DNA from: Curtobacterium sp. VKM Ac-1395
GTDB taxonomy: Bacteria > Actinomycetota > Actinomycetes > Actinomycetales > Microbacteriaceae
Direction: 5' to 3'
Assembly: GCF_015350975.1 (NCBI RefSeq)
Contig: NZ_JADKRX010000003.1
Span: 186,001-250,000, forward strand
DNA: 64,000 nucleotides
The number at the start of each line of letters is the position of its first letter. The first letter of the stretch is position 1. Below, one piece after another: positions 1-64,000 of the stretch. The position numbers and the translations under genes are program-made. The notes beneath the pieces were generated by a model, which did not search any database, was not told where the DNA came from, and was given only the letters and a program-made list of their open reading frames with translations.

Positions 1-1
1 C

Positions 2-961
2 AGTGGCTCGAAGGCCGTCGACGCCCAGTGGACGAGCGTCCGCGGGACGGTCGTCGGTCAGGTCCAGCAGCTCAACGACGCGGCGAAGCAGATCGCCGAC
101 CTGAACGGTCGGATCCGCACCACCCTGGCGGGCGGCGGCAGCGCCAACGAGCTGCTCGACCAGCGCGACCAGCTCACCGAGCAGGTCGCATCGCTCGCGG
201 GCGGCACCACCCGGACCAACGCCGACGGCACGGTCGACGTGCTCATCGGCGGGAACCCGCTCGTGCAGGGCAGCGACGCCCGGTCGATCGCCCTGGGCGG
301 CGGCACCCGACTCGGCGACGGCGCCCCGCTCACCCTGACCTGGACCTCCGGTTCCGGCTCGGCCGTCGGGCTCGGCGGCGGTTCCATCGCCGGCAACCTC
401 TCCCTGCTCGCCCCGGCGAACCAGGGCGGGACGGGCGGCGCACTCGCGCAGGCCTCCGCCGCCTACGACGCCACCGCCACCGCCATCGCCACGCAGGTGA
501 ACGCCGTGCACCGCACCGGCACGACCGCAGGCGGCGCCACCGGGACCGACTTCTTCGCCCTCGCTGCCGGTGTCCCCGCTGCGCAGGGCCTGACGGTCCT
601 GCCCACCGACGCGAGTGGACTCGCGACGCGGAACGCCGCCGGCGACCACGACGGCTCCGTCGCGGACGCCGTCGGGCAGCTCGGCGCTGCCCTGGACGCT
701 CCCGACCGCACCTGGTCCGCGTTCGTGGCGGGCGTGGGCACGGCCTCCCGGTCGGCGACGTCCGAGTCCACGCTCTCCGGCCTCGCGCTCACCAGCGCCA
801 GGACCCAGCAGCAGTCCAGCGCGGGCGTCGACCTCGACGAGGAGAACGTGAACCTGCTGAGCTACCAGCACGCGTACCAGGGCGCGGCGCGCGTCCTGAC
901 CGCCGTCGACGAGATGCTCGACACCCTCATCAACCGCGTCGGCCTCGTCGGGAGGGGATGA
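2..961 (+). CDS. flgK: Flagellar hook-associated protein FlgK, C-terminal part
   Basis: The 3' end of flgK: 319 residues are visible and the N-terminus lies before the window. FlgK (HAP1) forms the first junction ring between flagellar hook and filament and is exported by the flagellar type III apparatus. The visible part starts in an alpha-helical D1-like region (VQQLNDAAKQIADLNGRI), passes through a beta-rich Gly/Ala/Thr middle domain, and ends in the family's C-terminal helix (NLLSYQHAYQGAARVLTAVD then EMLDTLINRV), which packs into the D0 core. The stop overlaps the flgL start in an ATGA motif at 958-961, so the two are probably translationally coupled. Identification is firm; the partial state is only the window edge. 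Confidence 0.93.
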   Translation, partial: SGSKAVDAQWTSVRGTVVGQVQQLNDAAKQIADLNGRIRTTLAGGGSANELLDQRDQLTEQVASLAGGTTRTNADGTVDVLIGGNPLVQGSDARSIALGGGTRLGDGAPLTLTWTSGSGSAVGLGGGSIAGNLSLLAPANQGGTGGALAQASAAYDATATAIATQVNAVHRTGTTAGGATGTDFFALAAGVPAAQGLTVLPTDASGLATRNAAGDHDGSVADAVGQLGAALDAPDRTWSAFVAGVGTASRSATSESTLSGLALTSARTQQQSSAGVDLDEENVNLLSYQHAYQGAARVLTAVDEMLDTLINRVGLVGRG

Positions 962-1845
962 CCGTGATCGCCCGTGTGACCACCCAGATGTCCATGGCGG
1001 CAGCGACCAACCGGCTGCAGGCCGGAGCCGCGAAGCTCGCGCAGCTGACCGAGCAGGCCACCACGCTGAAGAACATCGGCAAGCCCTCCGACGACCCCGT
1101 CGGCACCGCGTCCGCGATGCAGGTGCGCAAGGAGCAGGCCGCGAACGCGCAGTTCACCCGCAACGCGGACGACGCCGCAGGCTGGCTCGCCACGACCGAC
1201 AGCGCCCTCGGGGACGTGTACTCCGTGCTCGCGAAGGCCCGGGACCTGACGGTCCAAGCCGCCAACACCGGCAGCATGAGCGACACCGACCGGGACGCCG
1301 TCGTGACGCAGCTCCGCGCCCTGTCCGCCGACCTCGCCGCGTCCGCCAACACGAAGTACGGCTCGCGTTCCGTGTTCGCCGGTTCGACCACCGCGGCGAC
1401 CGCGTTCGACCCGGCCACCGGGTGGGCGTCGTCCACCGCGACCGTCGACCGTCGCATCGGGGACGGCGCCTCGGTCCGCGTCGACACCTCGGGGCAGGCC
1501 GTGTTCGGCACCGGCAGCACGTCGGTGTTCGCCGCGATCGACTCCATCGTGACCGACCTGCAGAACGGCGTGAACGTGAACCCCCGGCTGAACGAGCTCG
1601 ACGCACACCTGACGACCGTCCGCGGTGTGCAGGCCGACGTCGGCGTGCGGCACGCGTCCGCGCTCACCGCGCAGTCCTCGTTGAAGTCCTCCTCGGTGGA
1701 CCTCGAGGCACGCCGGTCGTCGGTCGAGGACAAGGACCTCGCGAAGGCCGTCCTCGACCTCCAGCTCCAGCAGACCAACTACCAGGCAGCACTCGCCGTC
1801 ACCGCGAAGGTGCTGCAGCCGACCCTGATGGACTACCTCCGATGA
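958..1845 (+). CDS. flgL: Flagellar hook-associated protein FlgL
   Basis: A 295-residue flagellin-family protein, HAP3, the adaptor between FlgK and the filament. The N-terminal flagellin-like helix starts at VTTQMSMAAATNRLQAGAAK. The conserved PSDDPVGTASAMQVR stretch follows, and the C-terminal helix pair ends KDLAKAVLDLQLQQTNYQAA, the usual axial D0/D1 signature. The ATG at 958 overlaps the flgK stop by 4 nt, and the flgL stop overlaps the fliW ATG by 4 nt, so flgK-flgL-fliW form a tight operon. The length is normal for the family. Confidence 0.94.
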   Translation: MTVIARVTTQMSMAAATNRLQAGAAKLAQLTEQATTLKNIGKPSDDPVGTASAMQVRKEQAANAQFTRNADDAAGWLATTDSALGDVYSVLAKARDLTVQAANTGSMSDTDRDAVVTQLRALSADLAASANTKYGSRSVFAGSTTAATAFDPATGWASSTATVDRRIGDGASVRVDTSGQAVFGTGSTSVFAAIDSIVTDLQNGVNVNPRLNELDAHLTTVRGVQADVGVRHASALTAQSSLKSSSVDLEARRSSVEDKDLAKAVLDLQLQQTNYQAALAVTAKVLQPTLMDYLR

Positions 1846-2270
1846 ACATCGCCCTCACCTTCACCGTCGCGCCGTTCGGCCTCGAGCCGCTCTCCGCCTT
1901 CGTGCTCTCCCCCATCGAGCACACCGACGGCCTGTTCGCGCTGGTCGGCTCGGGCACCACGGACACCGGGGTCGAGGACCCGCGGCTGTTCCTGCTCGAC
2001 GCCGCGGTGCACCTGCCGTCCTACGCGCCGGAGCTGTCGGACGTGCAGGCCGCCTCGATCGGGCTGGACTCGGCCGCGGACGCGATGCTGCTCGTCGTGG
2101 CGAACGCCGGGTCCGGTTCCGGCGATTCGGGTTCGGGTTCTGGTTCTGGTTCGGGCATGACCGTGAACCTGCTCGCGCCCGTGGTGGTCAACGCCCGCAC
2201 CGGTGTCGGCGCCCAGTTCATCCTCGACGGACAGGACCTGCCGCTCCGCGCCGAGCTCGTCCGCGGGTAG
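1842..2270 (+). CDS. fliW: FliW-like flagellar assembly factor with a Gly-Ser insertion
   Basis: A 142-residue FliW-type protein. In other bacteria FliW binds flagellin and antagonises the translational repressor CsrA, linking filament assembly to flagellin synthesis. Family features are the N-terminal beta-strand region (LTFTVAPFGLEPLSAFVLSP) and the conserved block MTVNLLAPVVVNARTGVGAQ followed by FILDG. The oddity is a low-complexity run of Gly and Ser (about residues 90-105) just before that block, encoded by tandem GGTTCN hexamers at about 2110-2156. This looks like repeat expansion in a surface loop. The start ATG overlaps the flgL stop. No csrA gene is visible here. The function is inferred from family and operon position. 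Confidence 0.85.
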   Translation: MNIALTFTVAPFGLEPLSAFVLSPIEHTDGLFALVGSGTTDTGVEDPRLFLLDAAVHLPSYAPELSDVQAASIGLDSAADAMLLVVANAGSGSGDSGSGSGSGSGMTVNLLAPVVVNARTGVGAQFILDGQDLPLRAELVRG

Positions 2271-2636
2271 CGCGGGGCGGGCGCGCGCTCCTCTCTGCCT
2301 GCCGCTCGGCTGCCGCCGCTCGGCCGCCTCCGCCGCCGCCTCGACTCAAAACGACACCATCGCTGTCGTACGACCTCGACGTTGTCGCACGGCGCACGCG
2401 CGGCGGGTTCTCGAGTGAGCCAGCGACAAGCTCGCTGTCGTACGACATCGACGGTGTCGCATGCCCCCCCTCGACACACGTTCCCCGGCGAGCCCGCGAC
2501 AAGATCGCTGTCGTACGACATCGACGTTGTCGCCCGTTCCGCCGCGCGGCTCCACCACAGCCTGGAGGCTCGGCTCGCCATCCACAGATGAGCCACGGCG
2601 GCCTCGTGGCTGCTCTGGAAACGCGATTGTGGGGCC
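2271..2636. repeat. Gene-free region with three spaced 38-bp palindromic repeats
   Basis: No plausible gene lies in this 366-bp gap. It holds three copies of a 38-bp imperfect palindrome at about 2351-2388, 2423-2460 and 2496-2533. Each has the perfect 10-mer GTCGTACGAC at its centre (2365-2374, 2437-2446, 2510-2519) and arms that begin GCGACAA and end TTGTCGC, with small substitutions. Centres are 72 and 73 bp apart, and the sequence between copies 2 and 3 resembles that before copy 2, so this may be a roughly 73-bp tandem unit with a strongly conserved core. There are too few copies, and they are too self-complementary, for a CRISPR array. Role unknown. Confidence 0.8.
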
Positions 2637-3593
2637 ATGCACGAACGAGTCCTGGCCGTCCCACTCATCCGGACAGCCGACCACGAGAGCGCCGAGCGGC
2701 GGGCCCTGCAACGTCGTGCCCGTCGCGGGGAACTGCACGTCGTGCGGCCTGGCGTGTTCGTCCAGGTCGAGGCGTTGGAGCAACTCCTCCCGGAGGAGCA
2801 CCACGTCCTCCTGGCCCGAGCGTCCGCGCCGTCAGTACGTCCTCCGCGCAGCTACTCGCACGCGACTGCCGCAGCGATCCACGGGATGCCGTTCGTCGAA
2901 CCGCCCCCGAGTCGCCTGCACGTCCGGGACCCCCGACGGGCGAGTCCGGACTCGACGACGCTCCTGTTCGTACACCCGGACGTCACGGTGCAGCAGACGA
3001 GCCGATGGAGCGGACTGGAACCGACGTCGGCGACCACCTTCTGCGGCGCATCGGTCACCTCGCTCGTGCGGACGCTCGTCGATGTCGCTGCCACAGCGCC
3101 AGCCGTCGCCTCGGTGCCGATGATCGACGCAGCACTCGGCCGCAGGTTGGTCCTGCCGGAGATGCTCGTCGACGAGTTGTCCGCGGTCGATCCGAAGGAG
3201 CATGCCCGCGCCGGCCGAGCGCTGGCGATGGGGTCGCCGCTGTCCGACTCACCAGCGGAGTCGATCGGACGCGTGCGCTTCCGCCAGCTGGGAGCACCCG
3301 ACCCGGTCCAGCAGCACGAGTTCGCGCGTCCCGGCGAACGGCGGACCAGGGTCGACTTCTGGTTCCCGGACCAGCGCGTCGTGGTCGAGATCGACGGTCG
3401 AGCCAAGTACGAGGACCCGGCGATGCTCGGCGGGTCGACGACCGCCGACGCCCACTGGCAGGAGAAACGGCGCGAGGACTTCCTCCGGTCGTTCCCGGAG
3501 GTCAGGGCCGTCGTCCGCTTCAGCTGGTCGGACCTGATGGACCTCGAGACCATCCGGGCCGCGCTCGTCCGCGTTGGCATCCCGTGCCGATGA
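2637..3593 (+). CDS. AbiEi-like winged-helix plus DUF559/Vsr-type PD-(D/E)XK nuclease-fold protein
   Basis: A 318-residue protein of a common actinobacterial architecture. The N-terminus (about 15-45, ERRALQRRARRGELHVVRPG) resembles the winged-helix domain of AbiEi-type antitoxins. The middle is alpha/beta. The C-terminus (about 205-315) resembles DUF559, the Vsr-like endonuclease fold. Candidate catalytic residues are E208, D240 (RVDFWF), E251, D253 and K257 in VVVEIDGRAKY, which suits a PD-(D/E)XK site. No toxin or modification partner is adjacent. It follows the palindromic repeat array, and a weak GATTGT hexamer 6 nt before the ATG suggests a leaderless mRNA. Nuclease activity is inferred from the motif; the biological role is unknown. 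Confidence 0.75.
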   Translation: MHERVLAVPLIRTADHESAERRALQRRARRGELHVVRPGVFVQVEALEQLLPEEHHVLLARASAPSVRPPRSYSHATAAAIHGMPFVEPPPSRLHVRDPRRASPDSTTLLFVHPDVTVQQTSRWSGLEPTSATTFCGASVTSLVRTLVDVAATAPAVASVPMIDAALGRRLVLPEMLVDELSAVDPKEHARAGRALAMGSPLSDSPAESIGRVRFRQLGAPDPVQQHEFARPGERRTRVDFWFPDQRVVVEIDGRAKYEDPAMLGGSTTADAHWQEKRREDFLRSFPEVRAVVRFSWSDLMDLETIRAALVRVGIPCR

Positions 3594-3624
3594 CCGACAC
3601 GAGCGCCGGGGAGCAGAGAGCCCC

Positions 3625-4257
3625 TCAGATCGCCCTGTCCACCGGGTGGTGTGCCCGTTGCCGGTCGACCACGTGCTCCGACGTGTCCGGACGTCCGCCC
3701 GCGCCGACACCGATGACCTCGCCGACACCAACCCGGGCCCCGTGCACCCGTCCCGTGCCCTTGATCACGCCACCCCGATCGTCCGGGTCCGGCGCTGCGT
3801 GGTCGCCACCGCCCTCGAGCACCACGTCCCGGACTGCCACTGCCCCGAGCAGCTGCGCTCCCGCCCCGAACGACGCCGGCCCTTCGACGAACGCACCACC
3901 GTGGAGGCGTGCTTCGTCGGCGACCTCGACGGCGGAGCCCCGACGAGCGACGATGGTCACGCCACCCGGCCCGAGGACGACTCCGGCCCCGATCGACACT
4001 CGCCCGCCGTCGGCGATCACGCTGACCGGCCCCGGGCCGAGCACCGTCCCGGCTGCGATCGTGATCGCCCCTGCACCACGCGCTGACAAAGTGACACCCG
4101 GGTACAGCACGACGCCGTCGCCGAGTTCGACCGCACCGGCCACCAGCGTAGACCCCGGGTCCAACACCGCCACCCGAGGAGCAAGTGCCGCAACCTCGGC
4201 GACGGTGCGGTACCCGGCCGCTCGCCGGACGCTGTCGAGCGCGTGTTCTGGAGCCAT
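3625..4257 (-). CDS. Left-handed beta-helix (hexapeptide-repeat) protein
   Basis: A 210-residue protein, taking the ATG at 4257, which has a GGAAGG ribosome site 8 nt upstream. An ATG at 4275 would add six residues but lacks that support. Residues about 30-165 are regular six-residue turns of the [VIL]-G-x4 type (AVELGDGVVLYPGVTLSARG, then VSIGAGVVLGPGGVTIV), the signature of LbetaH folds found in acyltransferases and gamma-carbonic anhydrase relatives. No catalytic His or acyl-CoA motif is evident. The C-terminal 30 residues are polar and His/Arg-rich and do not follow the repeat. It could be an acyltransferase-like enzyme or a purely structural domain. Confidence 0.65.
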   Translation of the reverse strand: MAPEHALDSVRRAAGYRTVAEVAALAPRVAVLDPGSTLVAGAVELGDGVVLYPGVTLSARGAGAITIAAGTVLGPGPVSVIADGGRVSIGAGVVLGPGGVTIVARRGSAVEVADEARLHGGAFVEGPASFGAGAQLLGAVAVRDVVLEGGGDHAAPDPDDRGGVIKGTGRVHGARVGVGEVIGVGAGGRPDTSEHVVDRQRAHHPVDRAI

Positions 4258-4283
4258 CCAGCGAGCCTTCCACATGCTCGGCG

Positions 4284-4289
4284 TAGCGT
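4284..4289 (+). promoter_or_regulatory. -10-like hexamer TAGCGT, predicted leaderless start
   Basis: TAGCGT ends 6 nt before the ATG at 4296 and no Shine-Dalgarno sequence intervenes, so transcription should begin at or next to the start codon. Confidence 0.5.
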
Positions 4290-4295
4290 TGCGGC

Positions 4296-5180
4296 ATGGC
4301 CCCGAAGCAGAACAACCGGTCGGACCAGCGGGACCAGGCGATCATCCCCCTGCCCTCCGCGCCGATCGACCAGACCACCCCCAAGCCCGACGTCCCCACC
4401 ACCACCACGGGCTGGGCCAAGATGCTCGACCGTGTGATCGACGTCCAGCGCCCTGTCGTGATCGCACACGTCAACGCTGTGCGGCGTCGGCACCCGAACG
4501 CGTCGCCCGCCGAGATCATCCAGATCCTCGAGCGGCAGTACCTCGCCGCAGTGACGACAGGCGGCGCTGCCGTGGGTGCGAGTGCGGTGGTGCCCGGCAT
4601 CGGCATGGTGGCGAGCTTCGGCCTCAGCGGCGCCGAGACGATCGGCTTCCTCGAGACCACGGCACTGTTCGCGCAGTCCGTGACCGAGGTGCACGGCATC
4701 GCCCTCGACGACCCGGAACGCTCGCGCACCCTGGTCATGGCGATGATCCTCGGCGCGCCGGGCACACAGCTCATCAAGCAGCTCGCGGGCCAGGCGGCCG
4801 GCGGTCAGGTCCGGACGGCGTTCTGGGGCGAGATGGTCGCGTCGTCGCTGCCCAAGCAGGCGGTCAGCGGGATCGGCAAGCAGATCCGCGACTCGTTCAT
4901 CAAGCGCTTCGTGGCCCGTCAGGGCACGTCGATGCTCGGGCGTGCACTGCCCTTCGGCATCGGAGCGGCGGTGGGCGGGATCGGCAACCACGCGCTCGGG
5001 CGCAAGGTGATCCAGGCCTCGCGCGAGGGCTTCGGGCTCCCGCCGACGCAGTTCCCGATGATCCTCGACCAGAAGGCCCCGAAGCAGCTCGGCCGCGGAC
5101 TGCCCTGGCGCCGCAAGGGCAAGCAGGACGACGCCGAGGACACCGGCGACCAGCAGCGGCGGTCCGACACCGCGCTCTGA
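4296..5180 (+). CDS. EcsC-like membrane-associated protein, function unknown
   Basis: A 294-residue protein with a polar Pro/Thr-rich N-terminus (1-40), a helical region (MLDRVIDVQRPVVIAHVNAV), and a Gly/Ala-rich hydrophobic stretch (about 88-175, VVPGIGMVASFGLSGAETIG). The latter resembles the EcsC/DUF697 family, whose members have a glycine-rich membrane-associated core. A second Gly-rich segment near 225-245 (LPFGIGAAVGGIGNHALGR) is followed by a charged C-terminal tail. EcsC has been linked to secretion and ABC exporter function in Bacillus, but nothing nearby suggests a partner. It stands alone, convergent with the ChaB-like gene. Family assignment is moderate and function open. Confidence 0.55.
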   Translation: MAPKQNNRSDQRDQAIIPLPSAPIDQTTPKPDVPTTTTGWAKMLDRVIDVQRPVVIAHVNAVRRRHPNASPAEIIQILERQYLAAVTTGGAAVGASAVVPGIGMVASFGLSGAETIGFLETTALFAQSVTEVHGIALDDPERSRTLVMAMILGAPGTQLIKQLAGQAAGGQVRTAFWGEMVASSLPKQAVSGIGKQIRDSFIKRFVARQGTSMLGRALPFGIGAAVGGIGNHALGRKVIQASREGFGLPPTQFPMILDQKAPKQLGRGLPWRRKGKQDDAEDTGDQQRRSDTAL

Positions 5181-5193
5181 CCGCACGATGGAC

Positions 5194-5237
5194 CGGACGG
5201 GAGGCCCGTGGCGACACCGCCACGCGCCTCCCGTCCG
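5194..5237. terminator. Inverted repeat of the GGAGGCCCG family, bidirectional terminator candidate
   Basis: Arms 5194-5213 and 5218-5237 (20 bp, one mismatch) with loop ACAC, between two convergent genes. It shares the GGAGGCCCG/CGGGCCTCC core with six other gaps in this window. Just after it (about 5242-5271) come three copies of the 9-mer AAGGCCGGC. Confidence 0.65.
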
Positions 5238-5305
5238 AAGTCAGGCCGGCAAGGCCGGCAAGGCCGGCAAGGTCGTCAGACCGCGACGGCACAGCGGGAG
5301 CCCCC

Positions 5306-5698
5306 TCAACGCCGCGCCTTCGCGGTCGCCCGCGCGTTGGCCTTCTTGATCGCCTCGACCAGCTCGTCCTTCTTCATCGAGGACCGTCCGCTGATCTCCA
5401 GCCGCTTCGCGACGTCCATCAGGTGCGCCTTCGACGCGTTGGCGTCCACACCATCCTCGGTCGTGCCGGAACCGCGCGTGCCCGCGGCACCGGAGTCCGA
5501 CGGCCCAGCGGACTCCTTCTCCTCCCAGTGGTCACCGACCTTCTCGTACTCGTGTTTGACGGCGGCGAAGGCGGTGCGATGTGCACGCTCCCCCTCGCCG
5601 TACGTCTCGTTCGCCGAGTCGAGCGTCTTCGCGTAGATCTCCTGCGCGTGCTCCGGCGACCGCTGCAGGGTGCTCGGGATCTCGTCCTTCGCTGGCAT
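5306..5698 (-). CDS. ChaB-like protein with C-terminal Rho-N/SAP-like motif
   Basis: A 130-residue protein starting at the ATG at 5698, which has an AGGAGG ribosome site 5 nt upstream. Residues 1-60 (MPAKDEIPSTLQRSPEHAQE, then IYAKTLDSANETYGEGERAH) match the ChaB family. ChaB was named from the E. coli cation-transport operon, but its biochemical role is unclear. After a Gly/Ser/Glu linker, residues 95-130 (HLMDVAKRLEISGRSSMKKD then ELVEAI) resemble the Rho-N/SAP-type helix-extension-helix seen in nucleic-acid-binding proteins. In actinobacteria this pairing is often annotated as a stress or cation-regulator protein. The function is inferred and weak. Confidence 0.75.
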   Translation of the reverse strand: MPAKDEIPSTLQRSPEHAQEIYAKTLDSANETYGEGERAHRTAFAAVKHEYEKVGDHWEEKESAGPSDSGAAGTRGSGTTEDGVDANASKAHLMDVAKRLEISGRSSMKKDELVEAIKKANARATAKARR

Positions 5699-5762
5699 GT
5701 GTCCTCCTCGGGTCTCCATCACCGGTACTCGCAGGGCCTGGCAGCCCTCGGAGAGCAGCGGG

Positions 5763-5768
5763 TAGACC
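5763..5768 (+). promoter_or_regulatory. -10-like hexamer TAGACC, predicted leaderless start
   Basis: TAGACC lies 6 nt before the ATG at 5775, with no ribosome-binding site between. It falls in the 76-bp divergent gap shared with the ChaB-like gene. Confidence 0.42.
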
Positions 5769-5774
5769 AGACCC

Positions 5775-6746
5775 ATGGACTACACACACCTCGGACGGAC
5801 AGGGTTGTCGGTGTCACGAGCAGTGCTCGGCACCATGAACTTCGGACCGGAGACCAGCGAGGACGACTCGCACGCGATCATGGACCGGGCCCACGAGCTC
5901 GGCGTGAACTTCTTCGACACCGCCAACGGCTACGGCGGCTCGGTGGGCAAGGGTGCCACCGAGGAGATCATCGGCCGCTGGTTCGCCAAGGGCGGTGGCC
6001 GTCGCGAGAAGACCGTGCTGGCCACGAAGGTCTACGGCGAGATGATCGAGTGGCCGAACGGCGGCAAGCTCTCGGCGTACAACATCCGGCAGTCGCTCGA
6101 CGCCAGCCTCCGTCGTCTGCAGACCGACCACATCGACCTCTTCCAGATGCACCACGTCGACCGGGACACCCCGTGGGACGAGATCTGGCAGGCCATGGAG
6201 CTCGCCGTCGCCCAGGGCAAGGTGCTCTACGTCGGTTCCTCGAACTTCGCCGGCTGGCACATCGCCCAGGCACAGGAGGCCGCGAAGCACCGCAACTTCC
6301 TGGGCCTCGTCAGCGAGCAGTCGATCTACAACCTCGTCGTCCGCGACGTCGAGCGCGAGGTCCTGCCCGCCGCCCGTCACTACGGTCTCGGCCTGATCCC
6401 GTGGTCCCCGCTGCAGGGTGGCCTGCTCGGCGGCATCATCGAGAAGACCGAGCAGGGCTCGCGTCGCCTCAGCGGCCGCAGCGCCGAGTACGTCGAGGGC
6501 CACCGCGACCAGCTGACGGCGTACGAGGCCTTCGCGAAGGAGCTCGGCCACACCCCGGGCGAACTCGCGCTGGCCTGGCTCCTGCACCAGCCGGGCGTCA
6601 CCGCGCCGATCACGGGCCCGCGCACGATGGAGCAGTGGGAGTCGGCCGTCCGCGCGACGGACATCCGCCTCGACGACGCCGCGCTCTCGCGCCTCGACGA
6701 GCTGTTCCCCGGCCACAAGACGTCGCCGGAGGACTTCGCCTGGTGA
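5775..6746 (+). CDS. Aldo/keto reductase, potassium-channel beta-subunit-like
   Basis: A 323-residue NADPH-dependent oxidoreductase of the AKR superfamily, a TIM barrel. The catalytic tetrad is visible: D48 and Y53 in FFDTANGYGG, K85 in VLATKVYG, and H126 in DLFQMHHVD. The length and the late cofactor-binding region (TAPITGPRTMEQWESAVRA) fit the AKR group near YghZ and the K+-channel beta subunits. The substrate cannot be told from sequence; such enzymes reduce aldehydes and ketones, including methylglyoxal. The gene is monocistronic and ends at a strong hairpin. No sign of transfer. Confidence 0.9.
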   Translation: MDYTHLGRTGLSVSRAVLGTMNFGPETSEDDSHAIMDRAHELGVNFFDTANGYGGSVGKGATEEIIGRWFAKGGGRREKTVLATKVYGEMIEWPNGGKLSAYNIRQSLDASLRRLQTDHIDLFQMHHVDRDTPWDEIWQAMELAVAQGKVLYVGSSNFAGWHIAQAQEAAKHRNFLGLVSEQSIYNLVVRDVEREVLPAARHYGLGLIPWSPLQGGLLGGIIEKTEQGSRRLSGRSAEYVEGHRDQLTAYEAFAKELGHTPGELALAWLLHQPGVTAPITGPRTMEQWESAVRATDIRLDDAALSRLDELFPGHKTSPEDFAW

Positions 6747-6762
6747 CCTGACCAACCAGCCT

Positions 6763-6799
6763 GGAGGCCCGGTGCGCGTCCGACGCGCACCGGGCCTCC
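6763..6799. terminator. Perfect inverted repeat of the GGAGGCCCG family
   Basis: Arms 6763-6780 and 6782-6799, 18 bp each, perfect, around a single C. It lies 17 bp after the aldo/keto reductase stop. Second member of the window-wide family. Confidence 0.7.
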
Positions 6800-7035
6800 G
6801 CCATGTGGCCACCCACGCTCGGTGCGCGCAGCGCCGACCGCGCACCGTGCGCCTCCGCTCAGCCCGTGCCCGATTCCCAACCCCGTGCGACCTCGTGTCC
6901 CGGCACGGAGTGGCCAACCTCGCACCACGCGCGAACACCCACGCGCCAGACACCCGCGCCGACCCCGCGCCTGCGCCCCACACACGCCGACGGCCCCCAC
7001 GCCAGAGCGCAGGGGCCGTCGAACGGGATCCAGAC
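6800..7035. other. Gene-free gap with decayed repeat and amtB terminator
   Basis: No gene is supported. At 6906-6924 there is a 19-mer (CGGAGTGGCC then AACCTCGCA) nearly identical to one at 46897-46915, along with the shared GCGCACCGTGCG nearby; both look like decayed copies of one repeat. A hairpin with 9-bp arms GACGGCCCC/GGGGCCGTC (6989-6997 and 7012-7020) lies just after the amtB stop on the minus strand and is its likely terminator. Confidence 0.55.
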
Positions 7036-8310
7036 CTACCGGACGTTGACCGGCGTGCGGTCCTCCTCGTCGTAGAGGACGTAGCCCTCTTCGCCGTGGA
7101 CCGCGGTGTCGATGCCGGCGACCTCGTCCTCGGTCTTCACACGGAAGCCGATCGTCTTCTCGATGACGAAGCCGATGATGAAGGCCAGGACGAACGAGTA
7201 CGCCCCGACGGCGCCGGCAGCGGCGGCCTGCTTGCCGAGCTGCTCGAACGAGCCGGAGTAGATCAGCCCGGTGTCGTTGGCGAAGAAGCCGAGGAACAGC
7301 GTGCCGAAGATGCCGCCGACCAGGTGCACGCCGACCACGTCGAGCGAGTCATCGAAGCCGAGGCGGTACTTCCAGTCGATCGCGAAGCAGCAGACGATGC
7401 CGGCGAGGAAGCCGAGGACGATGCCCCAGCCCGGGGTGAGCGCAGCACAGGCCGGGGTGATCGCGACGAGCCCGGTGACGGCACCCGAGGCGGCACCGAC
7501 GGACGTGGCCTTGCCGTCCTTGAGCTTCTCGATGAGCAGCCAGCCGAGGATCGCGGCGGCGGGGGCGGCGAGCGTGTTCACCCAGGCGATGGAGGCGATG
7601 CCGTCAGCAGCGCCCTCGGAGCCGGCGTTGAAGCCGAACCAGCCGAACCACAGGATCGCGGCACCGAGGAGGACGAAGGGCGGGTTGTGCGGCTTGTGCG
7701 CACCCTTGGCGAACCCGACACGCTTGCCGAGGACGATCGCCAGGGCGAGACCCGCGGCACCGGCGTTGATGTGCACCGCGGTGCCACCGGCGAAGTCGAT
7801 GACGCCCCACGTGGCAGCCCACCCGGAGGTCAGGTTGAACACCCACGAGGCGACCGGGAAGTAGACGACCGTGACCCAGACGCCGGCGAAGATCATCCAC
7901 GCGCCGAACTTGGCACGGTCGGCGATCGCACCGGAGATGAGCGCGACCGTGATGATCGCGAACGTGGCCTGGAAGCCGACGAAGGCCATGGAGGGGTAGG
8001 CGGCGTCGATCTTCGAGGCCGTGGCCTCCTCGAACGCCTGGCCGAGGCCGAGCTGGTTCCAGTCGATGCTGAAGAACCCGACCACACCGGAGATCGCCGT
8101 GTGGTCCCCGGTGTTGGCGAACGCGATCGCGTAGCCGTAGAGCACCCAGAGGACGCTCACGAGCGCGATCGCTCCGAAGGACATCATCATCATGCTGATG
8201 ACGGACTTGGCCTTCACCAGTCCGCCGTAGAAGAACGCCAGGCCTGGTGTCATGAACAACACCAGCGCCGCCATCACCAACACGAACGTCGTGTTGCCCT
8301 GATCAAGCAT
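7036..8310 (-). CDS. amtB: Ammonium transporter AmtB
   Basis: A 424-residue Amt/Rh family membrane protein with eleven predicted hydrophobic segments. The ammonium-conduction residues are present: the twin histidines H180 (GGTAVHINAG) and H329 (VVGVHLVGG), and the structural Asp of AIADRAKFG near residue 131. The cytosolic tail (after about 385) is short and acidic. A GAGAGGTGAG ribosome site precedes the ATG. Unlike the usual amtB-glnK-glnD order in actinobacteria, no PII gene follows; the gene is flanked by a convergent reductase and by zapE, so the PII partner must be elsewhere. Regulation by GlnR is suggested by the box at 8415-8452. Confidence 0.96.
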   Translation of the reverse strand: MLDQGNTTFVLVMAALVLFMTPGLAFFYGGLVKAKSVISMMMMSFGAIALVSVLWVLYGYAIAFANTGDHTAISGVVGFFSIDWNQLGLGQAFEEATASKIDAAYPSMAFVGFQATFAIITVALISGAIADRAKFGAWMIFAGVWVTVVYFPVASWVFNLTSGWAATWGVIDFAGGTAVHINAGAAGLALAIVLGKRVGFAKGAHKPHNPPFVLLGAAILWFGWFGFNAGSEGAADGIASIAWVNTLAAPAAAILGWLLIEKLKDGKATSVGAASGAVTGLVAITPACAALTPGWGIVLGFLAGIVCCFAIDWKYRLGFDDSLDVVGVHLVGGIFGTLFLGFFANDTGLIYSGSFEQLGKQAAAAGAVGAYSFVLAFIIGFVIEKTIGFRVKTEDEVAGIDTAVHGEEGYVLYDEEDRTPVNVR

Positions 8311-8398
8311 GTCTCACCTCTCGGTTGCAGTGCGGTTTCCACGTCGGCGGTGCTTGCTGTGCAACGGGGACCGACCGTGTCCGCCTCGGGTAGGACAG

Positions 8399-8404
8399 AG
8401 TCTG
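8399..8404 (-). promoter_or_regulatory. Candidate amtB -10 hexamer CAGACT
   Basis: CAGACT on the minus strand lies exactly 10 nt after the last GAAAC of the GlnR-type box. In glnA the hexamer TAGCCT has the same offset. Predicted from that match only. Confidence 0.4.
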
Positions 8405-8414
8405 GCGAGGTGGT

Positions 8415-8452
8415 GTTTCGCAGGGGAACGCAGCGTGTTTCGCGGGTGTAAC
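8415..8452 (-). promoter_or_regulatory. Candidate GlnR operator upstream of amtB
   Basis: On the minus strand: GTTAC, 6 nt, GAAAC, 6 nt, CGTTC, 6 nt, GAAAC, 38 bp in all. This is the four-half-site layout gTnAC-n6-GaAAC-n6-GtnAC-n6-GaAAC known for GlnR of Streptomyces and Mycobacterium; only the third half-site is degenerate. Size and half-site phase are identical to the box upstream of glnA at 47446-47483. It sits about 105-142 nt before the amtB start codon. Confidence 0.65.
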
Positions 8453-8619
8453 GCGATGCGCCGCCGTGTAAACGTCGTGTTACCGGCAGGCAGGAAAGCG
8501 CACGGGACCGGCAGGGAACGCACCGGGCAGCACGGGCACCGGACGGGCCAGCACGGGCACCGGACCGGCCTGGAGGCTCCCCCGGACCCCGCCCCGTGGC
8601 CGCACGGCGCGCAGGTGGC
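8453..8619. other. Gene-free gap with GC-rich direct repeats
   Basis: This gap lies between the amtB control region and the zapE stop. It contains GTGTAAACGTCGTGTTAC (about 8467-8484), a possible extra nitrogen half-site. Two to three imperfect copies of a roughly 20-bp unit built on CAGCACGGGCACCGGAC lie at about 8528-8570. A half copy of the GGAGGC repeat lies near 8572. No gene is seen. Confidence 0.5.
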
Positions 8620-9666
8620 TCAGTCCAGGGCGCGGGTCAGCGCGACGACGCGGCTCGCGGCACGCAGGTACTTCTTGCGGTACCCGCCGTCGAGCATCGA
8701 CTCGGGGTACACCGCATCGAGCGGCGTCCCCGACGCGACGATCCGCACCTGGGCGTCGTACAGCCGGTCGACGAGCGCCACCCAGCGCAGCGCGTCGGTC
8801 TGGTCGCGGAACTCGGCCACGTCGGTCAGCCCGACGGCGTCGAGCCCGTCCACGAGCGCGACGTACTTCGAGGGGTGCACCGATGCCAGGTGGGCCACGA
8901 CGGACCGGAAGTCGTCCTGTGTGACCTGGGCGGAGCCTCCCGGCAGCTCGGCGGCGACGTCGGACACGACGCGAGCCGACTCGTCCACGGCCCGTCGACG
9001 GAAGTCGAGACCGTCGATGCGCATGGTGTCGAACCGGTCGGACATCGCCTGGATCTCGCGGAGGAAGTCCTGCGCGGCGAAGCGGCCCTCGCCGAGGGCT
9101 CCTGGGGGCGTGTTCGACGTGGCGGCGAAGCGGGTGCCGGAGTCGCTGAGCTCCCGGATCAGCCGGGTCATCACCATGGTGTCGCCCGGGTCGTCGAGCT
9201 CGAACTCGTCGATGCACACGAGCGACGTGCCGCGGAGCAGGTCCACCGTGCCCTGGAAGCCGAGCGCACCGACGAGCGCGGTGTACTCGATGAACGTGCC
9301 GAAGGTCTTGCGGCCGGGCTCCGCGTGGTACGCCGCGGCGAGCAGGTGGGTCTTGCCGACACCGAACCCGCCGTCGAGGTAGACCCCGGACGTCGTCGGC
9401 GTCTCCGGCGACGACGAGCGCCGGCGCCCGAACAGCCCGCGCTTCGCCGGCTCCGGGCGGGTCGCGACGAACGCGGCGACGGCGTCGCGGACGTCGGCCT
9501 GCGACGGGTAGTCCGCGTCCGGACGGTAGGAGTCGAACGACGCGTCCGTGAACTGGGGCGGGGGCACCAGCGCCGCGGCCATCTGCTGCGGCGACACCTG
9601 CGGGTCACGGTCGACGAGGTGCTGGGGCAATGGGTGCCTTCCGGGAAGGGTGTCGTGCGCGGTCAC
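8620..9666 (-). CDS. zapE: Cell division protein ZapE (AFG1-like ATPase)
   Basis: A 348-residue P-loop ATPase of the AFG1/ZapE family. Walker A is GGFGVGKTH (99-107), Walker B is LVCIDEFEL, and the sensor-like stretch [10 protein letters not shown] follows. In E. coli ZapE associates with the Z-ring and affects FtsZ bundling; mitochondrial AFG1 acts in protein quality control. The start is GTG at 9666 (MTAHDTLPG). An insertion rich in Arg/Ser/Pro (about 70-95, [14 protein letters not shown]) precedes Walker A, as in many actinobacterial homologues. It is divergent from the sulfurtransferase operon. Family certain; role in this organism inferred. Confidence 0.92.
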
Positions 9667-9760
9667 GTTGCACCGGGGTGACAGTACGTCCGCGTACCGT
9701 TGCTCCCGACGCCGAGCACCGATCCTAGTCCGGCGCCACCACGCTCAAGGAGGCCCCCCG

Positions 9761-10675
9761 ATGACCGCACCGGTCGACCCGTCCGACACGTTCCGCGACT
9801 ACGCCCACCCCGAGCGGCTGGTCTCGACCGCGTGGCTGCAGGACCAGCTCGACGCCGGAGCCGTCGGCACCGCGGACCTCGTGGTGGTGGAGTCCGACGA
9901 GGACGTCCTGCTCTACGAGACCGGCCACGTGCCCGGTGCCGTGAAGATCGACTGGCACACGGACCTCAACGACCCGGTGCAGCGCGACTACATCGACGGC
10001 GAGGCCTTCGCCCGGCTCGTCGGCGGCAAGGGGATCGGCCGCGACACCACCGTCGTCATCTACGGCGACAAGAACAACTGGTGGGCCGCCTACGCCCTCT
10101 GGGTCTTCACGCTCTTCGGCCACCAGGACGTCCGCCTGCTCGACGGCGGCCGCGCGAAGTGGATCGCCGAGGACCGTCCCGTCACGACCGACCGCTCCAC
10201 CGTGACCCCGGCCGAGTACCCGGTCGTCGAGCGCGACGACGCCCCGGTTCGCGCCTTCAAGGAGGACGTCCTCGCCCACCTCGGCGAGCCCCTCATCGAC
10301 GTCCGCAGCGCTCCGGAGTACAGCGGGCAGCGCACCACCGCGCCGGACTACCCGGAAGAAGGGGCGCTGCGCGGCGGCCACATCCCCACCGCCGTGAACA
10401 TCCCCTGGGCCACCGCGGCGGCGCCGGACGGCACGTTCAGGTCCCGCGCCGAGCTCGACGCCGTGTACCGCGAGGGTGCCGGCATCGGTGACGCCGACCA
10501 GGTCATCGCCTACTGCCGCATCGGGGAACGCTCGAGCCACACGTGGTTCGTCCTGCAGCACCTGCTCGGCTACGAGAACGTCCGCAACTACGACGGCTCC
10601 TGGACTGAGTGGGGCAGCGCCGTCCGCGTCCCGATCGTGCAGGGCACCGAGCCGGGAGCGCTGCCGACCCGATGA
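9761..10675 (+). CDS. Thiosulfate/3-mercaptopyruvate sulfurtransferase (two rhodanese domains)
   Basis: A 304-residue tandem rhodanese protein. The ATG at 9761 has an AAGGAGG ribosome site. The N-terminal domain is catalytically dead: in the active loop VVIYGDKNN the cysteine position is occupied by D103. The C-terminal domain carries the reactive cysteine C252 in [10 protein letters not shown], the loop typical of thiosulfate sulfurtransferases (CysA/SseA type). It would transfer sulfane sulfur from thiosulfate or mercaptopyruvate to cyanide or thiol acceptors. Its stop overlaps the SufE start (ATGA), which suggests sulfur is handed on to Fe-S or other sulfur-carrier chemistry. Confidence 0.92.
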
Positions 10676-11121
10676 GCGACACCACCGAGCTCCCCGCCGT
10701 CCTCGCCGAGACCCGCGACGACTTCCTCGCGCTGACCCAGGCCGACCGGCTGCAGCTGCTCCTCGAGTTCTCGAACGAGCTGCCCGCGCTGCCGGAGCGC
10801 CTGCAGGGCCACGAGGACGAACTCGAACGCGTCGAGGAGTGCCAGTCCCCCGTGTTCATCCTCGTCACGGTCGGCGAGGACGGCGACGCCCCCGACGTCG
10901 TCCGCATGCACGCCACCGCTCCGCGCGAGTCCCCGACCACGCGCGGCTTCGCGTCCATCCTGGCGCAGGGCCTGTCCGGCCTGACCGTCGAGCAGGTGCT
11001 CGCCGTGCCGGCGGACTACCCGCTCACCATCGGGCTGTCCGAAGCGGTCAGCCCCCTGCGCATCCGCGGCATGGTCGGCATGCTCGGGCGCGTCCAGCGG
11101 CAGGTGCGCGCGCTGGCCTGA
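10672..11121 (+). CDS. sufE: SufE family sulfur acceptor protein
   Basis: A 149-residue SufE-like protein. In the Suf pathway SufE takes persulfide sulfur from the cysteine desulfurase SufS through a conserved cysteine, here C57 in [11 protein letters not shown]. The family core [18 protein letters not shown] and the C-terminal [18 protein letters not shown] are present. The ATG overlaps the sulfurtransferase stop by 4 nt, so the two are translationally coupled. That neighbour hints that this SufE may take sulfur from the rhodanese rather than, or as well as, SufS. No suf operon is nearby. It ends at a strong bidirectional hairpin. Confidence 0.92.
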
Positions 11122-11140
11122 GCGCGCTGGCGACCCGGTG

Positions 11141-11186
11141 ACGGACGGGAGGCCCGTGGCGGCGTCGCCACGGGCCTCCCGTCCGT
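11141..11186. terminator. Perfect 21-bp inverted repeat, GGAGGCCCG family
   Basis: Arms 11141-11161 and 11166-11186 are perfect around loop GCGT, between the convergent sufE and hydrolase genes. Most perfect member of the family here and a likely bidirectional terminator. Confidence 0.75.
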
Positions 11187-11199
11187 CGTCCGGTCGTGT

Positions 11200-12423
11200 C
11201 TACCGCGCGCTGGCCGCGCCGTCCCGCTGGACCACCTCGGTCAGCCACGCGAGGATGCGGGCGTCGAACCAGTCGGCGTCGTGGTTCCAGAGTTTGGTGT
11301 GCCGGGCCTCGTGCGCGACCTCGAGCCGGACCAGGTCCGGACGGGCCGCGGCCAGCGCGTACGACGCGGAGGACGGCACGAAGCCGTCGTCGTCGCTGTG
11401 CAGCAGCAGGATCGGCACCGTCAGCTCGTCGGCGCGGGCGACCATGTCGAGCTCGCGGAGGTCGACGGGCTGCGCGAGCCCGGCCAGGCGGTGCAGCACC
11501 GGCGTGCGGAGCACCCGCTGAGCCACCTTCCTGACCACCCGCGGCAGGCGCATCGCCCGGCTCTGGGACTTCAGCACCGCGTGCCAGTCGACCACGGCCG
11601 ACTCGAGCACGACGCCGTCGACCAGGTGCGCCAGCGGCGACCGCACGAGGGTCTGCAGGACGACCGCGCCGCCCATCGACCAGCCCATCAGCACCACGCT
11701 CGTCGCGCCGTGGGCGGCGACCCAGCGGAGGGCGGAGTCGACGTCCTCCCACTCGGTGGAGCCGAGGCCGTAGCGGCCGTCCACGCTCTTCGGGGCGACG
11801 CCGTCGTTCCGCCACGAGGCGAGGAGCACCGAGTAGCCGGCGGCGCGGAAGACCGGCACGGCGCGGATGGTCTCGGCGCGGGTGACGCCACGGCCGTGCA
11901 CCAGGACAGCCCAGGGCGCGGCGGGGTCGTCGGCGCGGACGACCCACGCGGGCGCGGGACCGTTCGGCGTCGGGACGTCGACGTCCTCGACCGGGACGTC
12001 GAGCTCGCCCGGGGTGAGGTAGAACCAGCCGCCCCACCGGCCGCGGCGGGCATCGGTGGGGTCGCCGGCGTCGATCGCGATGATGCGGCGCGTGACCGTG
12101 CCGGGTGTGGTGGCGAGGACGTCGCCGACGCGCATGTGGCCGGTGCCGCCGCCGAACCACAGGCTGTAGCGGCCCTGCAGCTCGGTGTCGGGCGTGCGCT
12201 CGAGGGTGACGGTGCCGTGGATGCGGTCGACCTCGATGATCGGGACCCGTTCGGTGCGCTTGCGGTCCGGCGTGACGACCATCCGGGCGATCGCGGCGAC
12301 GAAGCCCCCGACGACGGCGGTGCCCACGGCAGCGGCGGCGAGACCGGTCCCGAGGGCGATGAGTCCGGCGGAGCGCGCTGCACCCTGCGCCGGCTCCACG
12401 GCGGGTCGCGCGGAACGGGACAT
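11200..12423 (-). CDS. Membrane-anchored alpha/beta hydrolase
   Basis: A 407-residue protein starting at the ATG at 12423, chosen because a TAGGCT hexamer lies 7 nt upstream; an in-frame ATG at 12444 has no such support and overlaps the divergent gene. One N-terminal membrane segment (about 20-48, LIALGTGLAAAAVGTAVVGG) anchors it. The hydrolase domain shows the oxyanion region LVHGRGVTRA, the nucleophile elbow GWSMGG, an acid residue in LHSDDDGFVP and a late His region (EARHTKLWNHDADW). The family resembles BAAT/esterase-like serine hydrolases; the substrate is unknown. It shares a divergent promoter region with DUF3000-RNase D. Confidence 0.8.
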   Translation of the reverse strand: MSRSARPAVEPAQGAARSAGLIALGTGLAAAAVGTAVVGGFVAAIARMVVTPDRKRTERVPIIEVDRIHGTVTLERTPDTELQGRYSLWFGGGTGHMRVGDVLATTPGTVTRRIIAIDAGDPTDARRGRWGGWFYLTPGELDVPVEDVDVPTPNGPAPAWVVRADDPAAPWAVLVHGRGVTRAETIRAVPVFRAAGYSVLLASWRNDGVAPKSVDGRYGLGSTEWEDVDSALRWVAAHGATSVVLMGWSMGGAVVLQTLVRSPLAHLVDGVVLESAVVDWHAVLKSQSRAMRLPRVVRKVAQRVLRTPVLHRLAGLAQPVDLRELDMVARADELTVPILLLHSDDDGFVPSSASYALAAARPDLVRLEVAHEARHTKLWNHDADWFDARILAWLTEVVQRDGAASAR

Positions 12424-12430
12424 GGTCCGG

Positions 12431-12436
12431 AGCCTA
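12431..12436 (-). promoter_or_regulatory. -10-like hexamer TAGGCT for the hydrolase gene
   Basis: Minus-strand TAGGCT, 7 nt before the ATG at 12423. It shares two base pairs (12435-12436) with the opposite-strand hexamer TAGTCT, so the two promoters may exclude each other. Confidence 0.5.
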
Positions 12437-12440
12437 GTCT
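12435..12440 (+). promoter_or_regulatory. -10-like hexamer TAGTCT for the DUF3000 gene
   Basis: TAGTCT, 6 nt before the GTG at 12447, without a ribosome site; overlaps the minus-strand hexamer at 12431-12436. Confidence 0.5.
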
Positions 12441-12446
12441 GCATTC

Positions 12447-13043
12447 GTGTCCGACACCCATGAGCCCACGGCCGAACCGGAGGCCTTCGCCGGCCTCCGC
12501 GCGTTCGTGTCGACGGGTGGGATCCGCAGCGAGACCACGGTGACCGAGATCCCGTCGCCGTCCCGTCTCGCGCCGTTCTCGATCGCCCTGGCCGCGGACG
12601 TGTCCGGCGTGGAGCACGGGGTCGACTCCGACCTCGGCACCGGCCGGTTCATCGCGCTGTACGACCCGTCCGAGCCCGCCGGGTGGGCCGGCGCGTTCCG
12701 CATCGTGACGTTCGCGCAGGCGCCCCTCGAGCCGGAGATCGGCGTCGACGAGTTCGTCGCCGACGTGACGTGGAGCTGGCTGGTGGACGCCCTCGCGGCC
12801 CACGGGGCCGAGTACGACCACGCGTCGGGCACCGCAACCAAGATCATCTCCCGCGGCTACGGCGACCTCGCGGCCCAGGGCGACGGCGCACAGCTGGAGC
12901 TCCGGGCGTCGTGGACGCCGCGCGGCACCGACCTCGTCGCGCACGTCGAGGCCTGGGAGGAGATCGTCGCCATGCTCGCAGGACTCCCGCCGTCGTCGGA
13001 CGGCGTGACGCTCCTCGGCCCCAGGAGGCTCGCCCGTGACTGA
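12447..13043 (+). CDS. DUF3000 protein
   Basis: A 198-residue cytosolic protein of the actinobacterial DUF3000 family, usually found directly upstream of an RNase D gene as here. Characteristic stretches are ETTVTEIPSPSRLAPFSIAL and ISRGYGDLAAQGDGAQLELR. No catalytic motif or membrane segment is seen and the function is unknown. The start is GTG at 12447 with a leaderless-type hexamer upstream. The stop overlaps the next gene's GTG by 8 nt, so co-translation with RNase D is likely. Confidence 0.88.
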   Translation: MSDTHEPTAEPEAFAGLRAFVSTGGIRSETTVTEIPSPSRLAPFSIALAADVSGVEHGVDSDLGTGRFIALYDPSEPAGWAGAFRIVTFAQAPLEPEIGVDEFVADVTWSWLVDALAAHGAEYDHASGTATKIISRGYGDLAAQGDGAQLELRASWTPRGTDLVAHVEAWEEIVAMLAGLPPSSDGVTLLGPRRLARD

Positions 13044-14493
13044 CCCCGCTGCTCCCCGCCGCGTCCCGATCGACCCGTTCGCCGTGCCGGAGTCGGTGCA
13101 GGCGGCGGCCGACGCTGCGGCGGCGCCCGCTGTCGCGCCTGCTGCGGCGCCTGCTGTCGCGCCTGCTGCGGCGCCTGCTCCTTCCTCGGACGACGCACAG
13201 ACGCCGGTCGACGCGCGGCCTGCCGACGCCCCGGCACCGGCCGCAACGGCCTCCGCTGACGTCCCCGCCGCCGCCCCGTCCTTCGAGGCGACCCACGACG
13301 CCGTCAAGGTCATCGAGTCGCGCGAGGACTACCTCGCCGCCGTCGAGCGCATCGCCGCCGGACACGGCCCCGTCGCGGTCGACGCCGAGCGTGCCAGCGG
13401 CTACCGCTACTCCCAGCGCGCCTACCTCATCCAGGTGTTCCGCCGCGGAGCCGGTGCGTTCCTGTTCGACCCCATCACCATCAAGGACTTCCGCGAGCTG
13501 CAGGACGCGATCGTCGACGAGGAGTGGCTGTTCCACGCCGCGTCGCAGGACCTCCCCTGCCTGCGCGAGGTCGGCCTCGTCCCGACGCGTATCTTCGACA
13601 CCGAGCTCGGCGCCCGCATCGCCGGGTTCCCCCGCGTCGGCCTCGGTGCCGTCGTCGAGCAGCTCCTCGGGATCACGCTCGCGAAGGCGCACTCGGCCGC
13701 CGACTGGTCGACCCGTCCGCTGCCGCAGTCGTGGCTGGTGTACGCGTCGCTCGACGTCGAGCTGCTCCCCGACCTCCGGGACGCCCTCGCCGCCCAGCTC
13801 GACGAGGCCGGCAAGACGCAGATCGCGCAGCAGGAGTTCAACGCGGTGCTGAACCGCGCCCCGAAGCCGCCGAAGGCCGAGCCCTGGCGTCGCCTGTCCG
13901 GCATGCACGCGCTCCGCGGGCAGCGCGCCCTCGCCATCGCCCGGTCCCTGTGGGAGGCCCGTGACGCCTTCGCCCAGGAGACCGACATCGCCCCGGGCCG
14001 GACGATCCCGGACGCGGCCATCGTCGCCGCTGCCGCAGCCGCACCGGAGACCCGCAAGGACCTGTCGGCGGTCAAGGCCTTCACCGGTCGTGCCAGCCGG
14101 TCCGAGCTCGACCGCTGGTGGGCCGCCGTCGAGGCCGGCCGCACGACCGAGGACCTGCCGAAGCTCCGCGGCCGTGGCGAACCGACCCTGCCGCCGCCCC
14201 GCGCGTGGGCCGACCGCAACCCCGAGGCCGACCGCCGCTACAAGGCGGCACGTGCCGCCGTCGCCGCGCGCGCCGAGGAGCTCGACATCCCGCTGGAGAA
14301 CCTCCTCACCCCGGACACCCTCCGGACGGTGGCGTGGGAACCGCCGGCGGACGTCTCGACCGCGGGTGTCGGAGCGGCCCTCGTGGCCCTCGACGCGCGC
14401 CCCTGGCAGGTCGAGGAGACCGCCGCCCGCATCGCCGAGGCGTTTGTGGCAGCCGGACAGGACGACGGCGGGGCGACTCCCGCCTCGTCGTAG
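13036..14493 (+). CDS. rnd: Ribonuclease D-like 3'-5' exonuclease with HRDC domain
   Basis: A 485-residue DEDDy exonuclease. The GTG at 13036 has AGGAGG 8 nt upstream. Residues 1-85 are an Ala/Pro-rich linker made by a 24-bp tandem DNA repeat (about 13117-13180, PAVAPAAAPAVAPAAAPAP). The exonuclease domain follows (about 95-270) with motif I AVDAERASG, motif II FHAASQDLPCL and motif III YASLDVELL (Tyr and Asp). An HRDC-type helical region (about 280-370) and a second helical region complete it. RNase D trims tRNA and other stable RNA 3' ends. The N-terminal low-complexity extension is longer than in E. coli RNase D. Confidence 0.9.
   Translation: MTDPAAPRRVPIDPFAVPESVQAAADAAAAPAVAPAAAPAVAPAAAPAPSSDDAQTPVDARPADAPAPAATASADVPAAAPSFEATHDAVKVIESREDYLAAVERIAAGHGPVAVDAERASGYRYSQRAYLIQVFRRGAGAFLFDPITIKDFRELQDAIVDEEWLFHAASQDLPCLREVGLVPTRIFDTELGARIAGFPRVGLGAVVEQLLGITLAKAHSAADWSTRPLPQSWLVYASLDVELLPDLRDALAAQLDEAGKTQIAQQEFNAVLNRAPKPPKAEPWRRLSGMHALRGQRALAIARSLWEARDAFAQETDIAPGRTIPDAAIVAAAAAAPETRKDLSAVKAFTGRASRSELDRWWAAVEAGRTTEDLPKLRGRGEPTLPPPRAWADRNPEADRRYKAARAAVAARAEELDIPLENLLTPDTLRTVAWEPPADVSTAGVGAALVALDARPWQVEETAARIAEAFVAAGQDDGGATPASS
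13117..13180 (+). repeat. 24-bp in-frame tandem repeat in the RNase D gene
   Basis: About two and a half copies of a 24-bp unit containing GCTGCGGCGCCTGCTGTCGC encode the repeated Ala-Pro-Ala-Val pattern. Copy number could vary between strains without shifting the frame. Confidence 0.7.
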
Positions 14494-14625
14494 GAACCGA
14501 CCAACCGACATGCGGCCCCTCAGCCGCGGGGCATAGCGTCGGGTCGTCGCCGGGGTCTGCCCCGGCCAGGGTCAGGGCGCGACCGAGCGCCCTGACTCGA
14601 TCGATGTGGATCTGTGGAGGCCAGC

Positions 14626-15837
14626 TTGGCAAAGGCATCAGACGTCGTGTTCGTCGACGGCGTGCGGACACCGTTCGGACGCGCCGGGGAGAAGGGGGTG
14701 TTCTGGCGGACCCGCGCCGACGACCTCGCCGTGCACGCGATGCGCGGCCTGCTCGACCGGAACAGCTCCCTCGACGGAGCCGCCGTCGACGACGTCGCCG
14801 TCGCCGCGACGACCCAGCAGGGCGACCAGGGCCTGACCCTCGGCCGCACGGTGGGCATGCTCGCCGGCCTGCCGAAGTCCGTCCCCGGCTACGCCATCGA
14901 CCGCATGTGCGCCGGTGCCATGACGAGCGTCACGACGCTCGCGGGAGCCATCGCGTTCGGTGCCGCGGACATCGCCATCGCCGGCGGGGTCGAGCACATG
15001 GGACGCCACCCGATGGGCTTCAACGCCGACCCGAACCCGCGCTTCGTCGCGGAGCGCATGGTCTCGAGCGACGCCCTCGTCATGGGCGCCACCGCCGAGC
15101 GGCTGCACGACCGCTTCCCCGCCATCACGAAGGACCGCACCGACGCCTTCGCCGTGCAGTCCCAGCAGCGCTACGCCGCCGCCTGGGGCGCCGGCAAGCT
15201 GCAGCCGGACGTCATCCCGGTCGAGGTCAACACCGGTCAGGGCTGGGACATCGTGTCGGCCGACGAGCCGCCGCGTCCCGGCACCACCCTGGAGGCCCTG
15301 GCCGCGTTGAAGACGCCGTTCCGGCCCCACGGACGGGTCACCGCCGGCAACGCCGCGGGGCTGAACGACGGCGCGACGATGAGCCTGCTCGCGTCGTCCG
15401 CCGGCGCAGCGGAGCACGGCCTGCCGACGAAGATGCGCATGGTCTCGTTCGCCTTCGCCGGCGTCGAGCCCGAGGTGATGGGCGTCGGCCCGGTCCCCGC
15501 CACCGACAAGGCCCTGTCGAAGGCCGGCCTGTCGATCGACGACATCGGCCTGTTCGAGATCAACGAGGCCTTCGCCGTGCAGGTGCTCGCGTTCCTCGAC
15601 AACTACGGCATCGCGCAGGACTCGCCGAACGTGAACGCCTGGGGCGGCGCGATCGCCGTCGGGCACCCGCTCGCCTCCAGCGGCGTCCGCCTGATGAACC
15701 AGCTCGCGGCGCAGTTCGCCGAGCGTCCCGACGTCAAGTACGGCATCACCACGATGTGCATCGGGCTCGGCCAGGGCGGCACCGTCATCTGGGAGAACCC
15801 CTCGTTCAGCAAGTCCGCGGCACGGAAGGCGGCCTGA
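14626..15837 (+). CDS. fadA: Acetyl-CoA acyltransferase (thiolase, FadA type)
   Basis: A 403-residue thiolase that cleaves 3-ketoacyl-CoA in the last step of beta-oxidation. The start is TTG at 14626 (MAKASDVVFVDGVRTPFG), with GGAGG 5 nt upstream; a GTG at 14614 overlaps that site and is less likely. Catalytic residues are visible: acyl-accepting C94 (DRMCAGAMTS), H347 (AIAVGHPLASSG) and proton-donor C378 (TTMCIGLGQGG), with the NEAFAVQ motif. Two bases separate its stop from the fadB start, so the two genes encode the trifunctional alpha/beta complex as one operon. Confidence 0.94.
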   Translation: MAKASDVVFVDGVRTPFGRAGEKGVFWRTRADDLAVHAMRGLLDRNSSLDGAAVDDVAVAATTQQGDQGLTLGRTVGMLAGLPKSVPGYAIDRMCAGAMTSVTTLAGAIAFGAADIAIAGGVEHMGRHPMGFNADPNPRFVAERMVSSDALVMGATAERLHDRFPAITKDRTDAFAVQSQQRYAAAWGAGKLQPDVIPVEVNTGQGWDIVSADEPPRPGTTLEALAALKTPFRPHGRVTAGNAAGLNDGATMSLLASSAGAAEHGLPTKMRMVSFAFAGVEPEVMGVGPVPATDKALSKAGLSIDDIGLFEINEAFAVQVLAFLDNYGIAQDSPNVNAWGGAIAVGHPLASSGVRLMNQLAAQFAERPDVKYGITTMCIGLGQGGTVIWENPSFSKSAARKAA

Positions 15838-15839
15838 CC

Positions 15840-17978
15840 ATGACCATCGCCGAGAACGACCAGCTGGCCACCCTGAGTGAGGACGAGGTCGTCACGCACT
15901 CCTACGTCAAGCACGTCGCGCTGCCCTCCGGCGGCACACTCGCACTCATCACCCTCGACAACGGCAAGGACTACAAGCGTCCCTCGACGCTCGGCCCGCG
16001 CACGCTCCGCGAGCTCTCCGACGTGCTCGACACCCTGCGCGCTGCGGCGGCGGCGGGCGAGGTCCAGGCCGTCGCGGTCACGGGCAAGGAGTACTGCTTC
16101 GCCGCCGGGGCCGACCTCTCCCAGGCGTCGTCGGTGCCCTCGCGTGAGGTCGCCCACGACCTGGCCGCCCTCGGCCACGCCACACTCCGCAAGTTCTCCG
16201 ACCTGGGCGTGCCCTCGTTCGCGTTCGTGAACGGGATCGCGCTCGGCGGTGGCCTCGAGGTCGCACTGCACTGCACGTACCGGGTGTTCTCGTCCGCCGC
16301 ACAGGGCATCGGCCTGCCCGAGGTCTTCCTCGGCATCATCCCCGGCTGGGGCGGTGCGACGCTGCTCCCCCGCCTGATCGGCCCGGAGAAGGCGCTCCGC
16401 GTCATCGTCGAGAACCCGCTCAAGAACAACCGCCTGATGGACGGTGCAGCCGCGGTCGACCTCGGCATCGGCGACGCACTCATCCCCTCCGTGACGTTCC
16501 TGCCGTCCGCCGTCGCCTGGGCGGACGGCGTCGTGGCCGGTCGCACCAAGGTCGTCCGGAAGAACGAGCCGGGCATGCTCGAGAAGGCCGCGTGGGGCAC
16601 GGTCGTCAAGGTCGCGCGCTCGCAGGTCACGTCGAAGATCGGCTCGGTGCCGAAGTCCCCGTTCCGCGCGCTCGACCTCGTCGCCGCTGCGAAGTCCGGA
16701 TCCCTCGACGAGCGGTTCGCCGGCGAGGACGACGCCCTCGCCGACCTGCTCTCCGGCGACCAGTTCGCCGCGTCGATGTACGCGTTCGACCTCGTGCAGA
16801 AGCGTGCGAAGCGACCGGTCGGTGCTCCCGAGGGCGTCGAGGCGAAGAAGATCACGAAGGTCGGCGTCCTCGGTGCCGGGCTCATGGCGTCGCAGTTCGC
16901 GCTGCTCTTCGCCCGCCGGCTCGGTGTCCCCGTCGTCATCACCGACGTCTCCCAGGAGCGCGTCGACGCCGGTGTCGCACGGATCCGCCAGGCCGTCGAG
17001 GAGATGCTCGGCAAGGGCCGCGTCTCGCAGGACGACGCGAACCGCATCACCGCGCTCGTCAGCGGTTCGGTGTCCTACGACGCCTTCGCCGACGCCGACT
17101 GGGTGATCGAGGCCGTCTTCGAGGAGCTCAGCGTCAAGCAGGACGTGTTCCGGAAGATCGAACAGGTCATCGCTCCCGATGCCATCCTCGCGACGAACAC
17201 CTCGTCGCTGTCCGTCGACGAGATGGCCTCCGTGCTCCAGCACCCCGAGCGTCTGGTCGGCTTCCACTTCTTCAACCCGGTCGCGGTCATGCCGCTGCTC
17301 GAGGTCGTGCGGGCGTCCCAGACGTCCGACGAGGCCGTCGCCACCGCGCTCGCGGTCGCGAAGACCCTGAAGAAGACGGCCATCGTCACGGCGGACCAGC
17401 CGGGCTTCGTCGTCAACCGGGTCCTCGCGCGGGTGCTCGGTGAGGCGATGCGCGGCGTCGAGGAGGGCACCTCGTTCGAGACCGTGGCAGCGGGTGCCGC
17501 TCCCCTCGGCCTGCCGATGTCGCCGTTCGAGCTGCTCGAGCTCGTCGGCCTGCCGGTCGGCGCGCACGTGCTCGACTCGCACCACGCCGCCTGGCCGGAG
17601 CGCTTCTACCCGGGCGACGGCCTCAAGCGCATCGCCGAGCACGGCACGATCCTGACGCGCGACAAGAAGGGCTCGGTGACCGGGTACGACCCCGCTGCCG
17701 TGAAGCTCGTCGCGCCGTCGAAGAAGGACGCCGCACCGGTGGACGCCGCGACCATGCAGCAGCGCTTCGAGGACGCCCTGGCCGACGAGGTGCACCGCAT
17801 GCTCGAGGACGGGGTCGTCCAGCACGTCGAGGAGATCGACCTCGGACTGATCCTCGGCGCGGGCTACCCGTTCCAGGCCGGTGGCATCAGCCCCTACCTC
17901 GACCGGAGTGGTGCGTCCGAGCGCGTCTTCGGCGGCGCGTTCCACGAGCCGCCGGTCGTGGGACCCGCCTCCCGCTGA
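15840..17978 (+). CDS. fadB: 3-hydroxyacyl-CoA dehydrogenase/enoyl-CoA hydratase fusion (FadB type)
   Basis: A 712-residue bifunctional beta-oxidation enzyme. The N-terminal crotonase domain (about 20-300) has both catalytic Glu regions, GIALGGGLEVALHC and GIGLPEVFLGIIPGWGG. The NAD-binding domain starts at residue 340 with KVGVLGAGLMASQFA, and the dehydrogenase motif VGFHFFNPVAVMPLLEVV carries the catalytic His. Two C-terminal 3HCDH domains follow (PGFVVNRVLARVLGEAMRGV). It hydrates 2-enoyl-CoA and oxidises the 3-hydroxyacyl-CoA, passing product to the FadA encoded just upstream. It ends just before the first ACACCGGTGT repeat. Confidence 0.95.
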   Translation: MTIAENDQLATLSEDEVVTHSYVKHVALPSGGTLALITLDNGKDYKRPSTLGPRTLRELSDVLDTLRAAAAAGEVQAVAVTGKEYCFAAGADLSQASSVPSREVAHDLAALGHATLRKFSDLGVPSFAFVNGIALGGGLEVALHCTYRVFSSAAQGIGLPEVFLGIIPGWGGATLLPRLIGPEKALRVIVENPLKNNRLMDGAAAVDLGIGDALIPSVTFLPSAVAWADGVVAGRTKVVRKNEPGMLEKAAWGTVVKVARSQVTSKIGSVPKSPFRALDLVAAAKSGSLDERFAGEDDALADLLSGDQFAASMYAFDLVQKRAKRPVGAPEGVEAKKITKVGVLGAGLMASQFALLFARRLGVPVVITDVSQERVDAGVARIRQAVEEMLGKGRVSQDDANRITALVSGSVSYDAFADADWVIEAVFEELSVKQDVFRKIEQVIAPDAILATNTSSLSVDEMASVLQHPERLVGFHFFNPVAVMPLLEVVRASQTSDEAVATALAVAKTLKKTAIVTADQPGFVVNRVLARVLGEAMRGVEEGTSFETVAAGAAPLGLPMSPFELLELVGLPVGAHVLDSHHAAWPERFYPGDGLKRIAEHGTILTRDKKGSVTGYDPAAVKLVAPSKKDAAPVDAATMQQRFEDALADEVHRMLEDGVVQHVEEIDLGLILGAGYPFQAGGISPYLDRSGASERVFGGAFHEPPVVGPASR

Positions 17979-17986
17979 CCCTCCTG

Positions 17987-18054
17987 CAAGACACCGGTGT
18001 TCGGGCACCGCGCCGCGTCCTTCCGCGGCGCGAAGCCTTGACACCGGTGTCTTG
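17987..18054. repeat. 68-bp cruciform repeat, copy A (ACACCGGTGT ends)
   Basis: Outer arms are perfect (CAAGACACCGGTGT and ACACCGGTGTCTTG, 14 bp). Inner arms GCGCCGCG and CGCGGCGC lie around a short TCCTTC loop. A nearly identical copy lies at 18456-18517, so the pair brackets the small gene 18090-18455. It begins 9 bp after the fadB stop and could act as a terminator. Confidence 0.75.
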
Positions 18055-18076
18055 CGCTGCCCCGACTCCGGCGGCG

Positions 18077-18082
18077 TACCGT
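18077..18082 (+). promoter_or_regulatory. -10-like hexamer TACCGT, predicted leaderless start
   Basis: TACCGT lies 7 nt before the ATG at 18090 and just after repeat copy A; no ribosome site is present. Confidence 0.45.
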
Positions 18083-18089
18083 CCTGAGC

Positions 18090-18455
18090 ATGCAGGACTG
18101 GTGGGCGCCGACGACCAGCGGAGGACCGTCGGTCGTGGTCCCCGTCCCCCTCGACGACGTGCCCGACGCACTTGACCGTGCCGTCCGGGCCGTCCCCGGC
18201 GCTGCCGCGATCGAGATCCGTGCCGACGGCGCGGTCATCGGACGACGGACGTCGTTCGCGCTCCGGGCGGAGAACATCGTCCTGACGTTCGAACGCGTCG
18301 ACGCGGGGGCGTCCCGCGTTCGCATCATCCGCGAGGGCCGCGACGGCCTCGACCTCGGCCGGACGCTGGTGGTCAGCCCGTTGGCTCGCGCGCTGCTCGC
18401 CGCGCTGCGCTCTCCCGATGCCGATGCGGCGCCCGAGCGGCCTCCTGCCAGGTGA
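18090..18455 (+). CDS. Small hypothetical protein bracketed by repeats
   Basis: A 121-residue protein with no family I recognise. It begins MQDWWAPTTSGGPSVVVPVP and has an alternating alpha/beta pattern (DALDRAVRAVPGAAAIEIRA; NIVLTFERVDAGASRVRIIR), ending in an Ala/Pro/Arg tail. There are no cysteines, no signal peptide and no membrane segment. Codon use is as GC-rich as its neighbours. The two flanking 62-68 bp repeats and its own leaderless-type promoter make it an isolated unit between fadB and dxs. It could be a small regulatory or structural protein. Confidence 0.6.
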   Translation: MQDWWAPTTSGGPSVVVPVPLDDVPDALDRAVRAVPGAAAIEIRADGAVIGRRTSFALRAENIVLTFERVDAGASRVRIIREGRDGLDLGRTLVVSPLARALLAALRSPDADAAPERPPAR

Positions 18456-18517
18456 GACACCGGTGTTCGGGCACCGCGCCGCGTACTTCCGCGGCGCGAA
18501 GCCTGGACACCGGTGTC
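18456..18517. repeat. Cruciform repeat, copy B (ACACCGGTGT ends)
   Basis: Differs from copy A at very few positions over about 60 bp (GACACCGGTGTTCGGGCACC shared at the left end). It starts directly after the TGA of the small gene and lies between convergent genes, 14 bp from the dxs stop. Confidence 0.75.
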
Positions 18518-18531
18518 CAGCTGGCCCCCCG

Positions 18532-20466
18532 CTAGCGGTCTGAGGCTGCGGACTCCCGCGACCGCGCCGGCTTCGCCTGGGGCACCTTCGTGCCGACGAC
18601 CTGGTCGATGACGTCGCGGGCGATCGCCTGCGCCGTCAGCCCGGCGTCCTGCAGGACCTGGGAGCGCGTGGCGTGGTCGATGAACTCGTCCGGCAGGCCG
18701 AGCTCGTTCACGCCGGTGTCGACTCCCGCCGCGCGGAGGTCCTGGCGCAGCCGCGTGCCCACACCGCCCACGCGGACGCCGTCCTCGATCGTGATCACGA
18801 GGCGGTGTGCGCGGGACAGCTCGATGAGCGAGGTCGGGATCGGCACGACCCACCGCGGGTCGACGACGGTGACGCCGATGCCCTGGGCCTCGAGCAGCCC
18901 GGCGGCTTCGAGCGCGACGGGCACCATCGAGCCGACGGCGACGAACAGGACGTCCTCCGACGTGTCCGACGCGTGCAGCACGTCCACCCCGTCCGAGGTC
19001 CGGGACAGCGCGGGGATGTCCGGCCCGACCTGGCCCTTCGACCAGCGCAGCACGGTGGGTGCGTCGTCGATGGCGACGGCCTCGCGGAACTCCTCGCGCA
19101 GGGTGGCGGCGTCACGCGGGGCGGCGATGCGGATCCCGGGGACGACCTGCAGCAGCGCGAGGTCCCACATGCCGTGGTGCGACGGGCCGTCGGGACCGGT
19201 CACCCCGGCGCGGTCGAGCACGAACGTCACGCCGGCGCGGTGCAGGGCGACGTCCATCAGGACCTGGTCGAACGCCCGGTTGAGGAACGTGGCGTAGAGG
19301 GCGACGACGGGGTGCAGTCCCCCGTACGCCAGGCCGGCGGCGGAGGTGACGGCGTGCTGTTCCGCGATGCCGACGTCGTACACGCGCTCGGGGTGCTGCT
19401 CCTGGAACAGGTGCAGCCCGGTCGGCCGGAGCATGGCGGCCGTGATCGCGACGACCCGCGGGTCCGCAGCGCCGACCGCGGCGAGCTCGGCCGCGAAGAC
19501 GGACGTCCACGACGGCCCCGACGCGGTGTCGAGCGACTCGCCCGTCTCCGGGTCGATGTGCCCGACGGCGTGGAACTGGTCGGCCTGGTCGCGCAGGGCG
19601 GGCTCGAAGCCGTGGCCCTTCTCGGTGATGGCGTGCACGATCACGGGCGCGCCGTACTCCTTGGCCTGCCGGAGCGCGGCCTCCATCGCCTGCTGGTCGT
19701 GCCCGTTGACCGGCCCGATGTACTTGATGTCGAGGTTCGAGTAGAGCGACTCGTTGTTCGTGACGCGCGACAGGAACCCGTGCAGTCCCCCGCGCAGCCC
19801 TCGGTACACCGCACGCCCCGGCGCGCCGAAGCGGGCAGCAGCGGCCTGGCTCTTCTCGTAGAGCTCCCGGTACTCGCGGCGGGTGCGGACGGAGTTGAGG
19901 AAGCGCGCCATGCCACCGATCGTCGGGGCGTAGGACCGCCCGTTGTCGTTCACGACGATCACGAGCCGGCGGTCGTTGTCGTCGGAGATGTTGTTGAGGG
20001 CCTCCCACGTCATGCCGCCCGTCAGCGCGCCGTCCCCGACGACGGCCACCACGGTGCGGTCGGACTGGCCGGTCTGTCGGAAGGCGCGGGAGATCCCGTC
20101 CGCCCAGGACAACGACGACGACGCGTGGGAGGACTCAACGATGTCGTGCTCGGACTCGCTCCGCTGCGGGTAGCCGGCGATCCCGCCGCGCTCGCGCAGG
20201 TGCGAGAAGTCCTGCCGACCCGTCACGATCTTGTGCACGTAGGACTGGTGCCCGGTGTCGAACACGAACGGGTCGTGCGGCGAGTCGAACACCCGGTGCA
20301 TCGCGAGCGTCAGTTCGACGACCCCGAGGTTCGGTCCGAGGTGGCCGCCGGTCTTGGCGACCTCGGCCACGAGGAACTTGCGGATCTCGGCCGACAGGTC
20401 GGTCATCTGGGCGTCGGAGAGACGCTTCAGGTCGCGCGGCGACGTGATGCTGGCGAGCAGACTCAC
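18532..20466 (-). CDS. dxs: 1-deoxy-D-xylulose-5-phosphate synthase
   Basis: A 644-residue thiamine-diphosphate enzyme that condenses pyruvate and glyceraldehyde 3-phosphate, the first step of the MEP isoprenoid pathway. The GTG start (MSLLASITSPRDLKRLSDAQ) follows AAAGGAGCG. Diagnostic motifs are GGHLGPNLGVVELTLAMHRV, the ThDP/Mg loop VVGDGALTGGMTWEALNN, and in the pyrimidine domain YDVGIAEQHAVTSAAGLA with its catalytic Glu. The C-terminal transketolase domain is complete. It ends near the ACACCGGTGT repeat copy B, convergent with the small hypothetical gene. Confidence 0.96.
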   Translation of the reverse strand: MSLLASITSPRDLKRLSDAQMTDLSAEIRKFLVAEVAKTGGHLGPNLGVVELTLAMHRVFDSPHDPFVFDTGHQSYVHKIVTGRQDFSHLRERGGIAGYPQRSESEHDIVESSHASSSLSWADGISRAFRQTGQSDRTVVAVVGDGALTGGMTWEALNNISDDNDRRLVIVVNDNGRSYAPTIGGMARFLNSVRTRREYRELYEKSQAAAARFGAPGRAVYRGLRGGLHGFLSRVTNNESLYSNLDIKYIGPVNGHDQQAMEAALRQAKEYGAPVIVHAITEKGHGFEPALRDQADQFHAVGHIDPETGESLDTASGPSWTSVFAAELAAVGAADPRVVAITAAMLRPTGLHLFQEQHPERVYDVGIAEQHAVTSAAGLAYGGLHPVVALYATFLNRAFDQVLMDVALHRAGVTFVLDRAGVTGPDGPSHHGMWDLALLQVVPGIRIAAPRDAATLREEFREAVAIDDAPTVLRWSKGQVGPDIPALSRTSDGVDVLHASDTSEDVLFVAVGSMVPVALEAAGLLEAQGIGVTVVDPRWVVPIPTSLIELSRAHRLVITIEDGVRVGGVGTRLRQDLRAAGVDTGVNELGLPDEFIDHATRSQVLQDAGLTAQAIARDVIDQVVGTKVPQAKPARSRESAASDR

Positions 20467-20519
20467 GGGCGCTCCTTTCGTGGGGCTGTCGGCCCACTCT
20501 ATTCGCGATGACCGACATC

Positions 20520-20561
20520 GGACTGGAGGCCCGTGGCGGGTTCGCCACGGGCCTCCAGTCC
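20520..20561. terminator. Perfect 19-bp inverted repeat, GGAGGCCCG family
   Basis: Arms 20520-20538 and 20543-20561 around loop GGTT, between the acnA stop and the dxs start, both on the minus strand. It probably terminates acnA. Confidence 0.7.
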
Positions 20562-20598
20562 GTCATCTGGTCGCGTCAGCGACCCGTGTGCGGTTCGC

Positions 20599-23436
<2,838 letters not shown>

Positions 23437-23556
23437 TGTGCCGCCTCCTGAGTTGATCGATCGTGCCCTCGTCCTCGTGGGCCGTCCCACCAGCACGGTA
23501 GACCCCTGCCGCCGGGTGCGATGCCCCCGCGGAGATGTCTTGATGTCGAGAGAACT

Positions 23557-24387
23557 CTACACCGCAGCCTGGTCCGGCTCGCGCTTGAACACCGTGCGGG
23601 TGAGCAGCCACGTGACCCAGAGGAGCGCCGCGTAGAGCGGGACGCCCGTGATGAGCTTGATGCCGGCGAGCAGTTCGACCTGGGCCGTCAGGTAGAGCGG
23701 GATCTCGATGACCAGCCGGAGCGCGAACAGCCCCACCCAGAGCCAGGTCGCGACCGTGAGCACGCGGCGCTTGCCCGGGTCGGCACGCCAGTCCGTGCCC
23801 GTGCCGTCCTCGTCCTGCGGCAGCAGCAGGCCGACGATGAGCCCGATGAGCGGCCGGCGGATCACGAGCGTCACCAGGAGCCCGACGAGGCACACCAGGT
23901 TGATGACGATCCCGGGGATGAAGTTGCTCTCCGCCTTGCCGGTGATGAGCGCGAGGCCGGCCGAGATCGCGACGCCCAGGATGCCCGCGAACGACATCGC
24001 CAGGGACTGCCGCTGTACCAGCCGGAGCACGACGAAGACGAGCCCGACGAGCACGGGGATCACGACGCTCGGGACGAGCTCCTTCGTGATCGCGTAGACG
24101 ATCAGGAACGCGAAGCCCGGCAGCACCGACTCGGCGAGGCCGCGGACGCCACCGACGGCGGTCACCAGGGCGCGGCCGGAGGGAGCCTCTCCCGGTGCCA
24201 CCTGGCCGATGCCGGCGTTCCGGACGGCGTCGCGCAGCTGCGCGTTCAGCGACAGCGGCTCGGCACGCTCGTCCGCGAAGCGGTCGTCCGCGTGGTGGTC
24301 GTCAGCGAGGCGACCGTCCGGGGACGGAGCAGGCGCGTCGGCGGACGCGACCCCCTCGGGGTCAGCAGGGTCGAGACGGTCCGACAC
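23557..24387 (-). CDS. DUF3159 integral membrane protein
   Basis: A 276-residue membrane protein of the actinobacterial DUF3159 family. The N-terminal 75 residues are acidic and His/Asp-rich (DDHHADDRFADERAE) and probably cytosolic. About six hydrophobic segments follow, for example VLPGFAFLIVYAITKELVPS and FIPGIVINLVCLVGLLVTLV. The start is GTG with GGAGG upstream. It lies 15 bp after the DUF3710 gene in the same direction, so dut-DUF3710-DUF3159 form a conserved actinobacterial operon. Function unknown; topology resembles small intracellular-septation-like transport proteins. Confidence 0.88.
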   Translation of the reverse strand: MSDRLDPADPEGVASADAPAPSPDGRLADDHHADDRFADERAEPLSLNAQLRDAVRNAGIGQVAPGEAPSGRALVTAVGGVRGLAESVLPGFAFLIVYAITKELVPSVVIPVLVGLVFVVLRLVQRQSLAMSFAGILGVAISAGLALITGKAESNFIPGIVINLVCLVGLLVTLVIRRPLIGLIVGLLLPQDEDGTGTDWRADPGKRRVLTVATWLWVGLFALRLVIEIPLYLTAQVELLAGIKLITGVPLYAALLWVTWLLTRTVFKREPDQAAV

Positions 24388-24402
24388 CGGGCCTCCTGGT
24401 CG

Positions 24403-25125
24403 TCAGATCGCCGACTGCGTCGACTTCGGCATGTGCAGCGGGATCAGGTCGCGCGGCGGCATCGGCGTGGTGCCCCGCACCACGACGACGCTGCGGAAGA
24501 GCTCTTCGATCTCCTCGGCGTCCTCGGGCGAGTCGGCGGCCTTGCCGGCGATCACGCCGCGCAGGAACCACCGGGGTCCGTCGACGCCGATGAAGCGGGC
24601 CGGGCGGGCACCGGCGACGCCGCCGTCCCCGTCGACCAGGACCGGGACGCTGGCGCGGAGCTCGGGACCGAACGGGCCGTCGACCTCGGTCACGGTGCCG
24701 CCCTGACGCTCGATCTGGTCGGCGATCTGCGCGCGGATCTCGTGCCACAGTCCGGTGGACCGCGGTGCGGCGAACGGCTGGACCTGGAGCGTGGAGTCGT
24801 CGTAGTCGAGCCCGACCGCGACGACGCGCTGGGAGCCCTCCTCGACCTCGAGCCGGAGGTGCAGGCCCTCCCGCGGCAGGATCTTCACGCCGCCCAGGTC
24901 GACGTAGGGCCGGACCGGGTTGGCCTCGGTCTCGTCGAGCGGGCCCGACTCCTCGCGGTCAGCGGGAGCGGACTTGCCGGTCGGCGCGACGGCGTCGACC
25001 TCGTCGAGTCCGGCGTCGGCCTCCACAGCGATGTCGACCTCCGGGGAGGTCTCCGCGACCTCGGCGTCGTCGGCGACGGCAGCGGCCACCTCGACCTCGT
25101 CACGCTTGCGTCGGCCGATCCTCAT
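24403..25125 (-). CDS. DUF3710 protein
   Basis: A 240-residue soluble protein of the DUF3710 family, found next to dut in actinobacteria. Residues 1-65 are an acidic, low-complexity N-terminus. The conserved part begins PVRPYVDLGGVKILPREGLH and includes FAAPRSTGLWHEIRAQIADQ and ARFIGVDGPRWFLRGVIAG. No catalytic motif is known for the family. Its ATG overlaps the dut stop by 4 nt, so it is coupled to dUTPase synthesis. Function unknown. Confidence 0.9.
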   Translation of the reverse strand: MRIGRRKRDEVEVAAAVADDAEVAETSPEVDIAVEADAGLDEVDAVAPTGKSAPADREESGPLDETEANPVRPYVDLGGVKILPREGLHLRLEVEEGSQRVVAVGLDYDDSTLQVQPFAAPRSTGLWHEIRAQIADQIERQGGTVTEVDGPFGPELRASVPVLVDGDGGVAGARPARFIGVDGPRWFLRGVIAGKAADSPEDAEEIEELFRSVVVVRGTTPMPPRDLIPLHMPKSTQSAI

Positions 25126-25652
25126 CGCTGCGTTCCTTCCGTCTGGTTCAGGACTGTCTCAGCGCCGGGTGCGGCGCTCGTGCTGGGGTGCGTCTGCGCG
25201 CCGGGAACGGCGCTCGTGCCACCGTAGCCCGAGGAACCGAAGCCACCATGGCCGCGGACGCTGTCGGGGAGCTCCTCCACGCGGGTGAACACCACCGGGG
25301 GCACCGGCATGACGATCATCTGCGCGATGCGGTCGCCCACGTGGACCGCGTACGGCTCGGCCTGGTCGGTGTTGAGCAGCGCGACCTTGATCTCCCCGCG
25401 GTAGCCGGAGTCGACCGTGCCGGGGGCGTTCACGATCGTGATGCCGTGCTTGGCCGCCAGACCGCTGCGTGGGACCACGAAGGCCGCGTGGCCGTCGGGG
25501 AGGGCGATCGAGACGCCCGTGCCGACGAGACGACGCTCACCGGGAGCGAGCACGAAGGCCTCGGTCGAGACGAGGTCGGCGCCGGCGTCACCGGGGTGGG
25601 CGTGGACGGGAGCGTTCTCCCCGGTCCAGAGCACGTCGACAGGTTCGGTCAC
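25122..25652 (-). CDS. dut: Deoxyuridine 5'-triphosphate nucleotidohydrolase
   Basis: A 176-residue trimeric dUTPase that hydrolyses dUTP to dUMP and keeps uracil out of DNA. All five family motifs are visible: I DAGADL, II PRSGLAAK, III NAPGTVDSGYRGEIKV, IV GDRIAQM and V RGHGGFGSSG. After motif V there is a low-complexity tail of about 30 residues (GGTSAVPGAQTHPSTSAAPG) not usual in the family. The GTG start at 25652 has a TACCCT hexamer 6 nt upstream. It is first gene of the dut-DUF3710-DUF3159 operon. Confidence 0.95.
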   Translation of the reverse strand: MTEPVDVLWTGENAPVHAHPGDAGADLVSTEAFVLAPGERRLVGTGVSIALPDGHAAFVVPRSGLAAKHGITIVNAPGTVDSGYRGEIKVALLNTDQAEPYAVHVGDRIAQMIVMPVPPVVFTRVEELPDSVRGHGGFGSSGYGGTSAVPGAQTHPSTSAAPGAETVLNQTEGTQR

Positions 25653-25658
25653 GTGACG

Positions 25659-25664
25659 AGGGTA
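25659..25664 (-). promoter_or_regulatory. -10-like hexamer TACCCT upstream of dut
   Basis: Minus-strand TACCCT, 6 nt before the GTG at 25652; predicted leaderless. Confidence 0.5.
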
Positions 25665-25717
25665 GTGCAGCCCGTGACCGTTCCGTGACCTCAGGTGACT
25701 CGTGGTCGAATGGTCTC

Positions 25718-26149
25718 GTGACCCTGTACCGCGAACGTCTCTGGGCGCCGCCGAGCCTGTACCTGGCGACGGCGCTCGTCATCCCCGCGAGCCTGCTCGT
25801 GTTCCTGCCGATCAGCATCGTGACGGGGATCATCGTCGCCGCGGCGATGGAGGTCGGGGTGCTCGTGCTCCTCTGGGCCGTCGCACCCGTGGTCGAGGTG
25901 ACCGACACCGAGTTCCGCGCCGGGCGGGCCCACCTGCCGCGTGCGGTCGTCGGCGAGGCCGTGCCGTTCCACGGGGCCGAGGCCACGACCCAGCGCGGGC
26001 CGAAGCTCGACGCCCGGGCATGGACGCTCTTCCGCGGGTACGTCCGGCCCGTCGTGCGCGTCGAGGTCCGCGACGACGCCGACCCCACCCCGTACTGGCT
26101 CGTCAGTGTGCGCAACCCGGACAAGGTCGTCGCCGCGCTGCGCTCCTGA
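25718..26149 (+). CDS. DUF3093 membrane protein
   Basis: A 143-residue protein of the DUF3093 family, commonly divergent from dut in actinobacteria as here. The start is the GTG at 25718 (MTLYRERLWAPPSLYLATAL), without a clear ribosome site. Two adjacent membrane segments (about 13-35 and 38-58, LVIPASLLVFLPISIVTGII) are followed by a cytosolic beta-rich domain with the conserved patches TEFRAGRAHLPRAVVGEAVP and YVRPVVRVEVRDDADPTPYW. Function unknown. It ends at a bidirectional terminator shared with the DUF4193 gene. Confidence 0.85.
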   Translation: MTLYRERLWAPPSLYLATALVIPASLLVFLPISIVTGIIVAAAMEVGVLVLLWAVAPVVEVTDTEFRAGRAHLPRAVVGEAVPFHGAEATTQRGPKLDARAWTLFRGYVRPVVRVEVRDDADPTPYWLVSVRNPDKVVAALRS

Positions 26150-26200
26150 CGCCCGTCGACGCACCGGCCCGGCTCGACGCCACGGGCGGCCCGACACATG

Positions 26201-26240
26201 ACGAACGGCCCGCACCCCAGGAGGGATGCGGGCCGTTCGT
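26201..26240. terminator. Bidirectional terminator between DUF3093 and DUF4193 genes
   Basis: Perfect 14-bp arms ACGAACGGCCCGCA (26201-26214) and TGCGGGCCGTTCGT (26227-26240) between convergent genes. Confidence 0.75.
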
Positions 26241-26256
26241 CGTTCGCGTGCGTGCC

Positions 26257-26556
26257 CTAGAGCGCCGCGCACTCCGCGCAGACCGGGCCGAGCTTCGACT
26301 CGTGGTCGAGCTGCGACCGGTGCTTCACGAGGAAGCACTCGACGCAGGTGAACTCGTCCACCTGCGGGGGCAGCACGACGACGTCGAGGTCGACGTCGCT
26401 GAGGTCCTGTCCGGCGAGTTCGAAGCTGCCGGGGTTGTCGGAGTCGTCGTCGACGACCCCGGACATCTTGTCGGGCACGCGCTCCTTGAGGGCCTCGATC
26501 GACTCCGAATCGGAGTTGTCGTCGGTCTTCCGGGGGGCGTCGTAATCGGTGGCCAT
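26257..26556 (-). CDS. DUF4193 zinc-ribbon protein
   Basis: A 99-residue acidic protein of the actinobacterial DUF4193 family. The N-terminal two thirds are Asp/Ser-rich (SDSESIEALKERVPDKMSGV). The C-terminus holds a zinc-ribbon-like pair of CxxC motifs in FTCVECFLVKHRSQL and GPVCAECAAL. An alternative ATG 6 nt upstream (MGMATDY) is equally possible; both have only the weak GGATGG site. Function unknown, though short zinc ribbons of this kind are often RNA polymerase or ribosome associated. It is divergent from sepH. Confidence 0.85.
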   Translation of the reverse strand: MATDYDAPRKTDDNSDSESIEALKERVPDKMSGVVDDDSDNPGSFELAGQDLSDVDLDVVVLPPQVDEFTCVECFLVKHRSQLDHESKLGPVCAECAAL

Positions 26557-26845
26557 GCCCATCCATTTCTCGTATCGAGAGGTCGTCGCCGGAGATCGGC
26601 GGCGACAGTATCCAACACGTGCCGCCTCGATGCAAACTGAGCGGTCAGCGGCTCGTCTGGGCGTGCAACCGGTCGCGCGGTCCGGCCATTCCCGCGGGCC
26701 GGTCCCGATCCCGTCGGACCCCGGTGCAGCCGAGTGCGCGACACCCCGACGGCACGCCCGTGCGCCTCCCCGGAAACCGGCCGGTGTCCCTGCATACTTC
26801 CGGGGTACGACGCAGACCGTACGCAACTGCTCGGAAGGCGGAACC
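26557..26845. other. Divergent control region between DUF4193 gene and sepH
   Basis: 289 bp without a supported gene. A CATACT hexamer (26793-26798) may be the sepH -10; a GGAAGGCGG ribosome site lies at about 26833-26841. No inverted repeat of note is seen. Confidence 0.4.
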
Positions 26846-27868
26846 ATGCAAGACGTGAGAGTCATCGGAGTGGAGTCCGGGGCACTCCTGCTCGCGACCG
26901 ACGGCGGCAGTGAGTTCCGGTTGCCAGTCACCTCGGCGCTGCCGGGGCAGGTCCGACAGGCGAACCCCGACGGCATGCCGCAGAAGCGCGTGTCCCCGAA
27001 GGACGTCCAGGCCCGGATCCGCAGCGGTGCCGACGCGGCCGACGTCGCCTCGGCGCTCGACGTCGACGTCGAGTACGTCCGCCGCTTCGAGGGGCCCGTC
27101 CTCGCCGAGCGCGCCTTCATCCTCGACGCCGCCCGCCGCGTGCCGGTGACGCCGTCCGACGACAGCGCACCCGACGTGTTCGGCGACGCGATCACCGCCC
27201 GCCTCGAGTCCGGGGAGGCCACCGGCGTCACGTGGTCGAGCTGGAAGCACGTGGAGAACGGCTGGCAGGTGCAGGTCCGCTACACGGCGGGCGAGGTCGA
27301 GCACGACGCCCAGTGGACGTTCGACCCGAAGACCTCGACGCTGACGCCGGACACCAGCGACGCGCACCGGCTCTCGCACACCGAGGACGAGGGCCTCGCG
27401 CCGCGCCTCCGTGCCGTCGAGTACGACCAGCAGGACACCGACGGCACGCGGTTCGACTCCGGCGCCTTCCGCGTCGACGAGCCCGACGAGGCCGTCACGA
27501 ACCCCGAGGTCCCGGAGCGCGCGCCCCTCCGCGCGCCGCTCCCCCGCATCGGCACCGCCCAGATCGAGGAGCGTCCGCCGGGCAACGAGACCGCCGACCT
27601 GCTCGAGGCCCTCCGCCGCCGCCGCGGTGAGCGCGAGTCCGTCACGTTCGCCGACCAGCAGCAGGAGGAGCAGCGCGGGTCTGTCAGCGTCGTGGACATC
27701 CCGCTGCACGGCTTCACCGACACGAACGACACCGCGCCGCAGCCGGACGGCCGTCCCGCCTCCGCCCCGGAGTCCGAGGGCCGCCAGGAACGCAAGAAGC
27801 GCAGCCGACGCTCGATGCCGAGCTGGGACGAGATCGTGTTCGGGACCCGTCCCGACGACGAGGTCTGA
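26846..27868 (+). CDS. sepH: Septation protein SepH (DUF3071)
   Basis: A 340-residue actinobacterial division protein. SepH in Streptomyces and Mycobacterium binds FtsZ and promotes Z-ring assembly. The N-terminal DUF3071 domain (1-about 165) is clear: MQDVRVIGVESGALLLATDG, then a helix-turn-helix-like region with DVQARIRSGADAADVASALD and VEYVRRFEGPVLAERAFI. The rest is a charged, disordered tail ending in the conserved-looking KKRSRRSMPSWDEIVFGTRP, the short terminal motif seen in SepH proteins. The ATG follows GGAAGGCGG. It is monocistronic and ends at a strong hairpin. Confidence 0.93.
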   Translation: MQDVRVIGVESGALLLATDGGSEFRLPVTSALPGQVRQANPDGMPQKRVSPKDVQARIRSGADAADVASALDVDVEYVRRFEGPVLAERAFILDAARRVPVTPSDDSAPDVFGDAITARLESGEATGVTWSSWKHVENGWQVQVRYTAGEVEHDAQWTFDPKTSTLTPDTSDAHRLSHTEDEGLAPRLRAVEYDQQDTDGTRFDSGAFRVDEPDEAVTNPEVPERAPLRAPLPRIGTAQIEERPPGNETADLLEALRRRRGERESVTFADQQQEEQRGSVSVVDIPLHGFTDTNDTAPQPDGRPASAPESEGRQERKKRSRRSMPSWDEIVFGTRPDDEV

Positions 27869-27893
27869 CCCCGCCGCCATCTCGGGAGGGCCG

Positions 27894-27930
27894 CAGCAGC
27901 CCGCCACGCACCTCGCGTGGCGGGCTGCTG
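27894..27930. terminator. Bidirectional terminator after sepH
   Basis: 15-bp arms built on CAGCAGCCCGCCACG and CGTGGCGGGCTGCTG around an 8-nt loop, between convergent sepH and the phosphatase-superfamily gene. Confidence 0.75.
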
Positions 27931-27965
27931 GCGTCCAGGGCCCGGTGCGGGTCGTGCGCGCAGGC

Positions 27966-29117
27966 TCAGCTCGCGAACGCCCCGGCGAGGCGCAGCGGCA
28001 CGAGCAGCTCGTCGTCGGTCATCGCCCCGTGCTGGCCGATCATCCGCTTCGGCACGGCTCCGGGCTTGAGCGCCCGGTCGTCGTTGAAGGCCCACGTGCT
28101 CCTGGCCACCACGACCACGTCGCCGATGCGCGGCAGCACGTCCTCGGAGACGGCGCCGAACCAGCCCGCGGCGACCGCCTCGTCGCGACTGGCGACGTAC
28201 GCCCGCTTGCCGTAGGTGCTGCGCCAGGCCTCGACCAGCGCGGGCACGTCCGTCCCCGGGGCCACCGTCAGCTGGCGGCAGCGCGGGTCCCCCGCGACCC
28301 CGACGACGTCCTCGAGCAGGTCGGGGTCGATCGCGATGTTCGTCTCGTCGGGCACGTCGAGGATGCCGTGGTCCGCCGTGACGAGCACGCCGACGTCCCG
28401 GGCCACGCCGGCCGCCAGGCGGGCGAGTTCGCCGTCGAGCGACTCCAGCGCCGCGGTCCAGCGGTCGGACTGCCACCCGTGCTTGTGGGCGATCGAGTCG
28501 AGTTCGGGGACGTAGAGGTACACGAGGGCCGTGCCGGTGAGCGTGGCCGCGATCGCCGCGTCGACCCGCTGTGCGACGGTGTCGGCGGGGACGTAGCGCG
28601 CGCCGCTGAGCACGTTCGCGGTCATGCCCGACGACTCGTACCGCGCCGGACCGACGACCACGGGGTCGACGCCGATGCCGGGCGCCTCGGTGAACAGGGT
28701 GGGCGTGCGGAGCCACCCGGCGGGCACCTCGTCGTCCCACCCGCTGAGCAGGTTCACCACCTGGCCGGTGTCCGGGCTCCAGCCGCTGTAGCCGACCACG
28801 CCGTGCGTGCCGGGCGGCCGCCCGGTCGTCAGGGTCGACAGCGCCGCAGCGGTCGTCGTCGGGAACCCGCTGCGCAGGCGCTTCCGGGAGCCCGTCAGGA
28901 ACCGGGCGTGCCCGGCACGCGCACCGAGTGCGTTCGCGCCGAGGCCGTCGACCAGGACGACGACCGCGGAACGGGCGGGACGGAGCGGGATCCGAGCCTC
29001 CAGGCCGTGTGTCCGCAACCACGTGTCGTCCGCAGCGCCGAGCGCCACGAGGCAACTCGGCAGCACGTCGGCGAGGTTCGCGGTGGCGTCGGGGGCCGTC
29101 GGTAGGCTCAGTGTCAC
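27966..29117 (-). CDS. Alkaline phosphatase superfamily nucleotide pyrophosphatase/phosphodiesterase-like protein
   Basis: A 383-residue protein starting at the GTG at 29117 ([20 protein letters not shown]), with GGGAGG 8 nt upstream; earlier in-frame starts would run into the divergent parC gene. Metal-binding and nucleophile motifs of the type I phosphodiesterase family are present: [14 protein letters not shown], the nucleophile Thr region [33 protein letters not shown], and [10 protein letters not shown]. No signal peptide or membrane anchor is evident, so it looks cytosolic. In actinobacteria this gene is commonly next to topoisomerase or sepH genes. Substrate unknown. Confidence 0.87.
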
Positions 29118-29142
29118 CCTCCGATCCTCCCAGAAAGGTCCC

Positions 29143-31629
29143 ATGGCACGCACGGACACAGTCGGTCTCCCCGACGGTGAGCGCATCGAGGACGTCGACG
29201 TCTCCGAGGAGATGCAGGGCTCGTTCCTCGAGTACGCGTACTCGGTCATCTACTCGCGTGCCCTGCCCGACGCCCGCGACGGCCTGAAGCCCGTGCAGCG
29301 CCGGATCCTGTACCAGATGTCGGAGATGGGCCTGCGGCCGGACCGCGGCCACGTGAAGAGCGCCCGCGTCACCGGCGAGGTGATGGGCAAGCTGCACCCG
29401 CACGGCGACGGCGCCATCTACGACGCCCTGGTGCGCATGGCGCAGCCGTTCACGATGCGCGTGCCGCTGGTGGACGGCCACGGCAACTTCGGCTCGCTCG
29501 ACGACGGCCCCGCCGCTGCCCGGTACACCGAGGCCCGGCTCGCCGAACCGTCGATGGCCATGACGGAGAACCTCGGCGAGGACGTCGTCGACTTCGTCCC
29601 CAACTACGACAACCAGATCATGCAGCCGGGCGTTCTGCCCGCCGCGTTCCCGAACCTGCTGGTCAACGGCGCGTCCGGCATCGCCGTCGGCATGGCGACG
29701 AACATGGCGCCGCACAACCTCGGCGAGGTGGTCGAGGCCGCCAAGCACCTGCTCCTGCACCCGAAGGCCTCGCTCGAGGAACTGATGGAGTACGTGCCGG
29801 GGCCGGACCTGCCCTCCGGCGGCACGATCGTCGGACTGTCGGGCGTGCGCGACGCCTACGCCACGGGGCGCGGCACCTTCCGCACCCGGGCCAAGGTCAG
29901 CGTCGAGACCCTGTCACCGCGCAAGACCGGCCTCGTCGTCACCGAGCTGCCCTACCTCGTCGGTCCCGAGCGCGTGATCGAGAAGATCAAGGACGGCGTC
30001 CAGGCCAAGAAGCTCGTCGGCATCTCCGACGTCAACGACCTGACCGACCGCAACCACGGGCTGCGGCTCGTCATCGGCATCAAGTCCGGCTTCAACCCCG
30101 CGGCCGTGCTCGAGCAGCTGTACAAGCACACCCCGCTCGAAGAGGGCTTCGGCATCAACAACGTCGCCCTGGTCGGCGGCTCCCCGCGCACGCTCGGCCT
30201 GCGCGAGCTCCTCGACGTCTACGTGCAGCACCGCATCGCCGTCGTCACGCGGCGGACTGAGTACCGGCTCGCACGCCGACGCGAACGCCTGCACCTGGTC
30301 GAGGGCCTGCTCATCGCGATCCTCGACATCGACGAGGTCATCCAGGTCATCCGCACGTCCGACGACTCCGAGGCCGCACGCAGCCGTCTGCGCGACGTGT
30401 TCGACCTGTCCGAGGTGCAGGCCGAGTACATTCTCGAACTGCGCCTGCGGCGGCTCACGAAGTTCTCCCGGATGGAGCTCGAGGGCGAGCGCGACCAGCT
30501 CCTCGCCGACATCGCCGCGCTCGAGGAACTGCTCGCCTCCGACGACCGCCTGCGGGCGCAGGTCGCGCTGGAGCTCACAGAGGTCTCCGACGAGTTCGCC
30601 ACGCCTCGTCGCACCCTGCTGACCGAGGCCGACGCCCCGGTCCGTGGCGGCAAGAAGGCGGTGGTCGACCCCGAGGACCTCCAGGTCGCCGACGCCCCGT
30701 GCCGCGTCCTGCTGTCGACCACCGGGCGGCTCGTGCGGGTCGACGTCCCGACCGCCGAGCTCGGGGTCGTGCGGGTGCCGAAACGCTCCAAGCACGACGC
30801 CGTCCGCTCCAGCGTGCTCAGCACCGTCCGCGGGCAGGTGGGCGCGCTGACCTCGACCGGCCGCATCGTGCGGTTCTCCCCCGTCGACGTGCCGTCCGTC
30901 CCGCCCGCTGCCGTCCGGCTCGACGCCGGCGTGCGGGTGCACGAGTACCTCGGCATCCCCCGCGGCGAGTCCGTCGTCGCCGTGGTGGACCTCAGCGCGG
31001 CGTCCGAGCACTCGCTCGCGATCGGCACCGCGCAGGGCGTCGTCAAGCGCGTCGTCCCCGGAGCCTGGCCGGACAAGCCCGACTTCGTGGCGATCGGGTT
31101 GAAGCCCGGCGACCAGGTGGTCGGGGCCACGCAGTCGGCCGAGTCGGACGACCTCGTCTTCATCACCTCGAACGCGCAGCTGCTGCGGTTCGGGGCTGCC
31201 GCCGTCCGTGCCCAGGGTCTCCCCGCCGGTGGAGTCGCGGGAGTGGCGGTGGCCTCCGGTGCCTCGGTGATCTGGTTCGGCGCCGTCACGCCGTCCGAGG
31301 ACGCCGTCGTCGCCACCGTCTCCACGTCCTCGTCCGCCCTGCCCGGCACGGACACCGGGCGCGCGAAGGTCTCGTCGCTGTCCGAGTTCCCCGCGAAGGG
31401 CCGTGCGACCCAGGGGGTGCGGGCGCACGCGTTCCTCAAGGGCGAGGACGGCCTGACCGTCGCGTGGGCCGGCATCGCGCCGCCGCACGCGGTCGGGACG
31501 GACGGCGCTGCGCGCACCCTGCCCGACTGGATGTCGAAGCGCGACGGGTCGGGCAGCCCGCTCGACGACGTCGTCGGGTCGATCGGCGGCAGCGCAGCGA
31601 CGCTCGACGGCACACGCGGCGACGTGTAG
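29143..31629 (+). CDS. parC: DNA topoisomerase IV subunit A
   Basis: An 828-residue type IIA topoisomerase A subunit, which cleaves and religates DNA with ParE. The ATG at 29143 has AGAAAGG upstream. The catalytic tyrosine is Y128 in [14 protein letters not shown]. The winged-helix and tower region ([20 protein letters not shown]) and the coiled coil ending [20 protein letters not shown] are intact. The C-terminal beta-pinwheel (about 520-820) has degenerate repeats and no canonical GyrA box, which favours ParC over GyrA. parE is convergent and adjacent, not in the same operon. Confidence 0.93.
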
Positions 31630-31698
31630 CGCGCGACCGGCGCGCCGCGGCGGCCGCGCCGCGGCAGCGCCGCGGCCAAGCGGCCAGGCCGGGCAGCG
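31630..31698. terminator. GC-rich hairpin region between convergent parC and parE
   Basis: 69 bp of nested inverted repeats of CCGCGGC/GCCGCGG type with no coding content. A likely bidirectional terminator, though arms cannot be uniquely assigned. Confidence 0.45.
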
Positions 31699-33825
31699 CT
31701 ACACGTCGATGCGGTCGCGGTCCAGGCCCTCGCCGGCCAGGATGAACTCCTTGCGCGGCGCGACGTCATTCCCCATGAGCAGCTCGAAGACCTTGGCGGC
31801 GGACTCGGCATGAGGCACCTGGACCCGGCGCAGGGTGCGGTGCGCACGGTCCATCGTCGTCTCCGCGAGCTGGTCCGCGTCCATCTCGCCGAGCCCCTTG
31901 TACCGCTGGATCGGCTCCTGGTACTTCTTGCCAGACCGCGCCAGCTTCTTCAGCACGGCCTGCAGTTCCTGCTCCGAGTACGTGTACAGCGTGTCGTTCG
32001 GCTTGCCGCGGTTGATCACGACAACCCGGTGCAGCGGCGGCACGGCGGCGAAGACCCGCCCCTGCTCGATCATCGGCCGCATGTACCGGAAGAACAGCGT
32101 CAGGAGCAGCGTGCGGATGTGCGCGCCGTCGACGTCGGCGTCCGACATGATGATGACCTTGCCGTAGCGGGCCTGGTCGAGCTCGAACGTGCGACCGGAG
32201 CCGGCACCGATCACCTGGATGATCGAGGCGCACTCGGCGTTCGAGAGCATGTCCGAGACGGACGCCTTCTGCACGTTGAGGATCTTGCCGCGGATGGGCA
32301 GGAGCGCCTGGTATTCGCTGTTGCGCGCCAGCTTGGCGGTGCCGAGCGCGGAGTCACCCTCGACGATGAACAGCTCGGTGCCCTCGACGTCGTTCGACCG
32401 GCAGTCCGCGAGCTTCGTCGGCAGGGACGAGTTCTCGAGCGCGTTCTTGCGGCGCTGGGTCTCCTTGTGCGCCCGGGCCGAGATGCGGGTCTTCATCTCC
32501 GCGACGACCTTCTCGAGCAGTCCGGCGGCCTGGGCCTTCTCGGTGCGCTGCGTCGACGTGAGGATCTCGGTGATCCGCTTCGCGACGACCGAGTCCACGA
32601 CACGACGGACCGCCGGCGTCCCGAGGACCTCCTTCGTCTGGCCCTCGAACTGCGGCTCGGGCAGCCGGACGGTCAGCACGGCGGTCAGCCCGGCGAGCAC
32701 GTCGTCCTTCTCGAGCTTGTCCTGTCCGACCTTGAGCTTGCGGGCGTTGGCCTCGACCTGGGTCCGGACGGCCTTCACCAGCCCGGCCTCGAACCCCGCC
32801 TGGTGCGTGCCGCCCTTGGGCGTGGCGATGATGTTGACGAAGCTGCGCAGCACGGTCTCGTAGCCGTCGCCCCAGCGCAGGGCGACGTCGACCTCGCACG
32901 TGCGTTCGACCTCGGTCGACACCATGTGGCCCTTGTCGTCGAGCATCGGCACGGTCTCCTTGAACGTCCCGGAGCCCTGGATGCGCCAGACGTCGGTCTT
33001 CGCGCCGTCGACGGCGAGGTGCTCGACGAACTCGCCGATGCCGCCCTCGTACCGGAAGCGCTCGACGACCGGACCCTCGGCGACCTCGACCCCGGTCGCT
33101 GCTGCGCGCTCGGCGGCAGCGGTGATGGCGGCGGGGCGCTCGTCGGTGATGGTGAGCCCGAGCCCGGGCACCAGGAACGCGGTCTGCCGCGCACGGTTGA
33201 CCAGGTCGGCCATGCTGAAGGCGGCGTCCCTGGTGAAGATCTGTCGGTCGGCCCAGTAGCGGACGCGCGACCCGGTGACGCCCTTCTTGACCTTGCCGAC
33301 CACGCGCAGCTCGCTGCCCGAGGTGAACGGGCTGAAGGGCGCATCCGGTCCGATGCCGTCCGAGTCGTCGAAGAGCCCGGGCTCGCCGCGGTGGAACGAC
33401 ATCGCGTAGGTCTTGCCGCCACGGTCGACCTCGACGTCGAGGCGTTCCGACAGCGCGTTGACGACCGAGGCGCCCACCCCGTGGAGCCCACCGGACGCCG
33501 CGTACGACCCCGAGCCGAACTTGCCGCCGGCGTGGAGCTTCGTGAACACGACCTCGACCCCGGTCAGGCCGGTCTTCGGTTCGACGTCGACGGGGATGCC
33601 ACGAGCGGTGTCGGTGACCTGGACGGAGCCGTCCGGGAACAGCCGCACGCCGATCTCGTCCCCGTGTCCGGCGAGGGCTTCGTCGACGGAGTTGTCGATG
33701 ACCTCCCACAGGCAGTGCATCAGGCCGCGGGAGTCCGTCGATCCGATGTACATGCCGGGACGCTTCCGGACTGCCTCGAGTCCTTCGAGGACGGAGAGAT
33801 GCCGTGCGGAGTAGTCGGAGCTCAC
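31699..33825 (-). CDS. parE: DNA topoisomerase IV subunit B
   Basis: A 708-residue GHKL ATPase subunit of type IIA topoisomerase. N-terminal motifs: RPGMYIGSTDSRGLMHCLWE, the ATP-binding EVIDNSVDEALAGHGDEIGV, and the glycine lid GGLHGVGASVVNALS. The TOPRIM domain shows FIVEGDSALGTAKLARN and the metal site DADVDGAHIRTLLLTLFFRY. The C-terminal GyrB/ParE tail is complete (RYKGLGEMDADQLAETTMD). The GTG start at 33825 has a TAGGCT hexamer 6 nt upstream. Assignment as ParE rather than GyrB rests on pairing with the adjacent ParC and on HCLWE. Confidence 0.93.
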   Translation of the reverse strand: MSSDYSARHLSVLEGLEAVRKRPGMYIGSTDSRGLMHCLWEVIDNSVDEALAGHGDEIGVRLFPDGSVQVTDTARGIPVDVEPKTGLTGVEVVFTKLHAGGKFGSGSYAASGGLHGVGASVVNALSERLDVEVDRGGKTYAMSFHRGEPGLFDDSDGIGPDAPFSPFTSGSELRVVGKVKKGVTGSRVRYWADRQIFTRDAAFSMADLVNRARQTAFLVPGLGLTITDERPAAITAAAERAAATGVEVAEGPVVERFRYEGGIGEFVEHLAVDGAKTDVWRIQGSGTFKETVPMLDDKGHMVSTEVERTCEVDVALRWGDGYETVLRSFVNIIATPKGGTHQAGFEAGLVKAVRTQVEANARKLKVGQDKLEKDDVLAGLTAVLTVRLPEPQFEGQTKEVLGTPAVRRVVDSVVAKRITEILTSTQRTEKAQAAGLLEKVVAEMKTRISARAHKETQRRKNALENSSLPTKLADCRSNDVEGTELFIVEGDSALGTAKLARNSEYQALLPIRGKILNVQKASVSDMLSNAECASIIQVIGAGSGRTFELDQARYGKVIIMSDADVDGAHIRTLLLTLFFRYMRPMIEQGRVFAAVPPLHRVVVINRGKPNDTLYTYSEQELQAVLKKLARSGKKYQEPIQRYKGLGEMDADQLAETTMDRAHRTLRRVQVPHAESAAKVFELLMGNDVAPRKEFILAGEGLDRDRIDV

Positions 33826-33831
33826 CTCCCG

Positions 33832-33837
33832 AGCCTA
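33832..33837 (-). promoter_or_regulatory. -10-like hexamer TAGGCT upstream of parE
   Basis: Minus-strand TAGGCT, 6 nt before the GTG at 33825. GGGAG is directly against the start codon, too close to act as a ribosome site, so a leaderless mRNA is predicted. Confidence 0.5.
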
Positions 33838-33992
33838 CCCAGCACGGCCGGCACCACCCGCCTGACACTCGCACTGGGGACGATCGGTCCGCGCTGAGCG
33901 AAATGGGGCCACCCAATGCCGTACATCCAGGCATCACGTGTTGAAATGGTGCAACCAGGAAGCACCACCTGCAATCCGTGAGGAGCACAGCA

Positions 33993-34217
33993 ATGACCCA
34001 GACCGTGCAGGACCTCTCCATCGACGACGTCAGCAACCACCAGCTCACCGCTGCCGACCGGTGTGACAGCTGCGGAGCGCAGGCCTACATCCGAGCCACG
34101 ATGGCCAGCGGCGAACTGTACTTCTGCGCCCACCACGGCGCGGAGTTCAAGGACAAGCTCGCCGCCACCGCCATCGAGTGGCACGACGAGAGCAGCCGAC
34201 TCCGCGAGTCGAAGTAG
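33993..34217 (+). CDS. DUF7455 zinc-finger-like small protein
   Basis: A 74-residue actinobacterial protein starting at the ATG at 33993, with GAGGAG upstream. The core LTAADRCDSCGAQAYIRATM and SGELYFCAHHGAEF gives a Cys-x2-Cys plus Cys-x-His-His zinc-binding pattern. This family is found next to sigma factor or topoisomerase genes in many actinobacteria; its function is unknown. The C-terminal helix is charged. It is followed by a perfect 15-bp hairpin terminator. Confident as a gene, uncertain in role. Confidence 0.9.
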   Translation: MTQTVQDLSIDDVSNHQLTAADRCDSCGAQAYIRATMASGELYFCAHHGAEFKDKLAATAIEWHDESSRLRESK

Positions 34218-34231
34218 CACCACGAACCACC

Positions 34232-34265
34232 GACGGGCCCGGATCCACATGGATCCGGGCCCGTC
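34232..34265 (+). terminator. Terminator after the DUF7455 gene
   Basis: Perfect 15-bp arms GACGGGCCCGGATCC and GGATCCGGGCCCGTC (34232-34246, 34251-34265) around loop ACAT. Confidence 0.8.
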
Positions 34266-34316
34266 GTCGTTCGTCCACCGCCACAGGCGCACCACCGCCG
34301 ATGCACCGGCCCGACG

Positions 34317-34365
34317 GCCTGGAGGCCCGGCACCGGTCTCGTGGACCGGTGGCGGGCCTCCAGGC
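34317..34365. terminator. Inverted repeat of the GGAGGCCCG family before gatD
   Basis: 21-bp arms 34317-34337 and 34345-34365 (one mismatch), 19 bp from the gatD stop; likely ends the sigA-murT-gatD transcript. Confidence 0.65.
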
Positions 34366-34384
34366 GGTCGCCGTCAGCGCGTCG

Positions 34385-35158
34385 TCAGGCGATGCGCTTG
34401 AACGCCTTGTCGACGAACCGGTCGACGGTGGCGCGGGCTTCGCGCGCGTAGCGGTCGATGCTCGCCGTGCGGTCGAGGTCGGGTGCGTAGGACCGGCCCA
34501 CGCGCTCTGCGGCCGCGGCCAGGACGGCGTCCGTGAGTGCCGGGTTCAGCGGCAGGAGCGGGCCCTGCGCGTGCGTGCCGAAGGACGTCCCAAGGACGGC
34601 GCCCTCCACCGGCGAGCCGGCCTGGTTCCCGCCACCGGACACGACGTCCGCGAACGGGGTGACCCCGGCGCCGAGTTCGATGCGCGTGGCGTGGTCCTCG
34701 AACGCGGCGAGGCGCTTCGACGCGCCGTCGAGCAGCGGGTACCGGGTCTCGAGCACGAAGTAGTTGACGCGACGCTCGGCACCGCGGACGGCGCGGGCGT
34801 CGAACACGCCGAAGCCCTGCACCGGCGCACCGTCGGTCGGGACGACCTCGTTCGTCGCCAGGTCGAACCCGCCACCGAGCGCGACCACCGGGACCCCCGC
34901 AGCGGCGAGGTCACGGAGCGGGGCCGCGATGCGCGCGACGTCCGCTCCGAGGGACCGCATGGCGCTGAGCGGGCCGTTCCCGATGACGACCACGTCCGCC
35001 GCGGTGGGCAGGCCGTCGCCCGGGGCGTACTCGACGACCTCAGTCGGGATGCCGGCGGCGTCGGCGCGGCGGGTCAGGGCGACCACGTTGCCGCGGTCCC
35101 CCGACACCCCCATCTGCCGCGGGTACACGTGCAGGATGGTCAGGCGATCGGCCGTCAT
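34385..35158 (-). CDS. gatD: GatD-family glutamine amidotransferase-like protein lacking catalytic Cys and His
   Basis: A 257-residue CobB/CobQ-like class I amidotransferase fold, normally the glutaminase that feeds ammonia to MurT for amidation of lipid II D-Glu. Here the nucleophile loop, usually [AV]-[IV]-C-[GA]-G-[YF]-Q, reads VVALGGGFDL, with Gly95 in place of Cys. The usual GTYLHGP histidine motif reads GTHAQGP, with Gln198 at the His position. The protein has no cysteine at all, and the GGGQDxEQ-type loop reads VIGNGPLSAM. The GPLLPLNP segment and overall fold are kept. Its ATG overlaps the murT stop. A glutaminase reaction therefore looks impossible. It may be a structural or substrate-binding partner of MurT. 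Confidence 0.85.
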   Translation of the reverse strand: MTADRLTILHVYPRQMGVSGDRGNVVALTRRADAAGIPTEVVEYAPGDGLPTAADVVVIGNGPLSAMRSLGADVARIAAPLRDLAAAGVPVVALGGGFDLATNEVVPTDGAPVQGFGVFDARAVRGAERRVNYFVLETRYPLLDGASKRLAAFEDHATRIELGAGVTPFADVVSGGGNQAGSPVEGAVLGTSFGTHAQGPLLPLNPALTDAVLAAAAERVGRSYAPDLDRTASIDRYAREARATVDRFVDKAFKRIA

Positions 35159-36414
35159 GCGGTCTTCTCCAGGTCCGGGTGGCCGAGGGCCTTCCGGGCG
35201 ATCATCATGATCTCGTAGTTGACGATGAAGTTCTTCGTGCCGGTGCTCGTCGTGCCGAGGCCCTGCATGTGCTTGATCGCCGTCTCGACGTCGGGTTCGA
35301 CCCGGCCGATGCGGACTCCGGCGTGCTCGAGGGCGATCGCGATCTGCCAGGCCTTGTCACCGGAGACGACGTCGACGTGGTCGAGCTTGGAGAAGTCGAT
35401 GTCGTAGATCCACGAGATGTCGGGCGTGCCCTCGTCGATCGCCATGAGCACCTGCTCGGGGTGGTCCGGCAGCGCGTCGAGGTTCAGCTGCAGGCTCGCG
35501 GCGTTCTTGAACATCGTGAACTCGGCGGACTCGCCGGCGATGGGAAGACGCTCACCGCGGCCGTACGCCGGCTTCATCGTCGAGAACGCCCGCGTGACGG
35601 CGTCCGTCCGGAACTGCGCGCCGAGGGCAGCACTCGCCGTCGCGGTGGCCGCAGCGGCGTCGACCGCGTAGTGCAGGCCCCGAGCGGGCAGGCGCACGGC
35701 GATGTCCGAACCGGCGAAGGCGATCGTGGCTGCATCGCCGGTGTGCGCGGAGACCTCGGCGTCGATGACCGTCTGTTCGGCGTCGGCGCGGTCGAAGTCG
35801 TCCGCGTTCTGCAGTCCGTTCGGGCTGGCGGCCACGACGTCGGCGCTCGCGCCGAAGCGGAGCACCCGCTGGCCGGGAGCCGCGGTGTAGGCGTCGAGGA
35901 ACTGGTCGTCGTGGTTGGTGATGACGTTCGCGGTCGACAGCGCCGCGGTGTCGAGCATCATCGTCGCGACGCGCTCGGTCTCGAAGAACCGGTAGAGCTG
36001 GTCGACCTGCACGTTGAGCATCGTCACGGTGGACGGCGACAGGATGCCGGCGAGCTCGACGGCGAAGGCCTCGTCGACCTCGAGGATGCCGATGTCCGCC
36101 TTGAGCCGGCCGGTCAGCGACACCTCGGACAGCAGCGCCGACGCGATGCCCTGCGGCAGGTTCGCGCCCGACGGGTTGGTGAAGACCCGGAGCCCGTGCG
36201 CCCGGACGATGTCCGAGATCATGTGCGTCGTCGTCGACTTGCCGTTCGACCCCAGCACGAAGACGACCCCGTTGGGGAACTGCTTCGTGACGTGCTGCAG
36301 GAAGTCCGGCACGAGCTTCAGGACGATGAAGCCCGGGTAGGCGGACCCCCCGCCCCGCGCACGGGCGAGGGCGCGGAGGATCCGCCCGATGAGGATCGGG
36401 ATGAAGAAACGCAA
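35155..36414 (-). CDS. murT: MurT-family Mur ligase-like protein without zinc ribbon
   Basis: A 419-residue ATP-dependent Mur ligase relative (DUF1727 C-terminal domain). P-loop GSNGKST is at 55-61; the acidic motif GILEVDEAF and the SPSTVTMLNVQVDQL region follow. The C-terminal domain shows FKNAASLQLNLDAL and AIDEGTPDISWIYDIDF, related to but different from the usual KNPAGFN and DGRDVSWIWD. The Cys4 zinc ribbon that canonical MurT carries after about residue 190 is absent; that stretch is Asp/Ala-rich, and the protein has no cysteine. It lies 8 bp after sigA and overlaps gatD. Canonical MurT activates the D-Glu alpha-carboxyl of lipid II; here the nucleophile may differ (see findings). Confidence 0.85.
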   Translation of the reverse strand: MRFFIPILIGRILRALARARGGGSAYPGFIVLKLVPDFLQHVTKQFPNGVVFVLGSNGKSTTTHMISDIVRAHGLRVFTNPSGANLPQGIASALLSEVSLTGRLKADIGILEVDEAFAVELAGILSPSTVTMLNVQVDQLYRFFETERVATMMLDTAALSTANVITNHDDQFLDAYTAAPGQRVLRFGASADVVAASPNGLQNADDFDRADAEQTVIDAEVSAHTGDAATIAFAGSDIAVRLPARGLHYAVDAAAATATASAALGAQFRTDAVTRAFSTMKPAYGRGERLPIAGESAEFTMFKNAASLQLNLDALPDHPEQVLMAIDEGTPDISWIYDIDFSKLDHVDVVSGDKAWQIAIALEHAGVRIGRVEPDVETAIKHMQGLGTTSTGTKNFIVNYEIMMIARKALGHPDLEKTA

Positions 36415-36422
36415 CGCTCGGC

Positions 36423-37706
<1,284 letters not shown>

Positions 37707-37964
37707 GCGATCACCTCTCTCGTCGTGCCACGTTCATGGGGTCGTGGCCTTCCCTCTGCACCCAGGGCCGGAGCCGCAGTTCCCCCGCGTCACTGGCCCG
37801 TCGTTCCTGGAAGTGCTGGACGTCCGGGGCAGCGACACCGCCCGTTCCGGGCGACGACACCGCCCGTTCAGGGCAGCACTAGGACCCATGTCAAGTCCCC
37901 CGACGAAACGCGCGCTCCAGCAGGAGCACCTGTACACGGGAGACCCGAACGGGTCCGGGCTTCA
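37707..37964. other. Upstream region of sigA, no gene
   Basis: 258 bp. It contains a 20-bp direct repeat with one change (37833-37852 and 37854-37873, core GACACCGCCCGTTC). AATAAT on the minus strand at the MFS stop (about 37966-37971) could be a distant sigA -10. No coding sequence is seen. Confidence 0.45.
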
Positions 37965-39284
37965 TTATTGCACGGTCCGCTTCCGCAGGCGTGCAACGAG
38001 TGCAACCCAGAGCGGTGCCACCCGTATTCCGTCCTGTTCGTGCATCTGGGCGCGGGTGCGACGACGGGCGTGCAGGAGCATCCCGACGCCGAACCCGACG
38101 ACGACGTACTGCACGGTGAGCGCGGCCCGGAAGTTCGACCAGGCGAAGACGGTCTGTCCCGTGACGCGGGCGACGGCGTCGAGGAGCACGCCGATGAGGA
38201 ACATCATCACGAAGGCCGCGAGGAAGCCCCCGACGTTGACGACCCCGTTCGCGGACCCCAGGGAGCCCATCGGGTTGAACGAGCGTGCGAAGTCGAAGCC
38301 GATGAGCGAGCCCGGACCGCCGATGCCCATCGCGACGACGAGCAGCACGAGGAGCCAGGTCGGCGGGTGCCCCGGCCAGATGAGCACGAACGTCCAGACG
38401 ACGCCGAGCAGCACGACCACGCCGAGCACCAGGTTCGAGCGCCGGAGCGGGTACCGGGCGCAGAGCACCCCGAGGAGCGGCCCGGCGACGAACCCGACGG
38501 CGACGATCACGGTGAGGAAGCCGGCGGCCTCGGTCGAGGAGTACCCGAGCCCGCGGAGCATCGGCACGCCCCAGAGCAGGCTGAACACCGTGCCCGAGGA
38601 CTGGGTGACGTAGTGCGACCAGAACCCGAGCTGCGTGCCGGGGCGGCGGAGCGCGTGCCCGAACGTGTGGAACGCCGCCGACCAGGTGTGCGGCAGCGGG
38701 ATCGTGTCGGTGCGCACCGGGACGGGACCGTTCCGGACGAAGACGAACGCCAGGACGAGCCCGACGGCACTGGCTGCTGCGGCCACCCCGAACGCCACCG
38801 TCCAGCCGGCAGTGTGCAGCAGCAGCGCGAAGGGGAACGCCGAGGCGATCTGGCCGACCTGCCCGAGGTTGCCCGTCCACTGCGAGATCTGCGGCAGGAT
38901 CCGGCCGCTGAACCACATCGGCAGCAGGCGGATCACCGAGATGAAGGTCATGGCGTCCCCGGCGCCGACCAGGACCCGCCCGACCACCGCCGGGCCGATC
39001 GTCGGCGACACCGCGACGACGGCCTGCCCGAGCACGAGCAGCAGGGCCCCGAGCAGCACGAGGCGCCGCGGGCCGATCCGGTCGAGGGCGATCCCGACGG
39101 GGATCTGCAGCCCCGCGTACACGGCGATCTGCACGACCGCCAGGGTGGACAGGACGGCGGCGGAGACCGCGAAGCGGTCCTGCGCGTCCACGCCGGACAC
39201 CCCGAGCGACGACCGCTGCACGACCGCCAGGACGTACGCGAGGACCGCGACGCCCCACACGACGAAGGCACGGCGGGAGTTCAC
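37965..39284 (-). CDS. MFS transporter
   Basis: A 439-residue major facilitator with twelve predicted membrane segments. The first segments are FVVWGVAVLAYVLAVVQRSS and VSAAVLSTLAVVQIAVYAGL. The MFS signature loop between segments 2 and 3 is GIALDRIGPRRLVLLGALLL, matching GxxxDRxGxR. Half-way motifs and a basic C-terminal tail are present. Such actinobacterial transporters near sigA are usually annotated as nitrate/nitrite-like or drug permeases, but the substrate cannot be read from sequence. GTG start at 39284 with a TAGCCT hexamer 6 nt upstream. Confidence 0.9.
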   Translation of the reverse strand: MNSRRAFVVWGVAVLAYVLAVVQRSSLGVSGVDAQDRFAVSAAVLSTLAVVQIAVYAGLQIPVGIALDRIGPRRLVLLGALLLVLGQAVVAVSPTIGPAVVGRVLVGAGDAMTFISVIRLLPMWFSGRILPQISQWTGNLGQVGQIASAFPFALLLHTAGWTVAFGVAAAASAVGLVLAFVFVRNGPVPVRTDTIPLPHTWSAAFHTFGHALRRPGTQLGFWSHYVTQSSGTVFSLLWGVPMLRGLGYSSTEAAGFLTVIVAVGFVAGPLLGVLCARYPLRRSNLVLGVVVLLGVVWTFVLIWPGHPPTWLLVLLVVAMGIGGPGSLIGFDFARSFNPMGSLGSANGVVNVGGFLAAFVMMFLIGVLLDAVARVTGQTVFAWSNFRAALTVQYVVVGFGVGMLLHARRRTRAQMHEQDGIRVAPLWVALVARLRKRTVQ

Positions 39285-39290
39285 CCGACA

Positions 39291-39296
39291 AGGCTA
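39291..39296 (-). promoter_or_regulatory. -10-like hexamer TAGCCT upstream of the MFS gene
   Basis: Minus-strand TAGCCT, 6 nt before the GTG at 39284; predicted leaderless. Confidence 0.5.
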
Positions 39297-39375
39297 GCGG
39301 CGTGTCACCGCTGCCAGGACGAGCTGTGGAGGACGTGCGCGGCGCGGACGGCTGTGGTGGAGCCTCCGACCCGGA

Positions 39376-40290
39376 TCAGTCGTCGGAGGCGTCCCGGCGG
39401 TCCGCGAGGAAGCGCTCGAGCTCGGCCGCGATCGCGTCGGCCGTGGGGACCTCGCCGTCGACGCCGGTGAGGGGCGAGCCGACGGGGTTGCCCTCCATGT
39501 AGGTGTCGTGGCGTTCCTCGAGCGCCGCGACCAGGCGCTGGAGTTCGCCGTTGCCGGCGACCTGCTCGTCGACACGGAGGGCGAACTCACGGCCTTCTTC
39601 CCGCAGGGCGTCGGTCGGGAAGATCAGGCCGGTGGCGGCAGCGATCCCGGACAGGGCGGCCACCGCGGCGTCGGGGTACTCCGTGTCGGAGAGGTAGTGC
39701 GGCACCAGGAGCACCAGGCCCGTGACCTGGCGCTCGAGCTCGGTGAGCCGGTGCTCGACGAGGTGCAGGACGTTCGCCGGTGCCTGGGTCTCCGGCTTCC
39801 AGACGCTCATCGACTCGATGAGGTCGGCGCGCGTGCCCGACACGGTGAGGCTGACCGGGCGCGTGTGCGGCACGGGCATCGGGATCGACTGCACCCACGT
39901 CGTGTCCACGACCTGGAGCTCGGCAGCGAGGTCGGTCACGGCGCGGACGAACCGGTTCCACTGGAAGTCGGGCTCGTACCCGGAGAGGAAGAGGAACGGC
40001 TGCCCGATCTCGTCCCGCACCAGGTGCAGGGCGAGCCGGGGCGGTTCGATGTCGGTGATGTGGTCGTGCTCGAACGTGATCACCGGGCGACGGGCCCGCC
40101 AGTCGAGCAGCGCGTCCGGGTCGAACTCGGCGACGAGCCGGGTGTCCAGCCGCTCGAGGATCGAGGTGGTCACCTGGGCCACCGCCGAGCCGGCGTCCGC
40201 GAACCCCGTGAGCCCGGCGACCAGGTGCAGGCCGGTCGGGACCGTCGGGGCGGACTCGTCGAACGTGTAGAGGTCCTCGGGGCGGTTCAC
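39376..40290 (-). CDS. PAC2 (proteasome assembly chaperone 2) family protein
   Basis: A 304-residue protein of the archaeal/actinobacterial PAC2 (ATP-grasp-like, DUF75) family. The GTG at 40290 gives MNRPEDLYTFDESAPTVPTG. Conserved patches are GLHLVAGLTGFADAGSAVAQ, FLFLSGYEPDFQWNRFVRAV and IGLP-like region VPHYLSDTEYPDAAVAALSG. Some archaeal relatives act as proteasome assembly factors, but actinobacterial members are uncharacterised. The C-terminus is an acidic helix. It is divergent from pepA, and each gene has its own hexamer close to the start codon. Confidence 0.87.
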   Translation of the reverse strand: MNRPEDLYTFDESAPTVPTGLHLVAGLTGFADAGSAVAQVTTSILERLDTRLVAEFDPDALLDWRARRPVITFEHDHITDIEPPRLALHLVRDEIGQPFLFLSGYEPDFQWNRFVRAVTDLAAELQVVDTTWVQSIPMPVPHTRPVSLTVSGTRADLIESMSVWKPETQAPANVLHLVEHRLTELERQVTGLVLLVPHYLSDTEYPDAAVAALSGIAAATGLIFPTDALREEGREFALRVDEQVAGNGELQRLVAALEERHDTYMEGNPVGSPLTGVDGEVPTADAIAAELERFLADRRDASDD

Positions 40291-40297
40291 CGTCCCA

Positions 40298-40303
40298 ATG
40301 CTA
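40298..40303 (-). promoter_or_regulatory. -10-like hexamer TAGCAT upstream of the PAC2 gene
   Basis: Minus-strand TAGCAT, 7 nt before the GTG at 40290; predicted leaderless. Confidence 0.5.
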
Positions 40304-40362
40304 GGCGGGGGTGCAGACACCACCGGCCACGACGCCCACGCCGACAGCGAACAGCGCCTGGA

Positions 40363-40368
40363 TAGGGT
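40363..40368 (+). promoter_or_regulatory. -10-like hexamer TAGGGT upstream of pepA
   Basis: TAGGGT, 6 nt before the ATG at 40375. TGGAG is in the spacer but only 1 nt from the ATG, so a leaderless transcript is favoured. Confidence 0.5.
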
Positions 40369-40374
40369 TGGAGC

Positions 40375-41853
40375 ATGGTCCGACCGACGCTCTCCACCGA
40401 CTCCGCCTCCCCCTCCTCGATCGACGCCGACGTCCTCGTCGTCGGTGTCCGCCCCGGCTCCGACGGCGCTCCCGCGACGATCGTCTCCCCCGCGACGACG
40501 CCCTTCTCCGTGCTCGACGACCTCGACCTCGCGGCGATCGGGGTGACCGGAGCGAAGGACCAGCTCGTGCGCCTGCCCGGCACCGGTGTCAGCGCCGGCA
40601 GCATCGCGCTGATCGGGCTCGGCTCCGGCACCGACGCCGCCGCGGTCCGCTCGGCCGCCGGCAGCGCCGTCCGCCAGCTCCCCCTCGTGTCCTCGATCGC
40701 GCTCGCGCTGCCGACCGACTCCGACGAACTCGTCGACGCCGCCCTCGAAGGCGCCGCCCTCGGCGCCTACTCGTTCACCCGGCACAAGGGCACCGGCAGC
40801 ACCGGACCGGTGCGCGGCGACCAGCGCGTCGTCGTGCTCGCCCCGTCCGCCGTCGCCGACGCCACGGTGCGCCCGGCGATCGTCGCCGACGCCGCCGCCC
40901 TGGTGCGCGACCTCGTCAACACCGCCGCGCTGGACCTCGGCCCGTCGGACGTCGCGGACGTGGCCTCCGGGTACGCCGGCGAGCTGCCCCTGACCGTCGA
41001 GGTGCTCGACGAGACCGCGCTCGAGGAGCAGGGCTTCGGCGGCATCCTCGGCGTCGGGGCCGGCTCCGTCCGTCCCCCGCGTCTGGTCGTCGTCCGGTAC
41101 GCGCCGGAGTCCGCCACGAAGCACCTCGCCCTCGTCGGCAAGGGCATCACGTTCGACTCCGGCGGGCTCTCCCTCAAGCCGGCCGCGTCGATGCTCGGCA
41201 TGAAGACCGACATGACCGGTGCCGCGACCGTGCTCGCCGCCACCGTCGCGGCCGCCCGCCTCGGCCTCGACGTCAAGGTCACCGCGTGGCTCTGCCTGGC
41301 CGAGAACATGCCGTCCGGGTCGGCGATCCGCCCCGGGGACGTCCTGACGCTCAAGAACGGCAAGACCGTCGAGGTCACGAACACCGACGCCGAGGGCCGT
41401 CTCGTCCTCGGTGACGGTCTCGCCGCGGCCTCGCTCGAGCAGCCCGACGCGGTCGTCGACGTCGCCACGCTCACCGGCGCCCAGGTCGTCGCGCTCGGCG
41501 ACCGCACCACCGGCCTGATGGGCACCGACGACCTCGTGGCCCGGGTCCGCGCCCTCGCCGAGTCCGTCGCCGAGCCGATCTGGCCGATGCCCCTCCCCGA
41601 GGAGCTCGACGCCCGGCTCGCCAGCGACGTCGCCGACATGGTGAACGCCACGGTCGGCAACCCGGCCGGCGGCATGCTGCTCGCGGGCAAGTTCCTGGAG
41701 CGCTTCGTGGGCGAGGGTGTCCCCTGGGCGCACCTCGACATCGCGGGTCCCTCGGAGAACAAGGGCGGCGGCTACGGGTGGCAGGGCAAGGGACCGACCG
41801 GTGCGATGGTCCGCACCCTCATCTCGCTCGCAGAAGACCTCCAGTCCAAGTAG
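40375..41853 (+). CDS. pepA: Leucyl aminopeptidase (cytosol aminopeptidase, M17)
   Basis: A 492-residue M17 metallopeptidase that removes N-terminal residues from peptides. The N-terminal domain (1-170) is the variable macro-like fold. The catalytic domain carries the two-metal site: GKGITFDSGGLSLKPAASML, KTDMTGAATVLA, and the family signature NTDAEGRLVLGDGLA, with the bicarbonate-binding Arg in it. Full length and intact. In E. coli PepA also binds DNA at cer sites; that is not implied here. The gene ends at a nested hairpin terminator, and lpdA follows after 154 bp. Confidence 0.95.
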   Translation: MVRPTLSTDSASPSSIDADVLVVGVRPGSDGAPATIVSPATTPFSVLDDLDLAAIGVTGAKDQLVRLPGTGVSAGSIALIGLGSGTDAAAVRSAAGSAVRQLPLVSSIALALPTDSDELVDAALEGAALGAYSFTRHKGTGSTGPVRGDQRVVVLAPSAVADATVRPAIVADAAALVRDLVNTAALDLGPSDVADVASGYAGELPLTVEVLDETALEEQGFGGILGVGAGSVRPPRLVVVRYAPESATKHLALVGKGITFDSGGLSLKPAASMLGMKTDMTGAATVLAATVAAARLGLDVKVTAWLCLAENMPSGSAIRPGDVLTLKNGKTVEVTNTDAEGRLVLGDGLAAASLEQPDAVVDVATLTGAQVVALGDRTTGLMGTDDLVARVRALAESVAEPIWPMPLPEELDARLASDVADMVNATVGNPAGGMLLAGKFLERFVGEGVPWAHLDIAGPSENKGGGYGWQGKGPTGAMVRTLISLAEDLQSK

Positions 41854-41861
41854 TAGGTTTG

Positions 41862-41900
41862 GTTCCGGTGGGCAGGCGTCACGACGCTACCCACCGGAAC
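41862..41900 (+). terminator. Terminator after pepA
   Basis: Outer arms GTTCCGGTGGG (41862-41872) and CCCACCGGAAC (41890-41900), with inner stem GCGTC/GACGC around loop AC. Confidence 0.7.
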
Positions 41901-42007
41901 GACACGGGACGGGACCGGAACCACGCGGTCCGACCGTCGGACGCCGCCGCGGTGGTGTCCATGTGCGGGCCCGACCGGCCCCGACATGCACGAGGGAGTT
42001 GCACCAG

Positions 42008-43381
42008 GTGACGGAACAGACTTACGACGTCGTGGTCCTCGGTGGCGGGAGCGGCGGGTACGCCGCTGCGCTCCGGGCAGCCGAGCTCGGGATGAGCGTC
42101 GCGCTCATCGAGGGCGACAAGCTCGGGGGGACCTGCCTGCACCGCGGCTGCATCCCGACGAAGGCGCTGCTGCACTCGGCCGAGATCGCCGACGGCGCCC
42201 GTGACGCCGAGAAGTACGGAGTCCTCGCCGAGTTCGCCGGTGTCGACGTGCCGAAGGTCATCGAGTACCAGCAGGGCGTCATCAACTCCAAGTACAAGGG
42301 CCTGCAGGGGCTCATCAAGGCCCGCGGCATCACCGTCGTCGAGGGCTGGGGCCGCCTGACCTCGCAGAACACCGTGCAGGTCGGCGACCAGACCGTCACC
42401 GGCAAGAACGTCGTGCTGGCCACCGGGTCGTACTCGAAGTCCCTCCCCGGGCTCGAGATCGGCGGCCGGGTCATCACCTCCGAGACCGCCCTCCGCATGG
42501 ACTACGTCCCGAACAAGGTCGTCATCCTCGGCGGCGGCGTCATCGGCGTCGAGTTCGCCAGCGTCTGGAAGTCGTTCGGCGCCGAGGTCACCATCGTCGA
42601 GGGCCTGCCCCACCTGGTCCCCGCCGAGGACGAGTCGATGTCGAAGCAGCTCGAGCGCGCGTTCCGCAAGCGCGGCATCGAGTTCTCGCTCGGCACGCGG
42701 TTCCAGGGCGTGGAACAGCACGAGAACGGCGTCGTCGTCACGCTCGAGGACGGCAAGACCTTCGACGGTGACGTGCTGCTCGTCGCCGTCGGCCGTGGCC
42801 CCGTCACGCAGAACGTCGGCTACGACGAGGTCGGCATCACGATGGACCGCGGCTTCGTCATCACGAACGAGCGCCTCGCGACGAACGTGCCGAACGTGTA
42901 CGCCGTCGGCGACATCGTCCCCGGCCTGCAGCTCGCGCACCGCGGCTTCCAGCAGGGCATCTTCGTCGCCGAGGAGATCGCCGGGCTCAACCCGGTGGTC
43001 ATCGAGGACAAGAACATCCCGAAGGTCACCTACTCCGACCCCGAGGTCGCCTCGGTCGGCCTCTCGCAGTCGAAGGCCGAAGAGGAGTACGGCGCCGACA
43101 AGGTCGACTCGTACGAGTACAACCTCGCCGGCAACGGCAAGAGCCACATCATCGGCACGTCCGGTGCGGTCAAGGTCGTGCGCGTCGTCGACGGCCCCGT
43201 CGTCGGCATCAGCATGATCGGCGCACGCGTCGGCGAGCTCATCGCCGAGGCCCAGCTCGCCGTGAACTGGGAAGCCCACCCGGAGGACGTCGCGCCGCTC
43301 ATCCACGCGCACCCGACCCAGAGCGAAGCCCTCGGCGAAGCGCTGATGCACCTCGCGGGCAAGCCGCTGCACGCCCTGTGA
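42008..43381 (+). CDS. lpdA: Dihydrolipoamide dehydrogenase (E3)
   Basis: A 457-residue FAD disulfide oxidoreductase, the E3 component that reoxidises dihydrolipoyl groups of 2-oxoacid dehydrogenase complexes. The GTG at 42008 follows GAGGGAG at a distance of about 12 nt. The FAD motif [20 protein letters not shown] is followed by the redox disulfide C43/C48 in [19 protein letters not shown]. The NAD motif is [20 protein letters not shown], and the catalytic His-Glu pair lies in [14 protein letters not shown]. It is 61 bp upstream of the E2 gene and in the same operon. Confidence 0.96.
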
Positions 43382-43442
43382 GCCGGCGCACGATGACACA
43401 GACACCCACCACGAACCACCCCTGCGAAGAGGAGTCCACCCG

Positions 43443-44972
43443 ATGAGCGAATCCGTCAACCTCCCGGCGCTCGGCGAGAGCGTCACCGAGGGCACGGTGA
43501 CCCGATGGCTGAAGAACGTCGGTGACCGGGTCGAGGTCGACGAGCCGCTGCTCGAGGTCTCGACCGACAAGGTCGACACCGAGATCCCGTCGCCGATCGC
43601 CGGTGTCGTCGAGGAGATCCTGGTCCAGGAGGACGAGACCGTCGAGGTCGGCACCCCGCTGGTGAAGATCGGCGACGGCTCCGGGTCCTCCGACGGCGAC
43701 TCCGGTTCGTCGGACTCCTCGGCGTCGGACTCGTCCGAGTCGAACGAGGCCGCTGCCGACCAGGAAGCGCCCGCAGCCGAGCCGAGCACGGAGCAGGACA
43801 CCGAGGCCAAGGCCCCGGAGCCCACCGAGCCCGAGCCGGCCCCGGCCGGACAGACCCAGCCAGCAGCACCCGCAGCGCCGTCCGCACCGCCGGCCGCCGC
43901 ACCCGTGCCGCAGGCCGCCCCAGTGCCGCCGCCCGCGGCCGTGCCGGCTCCCCCGGCCGCCGCTGCCCCGGCTCCCGCCGCCGTGCCGGCCCCGGCCGCT
44001 GCGGTGTCGAGTGCGCCGACGGCGTCCGCTGAGGTCCCGAACCCGTCGCAGAACGGCGCCGCCTCCGGCTACGTCACGCCGCTGGTGCGCAAGCTCGCCA
44101 ACGAGCAGGGCGTCGACCTGTCGACCGTCACCGGCACCGGTGTCGGTGGGCGCATCCGCAAGGAGGACGTGCTCGCCGCCGTCAAGCCCGCCGCGGCTCC
44201 TGCTGCCTCCGCTGCCCCCGCGGCGACGTCCGGCCCGTTCGTGGCCGAGGTCTCCCCGCTCCGTGGCACCCGCGAGAAGATGACGCGCCTGCGCAAGGTC
44301 GTCGCCGAGCGTGCCGTGCAGTCGATGACCTCGACCGCACAGCTGACGAGCGTCGTCGAGGTCGACGTCACGAAGGTGGCGCAGTTCCGCGACGCCCACA
44401 AGGCCGAGTTCCTCGAGAAGACCGGCGCGAAGCTCTCCTTCATGCCGTTCTTCGCCCTGGCGGCATCGGAAGCGCTCAAGGCGCACCCGAAGATCAACTC
44501 GACCGTCGATGGTGAGGAGATTGTGTACCCGGAGACGGAGAACGTCTCGATCGCGGTCGACACCGAGCGCGGCCTGCTCACCCCGGTGATCAAGGACGCC
44601 GCGTCGCTCGACCTCGCGCAGTTCTCGAAGGCGATCGCCGACCTCGCCGAGCGCACCCGCAACAACCAGCTGAAGCCCGACGAGCTCGCCGGCGGCACCT
44701 TCACGCTGACCAACACGGGTTCGCGCGGTGCACTGTTCGACACCCCGGTCGTGTTCCTGCCGCAGTCGGCCATCCTCGGGACGGGCATCGTGACCAAGCG
44801 TCCGGCCGTCGTGAAGGTGGACGGGCAAGAGGCCATCGCGATCCGCTCGTTCGTGTACCTGGCGCTGTCGTACGACCACCGGATCATCGACGGTGCGGAC
44901 GCGTCGCGCTACCTCGTCGCGGTGAAGAACCGCCTCGAAGAGGGCAACTTCGCTCCGAACCTGGGGTACTGA
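43443..44972 (+). CDS. sucB: 2-oxoacid dehydrogenase E2 (dihydrolipoamide succinyl/acyltransferase)
   Basis: A 509-residue E2. One lipoyl domain (1-78) with lipoylated K43 in [15 protein letters not shown] long Ser/Asp- then Ala/Pro-rich swinging linker (80-190) follows. The peripheral subunit-binding domain is [20 protein letters not shown] at about 205-240. The catalytic domain ends with the active site H479 and D483 in [25 protein letters not shown]-like GAAGAGGAG precedes the ATG. The 2-oxoglutarate assignment follows actinobacterial SucB and the adjacent lpdA; a pyruvate or branched-chain role cannot be excluded because no E1 is in the window. Confidence 0.88.
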
Positions 44973-44992
44973 CCCGCACGTCCAGGTCCGAC

Positions 44993-45031
44993 CGACGGCC
45001 CCGGTTCCCCTCGTGGGAGCCGGGGCTGTCG
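44993..45031. terminator. Terminator after the E2 gene
   Basis: 17-nt arms around loop CTCGT, core GGCCCCGGTTCCC paired with GGGAGCCGGGGC; between convergent genes. Confidence 0.7.
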
Positions 45032-45101
45032 GCGTGTGTCGGCGGCGTGGGCCGTCGGCGCGTGTCGACCATCGGTGTCGGCGGTGGTCCTCGGTCCGGC
45101 G

Positions 45102-45881
45102 TCACGCGGCGCTGAGGCCCAGCACCCCGGCCGCCACGAGGCCGCTGGCGACGACGACCCCGACGAGCAGTGTCCGCGCGGGCACCCGGACGCCGCCCCT
45201 GCCGAGCCGCACCCCGCGCTCGACGACGTCCTGCACCACGGCGAGGAGGCCCGTCGGCTCCGGCGGGGCCGGGGCCACGACGGCGTAGACGTCCGCCGGG
45301 GGCTCCCAGCGGACGGGCCGCGGCGGGCCCGTCGCGTGCACGACGGCGACGAGACGTCGGAGGTCCTCCACCGCACCCCCGAGCGCCCCGGCGACGGCGG
45401 CGTCGACCGCCGCACGGCACGGCTCGCGGTGGTCGACCCGCTCCCACACCGCGCGCGCCGCCTGCACCAGTGCGGTGACGCCCGGCGCCTCCGACGTCCG
45501 CAGCGGTGCCGAGCCCGGATCGGCGTCGGGCGGGTGGTCGACGAGGACCGGTGCGCCGGAGTCGTCGACGAGGACGTCGTCGGCACGGGCGTCGCCGAGC
45601 ACCACGGCTCCCGCTGCGGCGTCGATGGCCAGTTCGAGCAGCGGGAGCGTCAGGGTGACGGCCACCCCGACCGTCGGCACGCCGATGCGGTCGAGGGCGT
45701 CGGGGAGCGGCGTGCCGGTGAGCTGCTCGGTCTGCACCACGAGGCGGCCGTCGGGGCTGCGGCCGACGGTGGTGACCCGCACGCAGTGCTGCGGCTCGGA
45801 CGCGCAGCGGTCGGCCACCCACAGGGCGTAGCGGCCGGTGTCCGAACCGGACCAGCGGTGTTCGACGGTGGTCGTTGCCAT
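45102..45881 (-). CDS. Protein-kinase-like membrane protein, probably inactive
   Basis: A 259-residue protein from the ATG at 45881 (MATTTVEHRWSGSDTGRYAL). Residues about 20-130 resemble the start of a bacterial Ser/Thr kinase fold: YALWVADRCASEPQHCVRVT, then a region like the catalytic loop, VLGDARADDVLVDDSGAPVL, where the usual HGDLxPxNVLV is altered. There is no VAxK lysine, no DFG and no clear activation segment. The C-terminus has one membrane helix (about 237-257, LLVGVVVASGLVAAGVLGLS). It resembles MviN-associated or FHA-linked pseudokinases. Start choice and family are tentative. Confidence 0.55.
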   Translation of the reverse strand: MATTTVEHRWSGSDTGRYALWVADRCASEPQHCVRVTTVGRSPDGRLVVQTEQLTGTPLPDALDRIGVPTVGVAVTLTLPLLELAIDAAAGAVVLGDARADDVLVDDSGAPVLVDHPPDADPGSAPLRTSEAPGVTALVQAARAVWERVDHREPCRAAVDAAVAGALGGAVEDLRRLVAVVHATGPPRPVRWEPPADVYAVVAPAPPEPTGLLAVVQDVVERGVRLGRGGVRVPARTLLVGVVVASGLVAAGVLGLSAA

Positions 45882-45996
45882 GGTGACCAGCGTGGTGGAG
45901 GCGGGACGAGCCTCCCGGGCCGGTGCGACCGTCTGTGGAGAACGCCGTTCGCCCACAGCCAGTTCACCCACGGTCCACACGATGGCCGTCAGGCCG

Positions 45997-46002
45997 TATC
46001 CT
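45997..46002 (+). promoter_or_regulatory. -10-like hexamer TATCCT upstream of DUF4191 gene
   Basis: TATCCT, 6 nt before the ATG at 46009, with only G residues between; predicted leaderless. Confidence 0.5.
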
Positions 46003-46008
46003 GGGGGC

Positions 46009-46728
46009 ATGGCACGAAGCAGCTCGACCGACACGAAGGCGAAGGCGAAGGAGCCGGGACGTCTGAAGCAGATGTTCCAGGTCTTCCAGATGACCCGTCG
46101 GGCTGACCCGACGTCGATCTGGTGGTTCGCCGCCGCGTTCCTCGTCCCCGTCGTCCTCGGGGTGCTCCTGGCGCTGCGGCTGCCGGGGCAGAACTGGCTC
46201 GCGGTCGTCCTCTGGATCCTCGCCGGCGTGCTCCTCGGTGTGCTGCTCTTCCTGATCGTGCTCGGTCGTCTGGCCGAACGGGCGGCGTACTCGCAGATCG
46301 AGGGCCAGCCCGGTGCCGTCGGTGCCGTGCTGTCGAACTCCCTCCGTCGCCAGTGGCGCTCCAGCGAGATGCCCGTCGCGGTCCACGGCCGTTCGCAGTC
46401 CGCCGTCTACCGCGCCGTGGGCACGCCCGGCGTCGTCCTCATCACCGAGGGCCAGGTCGGCAACATCTCCCGCCAGGTGGACGAGGAGCGCCGCAAGGTC
46501 CAGCGCATCGTCCCGAACGTCCCCGTGCACGTCGTGCACGTCGGTGAGGGCTCGGACGCCGTCACGCTGCACAAGCTCCCCCGTGCGATGAACAAGTACA
46601 AGAAGTCGCTCAACCGCAACGAGGTCCTCGCGGTCGCGAACCGCCTCGACTCCCTCACGCAGAGCCCGGCGTCGGCGATCCCCAAGGGCATCGACCCGAC
46701 CCGTGTCCGCGCAGGTCGTCCGCGCTGA
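46009..46728 (+). CDS. DUF4191 membrane protein
   Basis: A 239-residue actinobacterial DUF4191 protein. A basic N-terminus (1-30, ending KQMFQVFQMTRRADPTSIWW) leads into two membrane segments (about 38-58 and 65-88, LAVVLWILAGVLLGVLLFLI). The cytosolic domain has the conserved blocks RRQWRSSEMPVAVHGRSQSA, YRAVGTPGVVLITEGQVGNI and VVHVGEGSDAVTLHKLPRAM. Function unknown; it is consistently near lipoyl synthase/ligase or glnA genes in actinobacteria, and here it lies between the lpdA-E2 operon and glnA. It is convergent with the RDD-family gene. Confidence 0.9.
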   Translation: MARSSSTDTKAKAKEPGRLKQMFQVFQMTRRADPTSIWWFAAAFLVPVVLGVLLALRLPGQNWLAVVLWILAGVLLGVLLFLIVLGRLAERAAYSQIEGQPGAVGAVLSNSLRRQWRSSEMPVAVHGRSQSAVYRAVGTPGVVLITEGQVGNISRQVDEERRKVQRIVPNVPVHVVHVGEGSDAVTLHKLPRAMNKYKKSLNRNEVLAVANRLDSLTQSPASAIPKGIDPTRVRAGRPR

Positions 46729-46748
46729 CCACGCCCTGACGTCGTTGG

Positions 46749-46777
46749 ACGCCCCCGACCACTGCGGTCGGGGGCGT
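46749..46777 (+). terminator. Terminator after the DUF4191 gene
   Basis: Perfect 12-bp arms ACGCCCCCGACC and GGTCGGGGGCGT around ACTGC. Confidence 0.75.
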
Positions 46778-46980
46778 TCTGCGTCGTGGGGCCCGCGGGC
46801 TGCGGCCGTTGCGACGCGCCCCACGGCGGCGCGCACCGTGCGTGCTCCACGAGCTGGTGCGAGGTCGCTCACCCCGTGCGGGGCCACGACCGGGCTCGGA
46901 GTGGCCGAACTCGCATCAGGGCCGGCGTCGTCGCACCGCGTGCGCGCCGGACGCGCAGAATGCGCGCGCGGCCCGGTGCC
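46778..46980. other. Gene-free gap with decayed inverted repeat
   Basis: No gene. 46858-46876 and 46897-46915 form an imperfect inverted repeat of 19-nt arms (TGCGAGGTCG type paired with CGAACTCGCA). The right arm is nearly identical to 6906-6924, and GCGCACCGTGCG recurs in both places, so these look like relics of one dispersed element. Confidence 0.45.
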
Positions 46981-47418
46981 TCAGCGCCGGACGAGCACCG
47001 TGCCGGCCGCCGCGTCGTGCAGCGGGCGGCCGTCCTTCGCGTGGATGAGCACCGGGACGACGATGCACAGCAGCACGGTGCGGACGATCGGCCGCCACAC
47101 CCCGACGTAGCCGCCACGGACCGGCACCACGCGGAGCCCGACGCAGACCTGCCCGAACGACCCGGAGAGCAGCGGGATGAAGACGACCTGCATCGCGGCG
47201 AAGATCGCCAGCGTGACGAAGTTGCCCGAGTCGCCGTAGGTCCCGAGGCCGAGCGACACGAGGGACGCGAGCGCCCAGTCGATCACGAGCGCGATCAGCC
47301 GCCGCCCGAAGCTGCCCATCGACCGGGGCCCGGACTGCGGCAGGCCGAGGACCTTGCCGGGCCACTCCCCCGCACCGGCACCAGCAGCGGAAGGGGACGA
47401 CGAGGTGGGGCGGGCCAT
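46981..47418 (-). CDS. RDD family membrane protein
   Basis: A 145-residue RDD protein starting at the ATG at 47418 (MARPTSSSPSAAGAGAGEWP). After a low-complexity cytosolic N-terminus, the family's Arg-Asp-Asp-type helices follow: MGSFGRRLIALVIDWALASL, where R and D sit in the first helix, a second segment (VTLAIFAAMQVVFIPLLSGS), and VGVWRPIVRTVLLCIVVPVL with IHAKDGRPLHDAAAGTVLV. RDD proteins are small membrane proteins of uncertain, possibly transport, function. In actinobacteria this one regularly sits divergent to glnA, as here. TACCCT lies 6 nt upstream. Confidence 0.88.
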   Translation of the reverse strand: MARPTSSSPSAAGAGAGEWPGKVLGLPQSGPRSMGSFGRRLIALVIDWALASLVSLGLGTYGDSGNFVTLAIFAAMQVVFIPLLSGSFGQVCVGLRVVPVRGGYVGVWRPIVRTVLLCIVVPVLIHAKDGRPLHDAAAGTVLVRR

Positions 47419-47424
47419 GTCCCC

Positions 47425-47430
47425 AGGGTA
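47425..47430 (-). promoter_or_regulatory. -10-like hexamer TACCCT upstream of the RDD gene
   Basis: Minus-strand TACCCT, 6 nt before the ATG at 47418; predicted leaderless. Confidence 0.5.
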
Positions 47431-47445
47431 GGCGACACCGGGTGC

Positions 47446-47483
47446 GTAACACGCCGGAAACAACGCAGTCACGTCCGGGAAAC
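47446..47483 (+). promoter_or_regulatory. GlnR operator upstream of glnA (four perfect half-sites)
   Basis: GTAAC, 6 nt, GAAAC, 6 nt, GTCAC, 6 nt, GAAAC: every half-site fits the GlnR consensus gTnAC-n6-GaAAC-n6-GtnAC-n6-GaAAC. It ends 10 nt before the TAGCCT hexamer, so a bound regulator would cover the -35 region, a typical activator position. It also lies 28 nt upstream of the divergent RDD start codon and could affect that gene. Confidence 0.8.
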
Positions 47484-47493
47484 CCCGGGTCTC

Positions 47494-47499
47494 TAGCCT
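47494..47499 (+). promoter_or_regulatory. glnA -10 hexamer TAGCCT
   Basis: TAGCCT 10 nt downstream of the GlnR box; transcription would start near 47506, giving a leader of about 55 nt with the TAGGAGA ribosome site at about 47544-47550. Confidence 0.55.
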
Positions 47500-47560
47500 C
47501 GTCGGAGGGTGCCTCTCGGTCCCCTCGAACCACCACCCAACCAGTAGGAGAACGACTCAC

Positions 47561-48985
47561 ATGTTCAGTGATTCCTCCGAGGTGCTCGCCTTCATCAAGG
47601 ACACGGACGTCAAGTTCCTCGACATCCGTTTCACGGACCTCCCCGGGGTCCAGCAGCACTTCAACATCCCCGCGTCCACGGTCGACGAGGACTTCTTCTC
47701 GGTCGGGCAGCTCTTCGACGGCTCCTCGATCCGCGGTTTCGCGTCGATCCACGAGTCCGACATGCAGCTCATCCCGGACGTGACGACCGCGTACGTCGAC
47801 CCGTTCCGCGCGGAGCGCACGCTGATCATGGTGTTCGACATCTACAACCCGCGCAACGGCGAGATCTACAGCCGTGACCCGCGCCAGGTCGCCAAGAAGG
47901 CCGAGAAGTACCTCGCCTCGACCGGCATCGCGGACACCGCGTTCTTCGCCCCCGAGGCCGAGTTCTACATCTTCGACGACGTCCGCTACTCGGTCACGCA
48001 GAACGAGTCGTTCTACGCGGTCGACTCCGAGGAGGGCGCCTGGAACACGGGTCGCACCGAAGAGGGCGGCAACCTCGCCAACAAGACCCCGTACAAGGGC
48101 GGCTACTTCCCCGTGTCGCCGGTCGACAAGACCGCCGACCTGCGCGACGACATCTCGCTCAAGCTGATCGACTCGGGCCTCGAGCTCGAGCGCGCGCACC
48201 ACGAGGTGGGCACCGGCGGCCAGCAGGAGATCAACTACAAGTTCGACACGATGGTCCACGCCGCGGACGACATCCTGAAGTTCAAGTACATCGTGAAGAA
48301 CACGGCCGAGCAGTGGGGCAAGGTCGCCACCTTCATGCCGAAGCCGATCTTCGGTGACAACGGCTCGGGCATGCACACGCACCAGTCGCTCTGGTCCGAC
48401 GGCACCCCGCTCTTCTACGACGAGAACGGCTACGGCGGGCTCTCCGACCTCGCCCGCTGGTACATCGGTGGCCTGCTCAAGCACGCGCCCGCCGTCCTGG
48501 CGTTCACGAACCCGACGATCAACTCGTACCACCGTCTGATCCCGGGCTTCGAGGCCCCCGTCAACCTCGTCTACTCGGCGGGCAACCGCTCGGCCTCGAT
48601 CCGCATCCCGATCACGGGCACGAACCCGAAGGCCAAGCGCATCGAGTTCCGCGCGCCCGACGCCTCCGGCAACCCGTACCTGGCGTTCGCCGTGCAGCTG
48701 ATGGCGGGCCTCGACGGCATCCAGAACCGCATCGAGCCGCACGAGCCCGTCGACAAGGACCTCTACGAGCTCCCGCCCGAGGAGGCGAAGAACATCCCGC
48801 AGGTGCCGGCGTCCCTCGACGCCGCACTCGCAGCGCTCGAGGCGGACCACGAGTTCCTCCTCAAGGGGAACGTCTTCACCGAGGACCTCATCCAGACGTG
48901 GATCGACTACAAGCGCGAGAACGAGATCCTGCCGATGGCGCAGCGTCCGCACCCGTTCGAGTACGAGCTGTACTTCGGCGTCTGA
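47561..48985 (+). CDS. glnA: Glutamine synthetase type I (adenylylatable)
   Basis: A 474-residue GSI-beta enzyme that makes glutamine from glutamate, ammonia and ATP. Motifs: [20 protein letters not shown] (N-terminal beta-grasp), the metal-binding AEFYIFDDV, the [18 protein letters not shown] active-site loop, and NRSASIRIP. The adenylylation loop is intact, with the target Tyr in [18 protein letters not shown], so the enzyme should be controlled by the GlnE encoded at 54507-57476. A TAGGAGA ribosome site precedes the ATG. It is preceded by a perfect GlnR box and followed by a perfect 15-bp terminator. Confidence 0.97.
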
Positions 48986-49005
48986 GTCCCGCTCGACCCG
49001 CACAC

Positions 49006-49038
49006 GAAGGGCCCCGCACCGATGGTGCGGGGCCCTTC
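49006..49038 (+). terminator. Terminator after glnA
   Basis: Perfect 15-bp arms GAAGGGCCCCGCACC and GGTGCGGGGCCCTTC around loop GAT, 20 bp after the stop. Confidence 0.85.
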
Positions 49039-49056
49039 CGCGTTGCGGGTGCGCGG

Positions 49057-49127
49057 GCCGAGACTCGCCGAGGCGGACAGGACTCGCGCGCCGGACGGCG
49101 CAGGGTGTCCGCCGGGCCGAGACTCGG
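49057..49127. repeat. 71-bp repeat bounded by GCCGAGACTCG, copy 1
   Basis: Begins GCCGAGACTCG and ends GGCCGAGACTCGG; shares CGGACGGCGC and TGTCCG-type blocks in the same positions with copy 2 at 49231-49301. The end sequence CCGAGACTCGG is itself palindromic apart from its central base. No coding content. Confidence 0.7.
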
Positions 49128-49158
49128 CGCGCGGGCTGCGGCCGGCGCACCGGACGGG

Positions 49159-49213
49159 ACCGCCTGGAGGCCCGGTGGTGGTCCGGCGGGCCGGCACCGG
49201 GCCTCCAGGCGGT
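49159..49213. terminator. Inverted repeat of the GGAGGCCCG family
   Basis: Perfect 19-bp arms 49159-49177 and 49195-49213 with a 17-nt loop, lying exactly between the two 71-bp repeats. Confidence 0.65.
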
Positions 49214-49230
49214 TGCGTCCCGGCGGCGCC

Positions 49231-49301
49231 GCCGAGACTCGGTGAGGCGGGCAGGATGCGTCTCCGGGACGGCGCGATCTGTCCGGGAGGCCGAGACTCG
49301 G
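49231..49301. repeat. 71-bp repeat bounded by GCCGAGACTCG, copy 2
   Basis: Direct copy of 49057-49127 with the same length and end sequences. The rest of the gap (49302-49377) shows no gene. Confidence 0.7.
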
Positions 49302-49377
49302 CTCCGACACATGCACCCCCGGGCGCGCGAAACGGGGCCCGCACCGCCCCGGCACGGACCCCGTCTGCTGCGGGCGA

Positions 49378-50799
49378 CTAGCGGCTGGTGGCCAGCACGT
49401 CGTTGGACCCTGCAGCAACGCTCACGGGTGCACCCGCGACCGGCGTGGGACGTCCCAGGGAACGGACGGACCACCCCGCCTTGACCCAGTCGGTGACCGG
49501 GAGGCAGTTGCGCGCGTCGATGACGACGCGACGTCCGACGAGGTCCCCGAGGGCGACCGGGTCGGCGCTGATGATGTCGTCCCACTCGGTGAGCACGAGG
49601 ACGATGTCGGCACCCTCGAGCGCCTCGGTCATGGACGCGGTGTAGCTCAGCGTCGGGAACGAGCGCTTGGCCGTCTCCATCGCCTCCGGGTCCCAGAGCG
49701 TGACCTGGGCGCCGCGGAGGTGCAGCGCCGCGGCGACGTTGAGCGCCGGCGAGTCGCGGACGTCGTCGGTGAGCGGCTTGAAGGCCGCGCCGATGACCGC
49801 CACGCGGCGGTTCAGAACCGATCCCCCGGCGGCGTCGATCGCCATGTCGATGACCCGCTGGCGCTGGCCCATGTTGATCTCGTCGACCTGCTGCATGAGC
49901 CCGACGACCTGGCCGGCGCCGATCTCGTTCGCGCGGTACATGAGCGCCCGGATGTCCTTCGGCAGGCAGCCGCCGCCGAACCCGAGGCCGGCGTTGAGGA
50001 ACTTCCGGCCGATGCGGGCGTCGTGGCCGAGGGCGTCGGCGAGCGTCGTCACGTCGGCGCCGGTGATGGCGCACATCTCGGAGATCGCGTTGATGAACGA
50101 GATCTTCGTGGCGAGGAACGCGTTCGCGCTGACCTTCACGAGCTCGGCGGTGGCGAGGTCCGTCGTGATGACCGGGGTGCCCTCGCTGATCGGTGCGGCG
50201 TAGACCTCGCGGATCACGGCGTCGGCTGCCTCGGACGCGCCGCCCCAGACCAGCCGGTCCGGGTGCAGGGTGTCCTCGACGGCCTTGCCCTCACGCAGGA
50301 ACTCCGGGTTCCAGATGAGCTCGGCGGTGATGCCGACGGGGGCGAACTCGCGGACGATGCCGCGGAGCCGTGCCGCCGTGCCGACCGGGACCGTCGACTT
50401 GCCGACGATGAGTCCGGGGTGGGTGAGGTTCTCGGCCACGCCACGGGTGGCGCTCTCGACGTACGCCAGGTTGGCGGCGTGCGAGCCGGCCTTCTGGGGT
50501 GTGCCGACGCAGACGAAGTGCACGTCAGCGGCCGCCACGGCGGAGGCGATGTCCGAGGTGAAGCGGAGCTTGCCGCTGGCCACGTGCTTCGTGATGAGCT
50601 CGGGCAGGCCGGGCTCGAAGAACGGGACCTCGCCGGCGGACAGTGCGGCGAGCTTCGCCGGGTCGACGTCCACGCCGATGGTCTCGAAGCCCATCTCGGC
50701 CATGGCGGCCGCGTGGGTGGCACCGAGGTAGCCGGTGCCGATGACGCTGATGACGGGCGCGGGACGGCCGTCCTTCTCGGAGTGCTTCTGAGCGGTCAT
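49378..50799 (-). CDS. UDP-glucose 6-dehydrogenase family protein
   Basis: A 473-residue UDP-glucose/GDP-mannose dehydrogenase. It begins MTAQKHSEKDGRPAP, then the Rossmann motif VISVIGTGYLGATHAAAMAE (GxGYxG at 21-26). Catalytic residues are K232 (FLATKISFINA) and nucleophile C278 (GFGGGCLPKDI). The C-terminal UDP-binding domain (VAVIGAAFKPLTDDVRDSPA) is complete. It oxidises UDP-glucose to UDP-glucuronate, or GDP-mannose likewise, using NAD+. The ATG overlaps the stop of the GH26 gene, making it the last gene of the polysaccharide operon; it probably supplies a uronic-acid donor. Confidence 0.9.
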   Translation of the reverse strand: MTAQKHSEKDGRPAPVISVIGTGYLGATHAAAMAEMGFETIGVDVDPAKLAALSAGEVPFFEPGLPELITKHVASGKLRFTSDIASAVAAADVHFVCVGTPQKAGSHAANLAYVESATRGVAENLTHPGLIVGKSTVPVGTAARLRGIVREFAPVGITAELIWNPEFLREGKAVEDTLHPDRLVWGGASEAADAVIREVYAAPISEGTPVITTDLATAELVKVSANAFLATKISFINAISEMCAITGADVTTLADALGHDARIGRKFLNAGLGFGGGCLPKDIRALMYRANEIGAGQVVGLMQQVDEINMGQRQRVIDMAIDAAGGSVLNRRVAVIGAAFKPLTDDVRDSPALNVAAALHLRGAQVTLWDPEAMETAKRSFPTLSYTASMTEALEGADIVLVLTEWDDIISADPVALGDLVGRRVVIDARNCLPVTDWVKAGWSVRSLGRPTPVAGAPVSVAAGSNDVLATSR

Positions 50800-52361
50800 T
50801 GCTTGACCTCCTGCAGGTCGTAGTCGATGTCGTTGCGCGAGATGCCGTCCACGAACGCCTGGAGGCTGTCCGCTCGGGAGTTGAGGCGCCAGTCGTTGGT
50901 CGACCGGACGCCGTCCACCACGGTGGTGGCGGTCTCGCTGAAGTAGGAGAACCCGATGACGTCGTCGTTCTCCGGCTTCGCGAGCCCGTCGAACAGGGAC
51001 GTCAGCCACTTGGACTTCTGGCCGCCGGTGACGGTCGTGCCGGACTCCGTGGCGCCGACCTCGCTGAGGAGGATCTTCTTGCCAGGAGCCACGTCCCGGA
51101 GCTGGCGGAGGGTGGCGTCGAAGGTGTTCGAGAACGTCGGGTCCTCGGAGGCGGTGCGGTAGTAGCCGCTCATGCCGACCCAGTCGACGTACGACGGTCC
51201 CGGGTAGTACGCCTTCATGTAGTCGAGCGTCTGGTACTTGGCGTTGCCGAGCTTGTCGATGCGGCTCGGCGCCCAGTTCCAGATGACGTAGTCGTTGGCG
51301 CCCGCCTTCGCGAAGACGTCGTGCACGTGCTGCCACATGGCCACGTAGGACCCTGCTGCGTTCTGCTGCGTGGCACCTTCGGACCAGTTGTACCAGGAGC
51401 CGTTCATCTCGTGGTCGAGACGGATGACCACCGGCTGGCCGTTGGCCTTCAGCGCGTCGGCGTACTTCGTCAGGTAGGCGTCGAACTTCCCGCTGACGAT
51501 GTCCTGGTTCGTGTAGCCCGCGACGTACTTCTGGTCGTTGCCGGTCTTCGACGGCGCGGACTCCCACGTCATGAGCGGGACACGTCCGTTCGCCCAGGAG
51601 CGCTGGACCGCGTTGGCGTTGAAGTCCTGGTCGAAGCCCTGGAAGAACCCGACCATGTTCGTCGCCTTGCCGACCTGCTGGGACACGTCGTCGTACTCGG
51701 CCCAGTTGAAGGGCGACTGCGCCGTGTAGAGGCCGTACCAGCGGGACGACTGCGCGAGGACCTGGGCCTTCGTGGGTGTGACGACCGGCGTGACGGGATC
51801 GGGGTCCTTCGACGGCCCGGTGTTCGGGTTCGTCGCCGGGGCGCCGGAGCCGCCCCCGTGGCCACCGTCGGCCGCCGTGCCGGAGCCGTGCGAGCCTCCC
51901 GTGCCGGATGCGCCGGACCCACCGGAGCCGGACCCACCGGAGCCGGACCCCGAGCCGCTCTTCGCACCGACCGCGGACTTGGCGTTCGCGGCCGAGGCCT
52001 TCGCCGACCCGAGCTGGGACTGGAGCGACGCGATCTGCGCCTTGAGCTGCGCGACCTGGTCGCCGCGGGAGCCGGACTGGGCGCTCGTGGACTCGAGCTT
52101 GCCCTCGAGCGTCCAGATCTGCTGCTGTGCGGCGTCGAGCTTGCCCTGGAGGGCCTCGGCGTCGACCGCCTTCTCCTGCACGGTCTTCACGCCGAGCGCG
52201 TGGTGGACCGCGGTGGAGACGGGGCTGGACGGAGAGATCCAGACGTTCCAGGTGATGAGACCCAGCGCCAGCACGATCGCGGTGGTGCCGACGGCCGTGC
52301 GCTTGGCGTGCTTGGAGGAGGGTGCCCACCACGTGCTGGTGGAGCGGAAGAGGTCAGACAA
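50796..52361 (-). CDS. Membrane-anchored GH26 glycoside hydrolase with coiled coil
   Basis: A 521-residue protein. One N-terminal membrane anchor (about 22-42) places the rest outside the cell. A predicted coiled coil (about 60-128, with KLDAAQQQIWTLEGKLEST) and a Gly/Ser spacer (134-173) precede a GH26 domain (about 200-510). Candidate catalytic residues are acid/base E318 in RLDHEMNGSWYNWS and nucleophile E434 in LLSEVGATES. GH26 members are mainly beta-mannanases, with some 1,3-xylanases and lichenases. Here it overlaps the synthase gene by 8 bp and the dehydrogenase by 4 bp, so it probably processes or releases the polymer made by this operon. Confidence 0.85.
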   Translation of the reverse strand: MSDLFRSTSTWWAPSSKHAKRTAVGTTAIVLALGLITWNVWISPSSPVSTAVHHALGVKTVQEKAVDAEALQGKLDAAQQQIWTLEGKLESTSAQSGSRGDQVAQLKAQIASLQSQLGSAKASAANAKSAVGAKSGSGSGSGGSGSGGSGASGTGGSHGSGTAADGGHGGGSGAPATNPNTGPSKDPDPVTPVVTPTKAQVLAQSSRWYGLYTAQSPFNWAEYDDVSQQVGKATNMVGFFQGFDQDFNANAVQRSWANGRVPLMTWESAPSKTGNDQKYVAGYTNQDIVSGKFDAYLTKYADALKANGQPVVIRLDHEMNGSWYNWSEGATQQNAAGSYVAMWQHVHDVFAKAGANDYVIWNWAPSRIDKLGNAKYQTLDYMKAYYPGPSYVDWVGMSGYYRTASEDPTFSNTFDATLRQLRDVAPGKKILLSEVGATESGTTVTGGQKSKWLTSLFDGLAKPENDDVIGFSYFSETATTVVDGVRSTNDWRLNSRADSLQAFVDGISRNDIDYDLQEVKQ

Positions 52362-53994
52362 TGAGGAACGCCTCCAGGGCGAAGATCGCGAACCCGATGA
52401 AGTACGGGATCGACGCGTACGGGTTGTACCGACGACGGGCCTTCACCGGTGCGGTGCGCGCAGCGGCCGTGTGGGCAGCGGGCGCGGCAGCGGCTGCGGC
52501 CGCTTCCCTCCGCGTGGCCAGGACGGTCGTCGTGGAGTTGGTGGTGACGTCGAGCTCACCGGCACGGCCGTCCGTCGACGTGAACAGCTCGTCGAAGGCG
52601 CGGTCCGCTGCCGTCTGGTCGGCGACGTACCCGGCGGAGTACCCCGCGGAGTACCCGGCGGCGTCGTCGGCGGGGACGCGGTCGACCGGGCTGACCGGCG
52701 TCTGCATCGCCACGGCCTGCGGCTGGACGGGCTCCTCCTCCACCGGACCGCCGGCGTAGGCACCGGCACGGGTGCCCCACCCGCTGGCGTGGCCGAGTCG
52801 GAAGAACCCGACGAGCCGGATCGGCATGAGGAAGAACGTCGACACGATGATGAACATCGGCAGGCGGAAGAAGTCGCTCGGCTTCTCGGCGAGGTGCCGC
52901 ATCTGCCGGATCGCCATGCTGAGCACGCTCGAGACGACCATGAGCGCGGCGACGTAGACGAAGCCGGTGGAGAAGCCGTACTGGTGCAGGATCCCCTGGT
53001 AGAGGTTCTCGCCCTGGCCGGTGAAGGCGCGGTAGACCCAGCCGGCGATCACGCCGAAGAGCATGAACGGCAGGATGATGTCGGTGATGAAGAACAGCGC
53101 CAGCACCGGGGCGTGCCCGAGCATCCAGGGCATCATCCGCAGCGTGTTGTACTGCGAGCCGCGAGCCCAGCGGAGCTGCTGCTTGAACAGCTTCTTCACC
53201 TGCAGCGGAGCGTCCGTGTAGACCAGCGACGTGTACTGGTAGACGGTCCGGTAGCCCTCCTTGAGCGTCAGGTTCGTCAGCGTGCGGTCGTCGGAGACCT
53301 CGAGGAAGACGCCCATGAACTTCTCGTGCATGAACTTGTCCATGACCCGCATGAGGATGTTCCGCCGGAACGCGATCGTGCGCCCTGGCAGGCAGCCGAT
53401 CTGTCCGAGGACGCTCTGCGCGGGCATCGAGTACAGCGCGCGGGAGTTCTCCAGCCAGTCCGCCCAGCGGGTGATCCAGGAGCGCTCGGGCTCGAGGATG
53501 CGCTGACGGGTGGTGACGCCGCCGACGGACTCGTCGGCGAACGGCCGGAGCAGCTCCTCGAGCGCGCCGGGCGTCCAGACGGTGTCGGAGTCGACGAGCA
53601 CCGTGATGTCGCCGTTGGACATCTCGGTGCCGACCTTGACGGCGTTGCGCTTGCCGGGGATCGGGGTGTGGGTCCAGCGGACGAGTGGGGCGAACTCGTC
53701 GCAGACCTCCTCGAGGGCCTCGTTGCGTGCGCCGTTGATGACGACGATGATCTCGCCGGGGCGCTGCTCGACCATGCGGCCGATGACGTCCCGGAAGAGG
53801 TCGAGTGGCTCGTCCACCACGGGGACGACGACACTCGTCGTCCCGGTGTACGTGCCGGTGAAGGGGCGGTAGCGGGCGGACAGGACGACCTTGAGCACCC
53901 AGAGCAACCAGATCACCGCGGAGTACACGGCGAACAGGTAGAACTCGGGGCGCCCGTCGACCATCTGCCTGATCTGCAGAATGAAAGTGAACAT
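52354..53994 (-). CDS. Processive family 2 glycosyltransferase (hyaluronan/cellulose-synthase-like)
   Basis: A 546-residue membrane glycosyltransferase starting at the ATG at 53994 (MFTFILQIRQMVDGRPEFYL). One membrane helix is followed by the cytosolic GT2 domain with the processive D,D,D,QxxRW set: D61 (PVVDEP), DSD at 135-137, D235/D236 (EVSDDRTLTNL) and QQLRW at 272-276. Further helices (about 300-430) form the translocation channel. The C-terminal tail is low-complexity (AAGYSAGYSAGYVAD) before a final helix. It is first in an operon with GH26 and UDP-sugar dehydrogenase genes, so a uronic-acid-containing exopolysaccharide is likely. Confidence 0.9.
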   Translation of the reverse strand: MFTFILQIRQMVDGRPEFYLFAVYSAVIWLLWVLKVVLSARYRPFTGTYTGTTSVVVPVVDEPLDLFRDVIGRMVEQRPGEIIVVINGARNEALEEVCDEFAPLVRWTHTPIPGKRNAVKVGTEMSNGDITVLVDSDTVWTPGALEELLRPFADESVGGVTTRQRILEPERSWITRWADWLENSRALYSMPAQSVLGQIGCLPGRTIAFRRNILMRVMDKFMHEKFMGVFLEVSDDRTLTNLTLKEGYRTVYQYTSLVYTDAPLQVKKLFKQQLRWARGSQYNTLRMMPWMLGHAPVLALFFITDIILPFMLFGVIAGWVYRAFTGQGENLYQGILHQYGFSTGFVYVAALMVVSSVLSMAIRQMRHLAEKPSDFFRLPMFIIVSTFFLMPIRLVGFFRLGHASGWGTRAGAYAGGPVEEEPVQPQAVAMQTPVSPVDRVPADDAAGYSAGYSAGYVADQTAADRAFDELFTSTDGRAGELDVTTNSTTTVLATRREAAAAAAAPAAHTAAARTAPVKARRRYNPYASIPYFIGFAIFALEAFLIV

Positions 53995-54506
53995 CGATCC
54001 CTGCTTCAACGTTCGAGGGGGAGATTCCGCGCCATCGGGAAATCGGGGTCGGTTCGGGTGACTCCATTGACGCATCCCGGAGTGGACCGCTGCAACGCCG
54101 CCCCCGACCGAGGGCATCGCCGTTTCGTGACGGGGTACATCGGAGTCCCCCTCGCGCCCCACGACCGTGGTCCCCACGGTTGCCGACAGCACATCGGCGG
54201 ACCACGGACAGCGCGCACGTCGCGCGACGACGCCGAGCTGTCAGCCTGGAGGCACGGTGTGCGTCCCTGGGAAAGCCCTGGTCACGACGAGGTCACCGGG
54301 CGCGTCGCCGGTACTGTCCGCACCGCTGCCTCCGCACCCTCCGGGGGTGGACAGCGGGTGTCCTACGTCGAGGACAGCCTCCGCGGCCGTCACCGTCGGG
54401 GTACGGATCGGTCCGCCGCGGGGGACGGATCCGGTAACGCGGATTTGACGTGCGCGAAGCGGAGCGCTGGACACGGAGCGAGGACGCCCGGGCGTGTCGC
54501 GGGGCG
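53995..54506. promoter_or_regulatory. Long gene-free upstream region of the polysaccharide operon
   Basis: 512 bp between the glnE stop and the glycosyltransferase start, without a supported gene. It contains the short palindrome ACCGTGG-TCC-CCACGGT (54164-54180), a candidate operator or hairpin about 170 nt before the start codon. A lone CTGGAGGCAC half-copy of the dispersed repeat lies near 54245. The unusual length suggests regulated transcription of the operon. No confident -10/-35 was found. Confidence 0.4.
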
Positions 54507-57476
54507 TCAGGCGCCGTAGAACTCGCGTTCGAAGACCTGCCGAGCGCGTCGGGTGACGCCGAGGTAGTCCTCCTCGAGCTCGGACGCCGACCCCGGCGGG
54601 TACTCCATCAACCGCGCGATGCCCTCGAGCTGGATCCGGTCGACCGGCAGCACGTCGGTCGTCTTCCCCGACCAGAGCACGAGGGCGCTGCGGGTCCGTG
54701 ACGCGAAACGCCAGGCGGCCGCCAACCGGTCGCCGTCCTCGGGTGCGACGAGGCCCTCGGCGACGGCGCCGTCGAGGGCGTCGAGCGTCGACGTGGTCCG
54801 GAGCGCCGGCACGTGCAGCGCGTGTTGGAGCTGCAGCAGCTGGACGAACCACTCGACGTCGCTGAGGGAACCGCGGCCGAGCTTGAGGTGCCGTGCGGGG
54901 TCGGCGCCGCGGGGCAGGCGCTCGGACTCGACCCGGGCCTTGATCCGCCGGACCTCGCGGACCTCGCGCTCGGCGATGGACGCCGGGTAGCGGGTGCGGT
55001 CGGCCAGGTGCTCGAAGTCCCGGAGCAGGGCGTCGTCGCCGACGGCACCGCGGGCTCGGAGCAGCGCCTGGGCCTCCCACGTCAGGGACCAGCGGGCGTA
55101 GTAGGCACCGTAGGAGTCGAGGGTGCGGGTGACCGGCCCGTTCTTGCCCTCGGGACGCAGGTCGATGTCGAGGTCGAACGGGTAGAGCGCGTCCTCGGTC
55201 AGCCGGTTCAGCTCGCGGACGATCGTCTGCGCCGCGCGCGAGGCGGTCTCCGGCGGCAGGTCGGTGCCACGGTGCACGAAGAGCACGTCGGCGTCCGAGC
55301 CGAACCCGAGCTCGCGGCCGCCGTACCGCCCCATCGCGATGACGCCGAACTCCAGCCCGGCGGGGGCGTCACGCCGGGCGAGCTCGAGCGCGCCGGTCAG
55401 GGTGGCCTCGGTGATGTCGCTGAGCGCCGGGCCGAGCCGGTCGACGTCGATCCGGCCGAGCGTCGCGGCCATGCCGAGGCGCAGGGTCTCGCGCCGCCGG
55501 ACGGACCGGATCAGCGAGGCGGCGGCGTCGACGTCGTCCCCGTGGCGCGCGGTCGTCGCCCGGACCTCGGAGAGCAGGGCGGGGACGGGTCGGGCCTGCA
55601 GCAGCGTCTCGGGTTCGTCGAGCCACGCGACGGCCTCCGGGAAGCGTTCGAGGAGCCCGGACAGGAACGCGGACTCGGACAGCACGGTCGTCAGGCTGTG
55701 CGCGGCACCCGAGGAGTCGCGGAGCATGCGGAGGAACCAGCTGGACTCCCCCAGGCGGTCGCTGAGCCGACGGAAGGCCAGCAGTGCCCGGTCGGGAGCC
55801 GGCCCTTCCGCCATCCACCGGAGCAGGACGGGCAGCAGGTTCCGCTGGATCGCGGCACGTCGGCTCGTGCCCTGCGTCAGCGCGCGGATGTGCCCGAGGG
55901 CGCCGTCCGGGTCGACGAACCCGATCGCGCCGAGCCGGTCGCTCGCCTGGTCGTTCGTCAGCACGATCTCGCCGTCGGAAGCCGCGACCGCGGACAGCAG
56001 CGGGCGGTAGAACAGCCGCTCGTGCAGCCCGCGGACCTCGAGCTTCACCGAGCGCCACCGGGTCTCGAGGGCGGCGGCCGAGTTCGCGAGACCACTCGAC
56101 CGCGCGAGCACACGGAGCTCGTCCTGGTCGGAGGGCATCAGGTGGGTGCGCTGGAGGTACCGGAGCTGGATGCGGTGCTCGAGCACGCGGAGCAGCGCGT
56201 AGTCCGGGCCGAACCGAGCCGCCTCGGGACGGCCGACGTACCCGGCGGCCGCCAGGGCCTCCATCGCGTCGAGGGTCGACCGGGCACGGACGCCGGCGTC
56301 GTCGCGCCCGTGCACGAGCTGCAGGAGCTGCACGGTGAACTCGACGTCGCGCAGGCCACCGGGACCGAGCTTGAGCTGACGGTCGACCTCGGCGTCCGGG
56401 ATGTTGTCCGTGACCCGCTCGCGCATCCGCTGCACCGACTCGACGAAGCCCGGTCGGCCGGAGGAGTTCCACACGAACGGGGCGACCGCTGCGGCGTAGC
56501 GCTCCCCCAGGTCGATCGAGCCGGCGATCGGTCGCGCCTTGAGCAGCGCCTGGAACTCCCACCCCTTCGCCCAGCGCTCGTAGTACGCCACGTGGGAGTC
56601 CAGCGTCCGGACGAGGGCGCCGTCCTTGCCCTCCGGGCGGAGGTTGGCGTCGACCTCCCAGAGCGCGGGTTCGGCGGCGAGGTCCGTGATGACGTGCGTC
56701 GCCGCGATCGCGATCCGGGTGGCGACGAGCACCGCGCGGTCCGTCCCGACGCCGGTGCCCGACTCGGCGTCCGCCGTCGGCTCGGTCACGAAGATGACGT
56801 CGACGTCGCTGACGTAGTTGAGCTCCCGCGCGCCCGCCTTGCCCATCGCGATGACGGCGAGCGGGGTGGCGTCCACGTCCGCCCGGGGGAAGGGGACCTC
56901 GCGCCGGGCGACGTCCACGGCGACGTCGAGCGCCGCTCCGGCGAGGTCTGCCAGGCCGGCGGCGACCGCGGGGAAGGCCTCGGTCGGGGACGGGTTCAGG
57001 ACGTCGAAGAGCGCGATCTGTGCGAGGTGCCGGCGGTAGCGCACGCGCAGGCGCAGTCGGGCTGCTTCGTCGACGGCGCCGTCCACGGCCTCGGTGAGGG
57101 ACGCCGTGTAGGCCTGCTGCGACCACGGGGCCGTGACCGGGTCGAGCAGCAGCGCGAGTTCGGCGGGGCGTCGCTGCAGGAACTCACCGAGCCCGACGGA
57201 CGCACCGAGGAGCCGCACGAGCCGTTCGGTCGCTGCGTCGTCCTCGAGCACCGCGCGGAGCTCGTCCGGGTGGCCCTCCATGAGCCGCTCGAGCCGGCGG
57301 AGGGCACCGTCGGGGTCCGCGGTGACGCCCCAGAGCCCCGGGACGTCGGTCACCGAGACCCGCATGGCCGCACCGAAGCGCTCCTGCAGGTCGGCGAGCC
57401 GGTCCAGGCTCTCCGACAGCTCCGCGAAGCCCACACGGGCCAGCTCGGAGCGCGACGTCTTCGTCCTGCCGGTCAT
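54507..57476 (-). CDS. glnE: Bifunctional glutamine synthetase adenylyltransferase/deadenylase
   Basis: A 989-residue GlnE with two nucleotidyltransferase halves. The N-terminal (adenylyl-removing) half has GKAGARELNYVSDVDVIFVT; the C-terminal (adenylylating) half has GRYGGRELGFGSDADVLFVH. Each is followed by a helical GlnD/UR-type domain (e.g. LKLGPGGLRDVEFTVQLLQL and LKLGRGSLSDVEWFVQLLQL). It attaches AMP to and removes it from the Tyr of GlnA1, whose loop is intact in this genome. It lies 16 bp downstream of glnA2 in the same operon, the usual actinobacterial order. Confidence 0.96.
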   Translation of the reverse strand: MTGRTKTSRSELARVGFAELSESLDRLADLQERFGAAMRVSVTDVPGLWGVTADPDGALRRLERLMEGHPDELRAVLEDDAATERLVRLLGASVGLGEFLQRRPAELALLLDPVTAPWSQQAYTASLTEAVDGAVDEAARLRLRVRYRRHLAQIALFDVLNPSPTEAFPAVAAGLADLAGAALDVAVDVARREVPFPRADVDATPLAVIAMGKAGARELNYVSDVDVIFVTEPTADAESGTGVGTDRAVLVATRIAIAATHVITDLAAEPALWEVDANLRPEGKDGALVRTLDSHVAYYERWAKGWEFQALLKARPIAGSIDLGERYAAAVAPFVWNSSGRPGFVESVQRMRERVTDNIPDAEVDRQLKLGPGGLRDVEFTVQLLQLVHGRDDAGVRARSTLDAMEALAAAGYVGRPEAARFGPDYALLRVLEHRIQLRYLQRTHLMPSDQDELRVLARSSGLANSAAALETRWRSVKLEVRGLHERLFYRPLLSAVAASDGEIVLTNDQASDRLGAIGFVDPDGALGHIRALTQGTSRRAAIQRNLLPVLLRWMAEGPAPDRALLAFRRLSDRLGESSWFLRMLRDSSGAAHSLTTVLSESAFLSGLLERFPEAVAWLDEPETLLQARPVPALLSEVRATTARHGDDVDAAASLIRSVRRRETLRLGMAATLGRIDVDRLGPALSDITEATLTGALELARRDAPAGLEFGVIAMGRYGGRELGFGSDADVLFVHRGTDLPPETASRAAQTIVRELNRLTEDALYPFDLDIDLRPEGKNGPVTRTLDSYGAYYARWSLTWEAQALLRARGAVGDDALLRDFEHLADRTRYPASIAEREVREVRRIKARVESERLPRGADPARHLKLGRGSLSDVEWFVQLLQLQHALHVPALRTTSTLDALDGAVAEGLVAPEDGDRLAAAWRFASRTRSALVLWSGKTTDVLPVDRIQLEGIARLMEYPPGSASELEEDYLGVTRRARQVFEREFYGA

Positions 57477-57492
57477 GGGATCAGCGGGACGA

Positions 57493-58830
57493 TCAGAGCA
57501 TGCCGAGGTTGGTGTCCAGCTCGAACGGCGTGACCTGGTCGCGGTAGCGCTTCCACTCCTGCCGCTTGTTCAGCAGCACGAAGTTGAAGACCTGCTCGCC
57601 GAGGGTCTCCGCGACGAGCTCGGAGTCCTCCATCAGGGACAGCGCGTGGTCGAGGCTGGCGGGCAGCTGCGCGTACCCGAGGGCCTTGCGCTCGGCGTCC
57701 GTCAGGCTCCAGACGTTGTCCTCGGCCTCGGCGGGGAGCTCGTAGCCCTCCTCGATGCCCTTGAGGCCGGCGGCGAGGATGAGCGAGTACGCCAGGTACG
57801 GGTTGGCCGCCGAGTCGATGCCGCGGTACTCGATGCGCGACGACTGGCCCTTGTTCGGCTTGTAGAGCGGCACGCGCACCAGGGCGGAGCGGTTGTTGTG
57901 GCCCCACGTGACGAACGAGGGGGCCTCGTCGCCGCCCCAGAGCCGCTTGTACGAGTTCACGAACTGGTTCGTGACTGCCGTGATCTCGGGCGCGTGCCGG
58001 AGCAGGCCCGCGATGAAGTGCTTGGCCGTCGGGGAGAGCTGGTACTCGCCGCCGGGCTCGAAGAACGCGTTCTGGTCGCCCTCGAACAGCGACACGTGGG
58101 TGTGCATGCCCGAGCCGGGCTGGCCGGAGATCGGCTTCGGCATGAACGTCGCGTAGACGCCCTGCTCGATGGCGACCTCCTTCACCACGGTGCGGAAGGT
58201 CATGATGTTGTCGGCCATGGTCAGCGCGTCGGCGTACCGCAGGTCGATCTCGTTCTGCCCGGGGCCGGCCTCGTGGTGGCTGAACTCCACCGAGATGCCG
58301 AGGTCCTCGAGCATCCGGACGGCACGGCGACGGAAGTCGTGCGCGCTGCCACCGGGGACGTTGTCGAAGTAGCCGGCCTGGTCGACGGGCTTCGGGCCGC
58401 CGTCCTTCCAGTCGCGGTCCTTGAGCAGGTAGAACTCGATCTCGGGGTGCGTGTAGAACGTGAACCCGTGGTCGCTCGCCCGCGCGAGGGTGCGCTTGAG
58501 CACGTTGCGCGGGTCGGCCACGGCGGGCTGGCCGTCCGGGGTCGCGATGTCGCAGAACATCCGCGCGGTGGGGTCGATCTCGCCGCGCCACGGCAGGATC
58601 TGGAACGTCGAGGGGTCCGGGTGTGCCAGGACGTCGGCTTCGTACGAGCGGCTGAGGCCCTCGATCGCGGAGCCGTCGAACCCGATGCCCTCGGCGAAAG
58701 CGCCCTCGACCTCGGCCGGGGCGATCGCGACCGACTTCAGCGTGCCGATGACGTCCGTGAACCAGAGTCGGATGAACTTGATGCCCCGCTCCTCGATGGT
58801 GCGGAGCACGAAGTCCGTCTGCTTGTCCAT
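57493..58830 (-). CDS. glnA2: Glutamine synthetase type I, GSI-alpha-like (GlnA2)
   Basis: A 445-residue glutamine synthetase; ATG at 58830 with AAAGGG upstream. Active-site motifs EIEFYLLKDRDW, GPGQNEIDLRYADALTMADN, KPISGQPGSGMHTHVSLF and NNRSALVRVP are all present. The adenylylation loop is replaced by EDNVWSLTDAERKALGY, so the regulatory Tyr is missing and GlnE should not modify it. Such GlnA2 enzymes occur next to glnE in actinobacteria; some are true synthetases and other relatives act on polyamines. It is divergent from nadE, whose product consumes glutamine. Confidence 0.93.
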   Translation of the reverse strand: MDKQTDFVLRTIEERGIKFIRLWFTDVIGTLKSVAIAPAEVEGAFAEGIGFDGSAIEGLSRSYEADVLAHPDPSTFQILPWRGEIDPTARMFCDIATPDGQPAVADPRNVLKRTLARASDHGFTFYTHPEIEFYLLKDRDWKDGGPKPVDQAGYFDNVPGGSAHDFRRRAVRMLEDLGISVEFSHHEAGPGQNEIDLRYADALTMADNIMTFRTVVKEVAIEQGVYATFMPKPISGQPGSGMHTHVSLFEGDQNAFFEPGGEYQLSPTAKHFIAGLLRHAPEITAVTNQFVNSYKRLWGGDEAPSFVTWGHNNRSALVRVPLYKPNKGQSSRIEYRGIDSAANPYLAYSLILAAGLKGIEEGYELPAEAEDNVWSLTDAERKALGYAQLPASLDHALSLMEDSELVAETLGEQVFNFVLLNKRQEWKRYRDQVTPFELDTNLGML

Positions 58831-58875
58831 GCACGCCCTTTCCGCGTTCCACGGTCGCTCGGCGACCGTGGTCAA

Positions 58876-58881
58876 TAGGCT
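58876..58881 (+). promoter_or_regulatory. -10-like hexamer TAGGCT upstream of nadE
   Basis: TAGGCT, 7 nt before the ATG at 58889; predicted leaderless. Confidence 0.5.
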
Positions 58882-58888
58882 AGTGCTC

Positions 58889-60649
58889 ATGCCCCGTCTC
58901 CGCTTGGCACTCGCCCAGACGAACCCGGTCGTGGGCGACTTCGCCCGGAACGCCGCCGGCATCGTCGACGCCGTCCGCACCGCACGAGCGCGCGGCGCGG
59001 ACCTGGTCGCCACCGGGGAGATGGCGATCTCCGGCTACCCGATCGAGGACCTCGCCTCGCGCCCGTCGTTCCTCCGCACCGCACGTGCCGCGGTGGAGCG
59101 CCTCGCCCGCACCCTCGACGACGAGGGCCTCGGGGACGTCGCGGTGGTCGTCGGGCACCCGGACGGGCCGTTCGCCCCGCGGCCCGTCGACGTCAGCACG
59201 GCCCCGACCGCGATCGCGAAGAACTGCGCGAGCGTCCTGCAGCACGGGCGCGTCGTCGCCACGACCGCCAAGCACCACCTGCCCAACTACTCCGTGTTCG
59301 ACGAGTACCGGGTGTTCATCCCCGGTGACGACCTGCTCGTGGCCAGGATCGCGGACGTCGACGTGGCGGTCGTCATCTGCGAGGACCTCTGGCGCGACGG
59401 TGGCCCCGTCGCCCGGGTGCTCGGCGCCGACGCCGGCCTGCTGCTCGTCGTCAACGCCTCGCCGTGGGTGGCCGACAAGGACGAGGTCCGGCTGCCCCTC
59501 GTCACACGTCGCGCGACCGAGTCGGACACGGTCGTCGCGTACGTCAACATCGTCGGCGGCCAGGACGACCTGGTCTTCGACGGCGACTCCGTCGTGGTCG
59601 ACGAGACCGGCCGGGTGGTCGCCCGGGCGCCGCAGTTCCGCGAGCACCTGCTCCTCGTCGACGTCGACCCGGCGCCGGCCACCGGCCCCGTCGTCACCGA
59701 GCACGTGCAGCGGGTGTCGCTCGACACCCCGAACACGACGCCGGGCGAGCTCGCGGGCCGCCCGCCGCTCCCCCGCGACGTCGCCGAGCTGCCCGACGAC
59801 CGACAAGCCATCTGGGACGCCCTCGTCCTCGGCACGCGCGACTACGTGCGGAAGAACGGGTTCCGTTCGGTCGTGCTCGGCCTGTCCGGCGGCATCGACT
59901 CCGCGGTCTGCGCCGCGATCGCCGTCGACGCCATCGGCGCCGAGCACGTGTTCGGCGTCTCGATGCCGTCGCGGTGGTCCTCGACGCACTCCCGCTCGGA
60001 CGCCGACGACGTGGCCGCGCGGCTCGGGCTGCAGTACCGCACGGAGCCGATCGCCGACCTCGTCGCACCCTTCGACGCGCAGCTGGGGCTGACCGGGCTC
60101 GCCGCCGAGAACATCCAGGCGCGGGTGCGGGCGCTGATCCTGATGGGCCTGTCGAACCTCGACGGCCACCTCGTCCTGACCACGGGCAACAAGACCGAGC
60201 TCGCCGTCGGCTACTCCACCATCTACGGTGACTCGGTGGGCGGCTTCGCGCCGATCAAGGACGTCCCGAAGACGATCGTGTGGGCGCTGGCCCGCTGGCG
60301 GAACGCGGCCGCGGCGTCCCGTGGCGAGACCGAGCCCATCCCGGAGAACTCGATCAGCAAGCCGCCGTCCGCGGAGCTCCGCGAAGGGCAGGAGGACCAG
60401 GACAGCCTGCCGCCGTACGAGGTCCTCGACGCCATCCTGGAGCAGTACGTCACGCGTGCCCAGGGCGCCGCGGACATCGTCGCGATGGGCTTCGACGCGG
60501 CCACCGTCGCCGAGGTCACCCGCCTGGTCGACCGCTCCGAGTGGAAGCGCCGCCAGGGCGCGATCGGGCCGAAGACCTCCGGCATGGCCTTCGGCCGTGA
60601 CCGCCGACTCCCGATCACGTACCGTCCGTCGCCCACGATCGACGGCTGA
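58889..60649 (+). CDS. nadE: Glutamine-dependent NAD+ synthetase
   Basis: A 586-residue two-domain enzyme that amidates nicotinate adenine dinucleotide, with ammonia released from glutamine. The N-terminal nitrilase-type glutaminase (1-260) has its Glu-Lys-Cys triad: ATGEMAISGYP, AKHHLPNYSVFDE and VVICEDLWRDGG. The C-terminal synthetase domain has the P-loop VLGLSGGIDSAVCAAIA and the conserved TTGNKTELAVGYSTIYGDSV. The length fits the single-polypeptide form with a short interdomain linker. It is monocistronic, ending at a perfect 16-bp palindrome. Confidence 0.96.
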   Translation: MPRLRLALAQTNPVVGDFARNAAGIVDAVRTARARGADLVATGEMAISGYPIEDLASRPSFLRTARAAVERLARTLDDEGLGDVAVVVGHPDGPFAPRPVDVSTAPTAIAKNCASVLQHGRVVATTAKHHLPNYSVFDEYRVFIPGDDLLVARIADVDVAVVICEDLWRDGGPVARVLGADAGLLLVVNASPWVADKDEVRLPLVTRRATESDTVVAYVNIVGGQDDLVFDGDSVVVDETGRVVARAPQFREHLLLVDVDPAPATGPVVTEHVQRVSLDTPNTTPGELAGRPPLPRDVAELPDDRQAIWDALVLGTRDYVRKNGFRSVVLGLSGGIDSAVCAAIAVDAIGAEHVFGVSMPSRWSSTHSRSDADDVAARLGLQYRTEPIADLVAPFDAQLGLTGLAAENIQARVRALILMGLSNLDGHLVLTTGNKTELAVGYSTIYGDSVGGFAPIKDVPKTIVWALARWRNAAAASRGETEPIPENSISKPPSAELREGQEDQDSLPPYEVLDAILEQYVTRAQGAADIVAMGFDAATVAEVTRLVDRSEWKRRQGAIGPKTSGMAFGRDRRLPITYRPSPTIDG

Positions 60650-60668
60650 CGCCACCACGAGACGGACA

Positions 60669-60700
60669 GGAGGCCCGGTGCCAGCTGGCACCGGGCCTCC
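60669..60700. terminator. Perfect 32-bp palindrome of the GGAGGCCCG family
   Basis: Arms 60669-60684 and 60685-60700 with no loop, between convergent nadE and the SPOR-like gene. Confidence 0.7.
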
Positions 60701-60735
60701 CGGCTCTCAGGTCGTCGCGTCGGGGACGCGAGCCG

Positions 60736-60912
60736 TCAGGACTCCTCGTCCCACTTCTCGTTGTTCGCCTGGATGCGCTCGAGGGCGTGCTCCGCTTCCT
60801 CGCGCGTCTCGAAGGGCCCGATGCGGTCGCGCTGCGGCGACTGCGGGCCCTGCTCGACCGTGCGGGTCTTGTCGTTGAACCACCACTGGGACTCGATGCG
60901 TTCGTCGCTCAT
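60736..60912 (-). CDS. Small SPOR-domain-like protein
   Basis: A 58-residue protein, MSDERIESQWWFNDKTRTVE then QGPQSPQRDRIGPFETREEA and EHALERIQANNEKWDEES. The GPFxTxEEAExAL pattern is that of the SPOR repeat, which binds denuded glycan strands in larger proteins; here it stands alone and has no membrane anchor or signal peptide, so it is presumably cytosolic. It is often found next to map in Microbacteriaceae. TACGGT 6 nt upstream suggests a leaderless start. Function unknown. Confidence 0.8.
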   Translation of the reverse strand: MSDERIESQWWFNDKTRTVEQGPQSPQRDRIGPFETREEAEHALERIQANNEKWDEES

Positions 60913-60918
60913 GTCGCC

Positions 60919-60924
60919 ACCGTA
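60919..60924 (-). promoter_or_regulatory. -10-like hexamer TACGGT upstream of the SPOR-like gene
   Basis: Minus-strand TACGGT, 6 nt before the ATG at 60912; predicted leaderless. Confidence 0.5.
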
Positions 60925-60963
60925 CCCGCGCGGCACCGGCCACGACCCGCGTCGACGCGCCAC

Positions 60964-60969
60964 TAGAGT
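60964..60969 (+). promoter_or_regulatory. -10-like hexamer TAGAGT upstream of map
   Basis: TAGAGT, 7 nt before the ATG at 60977; predicted leaderless and divergent from the SPOR-like gene's promoter. Confidence 0.5.
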
Positions 60970-60976
60970 GGTGCGC

Positions 60977-61840
60977 ATGCCCCGGGACGAACACGGACAC
61001 CTGACCGCCGGCCGCATCTCCCCGCAGCGGGCCGTCCCGAAGGACATCGAACGCCCGGAGTACGTCGGTCGGGTCGAGCCGCACGAACACGGTCTCGGCG
61101 ACACGTACACGCCGGACGAGGTCGAGTTGATCCGCACGGCGGGCCGCATCGCCTCGCAGGCCATCGACGCCGTGGGTGCCGCGATCCGTCCCGGTGTCAC
61201 GACCGACGAGCTCGACCGCATCGGCCACGAGTACGTCGTGTCGCACGGCGCGTACCCCTCGACCCTCGGCTACCGGGGCTACCCGAAGTCGCTCTGCTCG
61301 TCCCTGAACGAGGTGATCTGCCACGGCATCCCCGACGACACCGTGCTGCAGGACGGCGACATCGTGAACATCGACATCACCGCGTACAAGGACGGCATGC
61401 ACGGCGACACGAACCGCACGTTCGTCGTCGGGACCGCGGCGCCGGAGGTCCAGGACCTCGTCACGCGGACCGAGGAGGCGCTGCGTCGCGGGATCAAGGC
61501 CGTCGCGCCGGGCCGTCAGGTGAACGTGATCGGTCGGGCCATCGAGGCCTACGCCAAGCGGTTCGGCTACGGGGTCGTCCGCGACTACACCGGGCACGGG
61601 GTCGGTCGGGCCTTCCACTCCGGGCTGATCATCCCCCACCACGACGCGGCCCACTACGACACCGTCATCGAGCCCGGCATGGTGTTCACCATCGAGCCCA
61701 TGCTCACGCTCGGCGGCATCGCGGCCGACATCTGGGCCGACGACTGGACCGTCAGCACCCGCGACAAGTCCTGGACCGCGCAGTTCGAGCACACGCTCGT
61801 CGTCACCGAGCGCGGTGCCGAACTCCTCACCGTCTCCTGA
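60977..61840 (+). CDS. map: Methionine aminopeptidase
   Basis: A 287-residue type I methionine aminopeptidase that removes the initiator Met from nascent proteins. The five metal ligands are visible: D in DIVNIDITAYKDG, D in HGDTNRTFVVG, H in YTGHGVGRAFHSG, E in FTIEPMLTLGG and E in QFEHTLVVTE. The N-terminal extension (about 45 residues, with PQRAVPKDIERPEYVG) includes the PxxP-type motif seen in actinobacterial MetAP1c. It lies 25 bp before ppgK, and the two are probably co-transcribed. Confidence 0.96.
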   Translation: MPRDEHGHLTAGRISPQRAVPKDIERPEYVGRVEPHEHGLGDTYTPDEVELIRTAGRIASQAIDAVGAAIRPGVTTDELDRIGHEYVVSHGAYPSTLGYRGYPKSLCSSLNEVICHGIPDDTVLQDGDIVNIDITAYKDGMHGDTNRTFVVGTAAPEVQDLVTRTEEALRRGIKAVAPGRQVNVIGRAIEAYAKRFGYGVVRDYTGHGVGRAFHSGLIIPHHDAAHYDTVIEPGMVFTIEPMLTLGGIAADIWADDWTVSTRDKSWTAQFEHTLVVTERGAELLTVS

Positions 61841-61865
61841 CACCCTCCCTACCGAAAGGCTCCAC

Positions 61866-62615
61866 ATGACCTCCCTCGCAGTCGGCGTCGACATCGGCGG
61901 TACGGGCATCAAGGGCGCGATCGTCGACACGGCGACCGGCGAACTCACCACGGACCGGATCAAGAAGGCCACGCCAGAGGGAGGCAAGCCGCACGACATC
62001 GTCGGGGTCGCCAAGTCGATCCTCGACGAGCTCTCCCCGCCGTCCGACGTCGCCGTCGGCGTCTGCTTCCCCGCGATCGTCCGCGACGGCAAGACCATGT
62101 CGGCCGCGAACGTGTCGAAGAAGTGGATCGGATTCGAGGCCGAGGCCCTGTTCGAGAAGGAGCTCGGCCGCTCCATCCACTTCGTCAACGACGCCGACGC
62201 CGCCGGGTTCGCCGAGCAGCAGTTCGGCGCCGCGAAGGGCCGCGAGGGCCTGGTCATCGTGACGACGCTCGGCACGGGCATCGGCACGGCGCTCATCAAC
62301 GACGGTGTGCTCATCGTCAACGCGGAGCTCGGGCACCTGGAGATCGAGGGCGTCGACTACGAGACGAAGGCGTCCTTCGCCGCCAAGGAGCGCGACGACC
62401 TGTCCTGGAAGCACTGGGCGAAGCGCCTGCAGAAGTACTACTCGCGGCTCGAGGCCCTGCTCTCCCCGGAGCTCTTCGTCGTCGGCGGCGGGGTGTCGAA
62501 GCAGTACGAGGAGTTCCTGCCGCTGCTCGACCTGCAGGCCGACATCATCCCCGCGACGCTCCGCAACAACGCGGGCATCATCGGCGCAGCCACCCTGGCG
62601 GCCCGCAGCGCCTGA
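61866..62615 (+). CDS. ppgK: Polyphosphate glucokinase (ROK family)
   Basis: A 249-residue sugar kinase. The N-terminal phosphate motif is GVDIGGTGIKGAIVDT; the catalytic Asp is in FVNDADAAGFAEQQFGAAKG, followed by TTLGTGIGTALINDGVLIVN and LGHLEIEGVDYETKASF. PpgK phosphorylates glucose with polyphosphate or ATP and is characteristic of actinobacteria. The ATG at 61866 follows AAAGG. The length matches the mycobacterial enzyme. It may share its mRNA with map; an inverted repeat 80 bp downstream is its likely terminator. Confidence 0.94.
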   Translation: MTSLAVGVDIGGTGIKGAIVDTATGELTTDRIKKATPEGGKPHDIVGVAKSILDELSPPSDVAVGVCFPAIVRDGKTMSAANVSKKWIGFEAEALFEKELGRSIHFVNDADAAGFAEQQFGAAKGREGLVIVTTLGTGIGTALINDGVLIVNAELGHLEIEGVDYETKASFAAKERDDLSWKHWAKRLQKYYSRLEALLSPELFVVGGGVSKQYEEFLPLLDLQADIIPATLRNNAGIIGAATLAARSA

Positions 62616-62692
62616 GCGCGCCGCCGCGCCGCCGCGGCGCGTCGCGCGGGCCGTCGGCTGGCGGGCCGTCGGCGCGCGGGCCGTCGGCTGGC
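62616..62692 (+). repeat. GC-only linker with direct repeats after ppgK
   Basis: Contains three copies of GCGGGCCGTCGG (about 62647-62690) alternating with CTGG or CGC spacers. No gene. Confidence 0.5.
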
Positions 62693-62754
62693 GGTGAGAT
62701 CGCACTTCGTGTCGGGTCCGGCACCGTGGACCCGACACGGAGTGCGATCCCACC
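62693..62754. terminator. Long inverted repeat between ppgK and rnpB
   Basis: 27-bp arms with two mismatches, 62693-62719 and 62728-62754, starting GGTGAGATCGCACTTCGTG and closing GTGCGATCCCACC. A probable ppgK terminator; its length and internal conservation also suit a dispersed repeat. Confidence 0.65.
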
Positions 62755-62819
62755 GGGGCGGCTCTGGACTGACGGAGCGAACGGGTCGCCGGTGTGGGCG
62801 CTGTACGGGCGCGTCCCGG

Positions 62820-62825
62820 TACACT
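62820..62825 (+). promoter_or_regulatory. rnpB -10 hexamer TACACT
   Basis: TACACT is followed by 6 nt (CGTCCT) and then the base-paired 5' end of RNase P RNA at 62832. This offset matches that between hexamers and start codons at the predicted leaderless genes. Confidence 0.6.
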
Positions 62826-62831
62826 CGTCCT

Positions 62832-63194
62832 GCGAACGGGTCGGTGAGACGGTCGCGTCACTCCCCCGGGAGTGCCGAGGAACGTCCGGGCTCCACAGAG
62901 CAGGGCGGTGGGTAACACCCACCCGGAGCAATCCGCGAGACAGTGCCACAGAGAACAGACCGCCGGTGGCGACACCGGTAAGGGTGAAACGGTGGTGTAA
63001 GAGACCACCAGGGGTCCGGGTGACCGGATCCGCTCGGTAAACCTCGCCCGGAGCAAGGTCAGACAGAGGACGCTGAGGCTGCTCGCCGAGTCCTCGGGTA
63101 GACCGCTGGAGGCCGACGGCAACGTCGGTCCGAGAGAGATGGCCGTCACCGCCGCGAGGCGGGACAGAACCCGGCGTACGGCCGGCCCGTTCGC
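62832..63194 (+). ncRNA. rnpB: RNase P RNA component
   Basis: A 363-nt bacterial type A RNase P RNA, the catalytic subunit that cleaves 5' leaders from pre-tRNA. Its ends pair as helix P1: GCGAACGGG at 62832-62840 with CCCGTTCGC at 63186-63194. Conserved regions are visible in order: GAGGAACGTCCGGGCTCCAC, CACAGAGAACAGACCGCC, GGTAAGGGTGAAACGGTG with GGTGTAAGAGACCACCAG, and near the 3' end the universal GACAGAACCCGGCGTA. It is preceded by its own TACACT hexamer and followed by a long hairpin. Confidence 0.95.
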
Positions 63195-63221
63195 GTCACA
63201 CGTCCAGTGCCGATCGGCACC

Positions 63222-63281
63222 GCACAACCAGAACCGGCTCGCACCGCAGAAGTCCGTGGTGCGAGCCGGTTTCGGTTGTGC
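63222..63281 (+). terminator. Long hairpin downstream of rnpB
   Basis: 24-bp arms with two mismatches (63222-63245 and 63258-63281), starting GCACAACC and ending GGTTGTGC, loop GCAGAAGTCCGT; the likely rnpB terminator. Confidence 0.7.
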
Positions 63282-63360
63282 AGCGCCAGCCCGCGCCAGC
63301 GCCGAGCACAGCGCCAGCCCGCGCCGGCGCCGAGCGTCAGCGCCCGCAGGCGCCGAGCCT
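63282..63360. repeat. Tandem AGCGCC-type repeats before the last gene
   Basis: About two and a half copies of a 28-bp unit (CAGCGCCAGCCCGCGCC then AGCGCCGAGC), the third copy being shorter and diverged. No gene. Confidence 0.6.
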
Positions 63361-63999
63361 CTACAGACCGGACTCCTCCGTGCGGACCAGGACCGCTTCG
63401 CTGTCCGGGCAGAGCACGACGTCGTCGGGGGCCGCACGGCGCACGGCCTGCAGGTCCGCGCCGGTGAGCGTCACGCCCGACGCCGTCGAGACGCCGCCCT
63501 GCAGCAGCGACGCACCGAAGCCGTAGCGGGCACGCTGGCGTTCGTAGAGCGCGAGCAGGTCCTCGGGGACCTTCGCGGCGATGTCCGCGCGGCTCTGGGT
63601 GGCGGCGGCGCGGTCGTTCTCGAGGCGCTGGATCTCGGTGTCGCGCTCGGCGACGAGCCCGGCGCGGGAGGCCTCGACGTCGGCCAGACGGGCCTCGACG
63701 TCGCCGACGCGGGCGCGGTAGACGTCGAGCCGTTCCATGATCTCGAGCTCGGAGGTCTCGAGGTCCCCGATCCGGCGCTGCAGCGAGTCGAGCTCGTTCT
63801 GCAGACCGGCGGCGTCCTTCGCGTTCGCGTGCTGGAGCATCGTGGTGTCCCGCTCGACCCGGGCCTGTGCGGTCGCGGTGTCGGACTCGAGGCGCGCGAG
63901 GTCGCGCTCGGAGTCCTCGACGTCACCGGTGGCCGCGGCCAGTTCGCTGCGCAGCGACGAGGCCGTCTTGCCGAGCTCGGTCAGCCGGTCGCCCTTCTG
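63361..63999 (-). CDS. CT398-like coiled-coil hairpin protein, C-terminal part, zinc ribbon degenerate
   Basis: 213 residues are visible; the N-terminus lies beyond the right edge, with no start inside the window (an internal Met at 63840 is in mid-helix). Most of it is a long alpha-helical coiled coil rich in Glu, Arg and Leu (SLQRRIGDLETSELEIMERL, then DVYRARVGDVEARLADVEAS), typical of the CT398-like zinc-ribbon family. The C-terminus normally carries two CxxC knuckles. Here it reads APDDVVLCPDSEAVLVRTEE, with a single Cys, so the zinc site is lost. Family members are proposed scaffolds; this gene commonly lies next to rnpB or an RNase H gene in actinobacteria. Confidence 0.8.
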   Translation of the reverse strand, partial: QKGDRLTELGKTASSLRSELAAATGDVEDSERDLARLESDTATAQARVERDTTMLQHANAKDAAGLQNELDSLQRRIGDLETSELEIMERLDVYRARVGDVEARLADVEASRAGLVAERDTEIQRLENDRAAATQSRADIAAKVPEDLLALYERQRARYGFGASLLQGGVSTASGVTLTGADLQAVRRAAPDDVVLCPDSEAVLVRTEESGL

Positions 64000-64000
64000 C

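Follow-up and report, generated by a model that had tools for sequence, protein, structure and literature searches.

The question raised by this locus is which polymer would be made by three overlapping genes that combine a processive synthase with a membrane-anchored glycoside hydrolase and a sugar dehydrogenase, and what the hydrolase would contribute. The genes lie in a 64,000-nucleotide stretch of DNA from Curtobacterium sp. VKM Ac-1395, analyzed as a whole and hereafter called the window, where they and their borders are placed as follows.

52354-53994, minus strand: GT2 processive synthase, hyaluronan-synthase-like (546 residues)
50796-52361, minus strand: membrane-anchored GH26 enzyme (521 residues)
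49378-50799, minus strand: UDP-glucose 6-dehydrogenase, abbreviated as UGDH (473 residues, Cys278)
54507-57476, minus strand: glnE (NCBIfam name), upstream border, outside the module
47561-48985, plus strand: glnA1 (type I glutamine synthetase), border on the downstream side of the fixed address, outside the module

All three reading frames are open on the minus strand with the overlaps initially annotated, namely 8 bp between synthase and GH26 (52354-52361) and 4 bp between GH26 and UGDH (50796-50799), and the catalytic residues claimed for them are present: the D,D,D,QxxRW set in the synthase, E318 and E434 in the GH26 and C278 in the UGDH. A simple hydropathy scan places five membrane segments in the synthase, the last at its C-terminus, one in the GH26 and none in the UGDH. 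The reading that we favor, with a probability of about 0.58 for the whole of it, is that the three genes form a self-contained synthase-dependent exopolysaccharide module, in which two translationally coupled proteins make and trim a glucuronate-containing β-glycan of the pneumococcal type 3 kind. UGDH would supply UDP-glucuronate and the GT2 synthase would polymerize and export the chain, most likely composed of glucose and glucuronate joined by β-1,3/1,4 bonds, like type 3 polysaccharide. The GH26, presumably produced by translation coupled to that of the synthase and displayed by a stalk on the outer side of the membrane, would then cut the emerging chain, thereby setting its length or freeing it.

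The triad is an ancient unit that has been conserved. Its synthase clade is present in 51 of 299 Microbacteriaceae genomes and is adjoined by a same-strand GH26 gene in all 51 of them, which are related genomes and not independent events. UGDH follows in 30 of the 31 such genomes in which the neighborhood was read (the genome of the window apart). Gene order and strand are kept in 30/30 loci from named genomes which, together with the invariant GH26 pairing, rules out chance neighbors; the fixed address between glnE and glnA1 is found in 19 of 22 longer loci. The co-occurrence in relatives on which the initial annotation had staked its proposal is thus strict in the genomes examined. Its idea of a minimal system with donor supply, polymerization and tethered trimming is supported, but its hint of a mannan or xylan backbone is too simple a reading of the GH26. 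Outside the family, a phylum sample gave synthase matches at 1e-40 in 4 of 395 other genomes, all weak, and a class sample gave three strong ones.

The start of the GH26 gene lies inside the synthase gene, with two elements at their junction.

52359-52361, minus strand: TTG start codon of GH26, within the last codons of the synthase
52371-52375, minus strand: GGAGG, Shine-Dalgarno-like site for GH26, within Leu-Glu-Ala codons of the synthase

The 8-bp overlap hinges on the TTG start, which is supported because the GH26 start nearest the synthase stop (the one taken in our scoring) is TTG in 57 of 57 loci, related sequences rather than independent events, at -8 (51 loci), -14 (five) or -17 (one), against a background of 152 NTT among 8615 codons that have T in second position in the rest of the synthase core. 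GGAGG was seen in 25 of the 29 junctions inspected. Judged from these sequences, synthase and GH26 are probably coupled in translation.

The synthase matches the GT2 Pfam family PF13641 (8.7e-25) and carries the motifs D135xD137, D235-D236, QQLRW (272-276) and WGTR (406-409). With DxD, DDR, QxxRW and WGTR motifs and a catalytic core surrounded by membrane segments, it is a processive GT2 enzyme of the hyaluronan-synthase-like type. In a profile comparison with solved proteins hyaluronan synthases, viral and vertebrate, come out on top (2.7e-22), and neither cellulose nor chitin synthases are found among the 10 matches at 0.01. The core motifs shared with hyaluronan systems, whose pair is HasA-HasB, include DDR-LTN as well as QxxRW and WGTR, and the product could by this token be a hyaluronan-like chain of GlcNAc and GlcA. 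We regard such a product as very improbable, since the GH26 would need to accept GlcNAc, for which we know of no precedent, and since the synthase falls far below the equivalog cut-off of its best NCBIfam match, NodC (108.4 versus 550 bits), misses that of PgaC (58.8 versus 422.3 bits) and has no hyaluronan-synthase model among its NCBIfam matches. It also differs from hyaluronan synthases in an additional tail at the C-terminus that contains a membrane segment, in a "CLPGRT" loop and in having a GH26 partner.

UGDH matches the N-terminal, central and C-terminal domains of the UDPG/GDP-mannose dehydrogenase family in Pfam. It is identified as a UDP-glucose 6-dehydrogenase by its score for the NDP-sugar dehydrogenase subfamily (408.4 versus 189.8 bits) plus C278. 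Its best solved match is the UDP-glucose dehydrogenase 4a7p, and it lies under the TuaD and AglM equivalog cut-offs. A second UGDH, of 58% identity, is encoded elsewhere in the same genome, a point against the favored reading.

The GH26 protein comprises a short N-terminal end, a membrane segment (residues 24-42), a coiled-coil-like stretch as judged by eye, a Gly/Ser linker and the GH26 domain from about residue 193. Its membership of the CAZy family follows from a Pfam score above the cut-off (PF02156, 51.6 versus 20.2 bits), from the two catalytic glutamates, located in the HE motif at 317-318 and at E434 and conserved in 28/28 triad GH26s, and from the (β/α)8 barrel of its predicted fold. 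(The histidine preceding the catalytic glutamate is replaced by Gln in 3 of these 28 proteins, which counts against the favored reading.) Structure prediction, which had been suggested for both enzymes, was informative for the GH26 but not for the synthase, whose AlphaFold model has a mean pLDDT of 40.9 and is too poor for reading the donor pocket. The predicted GH26 fold is closest to the lichenase domain CtLic26A of Clostridium thermocellum endoglucanase H (Z 27.6, 2.2 Å over 261 residues, 26% identity), with mannanases reaching Z up to 24.7 in the same comparison. The two proteins have their fold and both catalytic glutamates in common; the triad GH26 differs in a longer loop before the DWR motif, in its membrane anchor and stalk, and in the following residue.

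51156-51158, minus strand: codon of GH26 Arg402, immediately following the strand at residues 394-401

Arg402 is present in 28 of 28 triad GH26s, which are related sequences and not independent events, whereas the equivalent position in 17 other GH26s is occupied by Trp (13), Thr (2), Val (1) or Gly (1). CtLic26A has Trp here, at the second residue past the conserved Tyr closing the strand that precedes the nucleophile strand, and the triad enzymes do not reproduce this substrate site. Thr488-Asn489 is likewise found in all 28, other GH26s often having Glu at 488. Its place relative to the strand, rather than atomic coordinates, suggests a role for Arg402 in a substrate subsite. Because the nearest solved relative is a lichenase and the clade has both Arg402 and Thr488-Asn489, a GlcA-containing chain is favored as substrate, these residues appearing to suit it better than a neutral one. 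(The net charge of the GH26 domain, considered as another clue to an acidic substrate, showed no clear difference.) If this is correct, the clade represents a new GH26 specificity; a limited literature search, with narrow terms and few subscription papers covered, found none for GlcA chains.

GH26 enzymes include mannanases and lichenases, and the initial annotation had taken the family to point to a mannan, xylan or glucan. The lichenase-like fold ranking and Arg402 led us to reject an ordinary mannanase deduced from the family name alone. The broader alternative is a neutral polymer resembling mannan, cellulose or mixed-linkage glucan, with an ordinary mannanase or lichenase and a UGDH serving another pathway or a side decoration. 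The known activities of the family, the lichenase as nearest solved enzyme and two bacterial pairs lacking an adjacent UGDH speak for it. In these two pairs Arg402 is absent, being Val in L062 (whose genome has a UGDH elsewhere, 55%) and Tyr in L136. We consider it unlikely nonetheless, given that UGDH is the next gene almost throughout, also where the pair resides on a plasmid, that an aromatic residue has been lost and Arg402 gained across the clade, and that the synthase is nearest to hyaluronan and not cellulose synthases among solved proteins. Two pairs of other families that are linked to UGDH, L135 (the contig of which holds only the first part of UGDH) and L137, also keep Arg402 and Thr488-Asn489.

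Also in favor of a glucuronate-containing chain, a UGDH match lies within the stretch at six of eight more distant synthase loci (only 29% in L141), two of which additionally have a PL14 polysaccharide lyase gene overlapping UGDH. Uronate polymers, glucuronan among them, are substrates of PL14 enzymes, whose presence would suit a synthase that takes UDP-GlcA only and makes β-1,4-polyglucuronate, to be cut by the GH26. That product seems distinctly unlikely to us, as PL14 occurs at only 3 of the 12 distant loci examined (the third being L084, one of four earlier ones) and a GH26 with glucanases as its nearest relatives fits a chain in which glucose is retained.

Versions of the module also occur on mobile elements. 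Plasmid pTCL carries the triad with identical overlaps; its 21.6-kb stretch, for which the gene table is incomplete, has no further glycan gene annotated. Phage GX15bay carries synthase and GH26. Because this pair keeps Arg402 and UGDH was not found in the phage record, the link between Arg402 and an adjacent UGDH is, as far as these sequences indicate, not a strict one, which speaks against the favored reading. The annotation of the phage gene pair suggests soil polysaccharide breakdown. Scans of viral_contigs with queries A2, P0005, P0006 and A4 confirmed no relatives and carry low weight, having few peptide patterns (two for A2 and A4). Chloroviruses make hyaluronan and, by analogy, one might speculate that a GH26 lineage switched to GlcA chains, becoming the coupled cutter or transglycosylase of one synthase, and that the mobile pair of GX15bay coats the infected or lysogenized host. 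We find this rather doubtful, but if true, the phage pair would be polymer-making and not polysaccharide-degrading.

The type 3 system is defined by Cps3S with its partners UGDH and UTP-glucose-1-phosphate uridylyltransferase, the latter missing from the triad operon because its direct neighbors are glnE and glnA1. Both the type 3 polysaccharide, composed of Glc and GlcA, and hyaluronan, composed of GlcNAc and GlcA, are described as synthase products in the available part of one source (PMC12220298). The Streptococcus pneumoniae type 3 capsule resembles the triad, by its description there, in relying on one GT2 synthase that uses UDP-GlcA, and its two-sugar β-1,3/1,4 polymer is also the one predicted here, whereas a GH26, conserved and overlapping the synthase in the triad, is not named in that part of the text (PMC12220298). 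Were our reading true, the triad would enlarge the small set of single-protein synthases that come with their own cutter, and would place one in bacteria common on plants and in soil; with three genes as one unit, the sugars used by the synthase and the role of the tethered GH26 are directly testable.

Bcs cellulose systems, with their PilZ-bearing synthase and embedded GH8 hydrolase, are alike in that the synthase cluster carries an endo-glycanase for the synthase's own product, as proposed for the triad. They differ in that the three proteins have neither PilZ nor GH8 among their Pfam matches, GH26 taking the place of GH8. Lactococcus plasmid pUCCL639B has a UGDH-type gene beside a GT2 gene, the product of which is 28.5% identical to the triad synthase, but the dehydrogenase comes first and no GH26 is annotated alongside. 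The wps-1 cluster of Actinoplanes missouriensis contains a GH26 within an EPS cluster, which is however of Wzx/Wzy type with 11 genes, no synthase-UGDH triad being described in the available part of the report (PMC13390465). The limited literature search mentioned above found no GT2-GH26-UGDH triad.

Finally, regulation had been suspected in the region before the synthase, said to be 512 bp long and to hold a short palindrome. The size of the glnE-to-synthase gap is right, and it contains several conserved elements.

54025-54042, minus strand: 18-nt dyad, 31-48 nt upstream of the synthase ATG (placed by eye from an identical stretch of locus L006)
54132-54138, no strand: GTMCCCC, copy 1 of a repeated upstream element
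54145-54151, no strand: GTMCCCC, copy 2
54181-54191, no strand: short palindrome between GTCC and GGAC, TGCTGTCAGCA in most relatives and with one change in the window
54398-54404, no strand: GTMCCCC, copy 3, 22 bp from copy 4
54420-54426, no strand: GTMCCCC, copy 4

Scans of this region gave 0 Rfam matches at the gathering threshold and 0 sigma-70 promoters by consensus. The dyad, conserved according to a pattern drawn up after viewing many of the same loci, with the best site within 120 nt used and a shuffle test that ignores relatedness, is a candidate for a leader hairpin or an operator. The GTMCCCC repeats, chosen from Curtobacterium upstream regions and tested on 20 other loci, including one (L071) of the same genus, are conserved upstream of the modules of relatives.

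The initial annotation of this region proposed three overlapping genes on one strand, encoding a GT2 synthase, a membrane-anchored GH26 enzyme and a UDP-glucose dehydrogenase (hereafter abbreviated as UGDH). The overlaps are borne out by the ORF positions, and the families and catalytic residues claimed for the three proteins by family matches and a motif check. The features considered here are the following.

52354-53994, minus strand, GT2 synthase
50796-52361, minus strand, anchored GH26 enzyme, TTG start
49378-50799, minus strand, UGDH
54132-54426, upstream of the operon, GTMCCCC repeats, strongly enriched across loci

The triad is also present in other genomes, with the same gene order in 30 of 30 loci from named genomes. 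In Microbacteriaceae, 64 of 299 genomes, from 24 of 85 genera, match the GH26 profile; the match lies below 1e-110 in 50 genomes and at 5.5e-47 or weaker in the remaining 14. Matches to the synthase profile occur in 51 of the 299 genomes (20 of 85 genera), namely the 50 with strong GH26 plus G003; synthase and GH26 are adjacent on one strand in all 51. UGDH lies next to the pair in 30 of the 31 genomes whose neighbourhood was read, out of 50 synthase-GH26 genomes besides the window's own, the sole exception being G003 (synthase 55%, GH26 30-32% identity). The synthase is absent at 8 other weak GH26 loci read in seven Microbacteriaceae genomes. The module is real and old; among exopolysaccharide systems that depend on a synthase, it represents a new form. 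The window is Curtobacterium-like, its GH26 being 96% identical to one of Curtobacterium sp. GC_Cur_3. Its own genome has one match to this GH26 and, on a different contig, a second, intact UGDH of 58% identity. At L062:6745-9411, a synthase-GH26 pair that has diverged and lacks UGDH has RCC1-repeat-like proteins beside it, as judged by eye.

The triad is bordered by glnE and by the gene of a type I glutamine synthetase, here called glnA1. This address recurs in 19 of the 22 longer loci, 21 of which come from other Microbacteriaceae genera and one from a further Curtobacterium; L043 shows glnE only, and the relocated triads L052 and L059 neither gene. A glnE probe was applied to 27 genomes, nearly all picked as triad-less (two carry the triad elsewhere); 16 have glnA1 within 1.5 kb of glnE and no triad gene between, one of these being a Curtobacterium, and the remaining 11 had no glnA1 inside the flank read. 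Over 23 loci, pairwise identities correlate with those of glnE (Spearman 0.61 for synthase, 0.69 for GH26 and 0.40 for UGDH, values reached by 0, 0 and 1 of 999 permutations, respectively). Together with the address data, this points to descent that would be mainly vertical, with loss. However, all three genes, again overlapping by 8 and 4 bp, are also borne by the 164-kb plasmid pTCL of Curtobacterium sp. TC1 (L119:10001-14572), the triad DNA there being 88.6% identical to the C. aurantiacum copy. The alphaproteobacterial plasmid pRX1 of Methylocapsa contains an unannotated stretch of 60 residues (L121:4001-4180) that shares 83% identity with a portion of the synthase and looks like a relic.

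In all 57 loci examined (at least one genome is represented twice), the GH26 start closest to the synthase stop is a TTG located 8 (51 loci), 14 (5) or 17 (1) bases ahead of where that stop codon ends; GGAGG occurs just upstream, inside synthase codons, in 25 of 29 junctions inspected by hand. A TTG start requires that a hydrophobic residue of the synthase be encoded by an NTT codon, and NTT makes up only 152 of 8615 T-second codons of the synthase core, so that the TTG appears to be under selection. With ATG or GTG instead, the last membrane segment of the synthase would presumably have to accommodate a residue that is polar or small, which may be the reason why a weak start is fixed. Given such a junction, synthase and cutter would likely be produced at a fixed ratio, and the module is probably coupled. 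Outside Microbacteriaceae the GH26 starts differ (GTG -8, ATG -20, ATG -17).

GTMCCCC occurs 54 times in 10,229 bp upstream of 20 loci versus 55 times in the remaining 294,789 bp, at least once upstream in 19 of them and as two copies 20-24 bp apart in 11 (hand count); the Curtobacterium figures (130 in 15,600 bp upstream versus 109 in 488,085 elsewhere) come from the set in which the motif was chosen. In 22 of 24 loci an 18-nt dyad is found 46-59 nt ahead of the ATG, and the other two have it at 81 and 94; it fits the pattern at 18 positions in 19 loci, 17 in four and 15 in one. Its two variable pairs change together (33 of 46 cells paired, as many in 0 of 2000 shuffles). The dyad precedes the relocated triads L052 (18/18) and L059 (15/18) and that of pTCL (18/18), but not the G003 pair (best 13), and so seems to belong to the module.

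Regarding the product, hyaluronan synthases come first among solved-protein profile matches of the synthase (2.7e-22), and none of the 10 such matches at E 0.01 is a cellulose or chitin synthase. Assignment as NodC or PgaC fell below both cut-offs. The predicted GH26 structure is a good model (pLDDT 81.7, pTM 0.85), its closest fold being the lichenase CtLic26A (Z 27.6, 2.2 Å, 261 residues), with mannanases up to Z 24.7. We compared 28 triad GH26s with 17 others, the G003 enzyme among them. Residue 402 is Arg in all 28, whereas the others have Trp (13), Thr (2), Val (1) or Gly (1); residue 488 is invariably Thr, against Glu in 11 of the 17, and is followed by Asn489 in 28 of 28. The loop before DWR is longer in triad enzymes, and three of the 28 have Gln in place of His before the catalytic Glu. 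Arg402 directly follows strand 394-401, taken in the model as barrel strand 6, which would place it at the face of the catalytic residues.

Among 345 genomes sampled across the class, three from outside Microbacteriaceae have strong synthases (L135, L136, L137), each adjoined by GH26. UGDH is adjacent in L137, only its beginning is seen at the contig end of L135, and none lies within 15 kb in L136. The L135 and L137 enzymes have Arg and Thr-Asn; in pairs without UGDH residue 402 is Tyr (L136) or Val (L062), and the pair of phage GX15bay, also without UGDH, retains Arg and Thr-Asn. From this distribution we read the site as a putative binder of the glucuronate carboxylate, and the best-supported reading of the sequence evidence is that the module would make a glucuronate-containing polymer. 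In L136 and L137 an acyltransferase fused to an SGNH domain lies directly upstream of the synthase (L136:8114-10306, L137:8323-10476), suggesting that their polymer may be acylated.

The genome of Caudovirales GX15bay, which was assembled from a virome of mangrove soil, encodes a synthase 59% identical to that of the window and a stalked GH26 (44% identical, annotated TTG start, 26-bp overlap), besides a second, short GH26; UGDH was neither found nor annotated in this genome, and the phage would draw UDP-GlcA from its host. Within the stretch that carries these genes (L122:7105-10888, MK557849), the annotation gives endoglucanase and mannanase. The GX15bay paper regards carbohydrate genes of viruses as auxiliary genes linked to degradation (PMC6460857); the pairing of GH26 with a synthase suggests that these genes serve polymer making instead.

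The class sample also holds 19 weaker synthase relatives. A UGDH match lies near six of the eight that were read (one at just 29%), and overlaps a PL14 lyase gene in two of these six; among four earlier distant loci, L084 likewise carries PL14 (204.7 bits). PL14 enzymes cut uronate polymers, so that the combination of a synthase, a UGDH and a cutter of uronate polymers may be a recurring one, with the cutter exchanged. Two such loci from other actinobacteria, with a related synthase near UGDH and PL14 lyase (L140:6217-10361, L143:3550-7560), represent a parallel arrangement that uses another cutter.
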